Shown here: positions 1-47,977 of the stretch, piece after piece | Numbering within the stretch: the stretch's first letter is position 1 | How the letters are laid out: every line of letters begins with the position of its first letter | From: Fidelibacterota bacterium | GTDB lineage: Bacteria > Fidelibacterota > UBA8477 | NCBI GenBank assembly: GCA_021734045.1 | Contig: JAIPJR010000005.1 | Span: forward strand, 1-47,977 | Length of the DNA: 47,977 bases | Direction of reading: 5' to 3' | Made by a program: the position numbers and the translations under genes | Notes under the pieces: model-generated | Database searches by the model: none | What the model was told of the DNA's origin: nothing | The model's input: the letters and a program-made list of their open reading frames with translations, nothing else

Positions 1-424
1 TCCGGATAAATGCCCGGATGGACTTCACCATTTTATCCACCGCCTGACCGGAAAATCCAGCCAGTTTCAGAATACCGTCCGCGAATTCCATGGGAATTTC
101 CGGCCGCTCGATTTCAAAGTCAGAAATCGTCCCCTTCACCTGGTTCACCACATTGTCCGTATTTTCCAACAGCGCCAAAACATCCCCCCGGGATTCAGGA
201 ATCAGCGTTTCGGTATAAAGTTGATTTTCAATCTCCCGCCGGAGAATATCTGCCTGGTGTTCAAGCTCGTTCACTTTATCCACACAGGCCAGAAATTCGG
301 CGTCACTGCCATGGAAGTAATTTTTAACTGCTTCGTAGAATACCATGCTGGACTCACTGGTATGATCCAGGAAATCGTCCATTTTATTCTCAAGCATTTT
401 TGTTTTTTTAAAAAGCGAAAGCAT
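1..424 (-). CDS. DUF47 / PhoU-like phosphate transport accessory protein (3' end outside window)
   Basis: The gene is read from ATG at 424 toward the window edge, giving 141 residues with no stop; the family is usually a little over 200 residues, so the C-terminus lies outside. The protein begins MLSLFKKTKM and is predicted all-helical, with the patterns VNELEHQADILRREIE and LENTDNVVNQVKGT, which fit the DUF47 (TIGR00153, PhoU-like) family. In other bacteria such proteins lie next to Pit-type low-affinity phosphate transporters and are thought to regulate them in the cytoplasm. The Ppx/GppA gene lies 35 bases upstream on the same strand, which supports a phosphate/polyphosphate role. A pit gene would be expected just outside the window. 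The family call is fairly sure; the exact role is inferred. Confidence 0.8.
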   Translation of the reverse strand, partial: MLSLFKKTKMLENKMDDFLDHTSESSMVFYEAVKNYFHGSDAEFLACVDKVNELEHQADILRREIENQLYTETLIPESRGDVLALLENTDNVVNQVKGTISDFEIERPEIPMEFADGILKLAGFSGQAVDKMVKSIRAFIR

Positions 425-459
425 GCCACGCTATCCTTTCTGCTCAACGCTCTGAATTT

Positions 460-1404
460 TTATTCATCCACATACCGGAACGCACGGCCGACCAAGCCCA
501 GCCGGTCAATTAATACGCCCAAACGCAATCCCGCATCACTCACCAGGAGCTCTGTGCTACCGAGCTTTTTCATGATTCCCTGAACAATCAAAACGCCGGC
601 GATAATAACATCCGCCCGATCGGGATGCAGACCGGGGATGGCTTTCCTGTCCCGCAGCGGTAAGGCTAAAAATTGTTCTCTCAGATTCTGGATATCTGAT
701 CGTGTCAATGTCGTCCCATGTATTTTCGCAGGGTTATACGGATCAAGACCTAAGCGGGTTGCAGCCAATGTGGTCACTGTTCCTCCCACACCCACCAGCA
801 CATCTGATTTTTGGAAATGAAGCGCGCTTAATTGTTCTTCAATTTCCCGTTCACATGCCAGTACCGCGCTGCGATTCGGTTGTTCGCCCCGGAGGTATTT
901 TTCTGTAAAACTAACCACTCCCAGCGCCACGCTCATACGCTCGTCCACATTCTGCTGCTTGCCGACGATGAATTCGGTACTGCCTCCACCGGTGTCAAAA
1001 ATACAATACCGCCGATTATCCAGTTGTTTTTGTAAAGCGCCCATCACTGCAACCTGCCCCAAACGCGCTTCCTCCTCACCGTCCAGGATTGATAGCGCGG
1101 GCAATCGCGCCGCGCGCAATTGGGTAAGAAATTCTGATGCATTTGTTGCGGTTCGAAGCGCCATGGTGCCGACGAGAAAGATTCTGTGTACATGTTTTGA
1201 TTTTAAGTCCCGCACCATCTGTGTCACGCGACGCTGTGTCCGCTGCATGGCCGTTGAGGAGAGGACACCATTCTGATCCAGCCCCTCGGAAAGACGCGTG
1301 ATTTCCACCCGTTCGTCCCTGGCGTAAATGCCCTGGGCATCATACTCAATGTACAGGTACTTAACTGAATTGGATCCGATATCAATGGTTGCTGCTTTTA
1401 ACAT
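460..1404 (-). CDS. Ppx/GppA family exopolyphosphatase / pppGpp phosphohydrolase
   Basis: This 314-residue protein is the short single-module form of the Ppx/GppA family, which releases phosphate from polyphosphate or converts pppGpp to ppGpp in the cytoplasm. The two phosphate-binding loops of the sugar kinase/actin-like fold are visible: DIGSNSVKYL near the N-terminus and DTGGGSTEFI at about residues 140-150. A GVGGTVTTLAA segment near residue 205 and a terminal SDAGLRLGVL are also family-like. The C-terminal HD-type extension of long Ppx proteins is absent. It lies 35 bases upstream of the DUF47 gene, so polyphosphate turnover is the likelier job, but sequence alone does not separate Ppx from GppA. 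The start is ATG at 1404. Confidence 0.88.
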   Translation of the reverse strand: MLKAATIDIGSNSVKYLYIEYDAQGIYARDERVEITRLSEGLDQNGVLSSTAMQRTQRRVTQMVRDLKSKHVHRIFLVGTMALRTATNASEFLTQLRAARLPALSILDGEEEARLGQVAVMGALQKQLDNRRYCIFDTGGGSTEFIVGKQQNVDERMSVALGVVSFTEKYLRGEQPNRSAVLACEREIEEQLSALHFQKSDVLVGVGGTVTTLAATRLGLDPYNPAKIHGTTLTRSDIQNLREQFLALPLRDRKAIPGLHPDRADVIIAGVLIVQGIMKKLGSTELLVSDAGLRLGVLIDRLGLVGRAFRYVDE

Positions 1405-1469
1405 AGCAACCTATAAGATAATCAAAGCTGTGATTTTATCCCCCTACTAATTCCTAACAATCCCGGAAA

Positions 1470-2729
1470 TTAGCTGGAAATTAGCCGGTATTTTCGGCCG
1501 ACTCTGTGGAATTGCTCCAAACAAAAGTCCAATTGATCCCGGGTATGGGTGGCCATGTAGCTGGTGCGGAGCAGGGAACGACCTTTAGGAACGGCGGGCG
1601 ATATGACCGGATTGGTGTACACGCCGGTTTCCAGCAACGTGCGCCACATGCTAAAAGTCCGCCGGTCTTCCCCCACAATAATGGGAATAATGGGACTTTC
1701 GCTGGCGCCGGTATCAAAGCCCATCTTTTCAAATTCAGCCTTCATGTACCGGCAGTTTTTCCAGAGTTTTTCGCGCCGTTCCGGCTCAGATTGGACAATT
1801 TCCAGCGCCTTCATCACCGTGGCAACTATGGCGGGTGGTAATGAAGCTGTGAATATCATGGTGCGCGTGTGGTGCTTCAGGTAATCAATCACCACATGAT
1901 CACCGGCAATAAATCCGCCCAGCCCGGCAAGTGACTTACTGAAGGTCCCCATAATCAGATCGGTCTCATCCGTAACGCCGAAATGGGCAGCCGTACCCTC
2001 ACCATTGGGTCCCAGGACACCCAGTGAATGGGCATCATCCACCATCACCCGGGCGCCATACTGACGCGCCAAATGTATCACTTCGGGCAGGTTGATAATG
2101 TCGCCCTCCATACTGAATATTCCGTCAGTGACGATCAAGCGTCCTTTATCCACATGAGCCTTGGTTAGTTTTGCCTCCAGATCAACCATGTCGTTGTGCT
2201 GAAACCGGGACACCATGGCACGGCTGAAGCGTATACCATCAACAATGGAGGCATGATTCAGTGCATCGGTAAAAAGTGTATCGCTCGGCCCCACCGTGGC
2301 AGCAATCACACCTAAGTTCACCCCGAAACCCGTTGAGAATACCAGTGCCTTCTCTTTCCCGACGAATTTAGCTAACCGGGCTTCCAGTTCTTCGTGTAGT
2401 ACCGTATTACCATTCAAAAAGCGGCTACCGGTCAAACCGGCACCATATTTTTGCAAAGCCTCAACTCCGGCTTCAATTACCTGAGGGTGATTGGTTAACC
2501 CGAGATAATTATTGGAGCCCAGCATCACCACTTTTTTACCATCCAGCGTTACCTCCGTAGCCTGGGTGTCCTCCATGGGCAAAAAGTAGGGATAATACCC
2601 TAACGCCCGGGCCGTATTGGCGCGGGTGAAAGCGTACATCTTGGTAAATACATCGGGGTAGCGGGAAAGGCGACGGCGTGTTGTGGCAATTACTTTTTGT
2701 TTTACGACTTCGCTTAGTTCAAGAAACAT
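1470..2729 (-). CDS. spt: PLP-dependent alpha-oxoamine synthase, probably serine palmitoyltransferase
   Basis: This 419-residue enzyme belongs to the alpha-oxoamine synthase group, which condenses an amino acid with an acyl-CoA. Visible features are the GSNNYLGL motif (71-78), the cofactor-binding DDAHSLGVLG (231-240) and the Schiff-base lysine K265 in GTFSKSLAGLGGF. The last motif and the N-terminal YYPYFLPME segment resemble serine palmitoyltransferases of Bacteroidota more than BioF or glycine C-acetyltransferase (Kbl). If so, it makes 3-ketodihydrosphingosine from serine and palmitoyl-CoA, the first sphingolipid step. No other sphingolipid gene is recognisable here. The ATG at 2729 follows a strong GGGAGGATGTC ribosome site. 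It lies 51 bases downstream of a small unknown gene, probably in one transcript. Kbl or BioF cannot be fully excluded. Confidence 0.82.
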   Translation of the reverse strand: MFLELSEVVKQKVIATTRRRLSRYPDVFTKMYAFTRANTARALGYYPYFLPMEDTQATEVTLDGKKVVMLGSNNYLGLTNHPQVIEAGVEALQKYGAGLTGSRFLNGNTVLHEELEARLAKFVGKEKALVFSTGFGVNLGVIAATVGPSDTLFTDALNHASIVDGIRFSRAMVSRFQHNDMVDLEAKLTKAHVDKGRLIVTDGIFSMEGDIINLPEVIHLARQYGARVMVDDAHSLGVLGPNGEGTAAHFGVTDETDLIMGTFSKSLAGLGGFIAGDHVVIDYLKHHTRTMIFTASLPPAIVATVMKALEIVQSEPERREKLWKNCRYMKAEFEKMGFDTGASESPIIPIIVGEDRRTFSMWRTLLETGVYTNPVISPAVPKGRSLLRTSYMATHTRDQLDFCLEQFHRVGRKYRLISS

Positions 2730-2780
2730 GACATCCTCCCAAAATGGTTTAAACCGTTGAATAAATCAAACGGAGGATAT

Positions 2781-3161
2781 CTAAATTCTCAGCACCAAGG
2801 TTTTTTGGGAAAAGTGTGCAGGGAAGAAACGGGGACGTTTGTCCGTGCGCTGCTTGCGCTCATCCATTAATCGCGCTTTACAAAATGCACGGTAATCCCG
2901 AATTACCGTGCGGGGAATCTGTAATTCATCCAGAATCTGCTCCAGAAATTTGTAAAACTCGTCCAGATGAACATCGTAATGCCAGTGATCTGAAAAGGCT
3001 TTCATCCACTGTTTTTCGGAAAGCAGTACGGCTCGCATGCGTTGGTACTTGAGCAGATTACGGGGCGAGGCGTGGAAATAGCGCCACCAGTGGGTACTCA
3101 TTCGTAACCACCGTAAATAGGCGAAGGAGCGTCTCATGTGAATTTTGTAAAAGGTCGCCAT
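2781..3161 (-). CDS. small basic protein of unknown function
   Basis: I do not recognise this 126-residue protein. It is rich in Arg, Lys, Trp, His and Tyr (for example RRSFAYLRWLRMSTHWWRYF) and has no signal peptide or clear membrane span. Its predicted helices carry many aromatic-basic pairs, which could fit a nucleic-acid-binding or membrane-surface protein, but this is speculation. The start at ATG 3161 has an AGAGGT ribosome site 6 bases upstream. It lies 51 bases ahead of the serine-palmitoyltransferase-like gene on the same strand and is probably cotranscribed with it. Across an intergenic region of about 136 bases the PhyH gene is divergent. I consider it a real gene because of its ribosome site, spacing and the lack of a better frame. 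Confidence 0.6.
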   Translation of the reverse strand: MATFYKIHMRRSFAYLRWLRMSTHWWRYFHASPRNLLKYQRMRAVLLSEKQWMKAFSDHWHYDVHLDEFYKFLEQILDELQIPRTVIRDYRAFCKARLMDERKQRTDKRPRFFPAHFSQKTLVLRI

Positions 3162-3215
3162 TTCACTACCTCTGAAGCGGAAAATTAGTGTATCATCCGT
3201 CTTGCTGAAAGATAA

Positions 3216-3244
3216 TTTCGATTCATGACGTTTTTGGATATAAT
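3216..3244 (+). promoter_or_regulatory. candidate sigma70 promoter for the PhyH gene
   Basis: A perfect TATAAT lies at 3239-3244 with a weak TTTCGA at 3216-3221, 17 bases upstream. It sits about 50 bases before the ATG of the dioxygenase gene in the divergent region. The -10 element is good but the -35 is poor, so this is tentative. Confidence 0.4.
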
Positions 3245-3297
3245 TGCTGCAAAGAAACCAACCACACCGGTAAATAGGATAACAATAAAGGATAAAA

Positions 3298-4098
3298 ATG
3301 AATCATCACCTGCCTGATTTAACCGTCCCATATCCAATCAGTTCACATCAAGTGGCAGAATTTCAGCAGCATGGCTTCCTCTTTCTCTCTCAAGTTTTGT
3401 CAGCAGAAGAGTTGGACGCTTACCGCAGGGTAATTGATGCCGTGGTGCAGGTGCGAACGAAACATGACACAAGGACGCTGGCGGAAAAAACACCCTACGA
3501 GCAGGCATTGACCCAATGTGGACATCTATGGTCGGAATTTCAGGAGGTTGAGAAGCTTACCTGTAGTCCTCGTCTGGGCGGGATTGCCAGAGATTTACTT
3601 CGGGCGGAGCAGGTTCGCTTATGGCACGATCAGGCGCTGTACAAACAACCCGGAGGCCGGGGAACCGATCCCCACATTGATATGGCGTACTGGCCCATGT
3701 TGGACCGGGTGGCCGGGACAATCTGGATTGCCCTGGAATCGGTGACGCTAACCATGGGGGCGATGCAATTCGTTCCCGGTTCACATCGAATCAATTGGGA
3801 TATTAATGACTTTACAATCCGTGAGGATACAAACCTCATGGACGCGATTCCCGCTGCATTTCGCCAAAAACCTGTTGGGTTTGACCTGAATCCGGGCGAT
3901 GCCACATTTCATCATGGGATGACGGTTCACTATACCGGTCCGAATCACTCCGACCGGATTCGGAAGGGGATGACTGTTATCTATTACCCGGACGGCGTAC
4001 GATTCAACGCCCATTCGCCGATGGGAGACCACCACTGCGCGGCTGGAACGCCACATGGTGAGCCGATTCGAACCCCAAAAAACCCGGTCATTGCGTGA
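3298..4098 (+). CDS. phytanoyl-CoA dioxygenase (PhyH) family Fe(II)/2-oxoglutarate oxygenase
   Basis: This 266-residue cytoplasmic protein has the PhyH double-stranded beta-helix pattern. The iron-binding HxD pair is H126 and D128 in DPHIDMAYW, the distal histidine is probably H211 in HHGMTVHYTGPN, and R222 fits the 2-oxoglutarate carboxylate ligand. Members hydroxylate diverse lipids and small molecules with O2 and 2-oxoglutarate, so the substrate cannot be read from sequence. Nearby lipid genes (an alpha-oxoamine synthase upstream, beta-oxidation downstream) make a lipid substrate possible, by inference only. The ATG at 3298 follows an AAGGATAAAA ribosome site. The gene is convergent with the peroxiredoxin gene, with only 7 bases between stop codons and no obvious terminator. 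Confidence 0.85.
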   Translation: MNHHLPDLTVPYPISSHQVAEFQQHGFLFLSQVLSAEELDAYRRVIDAVVQVRTKHDTRTLAEKTPYEQALTQCGHLWSEFQEVEKLTCSPRLGGIARDLLRAEQVRLWHDQALYKQPGGRGTDPHIDMAYWPMLDRVAGTIWIALESVTLTMGAMQFVPGSHRINWDINDFTIREDTNLMDAIPAAFRQKPVGFDLNPGDATFHHGMTVHYTGPNHSDRIRKGMTVIYYPDGVRFNAHSPMGDHHCAAGTPHGEPIRTPKNPVIA

Positions 4099-4105
4099 AA
4101 ATCCA

Positions 4106-4603
4106 CTATTTCAATGTGGTCAGATCCGCCAGGATAGTTTCGGCATGCTCACTTACACTAACCTTGGGATAAATTTTGGCGATTTTTCCATCTTCATCTA
4201 CGATGAAGGTCTTACGAGAGGCCATGAACAAGCCTTTGGTACCGTACGCTTTACTGGCTGATTTATCCGTATCCGAAAGCAATGTGAAGGGCAAGTCATA
4301 CTTCTTTTTAAACGCGATGTGCGATTCGCGGTCATCATAACTAATCCCAAAAACCGTGACACCCAATTTCTCAAATTCACTGAAGCTGTCACGAAACGCG
4401 CAGGCCTCTGTGGTGCAACCGGGAGTGTCATCCTTGGGGTAGAAATAGACCACAACCATTTGCCCCTGATAATCCGAGAGACGGTACATCTTCCCATCAT
4501 CACCCGGCAAGTTGAAATCGGGTGCCGGATCGCCAATTTTTAAACCGTCGCCCCCCAATAATACCCCGATTCCAATTATGAGTGTAAGTCCTGTCTTTAA
4601 CAT
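4106..4603 (-). CDS. bcp: exported peroxiredoxin of the BCP/PrxQ (AhpC-TSA) family
   Basis: The 165-residue product reduces hydroperoxides through cysteine chemistry. The peroxidatic cysteine is C63 and the resolving cysteine C68 in [14 protein letters not shown], the five-residue spacing typical of atypical two-Cys BCP/PrxQ proteins. PAPDFNLP and [11 protein letters not shown] are also canonical. The first 20 residues, [20 protein letters not shown], form a hydrophobic segment that ordinary cytoplasmic BCP lacks, so it is probably exported or membrane-anchored. I chose ATG 4603 because AGAAGGAGATATC lies directly before it; an upstream in-frame ATG at 4627 would extend the protein by 8 residues that include the ribosome site. 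The electron donor is unknown; the TlpA-type thioredoxin at 16125 is one candidate in this window. Confidence 0.9.
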
Positions 4604-4686
4604 GATATCTCCTTCTCCGCTGAACATTTATATACGACTAATATAATCCTATTTATTTGTGAGAACAGGCCCGACTCCGATCTCAT

Positions 4687-4705
4687 CTGTGATTATATTC
4701 CACAG
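4687..4705. promoter_or_regulatory. CTGTG-N9-CACAG inverted repeat in a divergent promoter region
   Basis: Between the peroxiredoxin and lipoprotein genes, CTGTG and CACAG form an inverted repeat. A further direct copy CTGTGAT lies at 4718-4724, 31 bases from the first copy, about three helical turns. It resembles a CRP/FNR-type box, but the spacer is one base longer than the usual TGTGA-N6-TCACA. It may be a regulator site for one or both genes; it is unproven. Confidence 0.3.
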
Positions 4706-4741
4706 CTAGCAATCAACCTGTGATCTTAGTCAGGAGCGCCA

Positions 4742-5200
4742 ATGACCAATTCGCAGAAACAGGGTAAAGTTCTACACACACTGGTGATGAGCATGATGAG
4801 TGGCGTCGTGTTATTTGGGGCATGCACCGCCGATACACCGGAAATTTATCGCATCCGGAATTCACAAAACCACCCCACCACCTTCCGGCAAATCTCCCAA
4901 TCAGCCCAGACAGAAGCGGGCAGGACAATCGCCACTTTTCAATTTGAAGATGAACAATCTACCCGACTGGAAATCACACTGGAATTCAAAAAAGCGGTCC
5001 CGCCGGAATTTACCGATGGCTCCTTCCATTTGATAATGGGTGGAGAGAACCACCGGGGTATTGTTTCGCCGGTAAATTTTCGCTATCTGGGTGGTCAGGG
5101 TGACGGGGTGAGCGTGGGTGGTGATTTTCAATTTTCCACATCCGGGTCCCAGTACCGGTTTCATCTTCCATTAACATCCATGAACACGTTTGGTTATTAA
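4742..5200 (+). CDS. small lipoprotein of unknown function
   Basis: The 152-residue product begins with a basic stretch and a hydrophobic core ending in the lipobox VLFGAC, so C28 is probably lipidated after signal peptidase II cleavage. The mature part, about 124 residues, is rich in beta-prone segments (TRLEITLEFKKAV, SFHLIMGGENHRGIV, GGDFQFSTSGSQYRFHLPL) and looks like a small beta-sandwich. I do not recognise the family. The ATG at 4742 follows a good CAGGAG ribosome site. It appears monocistronic: a divergent peroxiredoxin gene lies upstream and a strong terminator lies about 45 bases after its stop codon. Confidence 0.65.
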   Translation: MTNSQKQGKVLHTLVMSMMSGVVLFGACTADTPEIYRIRNSQNHPTTFRQISQSAQTEAGRTIATFQFEDEQSTRLEITLEFKKAVPPEFTDGSFHLIMGGENHRGIVSPVNFRYLGGQGDGVSVGGDFQFSTSGSQYRFHLPLTSMNTFGY

Positions 5201-5245
5201 TTTTACACCCGATAGCGCGTCAACCTTTTCTGCCCAGTGGATATG

Positions 5246-5276
5246 AAAAAGCCCCCTTTGGGCAGGGGGCTTTTTT
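5246..5276. terminator. bidirectional rho-independent terminator
   Basis: AAAAAGCCCCCT and AGGGGGCTTTTTT form a 12-base GC-rich stem with a loop of about six bases, flanked by A and T runs, so it can work on both strands. It sits between the convergent lipoprotein gene and the end of the fatty-acid degradation operon. It is the clearest terminator in the window. Confidence 0.9.
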
Positions 5277-5308
5277 GAGGAGGGAATTAGGAATTCCGCA
5301 CACAGGGA

Positions 5309-7657
5309 TTAGTTCCGTAACGGCTTCCCCTTTTTCAACATAAAGGCAATCCGGTCCTGTGATTTTGGCTCTCCAACCAGGGAAACAAAAGCCTCTCGCT
5401 CAAGGTCCAGCAGATATTGTTCATCCACCGGTGATAACGGACCACCTTTTTCACCACCGGTTAGCACGTAAGCCAATTTCCCGGCAATTTTGGCATCATG
5501 TGGCGAAATCTGATGCGCCTTAACCATATTCATGATGGTCCCTTCGAACGCTAGATATCCGCCGGGGCCCGGTAGAATAATGTCCGCCCGCATTTCGGGC
5601 GCTACATAACCTTCAGCCATTGCCAGTGCCTCCCGTTTCGCCACTGCGACGTGATGATCGCCATTCACGACAATCTTATCGGTTTTGGTTAAATAACCCA
5701 ACGCCACCGCCTCTTTTGCTGAGGAGGACACCCGGGCAAAGCCAACCACTTCAAAGGCTTTCTGTGCGATGGGGAAAGGACCGGTACGCGCTTTGGCCAG
5801 CTTATCCGAAAGTTTCAGCAGCATGCGAAGATTCCCACCACCACCGGGTATGAGCCCCACACCCACTTCAACCAAACCGGTATAGAGTTCGGCGGCAGCT
5901 ACAATGCGATCGACCGCACCAATTGTCTCATATCCCCCACCCAAAGCCATGCCATGGGGCGCCGCCACCACTGGGAATGGGGCAAATCGCAATTTCTGCA
6001 GGGCATCCTGCATGGCTTTGCTCATCTGTTCAATAGCCTCCCAATCTTCCCGCTGAGCGGCTTCCAGGATCATATTCAGGTTTGCACCGGCACTGAAATG
6101 CGTCGCCTCTGTAGCAATCACCAATCCTTTAAAACCGTTCTCCGTCACCCAGTCTACTGCATCGGCGTACATCTGAATAATGGAGCCATCAATGGGATTC
6201 ATGGTAGGCTGCAGAATGGAATGGGTCTCTACCGCGGCAATCCCTTCCCCCAAATCCAGCAGCGAGGCTGACCAGGATTTCTTAATGAGACCACCGCTTC
6301 GTTTAATCAGTTGAAAATCGGTTGACAATGCATGTGTGGGCACGGACATCATTTTACCGGCATTCACATCATAGAATGTCTTCTGCTTGCCATCGTAGCA
6401 GTAAAATGAGTCCACACCCTTTTTCAACATCTCCTGTACCCATTCGGGGACCTTCTGTCCCTCAGATTTCATGCGCTTCACTGTCTCGGCAACCCCCAGC
6501 GCATCCCAGGTTTCGAAGGGTCCAAGCTCCCAGCCGAATCCCCAGCGCATGGCATTGTCAATATTCACAATATCATCTGCTGCTTCGGGAATTCGGTTGG
6601 CGGAATAGCGTAAAATGCCACTGATTAGCTGCCAGAGAAAGGTACCAGCCACATCGTCATTTTTTATCAGTGCTTTCAGTTTACCCGGCAGGTACATCTC
6701 CCCTTTTGCTACCCGCACCGCATCAAATTTCCGCTTCTGCTGCGGCTCAAAGGCCATGGATTCCAGATTCAGTGCCAATATGGTTTTTTTATCAACTTTG
6801 TGATAAAAACCCTTCTTCGTCTTTTGCCCCAGCCATTTGTTTTCGATCATCTGCATTAGATAAGGCGGCACTTTGAAAAGCTCGCGCTCTTCATCATCGG
6901 TGCATTTTTCATAGGCTGTGTTGGATACAAACGCCAGTGTATCCAAGCCCACCACATCAGCGGTGCGAAAGGTAGCGCTCTTGGGGTGTCCGATAATGGT
7001 TCCAGTGAGCGCGTCCACCTCCGGCACACTTAATCGCTTTTGCTGCGCCAGTTTCAGCGTCAGCATCATACCGTACACACCAATACGATTGGCGACAAAG
7101 TTTGGTGTGTCCTTGGCCCATACCACACCCTTCCCCAATACATCTTCTAAGAAACCGGCCATGGATTTCATCACCGCCGGATCACTCTTCTCGCCCGGTA
7201 CCAGTTCCACCAGCTTCATATAGCGCGGCGGATTAAAAAAGTGGGTAATAAAGAAGCGTTTCTGTACATCATCCGGCATCTCCGCCACCAAATCACTCAC
7301 CTGCAACCCTGATGTGTTACTGGTGAGGATCGCGCTTTTTTTCATCTTGGGGATGATTTTCTTGTACAGGCCGTGCTTCCAGTCCAGGCGTTCTGCAATG
7401 ACTTCAATCACCCAGTCCGCTTCAGCGATTTTATCCAAGTGATCATCGTAATTGCAGGGGGTAACGAGTTCTACCGTTTTGGGATTATAGTAAGGGCTGG
7501 GTTTGAGACTGGTAGAAGCTGCAATGCCCTTCTCGGCAATTTCCTGCGTCATGTCAAAGGCGTAGCTGGGAATCCCGGCATTGGACAGGTGCGCGGCAAT
7601 TTGCCCACCCATGACGCCGGTCCCCAGAACAGCGACCTTTTCAATCTTTAGAGTCAT
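5309..7657 (-). CDS. fadN: 3-hydroxyacyl-CoA dehydrogenase / enoyl-CoA hydratase (FadN type)
   Basis: This 782-residue bifunctional enzyme hydrates trans-2-enoyl-CoA and oxidises 3-hydroxyacyl-CoA in beta-oxidation. The dehydrogenase comes first: a Rossmann loop at residues 9-18 (AVLGTGVMGG), then FITHFFNPPRYMKLVELV and the dehydrogenase C-domain through about residue 430. The hydratase (crotonase) domain follows, from about residue 465 to 690, with oxyanion-hole elements THFSAGANL and GMALGGGYE. This order and length match Bacillus FadN (YusL) rather than E. coli FadB. The start was moved to ATG 7657, only 2 bases after the thiolase stop; the longer reading frame would run 129 bases back into the thiolase gene. 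It is the last gene of the fad operon and ends ahead of a strong terminator. Confidence 0.95.
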   Translation of the reverse strand: MTLKIEKVAVLGTGVMGGQIAAHLSNAGIPSYAFDMTQEIAEKGIAASTSLKPSPYYNPKTVELVTPCNYDDHLDKIAEADWVIEVIAERLDWKHGLYKKIIPKMKKSAILTSNTSGLQVSDLVAEMPDDVQKRFFITHFFNPPRYMKLVELVPGEKSDPAVMKSMAGFLEDVLGKGVVWAKDTPNFVANRIGVYGMMLTLKLAQQKRLSVPEVDALTGTIIGHPKSATFRTADVVGLDTLAFVSNTAYEKCTDDEERELFKVPPYLMQMIENKWLGQKTKKGFYHKVDKKTILALNLESMAFEPQQKRKFDAVRVAKGEMYLPGKLKALIKNDDVAGTFLWQLISGILRYSANRIPEAADDIVNIDNAMRWGFGWELGPFETWDALGVAETVKRMKSEGQKVPEWVQEMLKKGVDSFYCYDGKQKTFYDVNAGKMMSVPTHALSTDFQLIKRSGGLIKKSWSASLLDLGEGIAAVETHSILQPTMNPIDGSIIQMYADAVDWVTENGFKGLVIATEATHFSAGANLNMILEAAQREDWEAIEQMSKAMQDALQKLRFAPFPVVAAPHGMALGGGYETIGAVDRIVAAAELYTGLVEVGVGLIPGGGGNLRMLLKLSDKLAKARTGPFPIAQKAFEVVGFARVSSSAKEAVALGYLTKTDKIVVNGDHHVAVAKREALAMAEGYVAPEMRADIILPGPGGYLAFEGTIMNMVKAHQISPHDAKIAGKLAYVLTGGEKGGPLSPVDEQYLLDLEREAFVSLVGEPKSQDRIAFMLKKGKPLRN

Positions 7658-7659
7658 GG

Positions 7660-8796
7660 CTATACCCTTTCCAGAATCGTCGCAATTCCCTGGCCGGTTC
7701 CGATACACATGGTGGCCAGCCCGCGTTTTGCATCCTGTTGTTCCATGACATTTATGAGCGTGGCCATAATTCTGGCACCGGAACAACCCAGCGGATGTCC
7801 CAGGGCGATGGCACCACCGTTGAGGTTAATTTTCTCTGCTGGCCAGTTTCCCTTGCGAATGACATAGAGGGACTGGGCAGCAAACGCTTCATTGAGTTCG
7901 ATAACATCAATATCACTCATCTTCAACCCGGCATGTGCCAGGGCTCTTTCGGTAGCCGGTAAGGGACCGGCACCCATAACCACTGGATTTACACCACCTA
8001 CCCCCCGGCTCACGATTTTGGCGCGCGGTGTCAGGCCCAGTTCCTTCGCTTTGGTATTGCTCATAATGAGCAACGCGGCAGCACCGAAAGTAATGGGACT
8101 TGATGTGGCGGCGGTGATGGTGCCGTCACCTAAAAAGGCGGGTTTCAGGGATTTAATCTTTTCAACATCCGGCTCACGTGGTCCCTCATCCCGGGTAACT
8201 TTGACGCCATTTAACTCGATGGGAACCACCTCATTATCGAACCGTCCGTTTTCCCAGGCATCCAGCGCTTTCTTATGGCTGGCGATGGCAAATTCTTCCT
8301 GGTCTTCGCGACTGATTTTCAGCTCTTTGGCAAGATTCTCTGCTGTCTCACCCATTCCCATGTAATAGCCCAGCTTGTAGAGTTTGGGATTGAAGTCCGG
8401 GTTATAACCACCCATGGGCACGCCGAACATATCTTCCACACCGGCGGCAATTCCCATTTCCAGGTCACCAGCCAAAATCGCCTGACTTAACTGATGCGCT
8501 GCATCCATGGATGATCCGCAAAAGCGGTTCACCACTTTTCCGGTAGATTCCACCGGCATTCCGGCCAAAATCCCCACACCTTTGGCCATGAGCATTCCCT
8601 GACTGGCTTCCGGGAATGCGCATCCCAACACCATATCTTCGATGGCTTCAGGTTTTACAGCCGGATTACGCTCGAATAGCGCCCGCACAACGGTGGCAGT
8701 TACTTCATCAGGGCGCATGCCCATCATTTTGCCTTTTTTCACGCCAATCGGGCTGCGGACAGCATCTACGATTACACTATAACGGTCACTCATCAT
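7660..8796 (-). CDS. fadA: acetyl-CoA C-acyltransferase (3-ketoacyl-CoA thiolase)
   Basis: The 378-residue thiolase cleaves 3-ketoacyl-CoA with CoA to give acetyl-CoA and a shortened acyl-CoA. The nucleophilic cysteine lies in NRFCGSSMDAAHQ at about residue 92, NEAFAAQS carries the Asn of the oxyanion site, and GGAIALGHPLGCSGAR and CIGTGQG give the catalytic His and the second Cys. The family and its position fit the FadA partner of FadN. Two adjacent ATG codons start the frame at 8796 and 8793, with GGGAGA close upstream. It lies 28 bases after the acyl-CoA dehydrogenase and 2 bases before fadN, so the operon is tight. Confidence 0.94.
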   Translation of the reverse strand: MMSDRYSVIVDAVRSPIGVKKGKMMGMRPDEVTATVVRALFERNPAVKPEAIEDMVLGCAFPEASQGMLMAKGVGILAGMPVESTGKVVNRFCGSSMDAAHQLSQAILAGDLEMGIAAGVEDMFGVPMGGYNPDFNPKLYKLGYYMGMGETAENLAKELKISREDQEEFAIASHKKALDAWENGRFDNEVVPIELNGVKVTRDEGPREPDVEKIKSLKPAFLGDGTITAATSSPITFGAAALLIMSNTKAKELGLTPRAKIVSRGVGGVNPVVMGAGPLPATERALAHAGLKMSDIDVIELNEAFAAQSLYVIRKGNWPAEKINLNGGAIALGHPLGCSGARIMATLINVMEQQDAKRGLATMCIGTGQGIATILERV

Positions 8797-8824
8797 TCAA
8801 TCTCCCATGTAAAATTTTTCTCAC

Positions 8825-10597
8825 TTAATCGTTCATAAAGTATTCACCGGCTTCGTAGAGCGCCTCCACAACCGCAGCTTTGTGAGCGATGGTGTCGGGG
8901 AAAAAACCGATTTGGTTCACATGCTCATGCAGCCGGACTTCAGCAGCCTGGCGCTCCTCATGGGAGAGCGTATGCCCCCAAATTACCCGCACCAATTCGC
9001 TGATTTCAGAAAAGCGTTTGGCGATGGAAATGCGCGCTATGGTATTGGCGATTTCGCGTTTGCCATATCCTTCCGGAAGCTGTAATTGTCGGCGCAGAAC
9101 GCCCTGTAGGGTCATGAAAGCAATCGCCATGTCAGCAATGGGCTCCATGACCCATTGGCGGTTTTTGAAATCCTGGCCGTACTTCAACAAACAAGCATCG
9201 AAAGCATGTAAAAGCAGGGACCGCGATAATTCTGCAACCTTGAATTCGGTGGAAAAATCGCCCGCCTGATCATACGCCAGATCAGGCAACCACTGCTTCC
9301 GCACACGATCCGCTTCCGTTCTCAGAGGCAACGATTCCATCAGCGCATTTTTCAATACGGTTCCCGCGATAATGAGCCGGTTAATTTCGTTGGTGCCCTC
9401 AAAAATCCGGTTGATTCGCTCATCACGATACATCTTGGCTAGCGGATATTCTTCTGAGTAGCCATATCCACCAAATACCTGCAAACCATCATCTACATTG
9501 AGCCAGAGGGTTTCAGAACAGATGATTTTACTGGCGGAGGTCTCAATGGCGTGATCTTCAATGGCCTTCTGTAAATGGGTAAAATAAGCACTGGAATCCG
9601 GCTTCCCGTCGCCAATAGCCTCGTCCATACTACCCGCAGTATGATACACGATTGTATCCGCTTCATACGCCCGGACGACCATATCGGCAAACTTGCGTTG
9701 CAGCATCCCAAAATCAGCGATGGGTTGGCCGAACTGCTTCCGTTCCTTGGCGTATTGGAGGGCAACCTTGATGACTGATTTGGCGCCACCCAGTGTGACA
9801 GCACCCAGTTTGTAGCGTCCTACATACAACACATTAAACGCAATGGCTGCGCCCTTACCCACTTCCCCCAGGACATTCTCAACCGGAACTTCACAATCCT
9901 CCAACACGTAGGTGGTGGTCGAAGAGCCTTTAATACCCAATTTTTTCTCTTCCGGCCCGCGGTTCCAACCCTTGCAGTCTTTATCCAGAATGAACGCGGT
10001 GAATTTTTCACCCTCAGCATTTGCGAACACGACTCCCACATCAGCCCAACTACCATTGGTGATATATTGCTTTACGCCGTTGAGAATGTAGTGGGTCCCG
10101 GCTTCATTCAACTTGGCCGTAGTCTTAACGGCCAGCGCATCTGACCCGGAGCCGGGTTCGGTCAGTGCATAGGAACCGATCCATTCACCTGTCACCAATT
10201 TGGGCAGGTATTTCTCTTTCTGCGCATCATTTCCGTACCACAAAATGGGCAGCATGGCGATGCCGGTTTGATCCGAATAGGTGACGACGATGGAGGCGTT
10301 TTTCCCGTACGTCAGTGCTTCACCTACCAGTGAAGCAGTGGCTTTATCCATTTCCATCCCACCGTATGCTTCCGGGATATCAATCCCCAGCATACCCATC
10401 GCACCCATTTCTCCCATCAACTTCCTGGAAAGCGCCTCATCCAGCTTATCAATTTCATCCGTAATTGGCGCAATCGTGCTCTCGGCGAAATCTTTCACCA
10501 TGTTGAAAAAATCATGCTGCTCTTCCGTGAATTTTTCCCGGGTGAAGATTTCCTCTTCCGTGATGGGTATCGTCAAAAATTTTCCGCCTTTATGCAT
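8825..10597 (-). CDS. fadE: acyl-CoA dehydrogenase (FadE type, extended C-terminus)
   Basis: This 590-residue flavoenzyme introduces the trans-2 double bond into acyl-CoA. Domains in order are an N-terminal helical domain, a middle domain with YALTEPGSGSDA and ITNGSWADVGVVFA, and a C-terminal helical domain ending in RIFEGTNEINR, whose Glu is the usual catalytic base. About 150 further residues follow, an extension typical of the Bacillus FadE (YusJ) class, which is about 594 residues; ordinary short-chain enzymes have about 380. The ATG at 10597 follows AAAGGGG. It is the first enzyme gene after the TetR regulator, 52 bases downstream of it. Electrons should go to an electron-transfer flavoprotein that is not encoded in this window. 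Confidence 0.94.
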   Translation of the reverse strand: MHKGGKFLTIPITEEEIFTREKFTEEQHDFFNMVKDFAESTIAPITDEIDKLDEALSRKLMGEMGAMGMLGIDIPEAYGGMEMDKATASLVGEALTYGKNASIVVTYSDQTGIAMLPILWYGNDAQKEKYLPKLVTGEWIGSYALTEPGSGSDALAVKTTAKLNEAGTHYILNGVKQYITNGSWADVGVVFANAEGEKFTAFILDKDCKGWNRGPEEKKLGIKGSSTTTYVLEDCEVPVENVLGEVGKGAAIAFNVLYVGRYKLGAVTLGGAKSVIKVALQYAKERKQFGQPIADFGMLQRKFADMVVRAYEADTIVYHTAGSMDEAIGDGKPDSSAYFTHLQKAIEDHAIETSASKIICSETLWLNVDDGLQVFGGYGYSEEYPLAKMYRDERINRIFEGTNEINRLIIAGTVLKNALMESLPLRTEADRVRKQWLPDLAYDQAGDFSTEFKVAELSRSLLLHAFDACLLKYGQDFKNRQWVMEPIADMAIAFMTLQGVLRRQLQLPEGYGKREIANTIARISIAKRFSEISELVRVIWGHTLSHEERQAAEVRLHEHVNQIGFFPDTIAHKAAVVEALYEAGEYFMND

Positions 10598-10649
10598 GGC
10601 ATTCCCCTTTGTTCATCAATATTGCTCTAAATGTGTTTGCTGCATTCAC

Positions 10650-11279
10650 CTACACCCCTGCCTGCTTAAGGACCGCTTCCTCGGGCTTCCGTGTTAATGC
10701 AGAAATGAGTGCATCCAAACTTGTGGAGACATAATCATCCACCGCAAATCCATCCGGTTGAATCATCACAAACCAGATCATGCCCTGGAGAGTGGTCATA
10801 ATAGACATGGCAATGACAGTGGGATTATTGGTGTAAAATTCACCTTCTTTAATCCCGTACCGGATGACCGATTCAAACTCGCCGATAATGCGTTTATAAA
10901 GTTTTTGGGCCAGTGTTCTGATTGCCTTATCCCGGTTGGCCATAGCCCAAAATTCCAACTCCGCCAGGTACCAGTTTTTGTTCAGATAAAATGTTTTGAG
11001 GGTGAACCGTCCAATGTCGCGCAGGATTTTTGAGGCTGACTTTCCAGCGTGATAACCGGGACTCAGAAGCGGTGCAAATTGATCCATCCAGTGCTCAATG
11101 AGCGCCATGAAAAGTTCGTGTTTACTGCTGAAATGCCAGTAGATGGCGCCTTTGCTCAAGCCGGTGGCTTTGACCAGATCATCCATGCGCGTGGCGTTAT
11201 ACCCTTTTTTAACAAAGATTTCCAGTGCGGCTTCCAAAATCTCTCTTTGTCTGATCTCTTTGGATTTTTTTTCTGTCAT
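10650..11279 (-). CDS. TetR family transcriptional regulator, probable fatty-acid-responsive repressor
   Basis: The 209-residue protein has a TetR helix-turn-helix at residues 10-55 (REILEAALEIFVKKGYNATRM, then TGLSKGAIYWHFSSKHELF) and a variable helical ligand-binding domain. It heads the fadE-fadA-fadN operon on the same strand, so it probably represses it and is released by long-chain acyl-CoA, as known for Bacillus and Thermus FadR; this is inference from position. I start it at ATG 11279: the longer frame to 11357 would code through the promoter and operator at 11313-11351. Ribosome site support is weak (only GGG before ATG). The operator overlapping its promoter implies autoregulation. 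Confidence 0.88.
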   Translation of the reverse strand: MTEKKSKEIRQREILEAALEIFVKKGYNATRMDDLVKATGLSKGAIYWHFSSKHELFMALIEHWMDQFAPLLSPGYHAGKSASKILRDIGRFTLKTFYLNKNWYLAELEFWAMANRDKAIRTLAQKLYKRIIGEFESVIRYGIKEGEFYTNNPTVIAMSIMTTLQGMIWFVMIQPDGFAVDDYVSTSLDALISALTRKPEEAVLKQAGV

Positions 11280-11312
11280 CCCATGAATCCGATCTGAAAT
11301 TTCACCATACTG

Positions 11313-11326
11313 ACCGACCAGTCGGT
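11313..11326. promoter_or_regulatory. TetR-type palindromic operator
   Basis: ACCGAC-CA-GTCGGT is a perfect 6+6 inverted repeat with a two-base centre. It has the size and look of TetR-family operators. It overlaps the -10 of the promoter and lies 33 bases before the regulator start codon, a position suited to repression of the whole regulator-fadE-fadA-fadN transcript. Confidence 0.75.
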
Positions 11327-11351
11327 ATAAATTTACAGACACGATTTGCAA
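11324..11351 (-). promoter_or_regulatory. promoter of the TetR-fadEAN operon
   Basis: On the minus strand TTGCAA (11351-11346) is followed after 16 bases by TATACC (11329-11324). The operator begins inside the -10. The remaining sequence from here to 11472 holds no gene and no clear terminator for the neighbouring nuclease gene. Confidence 0.55.
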
Positions 11352-11472
11352 ACGCAATAAAAATCAGTACGAAAAAAAAGACCTGCCAAGAGATTGGATC
11401 AGCATTCCCAAGTTCACGGGGATGACGTCCGGCGTAAAAACCAGTAGCGATGTGTTATGGACGTGGTTCGGT

Positions 11473-12630
11473 TTATTTCACATAGGTCATTTTAATGACA
11501 CCTGAAGCGCCATTAACAGCCAGTCGCGCAAAATAGATTCCCGCCGCAACCGGCTGGGCGGAATGATCCTGGCCATCCCAAACCATGGCATGATTACCCG
11601 CGCCCTGTTCACCCAGCTCATACTGACGAACCGTGTCCCCGGCAACATCGGTGATGGTTAACCGGACCCGTCCGGCCTGCCGCAGATGATAGCTGATTGT
11701 GGTCACCGGATTGAAGGGATTCGGGTAATTCTGTTGCAGGGTGAATTCCATGGGGATAGCGTGATCTTCCGCCGTTCCCATCCCTGGTGGATAGGGACTT
11801 CCGGCATCAATCCAGGCTGTGTACCAGATATTTGCTAAATCCAGGATGGCGCTGTGAATGGCATCGGTGGTAATCTCGTCCAGGGCTTCCCACATCATGG
11901 TGTAGTAGGTATTATTATAATTTGGATCGACCGCGCTGGCCGCATCATCCGCTTCTATTACCATGTCCACATAGGGATAAATCTCCCCGATATACCCGAA
12001 AACTGAATCCAGCGGACTTTCCCAATAACTGCCCATCCCGGTGGGTAACGGAAGTGCATCCAAACGGGGATTGATAAGTGTGGTTTCGTAACGGGAGTGA
12101 ATGCCGTAATTACCGGTCAATTGACCATTGTAATTTAGCGTGAGATGCATGGGTTGATGGGAATCCGCCACATAATGCCCCAAATCAGCCACTGCCTGCC
12201 AGGCCATTGCCCATTCACCGGCGGCCATGAGGGTGGACACACTATCCATCTCAATCATAATCGCCCAGGGAACGGTTCCCTGGTCAATCACCGTGTTGTA
12301 ATCATACAGTGCCACCACGTCTGCAAAGGCTGTGGGTAGCGTTCCCTGAAAAAATTCCGGATAATAATCAATGTCGATGTAATGCCAGTAGCCGGGACGA
12401 TTATCGCTCTGGTCCGGATCCACGGAATGTTCGCGGATGAAGTCTCGCTGCGATTGAAAAAAGGCCATCTCCGGCGGCAGATAATCCAGGGCATGTTCAT
12501 TGATATACCGATGCGATCCCCAGCCCCAACCATTCAGGAAGAAAGGCATCAACAATAGTAGTCCAAATTTTAAGCTGCTCCGGATTATCATAGTCCCGAA
12601 AAAGGACCGTAAGTCTCTATCAATGACCAT
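11473..12630 (-). CDS. secreted S1/P1-type zinc nuclease-like protein with T9SS-like C-terminal sorting domain
   Basis: The protein has a signal peptide (FGLLLLMPFFLNG), then a mature N-terminus WGWGSHRYINEHAL. An N-terminal Trp and a following His act as zinc ligands in S1/P1 nucleases and zinc phospholipase C. Further ligand-like motifs are PGYWHYIDIDYY and DLGHYVADSHQPMHL, the latter very typical of S1/P1. About 270 residues of this domain are followed by a roughly 85-residue tail with QQNYPNPFNP and GIYFARLAVNG, ending IKMTYVK, a type A sorting domain. It is likely an extracellular phosphodiesterase scavenging nucleic acid or phospholipid. The start may be ATG 12630 or ATG 12591; the second gives a more compact signal peptide, but neither has a strong ribosome site. 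It is the last gene of the run starting near 17341. Confidence 0.8.
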   Translation of the reverse strand: MVIDRDLRSFFGTMIIRSSLKFGLLLLMPFFLNGWGWGSHRYINEHALDYLPPEMAFFQSQRDFIREHSVDPDQSDNRPGYWHYIDIDYYPEFFQGTLPTAFADVVALYDYNTVIDQGTVPWAIMIEMDSVSTLMAAGEWAMAWQAVADLGHYVADSHQPMHLTLNYNGQLTGNYGIHSRYETTLINPRLDALPLPTGMGSYWESPLDSVFGYIGEIYPYVDMVIEADDAASAVDPNYNNTYYTMMWEALDEITTDAIHSAILDLANIWYTAWIDAGSPYPPGMGTAEDHAIPMEFTLQQNYPNPFNPVTTISYHLRQAGRVRLTITDVAGDTVRQYELGEQGAGNHAMVWDGQDHSAQPVAAGIYFARLAVNGASGVIKMTYVK

Positions 12631-12649
12631 AGTTCTAATTAATCCTTAC

Positions 12650-13102
12650 TTAAATCATTGCCTGGTACGCACTCACCACTGCCCGGGCGAGCTTCCCACC
12701 CAGCAATCCGGTATAAATCACCCACAGGGACAGCAACACCGACAATATGGGGAATATCCACCCCTGGAGCGCCCAATTTTTTCGCTCCAGAACAGACCAT
12801 AAGCGGAATAGCCCCAGCGCCACAATGAGCCAAACCGCTAAATTCCCCGCCGTGGCATGTTGAGTCAGATTATCTGCCACCGCTGCCAAAATCCGGATAT
12901 TTTCCTCCAAAATTGCCTCCGCGGCGTATCCGCTCAGCCCCACCGCGATTGCCAGCGCCGTAGCAACCAAAAGCAGGGTAAAGCCAACCTTTGGGAAAAA
13001 TGACTTGTTCACAAAAAGTCCCAGAACGTCAAAAAAAGCTGCTACAGTTACCAAAGCGATGGGAAAATGAACAAAAAAGGGATGTAATTCACCAAATGAC
13101 AT
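12650..13102 (-). CDS. DUF2231 family four-helix membrane protein
   Basis: This 150-residue protein has four predicted membrane helices: around residues 10-30, 37-57, 85-105 and 115-138. It opens with GELHPFFVHFPIAL, whose HP-x-x-VHFPIAL pattern is the hallmark of DUF2231. Its histidines (H7, H11, H81) would face the membrane interior, as in heme-binding membrane proteins, but heme binding is inference. The biochemical function of the family is not established to my knowledge. It follows the Omp28-like gene by 18 bases and precedes the nuclease gene by 19, in line with a single transcript. Confidence 0.8.
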   Translation of the reverse strand: MSFGELHPFFVHFPIALVTVAAFFDVLGLFVNKSFFPKVGFTLLLVATALAIAVGLSGYAAEAILEENIRILAAVADNLTQHATAGNLAVWLIVALGLFRLWSVLERKNWALQGWIFPILSVLLSLWVIYTGLLGGKLARAVVSAYQAMI

Positions 13103-13120
13103 ACTTACCTATCTCCTGAA

Positions 13121-14392
13121 TCAGTATAAGGATTTTTGTGCGGCTTGCAGAATCTTTTTATCCCCATCCGCTTGTACGAAAACCGTGACCAGATAGTGAT
13201 CCAGCTGATCGGTGCCGGCTTGCCACTTTAATCTGTTAACCCCGGTTATCATCCCGCCCGCATTCAATGCAGTTGATGAGGTGAGTTCATAATCGCGCAT
13301 GACCTGCATGTGGATATCCTCACCGTTTTCACCTGCAAATTCCACACTGTCCTCGGTCACAACACTTATAATCCTCAAACCTGTAAGATTATTGAGAGCA
13401 TACGAGCGGATACGATAGGCGACATCAATGGAATCACTACCGACATGCGAAATGGATTCAATCGTCACAGTGATTTCACTATCCACATCCTTCGCCTGGC
13501 GGATCTGACCGGGCCACAGCGACTGGGTTTGGGTCACCATTTGGCCATCGACCAGCAGTGTGGGAGCCTGGGTAACACCGTAATACATAACACGATTGAT
13601 GGATTCTGCTGGATTATAATGGTACATCGGGTCATTGGGGCTGGGCCAATTCACATGATATCTAATCATACTCAGTGAACCGGTGGTGTCACTGGTCTGT
13701 ATATCATCCAATAATTGATTTGCAGGTGCGCAAGGCACACAGCCGGCGTTGGTAAATAATTCCACCAAAGTTTTTCTCCGGATGAATGTCTCCAGTTGAA
13801 GTTCCAATGTGGTATGAACGCCACCTTGCCAGACCACCAGGCGCATCCGGGTGGTACCCGGTGTCACCCCTGCCAAACGGATAATTCCACCTGCCATCCC
13901 TATATAGGTGCAGATACTATCTGTGGAAAAACTCACCAAAACTGAATCAATGGTGATATTCCCCGGAATGCCTCGCTCATCCAGATGAATCGACAGCGTA
14001 TCCCCCAGGTTGACACGACTCAAAAAACCACGCTGGTTTTGCGGGGAGACCAATAGGTCCAGTTCCGCAGTGAGCCGTCCGTCACCGCTGAAAACCAACA
14101 ATTCCAAGCGGGTAACACCTGAGTCGCGCGCGGCAATTTGAAGTGAATCACCCGCGAGAGGGATGAGTTGAGCTACTGTCGTGTCGCCTGGTGAATTAAT
14201 CTGGTAGCTGTAAACCGAATCTGCCGGCAGGATGACAGATGTGAGTTTCAGCAGAACCGTATCTCCGGGTGCTAATTTCACGACTCCCTGAAAGTCCGAC
14301 TTAAGCGATGGCTCAATTCCAAAATCGCAACTCCAGACCACCACAATCGATGTGGTTATGATGCCGAGCGTAATCAGCCGCAGCCATTTCAT
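13121..14392 (-). CDS. Omp28-related lipoprotein with thioredoxin-like CxxC domain
   Basis: The 423-residue product has a lipoprotein signal (VVVWSC, C22). Residues 30-205 form beta-rich repeats with two similar Ig-like units. From residue 207 the segment KTLVELFTNAGCVPCAPAN begins the Omp28-like thioredoxin-fold domain with C218 and C221, followed by MIRYHVNWPSPNDPMYHYNP and the cis-proline-like TQAPTLLVDGQ. Omp28-type proteins are outer-membrane lipoproteins of Bacteroidota relatives with no firmly known substrate. The start ATG overlaps the stop of the barrel gene by 4 bases, so translation is coupled. Together with the adjacent TlpA-type protein it suggests a thiol-disulfide chain between periplasm and cell surface. 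Confidence 0.85.
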   Translation of the reverse strand: MKWLRLITLGIITTSIVVVWSCDFGIEPSLKSDFQGVVKLAPGDTVLLKLTSVILPADSVYSYQINSPGDTTVAQLIPLAGDSLQIAARDSGVTRLELLVFSGDGRLTAELDLLVSPQNQRGFLSRVNLGDTLSIHLDERGIPGNITIDSVLVSFSTDSICTYIGMAGGIIRLAGVTPGTTRMRLVVWQGGVHTTLELQLETFIRRKTLVELFTNAGCVPCAPANQLLDDIQTSDTTGSLSMIRYHVNWPSPNDPMYHYNPAESINRVMYYGVTQAPTLLVDGQMVTQTQSLWPGQIRQAKDVDSEITVTIESISHVGSDSIDVAYRIRSYALNNLTGLRIISVVTEDSVEFAGENGEDIHMQVMRDYELTSSTALNAGGMITGVNRLKWQAGTDQLDHYLVTVFVQADGDKKILQAAQKSLY

Positions 14393-16128
14393 AGCCGCAC
14401 CTCCAGGGTGATTCTGGCGCCTTCAAAGGGATTAATGACGCGACAAACACCGCCGGTGCAGCGAACGCCTCCTTTTTCAGAACCATAGGATGCGCGGAAT
14501 TGAAAACGCTGTGAGGGGCGGACCGAAATCTCACCACTAACCCAATTCTGAATCGGTTGTCCATTTTCATCGACTTGAGTCGGATCACTGGTATAATCCC
14601 AGACGACGGACACACTCACCTTGGCGCGCCAATCCACTGAAATGATGCCATGCGCCGATTCAAAATCAAAGCCACCCAGCTCATTACCGTTCTGATTAAA
14701 ACTTGTCACGGTGGCAGTTTGAAATTCGGATACACCGCTCACCACCCAGGCATCACCCAGCCGGTAAGACAAATAAGCGGGAACGAGAGTGAAAAAGTGA
14801 CTGGCTTCATTGGTCTGGCCACTCAACGTGGAGGCTGTGAAAGCCAGCAAACCCCGATAGTCAAGTTTCAGGCCTGCAAAATCCCATTCCATCAGGTATT
14901 CCTGGAAAGGCGCAAAACCTTTGTCAAATGCAGGCAGGATACGGCCTGGAGCAGCCTGAGTCAGAGGCTGAAGGTCACCGCTGACATGCCCGGCACTCAA
15001 GACACTCGCCTGGCCGCGCAATATCCAATCCAGTCCTAGTGAAGATTGCAATTCAAGGTTAAACCCTACCTCATCACCATAATCCACCGGATGGGTAATA
15101 TTGGCGAGCAAACTCGCGTCATGCTGGCGCAACGCCGTGGGGCCTACCTGGTACGGCAGGGGCTTGGTAGCCATTTGAAATGGATCCCGCTTCTCTCCCA
15201 GGGTCTCCACGCCCATTTGATAATGCTTGTATTCAAACAATACAGCCAGCGCGTCAAAATAAAAATTTGCCTGTCCGAATAATCCATACCCGGCTGTCCG
15301 GGGAAGCATGGCATCGGTTACAATTCCCTGAGAATAGTCCGTAATGATGACCTGCTGACGTCGCAGTGGCTCGTCAAAGACCTTCTCTGTCCAGGCACCT
15401 TCCACCAAAAAATCCCAGTTATCATAATACATAGCCACCATCACCCCTGCTGTCGTGGCAGCCATGCGCTGCTCCAGCGTATCCAGCACAATCTGATGCG
15501 TTGCGGTTGATGACACAATTTCAAACACCTGGATTGGTGAGCGCAGGTGACTGGTAATCAAATAAGGCGCGATGGTACGATTCCCCTCGCGATTTGAAAA
15601 AGATGCCTCTATGCCTGCCAACCAATAATCACCTTCGCCATCCGGTTGGCGATTATTGGAATTGGGTGAATAAAATCGATACGGCGATTTCTGACCGGCA
15701 ATTGCTCTCCAAGTAGTCCGATCGGACAAACGCCAATTGGCTTTTATACCAACCGGCATATTATTGAAGTCAATTTCCAGCTCCTCGAATAGATTCAGGC
15801 TCATGCCGCTGCCAAAAACCTGCGTCAGGGTACCAACTTCAAGCAATAAATCTCCTGTTTGGTAGGAAATTAACCCCTGACGGAGACCGGTTTGGGCGTA
15901 CCCGTATTCCGGCGGGTGATTGTAAACCAACTCGGCTTGCAGTCGCCATTTTCCCATGTCGGTGGAAAATCCCAGGTAATTTTCCAGATAGTGATATTTC
16001 ATACCCAACTGCTCGCCATTGCCCCAACGGGAATAGAGTGAACTATTGCCATTAAAAGCCCGCAAGGGTAGCGCGAGGAGAAAGCTAAAGCAGAATGTTT
16101 GCAGGAAGACTCGCAGGATCAACCTCAC
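14389..16128 (-). CDS. outer-membrane beta-barrel protein (DUF6029-like)
   Basis: The 579-residue product has a signal peptide ending near ALPLRAF, followed by alternating beta-strands with aromatic girdles throughout (GMKYHYLENYLGFSTDMG, WRLQAELVYNHPPEYGYAQ) and a terminal strand GARITLEVRL. This is the look of a large outer-membrane barrel. The composition and the partner genes recall the DUF6029 family, which I assign with only moderate confidence. The start codon is GTG at 16128, overlapping the TlpA stop by 4 bases, and its stop overlaps the Omp28 start by 4 bases. This strict coupling says the three proteins are needed together. Four Cys-free strands precede a late CTGGVC pair near residue 560, which could be a target of the thiol partners. 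Confidence 0.72.
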   Translation of the reverse strand: MRLILRVFLQTFCFSFLLALPLRAFNGNSSLYSRWGNGEQLGMKYHYLENYLGFSTDMGKWRLQAELVYNHPPEYGYAQTGLRQGLISYQTGDLLLEVGTLTQVFGSGMSLNLFEELEIDFNNMPVGIKANWRLSDRTTWRAIAGQKSPYRFYSPNSNNRQPDGEGDYWLAGIEASFSNREGNRTIAPYLITSHLRSPIQVFEIVSSTATHQIVLDTLEQRMAATTAGVMVAMYYDNWDFLVEGAWTEKVFDEPLRRQQVIITDYSQGIVTDAMLPRTAGYGLFGQANFYFDALAVLFEYKHYQMGVETLGEKRDPFQMATKPLPYQVGPTALRQHDASLLANITHPVDYGDEVGFNLELQSSLGLDWILRGQASVLSAGHVSGDLQPLTQAAPGRILPAFDKGFAPFQEYLMEWDFAGLKLDYRGLLAFTASTLSGQTNEASHFFTLVPAYLSYRLGDAWVVSGVSEFQTATVTSFNQNGNELGGFDFESAHGIISVDWRAKVSVSVVWDYTSDPTQVDENGQPIQNWVSGEISVRPSQRFQFRASYGSEKGGVRCTGGVCRVINPFEGARITLEVRL

Positions 16129-16661
16129 TTATCAGAACGGTGTGGGTTGTCCTCTGAGGTCAAATTAGAGATAATTACTTTTTCCAGCTCAATTTCATCA
16201 CCCGGCACATAGCCGGTATGTTGCCACACAATGTTTCCCCGTGGATCCACCAGTACAGAATAGGGCATGGCATTCGTGTTGAACGTGCGATACAAACTTT
16301 GGTCAGTGTCCAGTAAAATTGTGTATCTGAGGTTTTTTGAGCGTACCAGTCCGCGTACCCGTCCAGCTGTCTTGGGATTATCGATAGCGACGCCAATCAC
16401 CTGAAATCCCTGGTCGGCAAACTTGGTATTCAGCTTGTCCAGAATCTTCATCTCCTTGCGACAAGGAACACAGTACGTCGCCCAGAAATTGACCAGTGTT
16501 AATTTCCCCTCCATAACGGACTGCATTTCAACGCGGCTGCCGGTAAGGTCTTTTAAACCTGCGCTGGGAAATGATTGCTCCGCCGCCCAACCTGTCGTCA
16601 GGAAAAGCAATAAACTGATTGTTCGCAAAATTATTTGATGATGGTGATGCGTTTCATCCAT
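16125..16661 (-). CDS. TlpA/ResA-type exported thioredoxin
   Basis: The 178-residue protein has a hydrophobic export segment (residues 10-27) and a thioredoxin domain with the active site FWATYCVPCRKEM (C64, C67). VIGVAIDN and the cis-proline region NAMPYSVLVDPRGNIVW complete the TlpA pattern. It should act outside the cytoplasmic membrane, reducing or oxidising cysteines of envelope proteins. Its first residues, including four His in a row, come from DNA that also codes the end of the upstream gene in another frame (31-base overlap); a TTG at codon 12 is a possible alternative start. Its stop overlaps the start of the barrel gene, so the thioredoxin and the barrel are coupled. The obvious target candidates are the CxxC of the Omp28-like protein and the Cys pair of the barrel. 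Confidence 0.88.
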   Translation of the reverse strand: MDETHHHHQIILRTISLLLFLTTGWAAEQSFPSAGLKDLTGSRVEMQSVMEGKLTLVNFWATYCVPCRKEMKILDKLNTKFADQGFQVIGVAIDNPKTAGRVRGLVRSKNLRYTILLDTDQSLYRTFNTNAMPYSVLVDPRGNIVWQHTGYVPGDEIELEKVIISNLTSEDNPHRSDK

Positions 16662-17341
16662 AACTGATCCCCACTTTTTACACGCAATAAATAACTACCG
16701 GAAGTGTATCCCCCCACATTCCAGGACACCTGGTATCGTCCGCTCCTCTGTATTTCCAACCACCGGGTTTCCAGGGTGCGGCCGCTTAAATCGAAGAGGG
16801 TCAGCTCGTACCCACCCGGAATCATATTATGCAGTGCTGTATTGAACATGGCATTGGTGGGATTCGGGAATACCTGTACCAGATTAAATTCGACCGGTGC
16901 CGGCGGTGTAGGTTCATCCACAACACCGATAGCTCCGAAGGTATAGGAAATATCCGCAGTGTCAGCTTCCATAGTGGTGGAATCAATTACCTCGATGGAC
17001 CATTCGCCCAGCCCCTCAACTTCAAACGGATAAATGTCCAGCGCAAACCAAGCCGAATCCCCCGGTGATAGGCTAAAATCATATACATCTATGAAGGGCG
17101 GTAAACAAACGATCTCAATACACATACTGGCACTCCACTCCGGGGGTGGGGTGGTGCGATACAGTCGGTTGGTGGTTAATTGGAGTGTATCTGAAGATGT
17201 ATTCACGATCCAGGCTTCATATTGATAGAATTCATGCAGCCCGGCCACACTTGTATCCTGATGAATAAATGAAAACCTGGATTGTCCCAGTCCCATCACC
17301 ACCAACAGGGTAAACAGGAAAATCTTTTTTAGGGTAACCAT
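16631..17341 (-). CDS. secreted protein with T9SS-like sorting domain
   Basis: This 236-residue protein has a signal peptide (KIFLFTLLVVMGLGQS), a domain of about 120 residues with two Cys in CIEIVCLPPF, and a C-terminal sorting domain of about 80 residues. The sorting domain shows VQVFPNPTNA, YELTLFDLSGRTLETRW and SGSYLLRVKSGDQLWMKRITIIK (the last quoted in part only as SGSYLLRVKSG). It is probably exported across the outer membrane and anchored or released at the surface. The N-terminal domain looks like an Ig-like fold with no enzyme motif. Its stop lies inside the TlpA gene, so it belongs to the same operon. The start ATG at 17341 lies 6 bases after the end of the possible selenoprotein reading frame. 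Confidence 0.78.
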   Translation of the reverse strand: MVTLKKIFLFTLLVVMGLGQSRFSFIHQDTSVAGLHEFYQYEAWIVNTSSDTLQLTTNRLYRTTPPPEWSASMCIEIVCLPPFIDVYDFSLSPGDSAWFALDIYPFEVEGLGEWSIEVIDSTTMEADTADISYTFGAIGVVDEPTPPAPVEFNLVQVFPNPTNAMFNTALHNMIPGGYELTLFDLSGRTLETRWLEIQRSGRYQVSWNVGGYTSGSYLLRVKSGDQLWMKRITIIK

Positions 17342-17347
17342 CGTGTG

Positions 17348-17515
17348 TTATCTCTCGTCAGTTTTGCTTCGCTCGGTATCTTCACACTTATTCTCGCCCG
17401 GAGAATAAAACCCTGTGCTTCAGGTGGGTGCTGTGATATTGAATCGCGGTAAAACCCATCCCACGATGACAAACCACAGGAAAACGGCACCAATAAAAAT
17501 AAGAACATCTAGCAT
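17348..17515 (-). CDS. tiny single-span membrane protein; possible selenoprotein by UGA read-through
   Basis: ATG 17515, preceded by GGGGAGAAAGCGGC, opens a frame of 31 residues: a membrane span (LDVLIFIGAVFLWFVIVGWV) and then LPRFNITAPT, ended by TGA at 17422-17420. If the UGA is read as selenocysteine, the frame continues for 23 codons with one Cys (CED) to TAA at 17350-17348, only 6 bases before the next gene. A perfect 8-bp hairpin begins within 10 to 11 bases after the UGA, as a bacterial SECIS would. I remember small single-span bacterial proteins with P-T-U near the C-terminus but cannot verify the match. Without recoding, the gene is 17420-17515. Its neighbours are rhodanese and DUF6132 genes of a sulfur-handling run. 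No selA, selB, selC or selD is in the window. Confidence 0.5.
17387..17409 (-). other. stem-loop just after an in-frame UGA (SECIS-like)
   Basis: On the minus strand TTATTCTC and GAGAATAA pair over 8 bases around the five-base loop CGGGC, and a U-G pair can add one more. The loop starts 19 bases after the UGA and has G at its second position; bacterial SECIS elements typically have loops 16-37 bases downstream with an early G. No U-run follows, so it is a poor rho-independent terminator. It could still be a plain mRNA hairpin. Confidence 0.5.
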
Positions 17516-17621
17516 GCCGCTTTCTCCCCGTGCGAAAGTTGTGCTTGAAAACTATTGAAAAGTATCCGGGAAGGGAAAGGGAATCCGGAAAGTGATGAAA
17601 TCTTCATTGAATGGTGAGAAT

Positions 17622-17828
17622 TTATCCGGTGGATTCAGCGTTTTTCTTCTCACGCTGTTTTCCCGGCCAGGCAAATAACAACCCCACAACAGCACCATAC
17701 AGTGTGGAAACCACCGGGTTCGAGGTAATTGCGCAGGTGCCGCTTTTGCATCCGATGAAAAAGTAGTACGCGAACCCCACTCCTGCTCCCAGCCCTACTC
17801 CAATCGCCAGTTTTAGCCAGGTTTTCAT
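17622..17828 (-). CDS. DUF6132 family small membrane protein
   Basis: The 68-residue protein has two predicted membrane helices (residues 5-25 and 42-58) with the connecting motif IGCKSGTCAITSNPVVSTLYGA, written here in part as GCKSGTCAITSNP. The two cysteines C27 and C32 sit at the membrane edge and are the family signature. Genes of this family often neighbour rhodanese genes, and here the ATG overlaps the rhodanese stop by 4 bases. A role in passing sulfur or redox equivalents across the membrane is plausible but not known. A stretch of 106 bases without a gene separates it from the tiny ORF at 17515; that stretch holds two copies of TTTTCAA and a polypurine tract but no clear terminator. 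Confidence 0.8.
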   Translation of the reverse strand: MKTWLKLAIGVGLGAGVGFAYYFFIGCKSGTCAITSNPVVSTLYGAVVGLLFAWPGKQREKKNAESTG

Positions 17829-18247
17829 TTCTTCACCTCTGATGTTTGGGGTTTTCCAAGCTGATTCCAGGCACGCATTCCACCCAGCATATTGATAGCA
17901 TTAAAGCCCTTTTCCCGCAATAAAACCGTGGCGACTTGCGAGCGATTACCGCTCCGACAATAAACGACAATTTCCTTATTCCTCACCGATTCCAGTTCCC
18001 GATATCGTTTACTCAATGCCTGTAGTGGTATCAGCCGGGCACCTTCCAGGTGACCCAGGGGACCATCCCACTCCGCCTGCGTGCGCACATCCAAGAGGAT
18101 CAAATCGGCCTCCAGGTCGAGTTTCTCGCGGAGTTCAGCAACAGAGATATTGGGGAACCCTGGTGAGGTATCATTCTGTACCAGTGCAAGCCCCACCAGG
18201 GCTGCACCAAACAAAACGATACTTGCGATTATGATTGATTTGCGCAT
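17825..18247 (-). CDS. exported or membrane-anchored single-domain rhodanese
   Basis: The 140-residue protein has an N-terminal hydrophobic segment (residues 4-23) and one rhodanese domain. The LLDVRTQAEWDGPLGHLEGA motif is represented by DVRTQAEW, and the active-site loop is YCRSGNRSQ with persulfide-forming Cys C97. Rhodaneses carry sulfane sulfur between donors and thiol acceptors. The signal segment places it on the outer face of the membrane. It is translationally coupled to the DUF6132 gene (ATGA overlap) and lies 7 bases after the OsmC gene. Together these suggest handling of external or periplasmic persulfide or polysulfide. Confidence 0.88.
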   Translation of the reverse strand: MRKSIIIASIVLFGAALVGLALVQNDTSPGFPNISVAELREKLDLEADLILLDVRTQAEWDGPLGHLEGARLIPLQALSKRYRELESVRNKEIVVYCRSGNRSQVATVLLREKGFNAINMLGGMRAWNQLGKPQTSEVKK

Positions 18248-18254
18248 GGCTATG

Positions 18255-18680
18255 TTATGCAGCTGTGTTGTGATTCTCGATGTGAACCGTGATTTTGGTG
18301 GTTTTTGAGAGCATGGCTGTCACTGAACAGTAGGTCGTCTCCGAAAGATGGACTGCCCGCTCCAATTTTTTCAACGGCAAATCCGGTCCGTAGAAATGAA
18401 ATGTCAAATCGATTTTGGTGTAGATTTTCGGATGCTCATTCGCCCGCTCCGACTCAATCTCGATTTGCATATCCTCGATCGGAACTTTCATTTTTTTTAA
18501 AATCGATGTCACATCCATGGCGGTACAGCCCCCCAACGCAAACAGAACCATTTCCATGGGTCGTGACCCGGCATTAGCGCCGCCAACCTGCTCCGGACCA
18601 TCCATGACAACCCAGTGCCCGGAATCTCCCTTCGCTAAAAATGTGGCAGCTTTCCCCACCTGCTGAATTTTTACAGCCAT
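18255..18680 (-). CDS. OsmC family thiol peroxidase-like protein (YhfA type)
   Basis: The 141-residue cytoplasmic protein shows the OsmC pattern: GGANAGSRPMEMVLFALGGC with C52 at the helix start, and a second conserved Cys C118 in LSETTYCSVTAML. In characterised OsmC/Ohr proteins this pair reduces organic hydroperoxides using lipoyl or thiol donors; other members act on sulfane sulfur. The sequence resembles the YhfA-like subgroup with a short N-terminus. It sits between DUF1858 and rhodanese genes, so a thiol or persulfide substrate is as likely as a peroxide. The start is ATG 18680. Confidence 0.87.
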   Translation of the reverse strand: MAVKIQQVGKAATFLAKGDSGHWVVMDGPEQVGGANAGSRPMEMVLFALGGCTAMDVTSILKKMKVPIEDMQIEIESERANEHPKIYTKIDLTFHFYGPDLPLKKLERAVHLSETTYCSVTAMLSKTTKITVHIENHNTAA

Positions 18681-18699
18681 TTTATTTCCAAACCTTTAC

Positions 18700-18924
18700 T
18701 CAGCGTAAATAATGATTGTCTTTTTCAGATTTTTTCAGCCGGTCATTCATTCGATCAACCAGGTCGCTGATATCTCTAATTCCCTTCTGGGCTGCCTGCT
18801 CCTCCAAAGTTCCCCAAACGGGTTCCCCGCAGGCCAGGCAAACGATTCCCTCATCTTTCAGGGGACCGATCAGTTCAGGGTGCGTTTGCACCAGATCTTC
18901 GATCAGCATTTCTTTCTGGATCAT
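18700..18924 (-). CDS. DUF1858 domain small protein
   Basis: The 74-residue protein is a single DUF1858 domain: an opening LIEDLVQTHPELIGPLKDEG and the motif IVCLACGEPVWGTLEEQAAQKG with C29 and C32. Such domains occur alone or attached to hybrid-cluster-like, NADH-dependent or rhodanese proteins, and the CxxC pair suggests binding of a metal or a sulfur adduct. It lies 17 bases after the flavoprotein gene and 19 before OsmC, in one transcript. No specific reaction is known to me. Confidence 0.82.
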   Translation of the reverse strand: MIQKEMLIEDLVQTHPELIGPLKDEGIVCLACGEPVWGTLEEQAAQKGIRDISDLVDRMNDRLKKSEKDNHYLR

Positions 18925-18941
18925 GCAAACCTGCTGTATGA

Positions 18942-20303
18942 TTATTTCACTTTTCCTGCTACACTACCCGCCACATTCACCGGGTCGTACACGGGTGAGT
19001 AGGGTGGCGCATACGCCAGATCCAGCATTGCCAGGTCATCCGCAGTCATGCCCGCGGAAATGGCTGTGGCCAACACATCAATCCGTTTGGCAACACCCGC
19101 TTTCCCCACCATCTGGGCCCCCAGGATTTTCTTCTCCCGCTTATCCAGAACCAGCTTGATTTTAATGGGTTCCGCACCGGGATAATACCCCGCACGATCA
19201 TTCTCGGAAATCACAACACTGGTCACATGGGGAAATTTCTCACTCTCCTCAACCATCTCTTCCGTAATTCCCGTGGAAGCCATGGTGTAATCGAAGACTT
19301 TCACAACATTGGTCCCCAGAATTCCCGGGAAAATGGTATGCCCGCCGGAAGCGTTGTCCCCCGCAATCCGTCCGGTTTTATTCGCCGATGGCGCTAGGGG
19401 CATCCACACACCTTCACCCAAAACACGATGCTCCAGTTCAGCACAATCACCCGCTGCCCAAATACGATCCACATTGGTTTTCAGGCGGTTATTCGTCCAA
19501 ATCGCACCGGATTTCCCCATCTTCAAACCAGCCTCTTTCGCCATTTCGGAATTGGGTTTCACACCAGTAGCCAAAATAACCATATCAACGATTAGGCCGG
19601 TGGTAGCACCTTCGATGTCCAGTTTCAAACCATTCTTCTGCTCTTTAATTGCCTTCAGTTTGGATTCCAGATATATACTGACACCGTGCTCTTTTAAATG
19701 AGCGGTCACCTCTTCCACCATATCCGGTGAATAATTGGGCATGATATGGGGCGCCATCTCGATGAGATGCACGTCCAGATTTTTCGCCCGTAAGGCCTCC
19801 GCCATTTCCAAACCGATATACCCGGCACCCACGATGGCAACCCGCTGGGGTCCGTTTTCTTCCATAAATTTAAAGATCTTCTGACCCTCACCCAGTGTCC
19901 GCAGGGTGAACACGCCGTCTGACAAGACTCCCGGTATATGGGGACGAATGGCCGAAGCACCGGTTGCAATAATCAAATGGTCAAAGCTCACATCCTCCAG
20001 TTCACCCTTCTTCAGGTCATGAACTGTCACATGGCGTTGGGCGGCTTCAATGGCCACAACTTCATGATGCGTGCGTACATCTATCCCACGCTTTTCTTTC
20101 GCAATCTTAGGCGTTAATATCTGCAAATCTTTGTCTGAACCTACAATACCACCCAGCCAGTAGGGCATCCCGCAGGCAGCATAGCTAATGTGTGCATCAC
20201 GCTCATAGACGATAACTTCGGCATCCTTGTCATTCCGCTTGATTCGACTTGCAGCGCTCATGCCGGCTGCATCACCACCAATAATAATGTATCGCGTACT
20301 CAT
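18942..20303 (-). CDS. CoA-disulfide reductase / NADH oxidase-type flavoprotein
   Basis: The 453-residue protein is a single-cysteine member of the pyridine nucleotide-disulfide oxidoreductases. It has an FAD-binding loop IIGGDAAGMSAASR at the N-terminus, active-site C44 in SYAACGMPYWLGG, an NAD(P)-binding GAGYIGLEMAEAL near residue 160 and the FAD motif RIWAAGDCAE near residue 280. C44 matches the cysteine that forms a mixed disulfide with CoA in CoA-disulfide reductases and a sulfenate in NADH oxidases. The relatives that reduce polysulfide or CoA persulfide carry a C-terminal rhodanese domain. Here no such domain is attached, but rhodanese, OsmC and DUF1858 are encoded just downstream as separate genes. 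I infer an NAD(P)H-dependent persulfide, polysulfide or CoA-disulfide reductase. Confidence 0.87.
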   Translation of the reverse strand: MSTRYIIIGGDAAGMSAASRIKRNDKDAEVIVYERDAHISYAACGMPYWLGGIVGSDKDLQILTPKIAKEKRGIDVRTHHEVVAIEAAQRHVTVHDLKKGELEDVSFDHLIIATGASAIRPHIPGVLSDGVFTLRTLGEGQKIFKFMEENGPQRVAIVGAGYIGLEMAEALRAKNLDVHLIEMAPHIMPNYSPDMVEEVTAHLKEHGVSIYLESKLKAIKEQKNGLKLDIEGATTGLIVDMVILATGVKPNSEMAKEAGLKMGKSGAIWTNNRLKTNVDRIWAAGDCAELEHRVLGEGVWMPLAPSANKTGRIAGDNASGGHTIFPGILGTNVVKVFDYTMASTGITEEMVEESEKFPHVTSVVISENDRAGYYPGAEPIKIKLVLDKREKKILGAQMVGKAGVAKRIDVLATAISAGMTADDLAMLDLAYAPPYSPVYDPVNVAGSVAGKVK

Positions 20304-20452
20304 AAATTCATTCCGTTCCTTCCGGCGGGTGGACCATTGGTATCAATTCTCTCCCGTGCTGGCGAAAAAGCCAATAGCCTGTAAAATCCACAGCGTATTG
20401 GTAATCATCCCGACGGAGATGGGGTCTACGCCCCATACTCAATAAATAAGCG

Positions 20453-20476
20453 CAAGGGGCCCCACCGAGCCCCTTG
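20453..20476 (-). terminator. probable terminator or attenuator after groES
   Basis: CAAGGGGC and GCCCCTTG form a perfect 8-bp stem around an 8-base loop, 18 bases after the groES stop. On the minus strand it is followed by CGCTTATTTATT, only moderately U-rich. A second hairpin, ATGGGG-N6-CCCCAT, lies at 20419-20436. Together they could stop or reduce transcription into the flavoprotein gene. Confidence 0.5.
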
Positions 20477-20494
20477 ACACTTGTGATTAGTTGA

Positions 20495-20764
20495 CTAAGC
20501 AAGTTTTGCGAGAATATCACTCCGTGACAGGATTAAGTAATCTTTCCCATCATACTGTAATTCGTCGCCCGCATATTTGCCGTAAAGAACTTCGTCATTT
20601 ACTTTCAAAAGCCCTTGTAACTCTTCATCATTTCCCACAGCAACGACCTTACCGCGACGCGGTTTTTCCTTTGCTGTGTCCGGAATGATAATCCCCGAGG
20701 CGGTTTTTTCCTCTTCAGCGGCTGGTTCAACTAATACACGGTCATCCAAAGGTTGGATTTTCAT
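20495..20764 (-). CDS. groES: co-chaperonin GroES
   Basis: This 89-residue protein is a normal-length GroES/Hsp10: it begins [14 protein letters not shown], has [18 protein letters not shown] (the start of the mobile loop that contacts GroEL) and the roof-domain and C-terminal [13 protein letters not shown] segment. It caps the GroEL folding chamber. groEL normally follows groES directly, but here the next gene is a flavoprotein after a hairpin. It lies 9 bases after a glutaredoxin gene within the sigma/anti-sigma transcript. The ATG at 20764 follows a strong AGGAGGAGTGA ribosome site. Either groEL is elsewhere or this is an extra groES copy under stress control. Confidence 0.95.
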
Positions 20765-20773
20765 TCACTCCTC

Positions 20774-21019
20774 CTATATGCTTAATAATCGTTCAATTTT
20801 AGCCCGGTCAAATCCGACCACAGGCCGATTGTTTATCCACAGTTGCGGCACGCCCTGTTGACCGGTTTTACGGACCATGTCCTGGGCAGCCTTCTGATTT
20901 CTACTCACATCCACTTCTTTAAATTTTACCTGCTTCTCCCGTAAATACCGCTTGGCCGAGTTACAATGTGTACAGGTAGGTGTTGTAAATACAATGACTT
21001 TTGGTTGGCTTTTCTGCAT
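20774..21019 (-). CDS. glutaredoxin-like protein (CTHC active site)
   Basis: The 81-residue protein has a glutaredoxin/NrdH-like thioredoxin fold: VIVFTTPTCTHCNSAKRYL with C16 and C19, then a cis-proline segment QGVPQLWINNRPVVGFDRAKI. The lysine-rich tail and TCTHC motif resemble the Uxx-star/NrdH branch, which takes electrons from thioredoxin reductase or glutathione. The start is ATG 21019 with GAGGA 8 bases upstream; a TTG six bases earlier is less likely. It is encoded immediately downstream of the sigma and anti-sigma genes, so it is probably part of an ECF-controlled disulfide-stress response. Confidence 0.88.
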   Translation of the reverse strand: MQKSQPKVIVFTTPTCTHCNSAKRYLREKQVKFKEVDVSRNQKAAQDMVRKTGQQGVPQLWINNRPVVGFDRAKIERLLSI

Positions 21020-21037
21020 TTCCAAATCCTCTTCGCA

Positions 21038-21289
21038 TCATGAGTCAGGTTTATCCAATCGCAAGACTTTGAAGAGTCGCTCGGAAATTTCTTCCGGTAC
21101 AGCTTTATCACACTCCGTCTGATGGTACAGCTTCACCGAGCGTTTCATGGTGTCGTAATAAATCCGACAGTCAGGGCATTCATCCATCAACTTACCGACT
21201 TCCTCACACAGCGGTGATTCCAGATCAGCTCCGAACTCGGAACAAATCTTCGCCTGCAAATTAATGTCTCTTTTTCGCTCTTTGGCCAT
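21038..21289 (-). CDS. Cys-rich anti-sigma factor-like protein
   Basis: The 83-residue protein is basic at the N-terminus and carries five cysteines, with a C28-x9-C38-x2-C41 cluster in CEEVGKLMDECPDCR. Zinc anti-sigma factors such as RsrA bind zinc through H-x3-C-x2-C; here the CPDC pair is kept but the usual His is replaced by Leu. It follows the ECF sigma gene by 3 bases and precedes a glutaredoxin gene. It is soluble, without a membrane helix, as expected for a redox-sensing anti-sigma that releases its sigma when its cysteines are oxidised. That mechanism is inferred from the family and context. Confidence 0.7.
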   Translation of the reverse strand: MAKERKRDINLQAKICSEFGADLESPLCEEVGKLMDECPDCRIYYDTMKRSVKLYHQTECDKAVPEEISERLFKVLRLDKPDS

Positions 21290-21292
21290 TTT

Positions 21293-21877
21293 TTATACCA
21301 ACCAGCCCTTGCGTTTAAAATAAGCGTTCAAGCGGTCTCGCAGAAATAAGCGTGCCCGCATGAGTCGTACCTTAACATTGCTCACAGTCAAGTCCAGCAT
21401 TTTTGCCGTCTCCTCCGTTGAAAGCCCTTCCAGGTCTCGCAGGACGAATACCGAACGGTATTTCTCAGGCAAATCATCCAACGTGGCATCCAGCGCAGTC
21501 CGGAATTCCTCGTCAGAGATTTTCGTCTCAATATGGACCGGCCAATCGGAAATCGAGAGCCCCTGCAGATTTTCAAAATCCGGTTCCTGAATCGAGTATG
21601 CCACCTTCATTTTGGACTGTTCGCGTAATTTCCCCAAAGCAATATTCACTGCAATCCGGTACACCCAAGTATAAAAGCTGGATTTTTCTTTGAATGTATC
21701 CAGCTTTCTAAAAGCTGTGATGAATGTCTCCTGGAGTAAATCTTCCGCATCCTCCCGGTTCCGCAACATGCGTAATCCCAGGTTAAAAATGCGCCCGGAG
21801 TACATGTTCACCAGCTGCGTCTGCGCCCGGCTGTCACCAGCACGTGCAGATTGAATCAGTTCGGGCGACTCTTCCAT
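21293..21877 (-). CDS. ECF-type RNA polymerase sigma factor
   Basis: The 194-residue protein has sigma region 2 at residues 10-75 (NLGLRMLRNREDAEDLLQETF, quoted as NREDAEDLLQETF, with FYTWVYRIAVNIAL) and region 4 at about 130-180 (LPEKYRSVFVLRDLEGLSTEETAKMLD, quoted as LRDLEGLSTEETA, and VKVRLMRAR). It would direct polymerase to stress promoters. I start it at ATG 21877 rather than a TTG two codons earlier, because AGTAGGGCG lies closer. The neighbouring anti-sigma, glutaredoxin and GroES genes suggest control of a thiol/protein-damage response. The gap to the DUF4920 gene upstream is 62 bases and probably holds the promoter. Confidence 0.9.
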   Translation of the reverse strand: MEESPELIQSARAGDSRAQTQLVNMYSGRIFNLGLRMLRNREDAEDLLQETFITAFRKLDTFKEKSSFYTWVYRIAVNIALGKLREQSKMKVAYSIQEPDFENLQGLSISDWPVHIETKISDEEFRTALDATLDDLPEKYRSVFVLRDLEGLSTEETAKMLDLTVSNVKVRLMRARLFLRDRLNAYFKRKGWLV

Positions 21878-21945
21878 TGTCAAATCGCCCTACTTGGATG
21901 GGGTTGCAGGTTTCAGGTTACACGCTTCCATAAACACGGACAGAC

Positions 21946-22443
21946 TTAGAGCAGCACCATTCCGGATGCAATAAAGTTGTAATTCACCCGCTCGGCACCA
22001 CCGGCACAGCATCCACCACCACTGGCGGCAAAAACCGCGTCTTTGGCTTTCTGCTCTTCAGAACATTCCTTACCGGCAGCCATATCCGCGCACTTGATTT
22101 CACCACTATTGGCCAGAAACACACCTTCTACTTCCACCGTCTGTCCCACACAGTCTTTTGGTGCGCGAAAAGCGTCATCCTTAAAACGAATGGTGATGAC
22201 CCGATTACCATCTACCATCTCAATCTTACAGCCTTCATCCTGACACACACTGGCGACCATACCACGCATGCGCAGGGTCTTGCCCTTCAATGCATCCGCC
22301 TGACTCAGCACCTCTTGCACCTGAACGGTTTTATCCAGGGTCACGCCATTGCCAAAAACTCGTCCGGTAACTGCATCATCGCTCTGCGAGCACCCCATTA
22401 ATACAAAAGCGCTGAACAGGGCTAACACAATTATTTTCTTCAT
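21946..22443 (-). CDS. DUF4920 lipoprotein with Cys-rich tail
   Basis: The 165-residue lipoprotein begins MKKIIVLALFSAFVLMGC, with lipobox C18. The mature domain is a small beta-barrel of the DUF4920 type: GRVFGNGVTLDKTVQVQEVL, LRMRGMVASVCQDEGCKIEM, ITIRFKDDAFRAPKDCVGQTVEVEGVF. It has a Cys-rich C-terminus with KCADMAAGKECSEEQ and GGGCCAGG. The many cysteines could bind metal or form disulfides. The start at ATG 22443 has a GAAGGAGGTAAG ribosome site; the longer frame to 22530 lies within the PepSY gene. It follows the PepSY-type gene by 10 bases. The function of the domain is unknown. Confidence 0.78.
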   Translation of the reverse strand: MKKIIVLALFSAFVLMGCSQSDDAVTGRVFGNGVTLDKTVQVQEVLSQADALKGKTLRMRGMVASVCQDEGCKIEMVDGNRVITIRFKDDAFRAPKDCVGQTVEVEGVFLANSGEIKCADMAAGKECSEEQKAKDAVFAASGGGCCAGGAERVNYNFIASGMVLL

Positions 22444-22453
22444 CTTACCTCCT

Positions 22454-22909
22454 TCAAAACCTGTGGTTTTTTCGAATCTTCCAATACATATAAAATCCGG
22501 TAAATGCCAGTGACATAAATGCCACAGCAATCAAATCATAATACCAACGCCCCCATGATCCCCAAAAATCACCTGTGTGCAGGTCCAGAATCACCCATTT
22601 TAACGGGACGGACGTCTCACGCGGTAAAATATCATCCAGCTGTTGCCGCTCCCGGGTCTCGTTCAGTCGTTCCTGATATTCATCAGGTAGAATGTTGGTA
22701 CTGAGTCGGCTATTCTGAATAACCCGCAAATCATCCTGATGGGTTAACAAAATTCCGGTCAACGCAATCACAACCATCATAAACGCGGTGATAAGGCTAA
22801 TAAATTTAAAGTAGCCAAATGAAAAGCGATGAAACTTCCGCCAGGTGCGCATACCCTTTGTTCCACTGCCACGACTATTTGCACGTCTGGTGTCCACCGC
22901 TGCTGTCAT
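22454..22909 (-). CDS. PepSY-associated transmembrane domain protein
   Basis: The 151-residue protein has a basic N-terminus, one helix around residues 36-56 ([19 protein letters not shown]), a periplasmic segment of about 65 residues, and a second helix around 124-144 ([18 protein letters not shown]). The [28 protein letters not shown] and [13 protein letters not shown] features recall PepSY-TM family proteins, which are linked to iron or flavin redox at the membrane. It is small for the family. The ATG overlaps the RF1 stop by 4 bases, and the DUF4920 lipoprotein follows by 10, so the two envelope genes appear added to the end of a translation operon. Confidence 0.7.
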
Positions 22910-23970
22910 AATTCCGCCAGTTGATCCGCCATGTCAGCAGTAATTAAGGATTCGATTAATTCTGTTAAATCACCATTGATGATTTCCTCCAACCGATAGA
23001 GCGTCAGATTAATACGATGATCTGTAACCCGCCCCTGGGGGAAATTATAGGTACGGATTTTCGCGCTGCGATCGCCTGTGGAAACCAGAGACTTTCGCAT
23101 ATCCGCGCGCTGACTGGCCAATTTCTCCTGCTCTTGCTGTAACAATCTCGCCCGCAAGACCCGCAGGGCTTTTTCTTTATTTTTATGCTGGGATTTTTCA
23201 TCCTGGCAGGTGACTACCAGATTGGTAGGCAAATGGGTAATGCGTATGGCGGATTCGGTTTTATTCACATGCTGACCACCGGCTCCGCTGGCACGGTAGG
23301 TGTCAATCCGTAATTCTGCGGGATCGATTTCCACATCCACCTCTTCCGCCTCCGGGAGAATGGCCACTGTTGCCGCCGAGGTGTGAATGCGACCACTTGA
23401 TTCAGTCGCGGGAATACGCTGCACCCGGTGAACACCGGACTCGTACTTCAAACGGCCAAAGACACCTTCGCCGGACACCTGGAAGGAGACCTCTTTAACA
23501 CCACCGCCACCCAGTTCATGCAATCCTAAATATTCGACTCTCCAACCGGATGCTTCCGCATACCGCTGATACATCCTGAGCAAATCCCCTGCGAACAATG
23601 CAGCCTCTTCCCCGCCGGTGCCGGCCCGGATTTCCACAATGGCATTTTTCCGGTCTGCAGGGTCTTTCGGAATCAGCATCATCTTGAGCTTATTCTCTAT
23701 CTGTTCCTGCTGTTCCAACAGACTGTCCAACTCGCCACGCACGATGTCCTTTAGTTCATCATCAGAGCCAGTTAGAATCTCTTCATCATCACGGATTTGT
23801 TCCATCAACTGGGCATAGGATTCGAATGTTGCCAGGATGGGCTGTAACTCCCGATGTTCCCGGGCCAGATCAGCATAACGACGCGAATCGGCAATAACCT
23901 CGGGATCCGACAGCTGCTTTTCCAAGGCTTCGAATTTTTCCTGAAGGATGGGATGTTTATCCAGCAGCAT
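22906..23970 (-). CDS. prfA: peptide chain release factor 1
   Basis: The 354-residue protein ends translation at UAA and UAG codons. It has the GGQ tripeptide at residues 231-233 ([12 protein letters not shown]) for peptide hydrolysis and the PAT codon-recognition motif at 187-189 ([18 protein letters not shown]) that marks RF1, not RF2. Length is normal. The gene overlaps the DUF1385 stop by one base (TGATG) and is followed by an overlapping PepSY gene. In many bacteria prmC, whose product methylates the GGQ glutamine, follows prfA; here it does not. Confidence 0.97.
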
Positions 23971-24956
23971 CAGCCAATCGCCTCCGCTACATATTCTCGA
24001 CCTTCATACTTTTCCAGATCATCCCCGAATGCGCTTTCCAGGGATTTCAATGCCACCTCAAGCTGCTCATCATCCGGTTCGGATGTTGTAATATTCTGCA
24101 ACCAGAGTCCCGGCGCTGCCAGAGCCCGGACCCAGATCCATTCGCGGTGACGGGCTGTAAATTTGAGTACTTCATAAGAAAGGCCGGCTACCAGTGGAAT
24201 CAGGGGTAGATGAACAAGTAGCCGCAGTTTTAATGACATTTCACCATCCACAAGCCATAACAGGATGGTATCAATGACAGCAAAAATCAGAATAGCCGAT
24301 AATAGCACAATAAAAAGGAAACTGGTCCCGCATCGGGGATGCTGGGTGGGGAATGAGCGGGCCTCTTCAGTGGTTAATCGTTTCCCGGCTTCAAATGCAT
24401 AAACCGTTTTATGCTCAGCACCGTGATACTGAAAGAGTCGCTTTACATCCTTCATCAGCGAAATTGCCCAGAGATAAACGAGAAAAAAGGCGATTCGTAT
24501 AGCACCGGAGCTCAGGTTAAACAGTAAAGCCGTTTTCTCCACATTCATGACTTTTGTCGTAAGAAATAGGGGCAGGACAAAAAACAGCCCGATGCCCAGC
24601 ACCAGCGCGAATGCGGTACCCAGCCCGGACTGAATCTTTTCCTTCAGCGATTTTTCCTGACTGCTATCCTCATCAAATGCAATGTCAGCGGATTGATTCA
24701 GGGTATTAATCCCGATTTTCATAGACTCAAAAAGAGCGATTCCGCCGCGAATTACCGGCCATTTCATCCAGGCATGGCGTTCAGTAATGGAAATAAAAGG
24801 TGTTCGTCGCGTAATGATCTCATTCCGTGGATTACGCACGGCAATAGCATACGCACCGGGAACGCGCATCATCACACCTTCAATAATCGCCTGGCCGCCA
24901 ACAAGTATAGATTGTTGGGTAGCCAGAAAACTCAGCCAGATACCGTTTGGTTTCAC
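23970..24956 (-). CDS. DUF1385 family membrane protein
   Basis: The roughly 328-residue protein carries the N-terminal family signature [19 protein letters not shown], quoted as [12 protein letters not shown], and the central [29 protein letters not shown] motif group with conserved His, Glu and Cys that suggest a metal site. Several membrane helices lie at about residues 110-135, 150-175, 210-240 and 245-270. The chemical role is unknown. The family frequently sits between rpmE and prfA, as it does here. The start is uncertain: GTG 24956 or TTG 24959, without a clear ribosome site. The gene ends inside the TGATG overlap with prfA. Confidence 0.88.
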
Positions 24957-24980
24957 CAATTTCTGAATCGGGTTTGTGAC

Positions 24981-25193
24981 TTATTTGCCCGCGTCGTTTT
25001 TCTGGTATTTTTTGCGGAACTTGTCGATTCGGCCTGCAGTATCCAGCAACTTTTGCTTGCCGGTGAAAAATGGATGACAGGCGGAGCAAATTTCAACACT
25101 GATATCACCCACCGTGGTGTAGGTCTCGAAAATATTCCCACAGGCGCAGGTAACTTTGCTCAATTTATATTCAGGATGGATACCGGTTTTCAT
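24981..25193 (-). CDS. rpmE: 50S ribosomal protein L31, zinc-binding form
   Basis: The 70-residue ribosomal protein has the N-terminus [10 protein letters not shown] and four cysteines C16, C18, C36 and C39 (TCACGN and [13 protein letters not shown]), which bind zinc in the C+ form of bL31. It is in front of DUF1385 and prfA, the usual order. The gap to the aminotransferase upstream is 45 bases. ATG 25193 follows a GAAGAGGAGAAG-type ribosome site on the minus strand. Confidence 0.97.
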
Positions 25194-25238
25194 ATAATTC
25201 TTCTCCTCTTCGGTTGATCCGTTTTCCTTATAGCTTGC

Positions 25239-26432
25239 TCAGGTCAATTTGGCAAGTGCATTTTCAATTCGCTGGACGCCCGCTTCAATCTCTTCCATCG
25301 AGTTGGCGTATGAAATACGAAGGTAATCATCTGCCCCAAAGGCTGCCCCCGGGATGCTGGCTACCGCCGCTTCATCAATTAAGTACGCGGCCAGATCTAA
25401 ACTGTTCTCAATTATTCGCGCTCCGACCGATTTTCCGTAGTAGGCGGAAACTGTTGGGAATGCGTAAAAAGCACCTTCGGGCATGACACATTGCAAACCC
25501 GGAATCTGGTTTAGTGCATCAACAATATAATCCCGTCGAAGTCGAAACTTGTCGCGTCGCTCCGCCACAATGCTTTGATCTCCCGTGAGCGCGGCCTCTG
25601 CTGCAGCCTGGGCAATACTATTGGGACAAGAGGTGCTCTGACCTTGGAATTTTCCCATAGCCGCGACCACATCTTTATCGCCCGCCACATACCCGATTCG
25701 CCAGCCCGTCATAGCGTAGGTCTTGGAGCAGGACTGAACCGTTAAAGTCCGCTCATAAGCGCCGGGTAACGTAGCTAAACTGACATGAGGCTCATCGTAG
25801 GTAATGGCTTCATAGCATTCATCGGAAATAAGCCACAGGTTATGCTGGCTGGCAATTTCGACCATCATCAGTAGCGTTTCCGGTAGTAAAACCCCGCCTG
25901 TGGGATTGGAGGGCGTATTGACAATCATTCCCCGGGTGCGGCTCGTGATAGCCGCTGCTAATTTTTCCCGGTTAATTTGGAAATGCTCCGTTGCCGTCGT
26001 TTCAACGAACACCGGCGTGGCCCCACTCATTGAGACAAATTCGGGGAAGCTTACCCAGTAGGGAGAAAATACGATGACCTCATCGCCCTCCTGAAATAGG
26101 GTCTGACAAATATTGAATAATGAATGTTTAGCGCCACTGGAAGCGATGATCTGGTCGGTGGAATAGGTTAGCTTATTATCGCGGGCCAATTTTTCCACAA
26201 TCGCTTTTTTTAACGTCGCTGTCCCTGAGCCGGGTGTGTACCGGGTTTTCCCGCTACGCATGGCCTTTTCAGCAGCATCGATGACAAATTCAGGGGTGTC
26301 AAAATCGGGCTCACCGGCACCAAAGCTGATGACATTCACGCCCTCCGCCCGAAGGCGGGCAGCACGATCAATAACAGCCATTGTGGCAGATGGTTTTAAG
26401 CGGTTAATTCTGTCTGTAAATGTGATTTTCAT
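25239..26432 (-). CDS. aspC: aspartate aminotransferase, class I (type Ib)
   Basis: The 397-residue PLP enzyme swaps amino groups between aspartate and 2-oxoglutarate. The GAGEPDFDTP motif, NTPSNPTGGV, SDECYEAITYD and the PLP lysine K237 in SCSKTYAMTGWRIGY are all canonical for the Thermus/Rhizobium-like type Ib group. The start is ATG 26432; the longer frame adds 19 residues without family character. It can also serve in prephenate or other transamination. The gene lies 45 bases before rpmE and 110 bases after the Cas6b-like gene. Confidence 0.92.
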   Translation of the reverse strand: MKITFTDRINRLKPSATMAVIDRAARLRAEGVNVISFGAGEPDFDTPEFVIDAAEKAMRSGKTRYTPGSGTATLKKAIVEKLARDNKLTYSTDQIIASSGAKHSLFNICQTLFQEGDEVIVFSPYWVSFPEFVSMSGATPVFVETTATEHFQINREKLAAAITSRTRGMIVNTPSNPTGGVLLPETLLMMVEIASQHNLWLISDECYEAITYDEPHVSLATLPGAYERTLTVQSCSKTYAMTGWRIGYVAGDKDVVAAMGKFQGQSTSCPNSIAQAAAEAALTGDQSIVAERRDKFRLRRDYIVDALNQIPGLQCVMPEGAFYAFPTVSAYYGKSVGARIIENSLDLAAYLIDEAAVASIPGAAFGADDYLRISYANSMEEIEAGVQRIENALAKLT

Positions 26433-26542
26433 CCCTGGTGCATCCCTGAAAAAGCGGCCGAATTTATTCGCGCGGGTTATGGTTTGCAAGTGATTAAAGG
26501 GCTAGTGAAAGTGCGGTAAAAACAAAGAGCTAAGGTTGTGGT

Positions 26543-27178
26543 CTAACCAAGTCGGTGAACCGCACCAAACCCTTTGGATATCATGTTGCCGATACTCAGG
26601 TAATCGGGGATTTCAAAATTTGCCCGAAAATCTCCCACAAACCCGCCCGTGGGTGAAGTGGTCAGGGATTGATTGGTCAGTACCCGGATTCTGCTTTTGA
26701 TGACAATTTTATTCTCAATGGGGATGTTAAATTCCTGCGACAGAAAGCGCATATTTTGCATCAGCAGGCGATTGATGAAGGCGATCCGCTCTTCCCGATA
26801 ATAGTACTTGAACTGTAGAAAATTCTGCTCATTCAATCCAATCCAAGGTGTGGCAAACTCATAGTTGATGAAGGTTCGAGCCGGTCCCAACTCCTTCTCC
26901 TCATCCACAATTTGCTTCTCCACCACGCGGAAGGCCACGCCATCAATGTGCACTTCCTCCAAATCGGGAATCATCTCCCGCATCGCGTCCACAGCTTCCT
27001 GGCCAATGGCCATCATACAGGGATCGCCTTGAATGACCTTAAACTGTAACTGTGGGTAGGTAAATTCTGCCCGCTTATCCCCGTTGATAAAATCATCGAT
27101 TGGCCGGCCGCTAAACGTTTCACCAATATATTGCCGCACATGATACGGCGCCCGATTAAACATTATATCGGTCTTCAT
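26543..27178 (-). CDS. orphan Cas6b-like RNA-binding protein
   Basis: The 211-residue protein resembles Cas6b (CRISPR RNA-processing) proteins. Its middle segment TYPQLQFKVIQGDPCMMAIGQEAVDAM fits the YPLIQYK...IGEGAE pattern of the N-terminal ferredoxin-like domain, quoted here as YPQLQFKVIQGDP, and the C-terminus ends in a Gly-rich loop, FEIPDYLSIGNMISKGFGAV, quoted as SIGNMISKGFGAVHR. As I recall the family, catalytic His residues should precede the YPLIQYK segment, but here the stretch is DDFINGDKRAEF, without His. The window has no CRISPR array and no other cas gene. The start may be ATG 27178, ATG 27163 or GTG 27205. It lies downstream of rho, on the same strand. A domesticated RNA-binding role is possible. 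Confidence 0.65.
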   Translation of the reverse strand: MKTDIMFNRAPYHVRQYIGETFSGRPIDDFINGDKRAEFTYPQLQFKVIQGDPCMMAIGQEAVDAMREMIPDLEEVHIDGVAFRVVEKQIVDEEKELGPARTFINYEFATPWIGLNEQNFLQFKYYYREERIAFINRLLMQNMRFLSQEFNIPIENKIVIKSRIRVLTNQSLTTSPTGGFVGDFRANFEIPDYLSIGNMISKGFGAVHRLG

Positions 27179-27268
27179 GCGTAGGAAAAATGTCGGAATG
27201 AGCACGCTGTCTCGCTCCAGTCTTTAATAATTAATATGTTTCAAGGTGCCATGCACCCAACTTCTGAA

Positions 27269-28522
27269 CTACGAATTCATGGACTGCAGGAATTCTTTAT
27301 TGCTTCCAGAGCGTGACATGCGCTCCAAGAGAAATTCCATTGCCTCTACGGGTGTCATCTCATTCAACAGCTTGCGTAATACCCAGACGCGCGTCAACTC
27401 GCCCTTTGTAAGCAACAGTTCCTCTTTCCGTGTACCCGATCGATTAATGTCGATCGAAGGAAATATCCTGCGATCACTTAACCGGCGATCCAGGACCAAT
27501 TCCATATTGCCAGTCCCCTTGAATTCCTCAAAAATCACATCATCCATACGGCTGCCGGTTTCAATCAACGCTGTGGAAATAATGGTCAGACTTCCCCCGT
27601 TCTCCACATTCCGGGCAGCCCCAAAAAAGCGTTTTGGCCGGTGCAGAGCATTGGAATCAATACCACCGGATAAAATTTTACCACTGTGGGGAATCACTGC
27701 ATTATGCGCCCGGGCTAACCGGGTTAAGCTGTCCAGCAGAATCACAACATCCCGGCCGAACTCAACCATCCGTTTCGCCTTCTCCAACACCATATCCGAA
27801 ACCTGCACATGGCGCTCCGGCGGTTCGTCAAAGGTTGAAGACACGACCTCAGCGTTAACGGACCGTTCCATGTCCGTCACCTCTTCCGGGCGCTCGTCGA
27901 TTAACAAGACGATAAGTGTGATATCCGGATGATTTTTCGTGATTGAATTGGCAATATCCTGCAACAACATGGTTTTACCGGTTTTCGGCTGGGCAGTAAT
28001 CAGACCACGCTGTCCCTTGCCAACCGGGGTAAGCAGGTCCATAATGCGCATGGAATAGCTCTTGGGTCCGCGCTCCAGGGTAACCCGCTCGATGGGATAG
28101 AGCGGCTTCAGCGTATCGAAATGCGGAATAATGCGACCTTCTTCAGGATCCTGAAAATTAATCGCCTCCACCTTCAACAAGGCAAAATACCGCTCGTTAT
28201 CTTTCGGGGGGCGCACCTGCCCATAAATAATCTGGCCAGTTCGTAATCCAAACCGTTTGATCTGGGAAGGGGAGACATAAATATCATCCGGCCCCGCCAG
28301 GTAATTATTCTCCGGTGCGCGCAAAAAGCCGTAACCGTCAGGTAAAACTTCTAAAACACCTTTTGAAAATAGCAAACCGCTGCTTTCGGTCTGAGCTTCC
28401 AGAATTGCTTCGATTAAATCGCCCTTCTTCAATCCGGCAACAGCGGGCACGGCGAGCTCCTGAGCGATTTTGGTGAGCTCCTTGATTTTCATCTGCTGTA
28501 GTTCGTTGATTCTATACGCCAT
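27269..28522 (-). CDS. rho: transcription termination factor Rho
   Basis: The 417-residue hexameric RNA helicase ends transcription. It has an N-terminal helical domain, the RNA-binding cold-shock-like domain with RNP1 motif DGYGFLR (62-68), Walker [11 protein letters not shown] (about 176-185), Walker [14 protein letters not shown], and the Q and R loops [20 protein letters not shown], quoted as [16 protein letters not shown]. There is no extra insertion domain. Upstream is a 147-base gap that may carry its promoter (TTGACA on the minus strand at 28584-28579, without a good -10). The Cas6b-like gene follows. Confidence 0.97.
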
Positions 28523-28669
28523 TTTGTACTGCCATTTTAATAATAATTAATGTGAACAATTCATCTTTTGAAGGTGGATGTCAAAGGGTTATCGGAGCAG
28601 AGACGTCCTTGAGACAGCGCCTAATTTAAAGGACTCCGCTGGTTTATCAAATATTATTTACCGCCAGAT

Positions 28670-29974
28670 TCACTTTATTGAGAAATGGGGGAAAATTTCC
28701 TCGGCCAGATAATGGCTGCCAAAAATGCAAATTGCAGGTCGGTCATGCTGGCTGCGTACGGTCTCAGCCCAGGTGACGCCGTCATTGAAATTTTCAAACA
28801 CATTGGTTATATGCGGATTAGATTGCTGAAGTTCAAGCAATTTTTTTAAGGGCACGGTGGATTCGCCGCGGTAAGCGTACAGACCAATCTCCCCCGGCCA
28901 TGAGGCTAAAACATCCACTATTCCATCTGCGTCTTTCCGCTGATTTAAGCCCAAAAGCAGGACGGTTTCACCAAATCCGGCATACCGAAGACTCTGCAAT
29001 AGCTGACGGACACCCGCAGGATTATGGGCCACATCATACAAAACCGGCGGTTCGGTTTGCAGGACCTGCATCCGACCTTGCCACGCTACCTCAGCCAACC
29101 CGGAGAGAATCGCTTCCCGAGAAATTTGGAATGGCAATCGCGCAAGCGCAGTCAGGGCAACCGCCACATTCTGAGCCTGATGAATACCCAGCAGGGGTGA
29201 GTCAATACGATAATCATCATCCACGGTCTGACACGTCAATACCTGACGCGGGAAAATGACCTCCTGCTGCAAAACATCGCAATAATCGGGCGCATAGAGC
29301 AAATCCGCATGTTGCTGCCGGGCATAAGATTGGATAACCGTCTGCACAGGCTGGGAATTTTCCGCCAGCACCACCGGTACCCCAGGCTTGATAATGCCCG
29401 CTTTTTCCGCCGCGATGGCTTCAATGGTGTTTCCCAGAATATTCATATGGTCCATGTCAACACTGGTAATCACACTCAATACCGGTGTGATAACATTGGT
29501 GGCATCCAACCGACCACCCAGACCGGTTTCAATCACGGCCACATCAATCTGCTGATCTTTGAAATACCAATACCCCAGTGCAGTCAAAACTTCAAAAAAA
29601 GTAATCTCATTGGCTTCGATTAGCGGCTTCCAAGCCGTTACACGTTCCACGATTACTTCGTCGGAAATTTCCTGCCCATTTACCTTAATCCGCTCGTTTG
29701 GCCTTAACAGGTGCGGCGAGGTAAACAAACCGACCCGCCGTCCCGTGGCCATTAGAACGGAAGCCAACATGGCCGCGGTTGAACCTTTGCCATTCGTACC
29801 GGCAATATGAATGGCGGGAAACGCGCGATGGGGGTTCCCGAGCGCCTCCATGAATCGCTCTACCCGCGTCAATTCCAGCTTCACACCGGGAACGGTCAAC
29901 CCAAAAATGTAATCGATCACATCGTGGTAGGTGGGCAAAGACTGACTCATTCCTGTTTCAAATTCATGTGTCAC
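28670..29974 (-). CDS. folC: folylpolyglutamate synthase / dihydrofolate synthase
   Basis: The 434-residue Mur-ligase-type enzyme adds glutamate to folates. It has the P-loop HIAGTNGKGSTAAMLASVL, quoted as GTNGKGSTAAML (at about 57-68), TSPHLLRPNERIKVNG, ETGLGGRLDATNVI and DVAHNPAGVRQLL of the C-terminal domain. The GTG start at 29974 overlaps the murI stop by 4 bases (GTGA); an internal ATG at 29950 would also give a normal N-terminus, nine residues before the first family helix. Confidence 0.93.
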   Translation of the reverse strand: MTHEFETGMSQSLPTYHDVIDYIFGLTVPGVKLELTRVERFMEALGNPHRAFPAIHIAGTNGKGSTAAMLASVLMATGRRVGLFTSPHLLRPNERIKVNGQEISDEVIVERVTAWKPLIEANEITFFEVLTALGYWYFKDQQIDVAVIETGLGGRLDATNVITPVLSVITSVDMDHMNILGNTIEAIAAEKAGIIKPGVPVVLAENSQPVQTVIQSYARQQHADLLYAPDYCDVLQQEVIFPRQVLTCQTVDDDYRIDSPLLGIHQAQNVAVALTALARLPFQISREAILSGLAEVAWQGRMQVLQTEPPVLYDVAHNPAGVRQLLQSLRYAGFGETVLLLGLNQRKDADGIVDVLASWPGEIGLYAYRGESTVPLKKLLELQQSNPHITNVFENFNDGVTWAETVRSQHDRPAICIFGSHYLAEEIFPHFSIK

Positions 29975-30813
29975 CCAACACTGTAGGACTCAAGAACTTC
30001 TAACTCAATCCGGAATAAATTTTCAAGCGGTCGTCCTAAAAAGCGACTCGCCGTTTCCTGAAACCGCTGGGGAAAGTCACTCACATAAAAATGATGTTTG
30101 CGGGCTGCGTCCTGACCTACGGGCGTATGGGCCATGCTTTTCTCGATTAAGATATCCTGAACCATTCGCGCCGTCTCTTCCCCCGAGTCAATCAGATTCA
30201 CATCCGGCCCAATAACACGCTGAATCGCTTCTTTCAAATAGGGATAGTGGGTACACCCCAAAATTAATGATTCCACGGGTGACTGTTTATATCCACTCAG
30301 ATAGCGCTCCAGCACGCCGGTTAAGACATCATCCTCCGGCCACCCCTCTTCGACCAACGGAACCAACAGAGGACACGCTTTACTCTGGATATTCAGATTT
30401 GGATTTCTGGTCAGCAGTGCTTTTTCGTATGCACCGGAATGAATCGTGCTGGTTGTCCCAATCACCCCCACCCGGTTGGATGGACTTTTATTCACTGCTG
30501 CAGTAGCACCGGGCTCAATCACACCTATTATTGGTAAATTCCAACGCCCGCGTAAGTCATCCAGAGCAATGGCTGATGCGGTATTACACGCCACCACCAC
30601 CATTTTCACCTGATGGTCCAGCAGAAAATTAACAATCTGCCGGGAGAAGCGTCGCACGGTCTCGTTTGATTTGGAGCCGTATGGTACCCGGGCGGTGTCA
30701 CCAAAATAAATCAGACGCTCATCCGGGAGCAATTCCATCATCGCCCGGACAACTGAGATGCCCCCCAAACCAGAATCGAAAATTCCAATGGGGTTTTGTG
30801 CGACCTGGTTCAT
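29971..30813 (-). CDS. murI: glutamate racemase
   Basis: The 280-residue cofactor-free racemase makes D-glutamate for peptidoglycan. Both catalytic cysteines are present, in VVACNTASA (about residue 76) and LILGCTHYPYL (about 188), and the N-terminal IGIFDSGLGGISVV and YFGDTARVPYGSK motifs are complete. It overlaps the amidase gene stop by 4 bases and the folC start by 4, so three genes are translationally linked. Cell-wall synthesis (murI) and remodelling (amidase) are thus expressed together. Confidence 0.96.
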   Translation of the reverse strand: MNQVAQNPIGIFDSGLGGISVVRAMMELLPDERLIYFGDTARVPYGSKSNETVRRFSRQIVNFLLDHQVKMVVVACNTASAIALDDLRGRWNLPIIGVIEPGATAAVNKSPSNRVGVIGTTSTIHSGAYEKALLTRNPNLNIQSKACPLLVPLVEEGWPEDDVLTGVLERYLSGYKQSPVESLILGCTHYPYLKEAIQRVIGPDVNLIDSGEETARMVQDILIEKSMAHTPVGQDAARKHHFYVSDFPQRFQETASRFLGRPLENLFRIELEVLESYSVG

Positions 30814-32342
30814 CCGTTGGAAATCAATTTTTCGTGCCGTTCTTTATATTGCATCAACGCCTGGAATATCGCTTCCGCTGCTTTCTGCCGATAGGATGCC
30901 CGCTTCAGGCGCGCTTCATCACGGGAATTGCTGATAAACCCTAATTCAACCAGAACATTGGGCATGCTGGCGCCAATAAGCACAATGAATCCAGCCTGCT
31001 TCACACCACGGTTGACCCCCTGCAACTGTTTGTCAAATTCGCTCTGAATCAATTCCGCTAATGTCTCGCTATTGCGCATAAAAGCGCTCTGCGCCATGGT
31101 GGCCAGGATTAGCTGCTGACTGGACAGGTCGCCGTAATGACTCTGATCATCTTCCAGACGAATGGCCGAATTTTCCAGTTCCGCTACCTCAATGGCTTCC
31201 TGGGATTTTCCAGGCCGTAGCAGGAAGGTTTCGAAACCAGAAGCTGACCGATTCTTTGAGGCATTCACATGCACCGAAATAAACACTTTTCCGCCCGCCT
31301 CATTGGCGATTTTGGTCCGCTCCCAAAGCGGAATAAACACATCTGTTTCACGGGTGTACACAACATCTATATCTGTGCGGTCTTCAATGAGCTTTCCCAG
31401 CCGTTTAACCACATCCAGTGTAATGTCCTTCTCCCGCAGCCCACCGGGTGAAACCGTACCGCCGTCCTTACCACCATGACCAGCGTCCAGAACAATTTTG
31501 TCGATGTGCCACTTTTCCCGCTCCTTATTCAGCAAGTGACGACTATCAATGGTGTATGACTTGCGCAGATTGACAATAATCTCAGCCGGATAATCGCTGT
31601 ACAACACATCGACGCTCTCCACGTCGCGAACAACCCGGAAAGAAAGCTGCACAACATCATTCAGCTGATTCACAATCATCTTACTCAAAACACCGTCACC
31701 CGGCAGTGGCGGTTCCTTAAAGTTCACCACATCCAATTGTCCACCAGGAATCGTGATATACAGCCATTCCTTGCGATTCAGCCAGGCTTTTACATTGGCA
31801 TCACGGAATGACTTGCTGGTCTGAATCCGAATCATCACGCCATTGTTACGCTCCACTACCGTGACGTTTTGGATATTAAAGCGCTCCGCTTCCGAAGGAA
31901 TCGGCTCCGGTAGTGGTGCGGGAATCCCTTTGATGAAATGGTAGTTTCGAATGATCTGTTTGTTTTTGAGAATTTCTGCGAATGCATGCAACGGCACATA
32001 AATATCATTCAGCTGATAAATGGCTGGGTGCGGGGTTTGAATAACCTCATCCTCAACCATAATGAAGTGCGTGTAGGCGCTGAATTTGATTTTAAGCGTG
32101 TTTAGTCGAAATACCTTTTTCCGTACCTGGGCATTCTCAAAGACATTCACCTCAAAAGCGCCTGCCACATCCATGGTGGCCACGTAGGGAATCTCACCCA
32201 CCAGGTAAACCGGAATGGGTTTTAAATAGGTCCCCGAACGATACCGTTCAAAGACCACTTCCGTCTGTTGGGTTTCACCTGAAAGGACAAGGGGCAGAAA
32301 AGCGGGAATCAGAAGGACGAGAGCATAAAATAAACGACGCAT
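30810..32342 (-). CDS. N-acetylmuramoyl-L-alanine amidase (Amidase_3) with N-terminal beta domains
   Basis: The 510-residue protein has a signal peptide (MRRLFYALVLLIPAFLPLVLS), a first domain like the copper amine oxidase N-terminal fold (IYVPLHAFAEIL near residue 110), an AMIN-like beta domain at about 140-265, and an Amidase_3 domain at about 275-495. Zinc ligands fit: His in VLDAGHGGKDGG, Glu in GGLREKDITLD and His in FISVHVNAS; a further catalytic Glu is expected in LVELGFISN. The protein cuts the amide bond between the glycan and peptide during cell separation. It is downstream of two barrel genes and coupled to murI. Confidence 0.93.
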   Translation of the reverse strand: MRRLFYALVLLIPAFLPLVLSGETQQTEVVFERYRSGTYLKPIPVYLVGEIPYVATMDVAGAFEVNVFENAQVRKKVFRLNTLKIKFSAYTHFIMVEDEVIQTPHPAIYQLNDIYVPLHAFAEILKNKQIIRNYHFIKGIPAPLPEPIPSEAERFNIQNVTVVERNNGVMIRIQTSKSFRDANVKAWLNRKEWLYITIPGGQLDVVNFKEPPLPGDGVLSKMIVNQLNDVVQLSFRVVRDVESVDVLYSDYPAEIIVNLRKSYTIDSRHLLNKEREKWHIDKIVLDAGHGGKDGGTVSPGGLREKDITLDVVKRLGKLIEDRTDIDVVYTRETDVFIPLWERTKIANEAGGKVFISVHVNASKNRSASGFETFLLRPGKSQEAIEVAELENSAIRLEDDQSHYGDLSSQQLILATMAQSAFMRNSETLAELIQSEFDKQLQGVNRGVKQAGFIVLIGASMPNVLVELGFISNSRDEARLKRASYRQKAAEAIFQALMQYKERHEKLISNG

Positions 32343-32370
32343 AGAGGGGGCTAATTTATCGGGTCATCCA

Positions 32371-34098
32371 TCAGAAGACAATTGACAACTGAAGCGTTGC
32401 ATCAAGTTTATTGGTTGTACCTTCCATCTTAAACTCACGCCATTGCCCGAATTGGAATTCCAACTTCCAAAAACTATCCAGCACACCGATGACCGTGTAC
32501 ATTCGCACACCATCACCGTAGTAGAGCGGTACACTGAAAGCGCTGCTCACACCCGATTCATACGCATATTGACGGACTGCGTAGGCCTTTGCCAGGTAAC
32601 GCACCAAACCGGCATTCACCTGCCAACCCGGGAGACGATATCGCCATCGTAATCCTGCCAGGCCGCCAAACATGCCATCCTGATAAGCCAGTTTAAAAAA
32701 TTCCACCAGCCGGAATTCCTTACGCTGCTGTTGATGAATCTGGATGCCGACTTTGTGTAAGCTCCCCTCACCAGTCGTCCATTGTTGGCGCCAGAACACA
32801 TTACCATTCTTCCAAGTCAAACGACTTTCGTGCCCCCGTTTGAAAGCATTATCCTGCAGATCAATGGGCATGACATCCGTTCTGAGCCAAGCGATGAATT
32901 CCATAGACACACCATTGCCTGGGTGGTATCGAATGCCCAAGGCCGCTCCCTGGTTGTTGACGGCCTGCATGGCAATAATAGGCTCAGAGAGGCGATAGCG
33001 TAACTTCCGCTGACCACCAATTTTCCAGAACCCGAGGGCAGACGATATTCGCTCCCCATCCAGCCTGACGCTAAACAATTGAGATAGCGTATCCCCGCCC
33101 CACCACGCAGCGCCATACGCCATTCGCAGATAAGAATGCTCCCAAGCAATACTAACCTCGGCAGGCAAATCCCATTGGTCGGCCAGATGATCGCTCCCCA
33201 GATGTATTTGCACCTTTAACGCTTCTTCTCCCATATACTGAAGACTCACACCCATCGTACGGGCTGAACGATACACTACATTCACAGCACTTGATGTGGG
33301 AAAGGGGACATACTCACCGTCAATTATCTTGCCCGGAATCTGGTTCTGACTCAAGTGAATCAACAGTTGTAGTGTTGACCATTCACGCTGCCAGGCGATA
33401 CCGGTGAAATAACCGTACATTTGGGCTGACTGATGGATTCGAACGCGCTGTCGCAGGCGGGGATAAACCTGGTTCAAACCGCTTCCGGATACAAACGCGC
33501 TTTGCCCGAAGGTCAGTCCATACCCTGAATCCACCCGGTAATTTCCCAAGTACAGCCTGCCATATTTTTTAGGTAATGCGTACACCGCACCACCCGTTAA
33601 GTATGAGTGGAAGGATATGGCCTCCGATTCCCGTTGAATCATGGCTGACAGACTGAGACGATTGAACTGTAAATTGATGTTTTGCCGGTAACGCTCGTCT
33701 GGTTGATTCGAGCGTGTACTCATGCGCAGGCGATAACGCTGATCCCGGCCCCCATCATCCGTAGCAATCGCGGCCGATAACACCATATAATCCCAGGAAT
33801 CCAGCATCAACGAATCGAGAAAGTCCAGGCTTCTAATCTGAGGATGACTTTGCAGGTAATCCCAGACCACATTTTGAGTCGTTGTGCTCACGGGTAATTC
33901 ACCCAATTGCCGCCGGGTCAGGGTTCGCAAGTGCAGCGGCTCGTCAGCCCAGGTGTTGAGTTCTTCCAAGAGCGCTGCCCGCTGCGCCTCATCCAGCCCA
34001 TCCCACCCGGACCAGGCTTCCACCTGACCGAGCACGATTGACCCCAGCAGAAGAATCAGGACCAGAATGCGTAATCTGCACTGCAATAAGCACCACAT
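32371..34098 (-). CDS. outer-membrane barrel protein with N-terminal helix-hairpin-helix-like region
   Basis: The 575-residue protein has a signal peptide (ILVLILLLGSIVLGQ), a helical stretch of residues 30-110 with TLTRRQLGELPVST and PQIRSLDFLDSLM, similar to the repeated helix-hairpin-helix elements found at the N-terminus of some FCB outer-membrane proteins, and then about 450 residues of alternating strands with a terminal LQLSIVF. The last Phe suits outer-membrane barrel assembly. The function is unknown. It lies 9 bases downstream of the PorV/PorQ-like gene and 28 upstream of the amidase. Confidence 0.72.
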   Translation of the reverse strand: MWCLLQCRLRILVLILLLGSIVLGQVEAWSGWDGLDEAQRAALLEELNTWADEPLHLRTLTRRQLGELPVSTTTQNVVWDYLQSHPQIRSLDFLDSLMLDSWDYMVLSAAIATDDGGRDQRYRLRMSTRSNQPDERYRQNINLQFNRLSLSAMIQRESEAISFHSYLTGGAVYALPKKYGRLYLGNYRVDSGYGLTFGQSAFVSGSGLNQVYPRLRQRVRIHQSAQMYGYFTGIAWQREWSTLQLLIHLSQNQIPGKIIDGEYVPFPTSSAVNVVYRSARTMGVSLQYMGEEALKVQIHLGSDHLADQWDLPAEVSIAWEHSYLRMAYGAAWWGGDTLSQLFSVRLDGERISSALGFWKIGGQRKLRYRLSEPIIAMQAVNNQGAALGIRYHPGNGVSMEFIAWLRTDVMPIDLQDNAFKRGHESRLTWKNGNVFWRQQWTTGEGSLHKVGIQIHQQQRKEFRLVEFFKLAYQDGMFGGLAGLRWRYRLPGWQVNAGLVRYLAKAYAVRQYAYESGVSSAFSVPLYYGDGVRMYTVIGVLDSFWKLEFQFGQWREFKMEGTTNKLDATLQLSIVF

Positions 34099-34107
34099 GA
34101 TGGATCA

Positions 34108-34908
34108 TTAAAAGGTATAGTGGAGTGAAAATGATTGTCGCGGCGGAAGGTGAGCCCGCCATTGCCAGGCATAAGCGAGAGACCAAACCGACCAGTTCAG
34201 GTGTGGACCGATTGTAAAGGCCGCCATTCCGGATTCGTAACCCACCCCTACGCCCCACCAGTCAGACCAGGTGGAGAATACACCCACTTGCCCATTCAGC
34301 GGCAATTGAGCGTCCTTCTCAAGTCCCAGAGCTAGTGCCAGAAGTGGTGAATCATACCTGAGCCCGATGCTAAAAATTTCCGGTTCCGGTACCGAAGTCA
34401 CCAAAGGTTTTTGAATGACATTTTGCCACAGAATGCCCAAAATCACATCTGGCCGGAGCAAAATCCGCCCGCCAACCGAAATCCCGCCGCCCATATGGGA
34501 GTAGTAGTTTTTAATGGCCACGTGTCGGATTTGGAAGCTCGCGCCTACCGCTAGCAAGGGAAATATCTGGAAACCCGACCCCGCCTGGAGGGTGTGCTCC
34601 TGATACACTTCATCACCAAAAATTGTAGCAGAAAAACTGACGGGCTGACTGGCAATTCTACCCTGCATGGTGAGTCCAGAACCCCAAATATTCAAATTGG
34701 CGACATAATTTGTGCCGCTGATCCCGATTGTGACTGGATGATCCGAACCTAATAATGCCGGATTGGCAATCGCGCTCAGCGTACTACGCACATTCCCGGC
34801 GGCAAGTACCCGGGCATCATATGTTGGCTGGTCAAAGGCACCCAGTACAGGGGAAGCACTGCCCCAGAGTAGCAGACCTAGCAGGGTTTTCACAATAGCT
34901 GATTTCAC
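34108..34908 (-). CDS. PorV/PorQ-like outer-membrane barrel protein
   Basis: The 266-residue protein has a signal peptide (LLGLLLWGSASPVLGAFDQ). The mature start RVLAAGNVRSTLSAIANPALLGS is the typical opening of the FadL-like PorV/PorQ/UPF0164 family (an Asn-Pro-Ala motif after a short helix), quoted as IANPALLGS. Repeated Gly-rich strands follow, ending FSLHYTF. Members help type IX secretion or form surface channels. The start codon is GTG at 34908. It leads the operon porV-like, HHH-barrel, amidase, murI and folC. Confidence 0.75.
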   Translation of the reverse strand: MKSAIVKTLLGLLLWGSASPVLGAFDQPTYDARVLAAGNVRSTLSAIANPALLGSDHPVTIGISGTNYVANLNIWGSGLTMQGRIASQPVSFSATIFGDEVYQEHTLQAGSGFQIFPLLAVGASFQIRHVAIKNYYSHMGGGISVGGRILLRPDVILGILWQNVIQKPLVTSVPEPEIFSIGLRYDSPLLALALGLEKDAQLPLNGQVGVFSTWSDWWGVGVGYESGMAAFTIGPHLNWSVWSLAYAWQWRAHLPPRQSFSLHYTF

Positions 34909-35010
34909 CAGTATATCCAGACAATTTCAGAAAAACCGGAAATTCAGCACCTCCAAGAGCTGAAAATCTCCCCCGCTGTATGTTGTTAGATCGTTAACTG
35001 ATCAAGTAAA

Positions 35011-35023
35011 GGGACAACGTCCC
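35011..35023 (-). terminator. weak hairpin after the MotB-like gene
   Basis: GGGAC-AAC-GTCCC forms a short 5-bp stem about 10 bases after the MotB-like stop, followed on the minus strand by TTTACTTG. The stem is short and the U-run is poor, so it may be only a weak terminator or a chance repeat. Confidence 0.35.
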
Positions 35024-35032
35024 AAAATTTAA

Positions 35033-35731
35033 CTAATCGGATTTTAAGGAGGCTGATATCAATAGCATCAGATCGCTGTGAGAATCCGCACGCCACCTGG
35101 GAGCATCAGCCCAAACGACCTGGCTGATTCCGGATGGATTAGGATGAATCTCAAATTGATAATCTTGCACCCTTAATGTTTCATTCAAAGCGGTAGCAAG
35201 TTGATTGGCACGAGCTAAAAACAGATCATCGCTACGCGGTTCGAGGGTTCGCCCAGCCTGCTCTGGTATCTGCCGGATGCTTAATTGAAGACGTAGAATA
35301 TCATCCTGACCTTTTTCCCGGGACACAAAGCGACCTGACTCGTCCATTGGCGCATGGGTAAAAAGCTTCAAGGCACTGATTTTGTGTGACAATTTCTCCA
35401 ACTTTTCCACCATACCGGATTTTATCATGGGCTGACCAGACTGAAACCAGCGATTCGCGGGCAGGTGTATTAAAACACCCTTGGTTACTCGCTCCAATTG
35501 ATAATCTTCAGGCAACAATTCCCTCTCACAAAAACTCTTCAGTTCGGTGTAGCTAGCGGCTACCAGCGACTGCGAATACTCGGCCTGTCGCTCTTCCGTT
35601 GCCCAGCTGATGGTATAGAGGAGAACAAAAAACACCATGAGCAACACGACCATATCACCATACTCTGTCAGCCATTCCCGCACCCCTGTAATCCCGGAAT
35701 CCCCTGATTGTAAGTCTCGTTTTTGTGACAT
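35033..35731 (-). CDS. MotB-like stator protein with degenerate OmpA-like domain
   Basis: The 232-residue protein begins with a MotB-type N-terminus: WLTEYGDMVVLLMVFFVLLYTIS, quoted as YGDMVVLLMVFFVLLYTIS, which has one membrane helix (27-45) and the proton-carrying Asp at D26. The rest is periplasmic, with an OmpA-like core (GVLIHLPANRWFQSGQPMIKS, quoted as GVLIHLPANRWFQSG, and DLFLARANQLATAL), but without the usual GHTD and NRRV motifs, so peptidoglycan binding may be altered or lost. The partner MotA is not adjacent; no flagellar gene is in the window. The start ATG 35731 follows GGGGGAG. A strong promoter lies 140-165 bases upstream. Confidence 0.75.
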   Translation of the reverse strand: MSQKRDLQSGDSGITGVREWLTEYGDMVVLLMVFFVLLYTISWATEERQAEYSQSLVAASYTELKSFCERELLPEDYQLERVTKGVLIHLPANRWFQSGQPMIKSGMVEKLEKLSHKISALKLFTHAPMDESGRFVSREKGQDDILRLQLSIRQIPEQAGRTLEPRSDDLFLARANQLATALNETLRVQDYQFEIHPNPSGISQVVWADAPRWRADSHSDLMLLISASLKSD

Positions 35732-35868
35732 GTGTACTCCCCCGGAAATCGCGAACTCAAAATTTTTTAGAAAAATCCACTGTTACTATTTCGTCGTAGC
35801 ATCACTCTGAAAATCAGATTCTCGCTAAATTTCACCCAAGCTGTCAGTTCGTTTCTATAACCGACTGA

Positions 35869-35897
35869 ATTATAGGTTAACGCATGGCATTTGACAA
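35869..35897 (-). promoter_or_regulatory. near-consensus sigma70 promoter upstream of the MotB-like gene
   Basis: On the minus strand TTGTCA (35897-35892) and TATAAT (35874-35869) are separated by exactly 17 bases. This is the best sigma70 promoter in the window. Transcription would start near 35862, leaving a leader of about 130 bases before the ATG at 35731, and begins right after the stop of the upstream barrel gene. Confidence 0.75.
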
Positions 35898-35908
35898 GAT
35901 GAAGGTGA

Positions 35909-37684
35909 CTAAAACTGCAAGGAACCCTGAAGTGAGAAGCGGGGGATTGTATAAAGGCGATCACCGTCTTTAACCTGAAGATAATCCAAAGATGCCTGCC
36001 AGCCCAAGCGGCGAGTTTGATTCCAGGTAAATCCTGCCACCGGACCCTGCCCCCGCCAGGTTGCAGGAGCACTGGTAGGGCCCGTCTGGAGATATTCCAC
36101 ATCGCGCGTTTTAACCGAATAGCCAAGCCATGCCTCCCAGAGGTTTCTTTCAAAACGCGTTGTGAACATGATTAATTGCTGAATCCGCTCCGCAACCACA
36201 TCCTCCAGAAACCTGTCCCAATCTAGTTTGCCGTCTTCCTCCCACTTGTAACTGATATCACATTGGACAGACCAATGATAGGTCAGGCGGCGATTCAGGC
36301 GCTCCTCTACCAAAAGCGATCGGTGCATAAAACTCCGGAGGGGTTGACCTGTACTCAGGAAAAATTCGTCGTAATCATAATCGTAATAGTTGGCTTGTAA
36401 GTTGGTCTTGAGCCGGGAACGCCAGAGTCCACGTGACCATGCATAGAGCGACTGTAGACGAAAGGTGCGATTCCAATAATTTTCACCGCTCTTTGTTGAC
36501 GACAGATAGACCAGATGATACAGCTGCATCTGCATGGTCATCTCCAGACGGGCATATGGGAAGTCCACCCAGACGAGACCGGAACTCATATTGAATCGAA
36601 ACTCATCCCGATCATCATAATTATTGGTGTCCGGTGTGTCATATTTCAACCGGGATAGTTGGAAATTCCAGTGTGAGGAATCTGCCAGAATCCAGCCCGG
36701 TGCGACGGTATACCAACTGAGGCGATAATAATTTTGCGCGAAATCGATGTAATACCGCTGCTGTGTTGTGGTCACCTCAAAATCTGTACCCCCATGGAAA
36801 TTTTTAAACTGCCAATGCAAACCCACGATATTTTGTAAACTCAGAGAAGAGCTGGTGGAGGCCGAGGTCGTGTCTGACTGAGCTGGTCGAACCCGCGTGT
36901 TGGCGGTTGTGGATTCCAAATTTTTCCAGGTCAGGCGGTACACAAGCCGCGACGATTTACCCACACGGTATTCAAGCCGGTTTTGCCAGGTAAAATCCAT
37001 GATATCCCGCTGCTGGGATGAGCCGGATGTATCGGTATAAAACTGATGACTCTTGTCCAGCCAGCTGAGTTGAGACTGCAAGTGGACAACTTCCGCCAGG
37101 CGGCGCTGATATATCCCGTTCAATTCATAACGATAATTTTCCCTCTCATCGAAAAAATCCCGCGTCAGCCCTACCCTGCTCTGTACCGCCTGTTGATTAT
37201 CTGTCCAATTCCCATTCTGCATAAGCTCAACCGTCTTGCCAAATTCACGGTGCTGGTGCCGCTCTTCCAAACGACCACCCGCTAATAAATCATACTTTCC
37301 CCATTTGGGATGTTGATAGGAAATACCACCCAATAGCGCGTGATTTTGCAAGTCACTACCCAGACTGGTTCGACGGTCCAGATAGACATTACTCTCCGTG
37401 CGGGCAGACCAATTCAACTGCTCCATCCGGTTTGAAGAAATCGACCAGATCAGGCGATTTTCAAGGGCATAATTCTGCCCGGTCAGAATGGCATTTGACT
37501 TTTCGTACCATTTGTAATCGAAAAAATTACTTAAAGAGGTCAGCAAGGGTCCTATCGGCCGTTCCAGGAAAACGCCCACATTGCCCTCGGCACTCAGATT
37601 ATCGCGGATGACATTCACGCGAAGTGAATCGGGGATCTGCGCCGGCAAAATACCGGTTAGCGCCAACATCATGACCGGGAGCAT
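35909..37684 (-). CDS. large outer-membrane beta-barrel protein of unknown function
   Basis: The roughly 591-residue protein has a signal peptide (MLPVMMLALTGILPAQ) and then about 570 residues with dense, aromatic-rich strands (YDYDYDEFFLSTGQ, RSRLKTNLQANYY, FSLQGSLQF at the end). The final Phe and the strand pattern suit an outer-membrane barrel of many strands. I cannot assign a family. The start is ATG 37684; a TTG at 37699 lies almost against the stop of the FtsB-like gene. It is the last gene of the enolase-ftsB transcript or has its own signal. Confidence 0.7.
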   Translation of the reverse strand: MLPVMMLALTGILPAQIPDSLRVNVIRDNLSAEGNVGVFLERPIGPLLTSLSNFFDYKWYEKSNAILTGQNYALENRLIWSISSNRMEQLNWSARTESNVYLDRRTSLGSDLQNHALLGGISYQHPKWGKYDLLAGGRLEERHQHREFGKTVELMQNGNWTDNQQAVQSRVGLTRDFFDERENYRYELNGIYQRRLAEVVHLQSQLSWLDKSHQFYTDTSGSSQQRDIMDFTWQNRLEYRVGKSSRLVYRLTWKNLESTTANTRVRPAQSDTTSASTSSSLSLQNIVGLHWQFKNFHGGTDFEVTTTQQRYYIDFAQNYYRLSWYTVAPGWILADSSHWNFQLSRLKYDTPDTNNYDDRDEFRFNMSSGLVWVDFPYARLEMTMQMQLYHLVYLSSTKSGENYWNRTFRLQSLYAWSRGLWRSRLKTNLQANYYDYDYDEFFLSTGQPLRSFMHRSLLVEERLNRRLTYHWSVQCDISYKWEEDGKLDWDRFLEDVVAERIQQLIMFTTRFERNLWEAWLGYSVKTRDVEYLQTGPTSAPATWRGQGPVAGFTWNQTRRLGWQASLDYLQVKDGDRLYTIPRFSLQGSLQF

Positions 37685-37700
37685 GATCCGGCGTGACAAA

Positions 37701-38051
37701 TTACTGCTCTTTTTTGGTTTCGATTATGACGCGGTAAACTTTTTCACCCGGTTTGGCCATACGATATTTCTCCCGGGCAACTTTCTCCAGGTATTCCGGA
37801 TCATCCAGCAGACGCTGACGTTCCGCTTCCAACCGGGCATTCTCCACCTTTAACGCTTCAATTCGTTCTTCAGAAGCTTTAATCTGCTTCTTTAGTTGAT
37901 ATAAACGGTACAGACCTTCATCCTGGAAGACAAAGGCCTGTACCAGAAAAACCAACACCAACAGCATCAGCACCCAGGCCAGCTTACTACGAAACCAGCT
38001 GGCTGAGTTTTTAGGCCGCTTGGGTGTCTTACGTTTTCGCATCGTCATCAT
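37701..38051 (-). CDS. FtsB/DivIC-family septum formation initiator
   Basis: The 116-residue protein has a basic N-terminus (RKRKTPKRPK), one membrane helix at about residues 25-44 (WVLMLLVLVFLVQAFVFQ) and a coiled coil (LYRLYQLKKQIKASEERIEALKVEN, quoted as KKQIKASEERIEALKVEN), then DPEYLEKVAREKYRMAKPGE, the conserved DivIC/FtsB end. It forms the divisome complex with FtsL and FtsQ outside the membrane. It follows enolase by 17 bases, an arrangement also known from E. coli (eno near ftsB). Confidence 0.92.
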   Translation of the reverse strand: MMTMRKRKTPKRPKNSASWFRSKLAWVLMLLVLVFLVQAFVFQDEGLYRLYQLKKQIKASEERIEALKVENARLEAERQRLLDDPEYLEKVAREKYRMAKPGEKVYRVIIETKKEQ

Positions 38052-38068
38052 TTCGAAGGGGAAACGAG

Positions 38069-39520
<1,452 letters not shown>

Positions 39521-39626
39521 TCATTTATCGTGCTATTTTTTCAGTTCAAGATGAGGTTTAGTCAATCTGCAGGCCGGAAATTTTCATGCCACTAAAACAC
39601 AGCCTTATTCCCGGGAGTAATTAAAA

Positions 39627-40964
39627 ATGCATCGTCACCACGCTATTGCTATTACAGCCCTCCTTCTGGTGCTTACGCTTTTCTCAGATTTAACCGCCAG
39701 ACCAATAGAGATTCCGGTTAAGGAATATCAGCTTAAAAACGGGCTCACCGTCCTGCTCGTGCCCATGCCCAATACCGATGTGATGACCATGCAGATGACC
39801 GTACGGGTGGGCTCGCGTAATGAGGTGGAATTTGGTAAAACCGGGTTTGCCCATTTTTTTGAGCATATGATGTTTCGTGGTTCAAAAAACTATTCCCGTG
39901 AACGGCGGGACGAGATAATCCAGCAGTACGGCGCCGACGCTAATGCCTGGACGTCGGACGATCTGACCAATTACTTCATCACAGCCACAGTAAGCGCTCT
40001 GGAACCCTTACTGGCCATGGAGTCCGATCGTTTTATCAATCTCACCTACAGCCGGGAAGACTTTCAAACCGAAGCTGGCGCCATTCTGGGTGAATACAAC
40101 ACCGGTCGCAGCGACCCGTCACTCACACTCTCTGAAACGCTGCGGACCACGGCATTTGAGCGACACACTTACGGCCATACCGTCATGGGCTACCATTCGG
40201 ATATTCTCGCCATGCCCCGGCAGTATGAACACAGTCTGGACTTTTTTCGGCGCTATTACCGCCCCGATAATGCCATCCTCACCATTGCCGGCGGAATCGA
40301 TGTGACTGAAACGCTGGGTTGGGTGAAGAAGTATTACGGTCCCTGGAAGCCAGGCTATAATCCCAAACCAGTGCCCCAGGAATTTATCCAAACCGAGACC
40401 CGTGAAGCAGCCCTGACCTGGCCCACCCGGACCAACCCCCAACTCTGGATGGCCTGGAAAATTCCCGCCTATTCCGACACGAATGCCATTAACCAGGTGC
40501 TGGATGTCTTACGGGAATCGCAGTTTTCGCAATGGGGGAACCTGTACAAACGATTGGTCATTGATGAACAAATCATCCAATCCCTACGCGTGGAAGCGGA
40601 CCGCAGTCGGGATCCGGGTCTGTTTACCGTGCAAGCCACGCTGTATGATGCCACACGCATGGACTCAGTCCACCACGTCATCAGCCAATCGCTCAGTCAG
40701 GCAGGTGAGCAATTGACGCAAGAGCAATTTGCCCGCATCAAAGACCATCTCTACTACGCCGCCACCATGCGATTGAATGACCCGGCGGGTGTGGCGTATC
40801 TGTTGCTGTCATTTGCCCAGCTCACGGGCGATTTTCACTCGCTACAGCGGTATTACGATCAATTGGATGCGCTGGATTTATCCACCGTCAAAACTATAGC
40901 GCGGCGCATCTTCAAACCGGAACGGCTCACGGTTGTCACGCTGAAGCAGGAGGTGCACCAATGA
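39627..40964 (+). CDS. M16 zinc metallopeptidase, catalytic subunit
   Basis: The 445-residue protein has a signal peptide (ITALLLVLTLFSDLTA) and the inverted zinc motif HFFEH (H76, E79, H80) followed by a downstream Glu in FQTEAGAILGEY (E149/E156), so it is catalytically complete. The C-terminal half is the second M16 domain fold. It should degrade peptides in the periplasm or at the surface. The following gene overlaps by 4 bases (ATGA) and encodes the apparently inactive partner; such two-chain M16B enzymes are known. The start ATG 39627 follows CGGGAGTAATTAAAA. Confidence 0.93.
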   Translation: MHRHHAIAITALLLVLTLFSDLTARPIEIPVKEYQLKNGLTVLLVPMPNTDVMTMQMTVRVGSRNEVEFGKTGFAHFFEHMMFRGSKNYSRERRDEIIQQYGADANAWTSDDLTNYFITATVSALEPLLAMESDRFINLTYSREDFQTEAGAILGEYNTGRSDPSLTLSETLRTTAFERHTYGHTVMGYHSDILAMPRQYEHSLDFFRRYYRPDNAILTIAGGIDVTETLGWVKKYYGPWKPGYNPKPVPQEFIQTETREAALTWPTRTNPQLWMAWKIPAYSDTNAINQVLDVLRESQFSQWGNLYKRLVIDEQIIQSLRVEADRSRDPGLFTVQATLYDATRMDSVHHVISQSLSQAGEQLTQEQFARIKDHLYYAATMRLNDPAGVAYLLLSFAQLTGDFHSLQRYYDQLDALDLSTVKTIARRIFKPERLTVVTLKQEVHQ

Positions 40965-42457
40965 AACGTAATTCCCTCATGGCACCGGTGGTTCTTTTTA
41001 TCTCGCTCCTGATGTTTCTGAATGGCTGCAGTGATCCACCGGAAATGGTTCTCAGCCCCTCGGACGAATCGAGCCTGATCGATATTCGATTTAACTTCAG
41101 GGTCGGATCGGCCGCCGATCCCCGGGACCAATCGGGACTGGCTATGCTCACACTCCAAACCATCATGCACGGTGGCACACAAGATTTGACACAGGCAGAA
41201 ATAACCGACCGTAAATATCCGTTAGCCGCCGCTGAGCGATTCTTGATTGACCGGGATAATCTGGTGATTTCTGCCACGGTGCACGGTGAAAAATTTGATG
41301 AGTATTATCCATTGCTGAGAGATCGCCTGCTTCAGCCGCGCTGGGACAAAAAGGATTTTGAACGCCAGAAAAAGCATTTGATTGCAACAATTCAGAACAG
41401 CCTCATGGGCGAGAACGATGAGTGGTTTGGCAAAGAGATGCTCCAATGGCTGATTTACCCGGAAAAGCACCCCTACCACTGGCCGGTTGTTGGCCGTTTG
41501 GAGTCGGTAGAAAATCTTACCGTGAAAGATGTGGAAGATTTTTGGGGAAATCACATGGGCGCGGGAAATTTGGTTGTAGGTCTGGCCGGTCCATACTCAG
41601 AACGGCAAAAGATGCAGGTGGAAGCGGACTTCACCGGGTTCCACTTTAATTCCTATGACCCCATAGCGCTACCAGACCCTAAATCCCCATCTGCTCAATC
41701 CGCTGTTCTGGTGGAAAAACCCACCGAGGCGGCCGCCATTTCCATGGGATTTCCCCTGGAAGTATCGCGCGCCGACCCAGATTACTACGCATTGCTGCTG
41801 TTCAATGCCTGGTTTGGTCAGCACCGTACCTTCGTGGGACAATTGATGAATGAGATGCGGGTGAAGCGCGGACTGAATTACGGTGATTACAGCTACATCG
41901 AACATTTCGTACAAAGCGGATATGGTCCCTATCCCCGTCCCGGTGTGGACCGGCGCCAGCAATATTTCAGTATCTGGATTCGACCCGTACAGCGAGAGAA
42001 TGCCCATTTCGCCATCCGTCAGGCAATCTGGGAGTTGATGGATGCAATTGAAAATGGCATTCCGGAATCAGATTTTGAGCGCACGAAAGCATTCATTACC
42101 CATTATTCAAAGCTCTGGGCTGCTTCCCAAACCAACCAACTCGGATTCCAGGTGGATTCACACCTACAGGAAATTCCGTACACCATTGATCACATCGAGA
42201 CATCAGTCAGGGCCCTGACCCGGGAGCAAGTGAATGCAGCACTTCGGCGGCATTTGACACCGGAAAAAATGCACATTGCGGTCATCTGTAAAAATGCGAA
42301 TGAACTGGCTGAAGCCCTGCGCACCAACGCACCCAGTCCAATTCACTATGCCAATCCGGTTTCGCCGGATATTCTGGAAAAAGACAAGCTTATCATGAAT
42401 TTCCCCCTGAATGTGAAAAGGATTGAGATATTGCATTATCAGGAGACTTTCCAATAG
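40961..42457 (+). CDS. M16 peptidase-like lipoprotein, apparently non-catalytic partner
   Basis: The 498-residue protein starts with a lipoprotein signal (LLMFLNGC; C23). The M16 fold can be followed (FNFRVGSAADPRDQSGLAMLTLQTIMHGGT, quoted as DQSGLAMLTLQTIMHGGT), but the HxxEH zinc motif is not there: the aligned stretch reads LTLQTIMHGGT. It therefore probably shapes the substrate chamber with the catalytic subunit encoded just upstream, with which it overlaps by 4 bases. The lipid anchor would hold the pair on a membrane. A binding motif ERQKKHLIATIQNSLMGENDEW and R-x-Y segment near residue 290 are kept. Confidence 0.88.
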   Translation: MKRNSLMAPVVLFISLLMFLNGCSDPPEMVLSPSDESSLIDIRFNFRVGSAADPRDQSGLAMLTLQTIMHGGTQDLTQAEITDRKYPLAAAERFLIDRDNLVISATVHGEKFDEYYPLLRDRLLQPRWDKKDFERQKKHLIATIQNSLMGENDEWFGKEMLQWLIYPEKHPYHWPVVGRLESVENLTVKDVEDFWGNHMGAGNLVVGLAGPYSERQKMQVEADFTGFHFNSYDPIALPDPKSPSAQSAVLVEKPTEAAAISMGFPLEVSRADPDYYALLLFNAWFGQHRTFVGQLMNEMRVKRGLNYGDYSYIEHFVQSGYGPYPRPGVDRRQQYFSIWIRPVQRENAHFAIRQAIWELMDAIENGIPESDFERTKAFITHYSKLWAASQTNQLGFQVDSHLQEIPYTIDHIETSVRALTREQVNAALRRHLTPEKMHIAVICKNANELAEALRTNAPSPIHYANPVSPDILEKDKLIMNFPLNVKRIEILHYQETFQ

Positions 42458-42469
42458 AGAAAATTACCT

Positions 42470-43462
42470 ATGTTTGACGGTCGTCTAACCGGCTCTTTAA
42501 TACTTTTTGCCCTGCTCATTCTGCTTGGGACGGCTGGTTACGTGGTCTTCGATGGTGTCGATTGGTTCGATGCTCTCTATATGACCCTGATAACCATTAC
42601 AACCGTTGGCTTTCAGGAAGAGTGGACACTATCCTTTGGTACCAAAATCTGGACTTTATTTATCATGCTGGCCGGGATAGGAATGTTCTTTTTCATTTTC
42701 GGTCAGATTGCTCAGAGGGTGATTGACTTTAAGCGTATCGGGAGAATTCACATGCAAAATCAGATCAACCGTCTGTCAGATCATTACATTGTCTGTGGAT
42801 TTGGCCGAATGGGTAGTGCTGTGTCACAGGAGTTTGCAGCGGAAGCAAAACCATTCGTCGTTATTGAACAAAATACTGAGAAACTTGAGCGCATTCGCAA
42901 GTTCAAGTATCTCCTGGTTGAAGGTGATGCTACCAAGGATGATGTGCTTCACCAGGCAGGGATTAAGCGCGCCAAGGGACTCATTGCAGTCCTGGCCAAT
43001 GACGCAGATAATCTATTTCTGACGCTCACTGCCCGGTCAATCAGTACGAATCTGTACATTCTGGCCCGTTCCATTGAGACGGCGTCCACCAACAAGCTCA
43101 TTCGGGTAGGAGCCAACAAAGTTGTGAATCCGTACGAAACAGCAGGGCACAAAATCGCACGGCTGGCCATTAAACCCGGGGTGGTGGAATTTTTGGAAAT
43201 TGCCACCAATCAGGCCAAGGTAGATTTGACCATGGAAACCATTCCGGTACAATCCGGTTCAGATGCGGAAGGGAATTCCCTGTCGGGACTGAATCTGAGA
43301 AAGAATTACAACCTCATCGTTGCAGCCATTACGACGCCTGGAAGACCCACACGGTTTAACCCTGATCCGGATGAGAAACTTGGTGCCGGTGACATCCTGT
43401 TAACGATTGGGAACATGAAAAACCTTAAGCGCTTCGAGGAGCTCTGCTCTACAGGGGATTGA
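42470..43462 (+). CDS. potassium channel with TrkA-N and TrkA-C domains
   Basis: The 330-residue protein has two membrane helices around residues 8-28 and 58-82 with a pore loop between them, then a TrkA-N (RCK) domain with the nucleotide loop IVCGFGRMGSAV from about residue 107, and a TrkA-C domain from about residue 245. The filter at 44-50 reads TTVGFQE, where standard potassium channels have TTVGYGD. It should form tetramers that release or take up potassium under ligand control. It lies 12 bases after the M16 partner gene. Confidence 0.9.
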   Translation: MFDGRLTGSLILFALLILLGTAGYVVFDGVDWFDALYMTLITITTVGFQEEWTLSFGTKIWTLFIMLAGIGMFFFIFGQIAQRVIDFKRIGRIHMQNQINRLSDHYIVCGFGRMGSAVSQEFAAEAKPFVVIEQNTEKLERIRKFKYLLVEGDATKDDVLHQAGIKRAKGLIAVLANDADNLFLTLTARSISTNLYILARSIETASTNKLIRVGANKVVNPYETAGHKIARLAIKPGVVEFLEIATNQAKVDLTMETIPVQSGSDAEGNSLSGLNLRKNYNLIVAAITTPGRPTRFNPDPDEKLGAGDILLTIGNMKNLKRFEELCSTGD

Positions 43463-43477
43463 CGCCTGCCACCCTTG

Positions 43478-43505
43478 TTGATTCCCCTCACATCTCAGGT
43501 ATATT
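43478..43505 (+). promoter_or_regulatory. candidate promoter of the PpiC foldase gene
   Basis: TTGATT at 43478-43483 and TATATT at 43500-43505 are separated by 16 bases. The expected start lies near 43512, within a small hairpin CCCGG-AAAA-CCGGG (43510-43523). The gene start is at 43590. Confidence 0.5.
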
Positions 43506-43541
43506 AAAGCCCGGAAAACCGGGGTTGTATTTTATCAGACT

Positions 43542-43556
43542 ATTCCGGACCGGAAT
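43542..43556. promoter_or_regulatory. perfect 15-base dyad ATTCCGG-A-CCGGAAT
   Basis: This exact inverted repeat sits between the candidate promoter and the PpiC start codon, about 34 bases before the ATG. It may be an operator or a leader hairpin. It has no U-run after it. Confidence 0.35.
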
Positions 43557-43589
43557 GGTCGTTATTTGTTTGAGGAAGATTGGATTTTT

Positions 43590-45326
43590 ATGCTTTTCAG
43601 CCAGCCGAATTCACGTGAACGCAAATTCCTGTATTGGTTACCGATCGCTTTTTCCATCCTGTTTCTGCTGCACTGTGGGAAAAAGGAGGCGAAAGAATCG
43701 GTCGTTGCCGTTGTAGGAGACCGAACGATATCATTGACCAGCTTTCAGCGCGGCTATCTCCCGGTCATTCTGTACGGTGATAAATTCGATTCACCGGAGA
43801 CGCGTGTACAGACATTGGATTACCTCATCGGCGACAAACTATTGGCTCAGGAAGCGGAACGGGTTCATCTGGACACGATGCCCATTCTGAAACATGTTCG
43901 CCGGGTGGCAGAACACAAAGCCATGGCCCGCCATCTCTACGATGAATGGGTACGGGAAAAAATTCCTGAACCGACGGAGGAGGAACTGCGGGAGGCGTTT
44001 GCTCGTAACAATAAACAACTTTTTGTCCGTCATCTGTTTGCGCCCAGTGCGGAAGCTGCCGATAGTTTGTACGCCCTTTTGGAAAGCGGACGCATGACAT
44101 TTGAGGAAATCGCCAGTCGCATCTACGCCGATTCATTACTGGCCGAAAATGGCGGCGCTTTAGGATGGCTTGAATGGGGAGATTTGGACGAAAATCTCGA
44201 AAATGCTGCTTACGAATCGCCGGTGGGTGAGTTTACCCGGCCGGTCCGCAGTCAGTACGGCTGGCATATTCTGCGGGTGGATGATTTCAAACGGCAGATG
44301 ATTGTTTCTGAGGACGATTTTCAGAAAAAAAAGAAGTTTCTGAAAAATCGCATTTACGAGCGTCGGGAAGCAGTGGTGAGCAAACAGGTGATGAATGAGT
44401 TTATGGAGGCGCAGAATGTGCAATTCGATCGCGAAATTACGCGCCCCGTATTCACTGCCATTATCGCCAGGCGCTCGGCGGATGAGACATTAGCGCCGGA
44501 GGAACAATCAAGCTCACCGGAGCGGGAATTTGCCACTCTTGAAGATGAGCTTTTGCCCTATCTGGATCAAATGCTGGTGACCTTTGCCGGTGAGGGTTGG
44601 ACGGTGCGTGAATTTCTGGACCGGCTGCCGGAGATGGATCGGCGACATTTTTACGGAAATCTCTATGTGGGGCTGGCCAACATGATCCGGGACGAGCTGT
44701 TGGGCCGGGAAGCCGAGGCCAAAGGGTATGATCAAAAGCCCGATGTGGTGGAAGAGGTCCGGGACCGGGAAGACAAATTGCTGGCGCAGCTCTACCTGCA
44801 ATCGCTCTATGATACACTCACCATCACCGATCAAATTGTAAACACCTGGTACCATGAAAACTGGCGACAGCGCTACCACGCTCCGGATAGTCTGTGGTTA
44901 CAGGAAATTCTGGTTACGGACAAGGCGTTTGCAGATAGTCTTATGTACCGACTGCGCACGGGCGCGAATTTTGATGAGATGGCACGGCGATATTCAAAAC
45001 GCCATGGATTACAAGGAGCACCGGGCGATCTGGGTTGGCAGGTGGGTGGTAAAACGCCATTTGTCACCCAGTATGAAAACGCGCTGAAGGTTCAGCAAAA
45101 CATACCGGTGGGTCCTGTGGAAACGGAAGATGGCTGGTCAATTGTCCGTTACACACAGCAACGACGCTATCCGTTACCCCTGGACCGCATTCGTGAAAAG
45201 GTGCGGCAGGATGTGGAGAACTACCGCCAGGCTGTGGTACGCAATGAAGCGCTGGAAAAAGCCCGGACTGAGTATGAAATCGTGCGGCACGATGAGGTAT
45301 TGAACCAGATTGATGAGGTAGAATAA
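43590..45326 (+). CDS. periplasmic PpiC-type peptidyl-prolyl isomerase lipoprotein with two parvulin domains
   Basis: The 578-residue protein has an N-terminal hydrophobic segment ending in LLHCGKK (C29), a weak lipobox. After a SurA-like N-domain (about 35-130) come two parvulin-type domains: one at about residues 140-240 (VRHLFAPSAEAADSLYALLESG, LAENGGALGWLEWGDL, YGWHILRVDDF) and one at about 440-545 (LQEILVTDKAFADSLMYRLRTG, QGAPGDLGWQVGGKTPF). It should help fold and insert outer-membrane barrels, many of which are encoded in this window. I chose ATG 43590, with GAGGAAG at 43572-43578, over a TTG at 43566. It runs directly into the secreted amidase, one base apart. Confidence 0.88.
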   Translation: MLFSQPNSRERKFLYWLPIAFSILFLLHCGKKEAKESVVAVVGDRTISLTSFQRGYLPVILYGDKFDSPETRVQTLDYLIGDKLLAQEAERVHLDTMPILKHVRRVAEHKAMARHLYDEWVREKIPEPTEEELREAFARNNKQLFVRHLFAPSAEAADSLYALLESGRMTFEEIASRIYADSLLAENGGALGWLEWGDLDENLENAAYESPVGEFTRPVRSQYGWHILRVDDFKRQMIVSEDDFQKKKKFLKNRIYERREAVVSKQVMNEFMEAQNVQFDREITRPVFTAIIARRSADETLAPEEQSSSPEREFATLEDELLPYLDQMLVTFAGEGWTVREFLDRLPEMDRRHFYGNLYVGLANMIRDELLGREAEAKGYDQKPDVVEEVRDREDKLLAQLYLQSLYDTLTITDQIVNTWYHENWRQRYHAPDSLWLQEILVTDKAFADSLMYRLRTGANFDEMARRYSKRHGLQGAPGDLGWQVGGKTPFVTQYENALKVQQNIPVGPVETEDGWSIVRYTQQRRYPLPLDRIREKVRQDVENYRQAVVRNEALEKARTEYEIVRHDEVLNQIDEVE

Positions 45327-45327
45327 T

Positions 45328-47508
45328 ATGAAATTGTTAAAACGCCTGGTGACGGTGGGATTCATGGTGCCGGCGATTCTATTTGCTGATTTAAGCGGGC
45401 TGGCAATCTGTCTCGATCCGGGTCATGGCGGCGGTCCGGGCACGGGGAAATGGTTCGAAGCAGTGGTGAATTTTCAGGTGGCGTTGGATACCGAATGGTT
45501 CCTGGATACCCAAAATCCTGACACGGTAATCCTCACAGTACGCGACTCCATGGCAACCCAACTGACCCTCAGTCAACGGGAGTACGTGGCCAACAGCAAC
45601 AATGTGGACTATTTCCATTCCATTCATCACAATGCCTTTCAGGGGACGGCCAACTACACACTGTCGCTTTACGAACAGTTATACACCAGTGGTCCTGCGC
45701 AATGGCCTGGCGAGGCGGATCTGTTTGCCGATATGGTTTCGCATGAAATATACCTGGCCTTGCGCACCACGGCAGACTATGGTGCCCGGGGCGATCGTGA
45801 TTTTCTGGGATTTAATCTGGGTGTATTGAATGACCTCACCATGCCGGGGGATTTGAGTGAAGGGAGTTTCTGGGACTTTCCACCGGAAATCCGACGATTG
45901 CAGAACAAAGCTTACCTGAAGACCGAAGCTGAGGCCATTTTATTCACATTCCTGGATTACTATGATGTTGCCCGACCCGAAATCGGTACGCTGGACGGCA
46001 TTGTGACCAACACGACGACGAATCAACCCGCCAGTGGTATTGCTGTTTCCATTACCCCCGCCCTGTCTGACTCTATTTATGTCACAGATGAAATTGGCAA
46101 TGGCTATTTCAGGTTCGACAGTCTAGCCCCGGGAGATTATACCCTCACAGCCGTTTCCGAATTTGACACCGTGAGTATCACCAAAACCGTTGCGTCTGGT
46201 GTCATTAATCATCAGGATCTCGCGCTGGCAGCATCTGCCGTAGCTGCACCAACCTTGCGATGGGTGGTGTACATGAATGGTTCGGTTCTGGTGAATATTA
46301 ATCCGGTGACCGGCGCCACCGGGTACCGGTTATTCTACACCGATGACCTGAGCAACTGGCCTGACAGTCAATTTGTGGATATCGTTTCTGCCAGCGCAAG
46401 CCTGGCCGATGCATTCCCGGCAGACACAGCGATTTTTATCAAAGCGCGCGCATTTAATGCCGTGGGTATCTCAGAATTCTCATCCGACACGTATGGTTGC
46501 TTTACCGGCGACCGGGATAATGACATTCTGATTGTGGATGGCTTTGACCGGTTTGGTGGCAGTGGCAGTTGGGGTGAATCGACACATGATTTTGCCGCCC
46601 GTCATGGCCAGGCTTGGGCTGGTGCGGGACTGGGATTTTCCACCATCGCCAATGAGATCGTTGGAACCAGTATGCTCACCGGATTCTGGGCGCTGGACTG
46701 GTTGCTGGGGGACGAATCCACGGCAGATGAGACGCTGAATGCAGACGAACAGGACATGATTGCAGCATATCTGAATCAAGGCGGTCGGGTTTTTATATCG
46801 GGTTCTGAAATCGCCTACGATCTGGATGCGCAAGGGAGCACGGCTGATAAAGATTTTATTCACAATTACCTGAAAGTGAATTACGCCGGGGATAACGCCG
46901 ATGATCCTTATGTGGATGGTGAGGCCGGGACTGAATTTGCCGGTTTGAATTTCACCTACGGACTAACCGGTTCACCCTACCCGGAGGACTGGCCGGATTA
47001 CTTTAATGTCACCAGCGGCGGGCAAGTCGTTTTGAAGTACGGTAATAACCGGGTGGCAGGTGTGGCGTATGCCGGGACATTTACCGGCAGCACCAATGGT
47101 TATGTGGTTACCACCGGATTTCCCATGGAGACTATTGATGATGCCCAGGAACAGGTGAATCTGGCCGCACGGGTGGTGGATTTCTTTACCCAACCGGTGA
47201 GCATCACCAATGAGGGCTTGGAAGTACCACAGACCCTGGCTATTACACGGGCATTTCCCAATCCCTTTAATGGGTCGGTGACACTGGATCTGGTTGTACC
47301 GGAAAATGCCAATTCACCGCTGCTGGAAATATTTGATCTCACGGGGCGGCGGATTTATGAACAGCAGATGCTGCCCGGGAAATGGCAACAGTCCGTACGC
47401 TGGACCGGGAAAACCTCCGGCGGATTGCCGGTAGCATCGGGTGTTTACATCGCCCGGTTGAGCGGCCGGCATCAGTCAAGCCATGTGAAGTTGCATTTGG
47501 TGAAATAG
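45328..47508 (+). CDS. secreted multidomain amidase with T9SS-like sorting domain
   Basis: The 726-residue protein has a signal peptide (TVGFMVPAILFADLSG) and an Amidase_3-type domain of about 200 residues with ICLDPGHGGGPG (His), WFEAVVN (Glu) and FHSIHHNAF (His), all three zinc ligands. A carboxypeptidase-regulatory-like beta domain follows (about 220-305), then a fibronectin-type III-like unit (about 308-390), a Rossmann-like domain of about 220 residues with ILIVDGFDRFGG and LNQGGRVFISGSEIAYDL, and the type A sorting tail FPNPFNGSVTLDL to HVKLHLVK. It may cut cell-wall peptides outside the cell or on other bacteria. It starts one base after the foldase stop. Confidence 0.87.
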   Translation: MKLLKRLVTVGFMVPAILFADLSGLAICLDPGHGGGPGTGKWFEAVVNFQVALDTEWFLDTQNPDTVILTVRDSMATQLTLSQREYVANSNNVDYFHSIHHNAFQGTANYTLSLYEQLYTSGPAQWPGEADLFADMVSHEIYLALRTTADYGARGDRDFLGFNLGVLNDLTMPGDLSEGSFWDFPPEIRRLQNKAYLKTEAEAILFTFLDYYDVARPEIGTLDGIVTNTTTNQPASGIAVSITPALSDSIYVTDEIGNGYFRFDSLAPGDYTLTAVSEFDTVSITKTVASGVINHQDLALAASAVAAPTLRWVVYMNGSVLVNINPVTGATGYRLFYTDDLSNWPDSQFVDIVSASASLADAFPADTAIFIKARAFNAVGISEFSSDTYGCFTGDRDNDILIVDGFDRFGGSGSWGESTHDFAARHGQAWAGAGLGFSTIANEIVGTSMLTGFWALDWLLGDESTADETLNADEQDMIAAYLNQGGRVFISGSEIAYDLDAQGSTADKDFIHNYLKVNYAGDNADDPYVDGEAGTEFAGLNFTYGLTGSPYPEDWPDYFNVTSGGQVVLKYGNNRVAGVAYAGTFTGSTNGYVVTTGFPMETIDDAQEQVNLAARVVDFFTQPVSITNEGLEVPQTLAITRAFPNPFNGSVTLDLVVPENANSPLLEIFDLTGRRIYEQQMLPGKWQQSVRWTGKTSGGLPVASGVYIARLSGRHQSSHVKLHLVK

Positions 47509-47562
47509 GATTTGGAGGTAATCACGTGACAAGTTTCGAACAAAATAAGGACGCCTGACACA

Positions 47563-47977
47563 ATGGCCCTGCAATGCGGAATCATCGGTCTGCCCAATGT
47601 GGGCAAATCCACCATTTTCAATGCCCTCACCGCTTCGGATATTCCGGCGGAGAATTACCCCTTCTGCACCATTGAGCCCAATGTGGGCATTGTGCCAGTC
47701 CCGGACGCTAACTTGAAAAAACTGGCGGAAATCTACCAGCCGGAAAAGGTGACACCGGCAGTGGTGGAATTTGTGGATATTGCCGGTCTGGTGAAGGGGG
47801 CCAGCAAGGGCGAGGGATTAGGCAACCAGTTCCTCTCTCACATCCGCGAAGTCACCGCCATCTGCCATGTGGTGCGCTGTTTTGTGGACGATAATGTGAC
47901 CCATGTGGAAGGCAGCATTGATCCCATTCGGGATGTGGAAATCATCGAATCCGAACTGATTGTGAAAGATCTGGATT
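47563..47977 (+). CDS. ychF: YchF/OLA1 family ribosome-associated GTPase (3' end outside window)
   Basis: The partial 138-residue frame begins ATG 47563 with AAGGA upstream. The G1 loop [17 protein letters not shown], the [18 protein letters not shown] segment and the G3-like [21 protein letters not shown] match YchF very closely. YchF binds ATP as well as GTP and the ribosome in stress. The remaining two thirds lie outside the window. The gene lies 54 bases after the secreted amidase gene. Confidence 0.95.

Follow-up and report, generated by a model that had tools for sequence, protein, structure and literature searches.

A family of small single-helix membrane proteins with a conserved in-frame UGA codon, probably read as selenocysteine, in about ten bacterial phyla

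Bacterial selenoproteins, of which a 2026 table lists 119 prokaryotic families, have in common an in-frame UGA codon, the SelA/B/C/D machinery and a bSECIS-type hairpin 16–37 nt downstream of the UGA, with a loop of 3–9 nt that has a G in its first two positions and a stem of 4–16 bp, and they often carry a second redox residue, a cysteine, near the selenocysteine (Sec) (PMC13188914). Selenoproteins without Cys homologs were described as scarce in a 2007 stop-codon screen (PMC1914089), and according to the 2025 deep-Sep study Cys-containing homologs now seem to exist for all known selenoproteins, including the glycine reductase selenoprotein A (GrdA), long held to be the sole one without them; the deep-Sep method may itself drop selenoproteins that lack Cys homologs (PMC12013277). 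Here we describe a family that shares the UGA, the machinery, the hairpin and, often, the nearby Cys with these proteins, but whose PT-U motif is absent from the 119-family table (PMC13188914) and for which we found neither a Pfam or NCBIfam match nor a Cys homolog. GrdA, the CxxU subunit of an enzyme, is unrelated to it in sequence. The KCU-star/DUF466, CC/Se motif, DUF1858 and YHS families resemble it in being short, in their thiol-redox or metal context and in having no named enzyme activity, but they have NCBIfam or Pfam models of their own, none of which the new family matches, and, unlike in these, an N-terminal membrane helix directly precedes the Sec in the new family. The YeeE/YedE thiosulfate transporter selenoproteins are likewise membrane proteins with a Sec form in a sulfur context, but they are multi-span transporters with a GUxSG motif and show no sequence match to it.

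The founding gene lies on the minus strand of a DNA stretch of 47,977 nucleotides (hereafter the window), at 17348..17515, the UAA stop included. It starts with an ATG at 17515, preceded by a Shine-Dalgarno-like GGGGAG, and runs through 31 sense codons to a UGA at 17422-17420 (codon 32), followed by 23 more codons, one of them for Cys, and a UAA at 17350-17348, six bases before the ATG of the next ORF at 17341. Read through, the product is a protein of 55 residues, MLDVLIFIGAVFLWFVIVGWVLPRFNITAPT-U-STGFYSPGENKCEDTERSKTDER, and the direct reading is matched by the family profile (E 3.7e-30, one TGA inside). Past the UGA, at 17388..17408 on the minus strand, lies a bSECIS-like hairpin, TTATTCTC-CGGGC-GAGAATAA, with a perfect 8-bp stem, to which a ninth, U-G pair could be added, and with its loop 19 nt past the UGA, which fits the published rules for loop G, stem and spacing (PMC13188914). 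The gene had been noticed in a first-pass annotation of the sequence, whose account of the ORF, the ribosome site, the UGA, the hairpin, its spacing, the Cys count and the distance to the next gene agrees with the bases, and whose proposal that selenocysteine is inserted here is supported by the Sec machinery, the invariant UGA, the hairpin and the coding selection past the UGA described below.

The plainest competing explanation is that a 31-residue membrane peptide ends at an ordinary UGA stop and that the frame downstream is open by chance. UGA does serve as a normal stop as well, and 48 of the 134 family genes end in it. In the fetched DNA, the same geometry gives a hairpin of equal score after 13 of the 488 UGA codons that are ordinary stops (2.7%), and the 61-nt fold of the window gene is about as stable as its shuffled versions (z 0.3), so that by itself the window hairpin is no more than suggestive and it is the homologs that carry the case. 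For the window gene alone, a chance open frame combined with a chance hairpin is possible; for the whole family it is not.

Homologs in two genomes of the same genus (E 2.4e-21 and 3.0e-9, stops being read through) each have one TGA in the same place. A four-sequence profile run over 245 genomes of the window's own phylum, which we take to be Neomarinimicrobiota because several of these genomes share identical proteins with named MAGs of that phylum, recovered 27 members with UGA at this codon in 27/27. One N-terminal helix and the motif LPK(L/M)G(V/I)PT-U characterise the family. GTDB was then scanned over 84,980 species, each represented by a single genome, with a motif that stopped at the Thr before the UGA and left the next codon free; that codon was TGA in 68/68 loci confirmed as relatives, a count that leaves out 26 further motif matches that failed confirmation. 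These 68 loci come from Neomarinimicrobiota, Nitrospirota, Acidobacteriota, Desulfobacterota, Thermodesulfobacteriota, Zixibacteria, KSB1, Calditrichota, Gemmatimonadota and Planctomycetota. When the profile was run on the genomes around one from Desulfobacterota and one from Nitrospirota, 172/395 and 105/395 genomes, respectively, had a family match (E<=0.01), with a TGA inside nearly all among the matches listed; five stop-free matches (E 3.5e-5 or better) stopped short of the codon, and on retrieval of their loci all five proved to have UGA there. Altogether, 134 distinct members were collected; from L148 onwards, the script that extracted them was anchored on the TGA, and the unbiased figures for the UGA are accordingly those of the phylum profile, the GTDB scan and the Desulfobacterota and Nitrospirota profile searches. 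Since the UGA persists where the preceding PT is replaced by ST, HS, HG, GG, RT or KT, no other codon in the gene is as constant. One Desulfobacterales genome (L148, G256:C244:4657-5019) has the gene in two tandem copies, each with one in-frame TGA.

Neither the GTDB motif scan nor the profile searches of 1,035 genomes from three phyla yielded a version with UAA or UAG at this codon, and no Cys version appeared in the same 245 + 395 + 395 genomes searched by profile or in the motif-based GTDB scan. The sole 'Cys' candidate, L213, was rejected as a family member by eye. The first-pass annotation had considered that homologs might have UAA or UAG as a stop here, of which none was found, the codon being UGA in every homolog recovered, from the window's genus and phylum to about nine other phyla; of its expectation that they would carry either U or Cys, the U came true and the Cys did not; and the P-T-U likeness that it mentioned turned out to be the core of the family, which extends beyond FCB genomes and beyond sulfur operons. 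A pairing of Cys and Sec among homologs, which serves for the discovery of selenoproteins and not for their definition, is not found here; three features by which membership is judged are present: an in-frame UGA kept in homologs, Sec machinery and a bSECIS hairpin.

The hairpin was scored with a script of our own that approximates the published bSECIS geometry, not with bSECISearch. A score >=10 is reached by 92% of the members, while the shares are 38% for ordinary UGA stops and 26% for dinucleotide-shuffled sequences (P=4e-34), with a spacing in the members from UGA to loop of mostly 16–24 nt; a few members, such as L059, have weak hairpins. Among the 27 members from the window's phylum, 82.7% of stem positions are paired, compared to 47-56% in slid controls, and the stem contains 11 cells of double, compensatory change (0/500 shuffles). 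Between phyla, the letters of the stem are wholly different while the pairing is kept, as in TTATTCTC/GAGAATAA, GATCTTC/GAAGATC, CTTGTC/GACAAG and ATCCTC/GAGGAT.

The codons that follow the UGA are also under constraint. A comparison of 30 non-overlapping pairs of relatives gives a pN/pS of 0.19 upstream of the UGA and of 0.54 downstream; among the downstream differences, 135/301 are at third codon positions, above expectation (P=2e-5), a signal to which the constraint on the SECIS hairpin may add. By these computed measures, the stretch past the UGA evolves as coding sequence.

The genome from which the window comes (2.54 Mb, 92% complete) encodes the machinery that such decoding requires, as the first-pass annotation had proposed to check: selA (502.7 bits) adjoins selB (361.9 bits), a tRNA-Sec with the anticodon TCA (UCA) scores 67.2 bits, and selD (L008; G000 contig C24:15775-16698) is present with one TGA in frame, from which SelD is itself probably a selenoprotein. 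Across genomes, the family follows the Sec trait. In Nitrospirota, selA occurs in 97/100 family carriers and 78/295 non-carriers (Fisher P=3.5e-39, ignoring shared ancestry), and in Neomarinimicrobiota it occurs in 25/27 carriers and 177/245 genomes overall (P=0.01, likewise ignoring shared ancestry), with a clear tRNA-Sec in one of the two carriers without selA; among 50 carrier genomes from other phyla, selB scores above its curated cut-off in 46. Sec genes were not found in 3/100 carriers from Nitrospirota, in one from Neomarinimicrobiota (G108, 70% complete) and in 1/50 of the other carriers, plausibly because these genomes are incomplete.

Taken against the ordinary stop, the lack of any observed UAA or UAG in place of the UGA, the conserved residues and purifying selection beyond it, the SECIS-like hairpin and the tie to selA leave that explanation so small a chance that we regard it as ruled out by the invariant UGA, the selA association, the coding selection and the hairpin. 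The window UGA (17420..17422, minus strand; homologous codon UGA in 27/27 phylum members and 68/68 GTDB loci) is, to judge from these sequence comparisons, almost certainly read as selenocysteine, as residue 32, and we put the probability that selenocysteine is inserted and that the 55-residue product belongs to the family, taken jointly, at roughly 95%.

The AlphaFold2 model has a single predicted transmembrane helix over residues 2-24 (17444..17512, minus strand), with a mean pLDDT >90 over residues 1-20 and low confidence past residue 38. The N-terminal side is acidic; in the stretch that leads to the Sec, all members have at least one Lys or Arg and acidic residues are on average absent, and by the positive-inside rule the Sec would then lie at the cytoplasmic face. 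A Cys follows the Sec in 110/134 members, most often five residues on, and none does in 24; in about half of the members it is located 5-8 residues past the U. A thioredoxin fold with a CxxC or UxxC motif was not found, the model consisting of the single helix and the low-confidence tail, and a profile search of the PDB gave no match to the family. Twelve members scanned against Pfam and NCBIfam (June 2026) came near no cut-off, the TsoA/B/C/X/Y families (NCBIfam models listed in PMC13188914) were matched by none of the members, a plasmid search gave no match, and a search for the motif in the literature, of which our coverage was partial, returned nothing relevant, so a prior description elsewhere is possible.

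In the window, the gene follows a series of minus-strand genes for which the first-pass label of a 'sulfur-handling operon' is fair, as those directly upstream encode a DUF6132 small membrane protein (GCKSGTCAITSNP; 17622..17828, PF19628 E 1.3e-10), a rhodanese domain protein (17825..18247, PF00581 E 1.3e-17), an OsmC-like protein (18255..18680, PF02566 E 2.3e-19), a DUF1858-like small protein (18700..18924, TIGR03980 E 1.3e-7 and PF08984 E 5.8e-5, both under the curated cut-offs) and a CoA-disulfide-reductase-like flavoprotein (18942..20303, TIGR03385 at 484.8 bits, under the 578.8 cut-off). On the same strand are also encoded a glutaredoxin (20774..21025, PF00462 E 8.2e-20), an RsrA-like putative anti-sigma factor (21038..21289, TIGR03988 E 7.7e-4, under the cut-off), which has the same place beside the sigma factor in relatives, and an ECF sigma factor (21293..21883, PF04542/PF08281 E about 1e-17). 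The anti-sigma-like protein keeps a CPDC, and a Leu replaces the His of the HxxxCxxC zinc motif of its relatives. The DUF6132 protein has a conserved GCxSGTCxITSxP that by eye is like the GUxSG of the YeeE/YedE selenoproteins.

Similar neighbours recur elsewhere. In the 27 loci of the window's phylum, by raw motif counts that Pfam confirmed for examples, they are DUF6132 (20/27), DUF302 (20/27), an FmdB-type zinc ribbon (17/27), an ECF sigma factor (17/27) and rhodanese (16/27), the selenoprotein gene often overlapping the end of the DUF302 gene and being followed by the ribbon. Among 105 neighbouring proteins from other phyla, again as raw counts, we found zinc ribbons (5), DUF302 (4), OsmC (4, adjoining the gene), DUF6132 (4), ECF sigma factors (3) and zf-HC2 anti-sigma factors (3), and in Desulfobacterota thioredoxin and a thioredoxin-reductase-like flavoprotein. 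In Nitrospirota, the gene lies directly behind rpoA-rplQ and sometimes overlaps the rplQ stop (L090, L091, L095, L096, L117, L118, L122, L124 and others), and in Thermodesulfobacteria it overlaps or abuts the end of gltX (L100, L103, L105, L108, L165); both contexts are uninformative on function. Several of the latter loci have a small opposite-strand gene that resembles an RNA chaperone, and in some Desulfobacterota (L163:1031-1459 on the minus strand, also L169, L170 and L173) the gene is followed by a conserved protein of ~143 residues (MTHxxTGNYAAKH...), one copy of which had no match in Pfam.

With the neighbours across phyla as the evidence (ECF sigma/anti-sigma, thioredoxin, DUF302, DUF6132, OsmC, rhodanese and zinc ribbon), a role in the redox handling of thiols or persulfides, as a selenol anchored in the membrane, has about an even chance of being right. 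SelB and Sec-tRNA(UCA) almost certainly read the UGA with the aid of the hairpin just downstream, yielding a product of 55 residues with one N-terminal membrane helix, a short charged tail and, at the surface of the membrane, the conserved LPxxGxPT-U. The Sec would face the cytoplasm, take or pass electrons or sulfane sulfur and be recycled by thioredoxin or glutaredoxin, and a Cys 5-8 residues past the U could pair with it as a selenenyl-sulfide. The setting would be an ECF-sigma/anti-sigma programme of thiol or persulfide stress, with rhodanese, OsmC, DUF302 and DUF6132 proteins as partners.

The same neighbourhoods bear on two other proposals. The helix, which like the size of the protein is typical of accessory subunits, might instead dock on a membrane neighbour, such as the adjacent DUF6132 or an electron-transfer complex, with the Sec ligating a metal or heme, and Fe-S and cytochrome-type genes do lie upstream in some Desulfobacterota; yet no partner is constant across phyla and in many lineages the neighbour is rplQ or gltX, which makes a structural or regulatory subunit rather doubtful. 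We consider a selenium-specific role unlikely, in which the protein would transport, hand over or sense the element and Cys could never take the place of Sec; it might, for instance, transfer selenide or a selenenyl-sulfide to SelD, or its UGA might gauge how much Sec-tRNA is available. The missing Cys form and the strict tie to the Sec trait would suit such a role, as would rhodanese-type and OsmC partners that could handle selenium as well as sulfur, but the neighbours are mostly thiol-redox and stress genes and not sel genes, and 78 Nitrospirota genomes have selA without the family, which argues against a general part in Sec supply.

The family spans hundreds of bacterial genomes from about ten phyla, matches no curated family and has no Cys version that we could find. 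We think it likely that it is Sec-obligate, a minimal single-helix membrane selenoprotein of hundreds of species that is never replaced by a Cys form and whose chemistry would make selenium indispensable; if so, it will have been overlooked because discovery pipelines demand Cys homologs and a minimum ORF size. Because its standard reading is an ORF of ~30 codons, under the usual size cut-offs, the genomes of many phyla hold the gene unannotated or truncated. A widespread family for which no Cys form is found contradicts the working assumption that Cys homologs are universal, suggests why such a family was missed, and makes it possible to test directly which chemistry is open to selenium and closed to sulfur, an old question.
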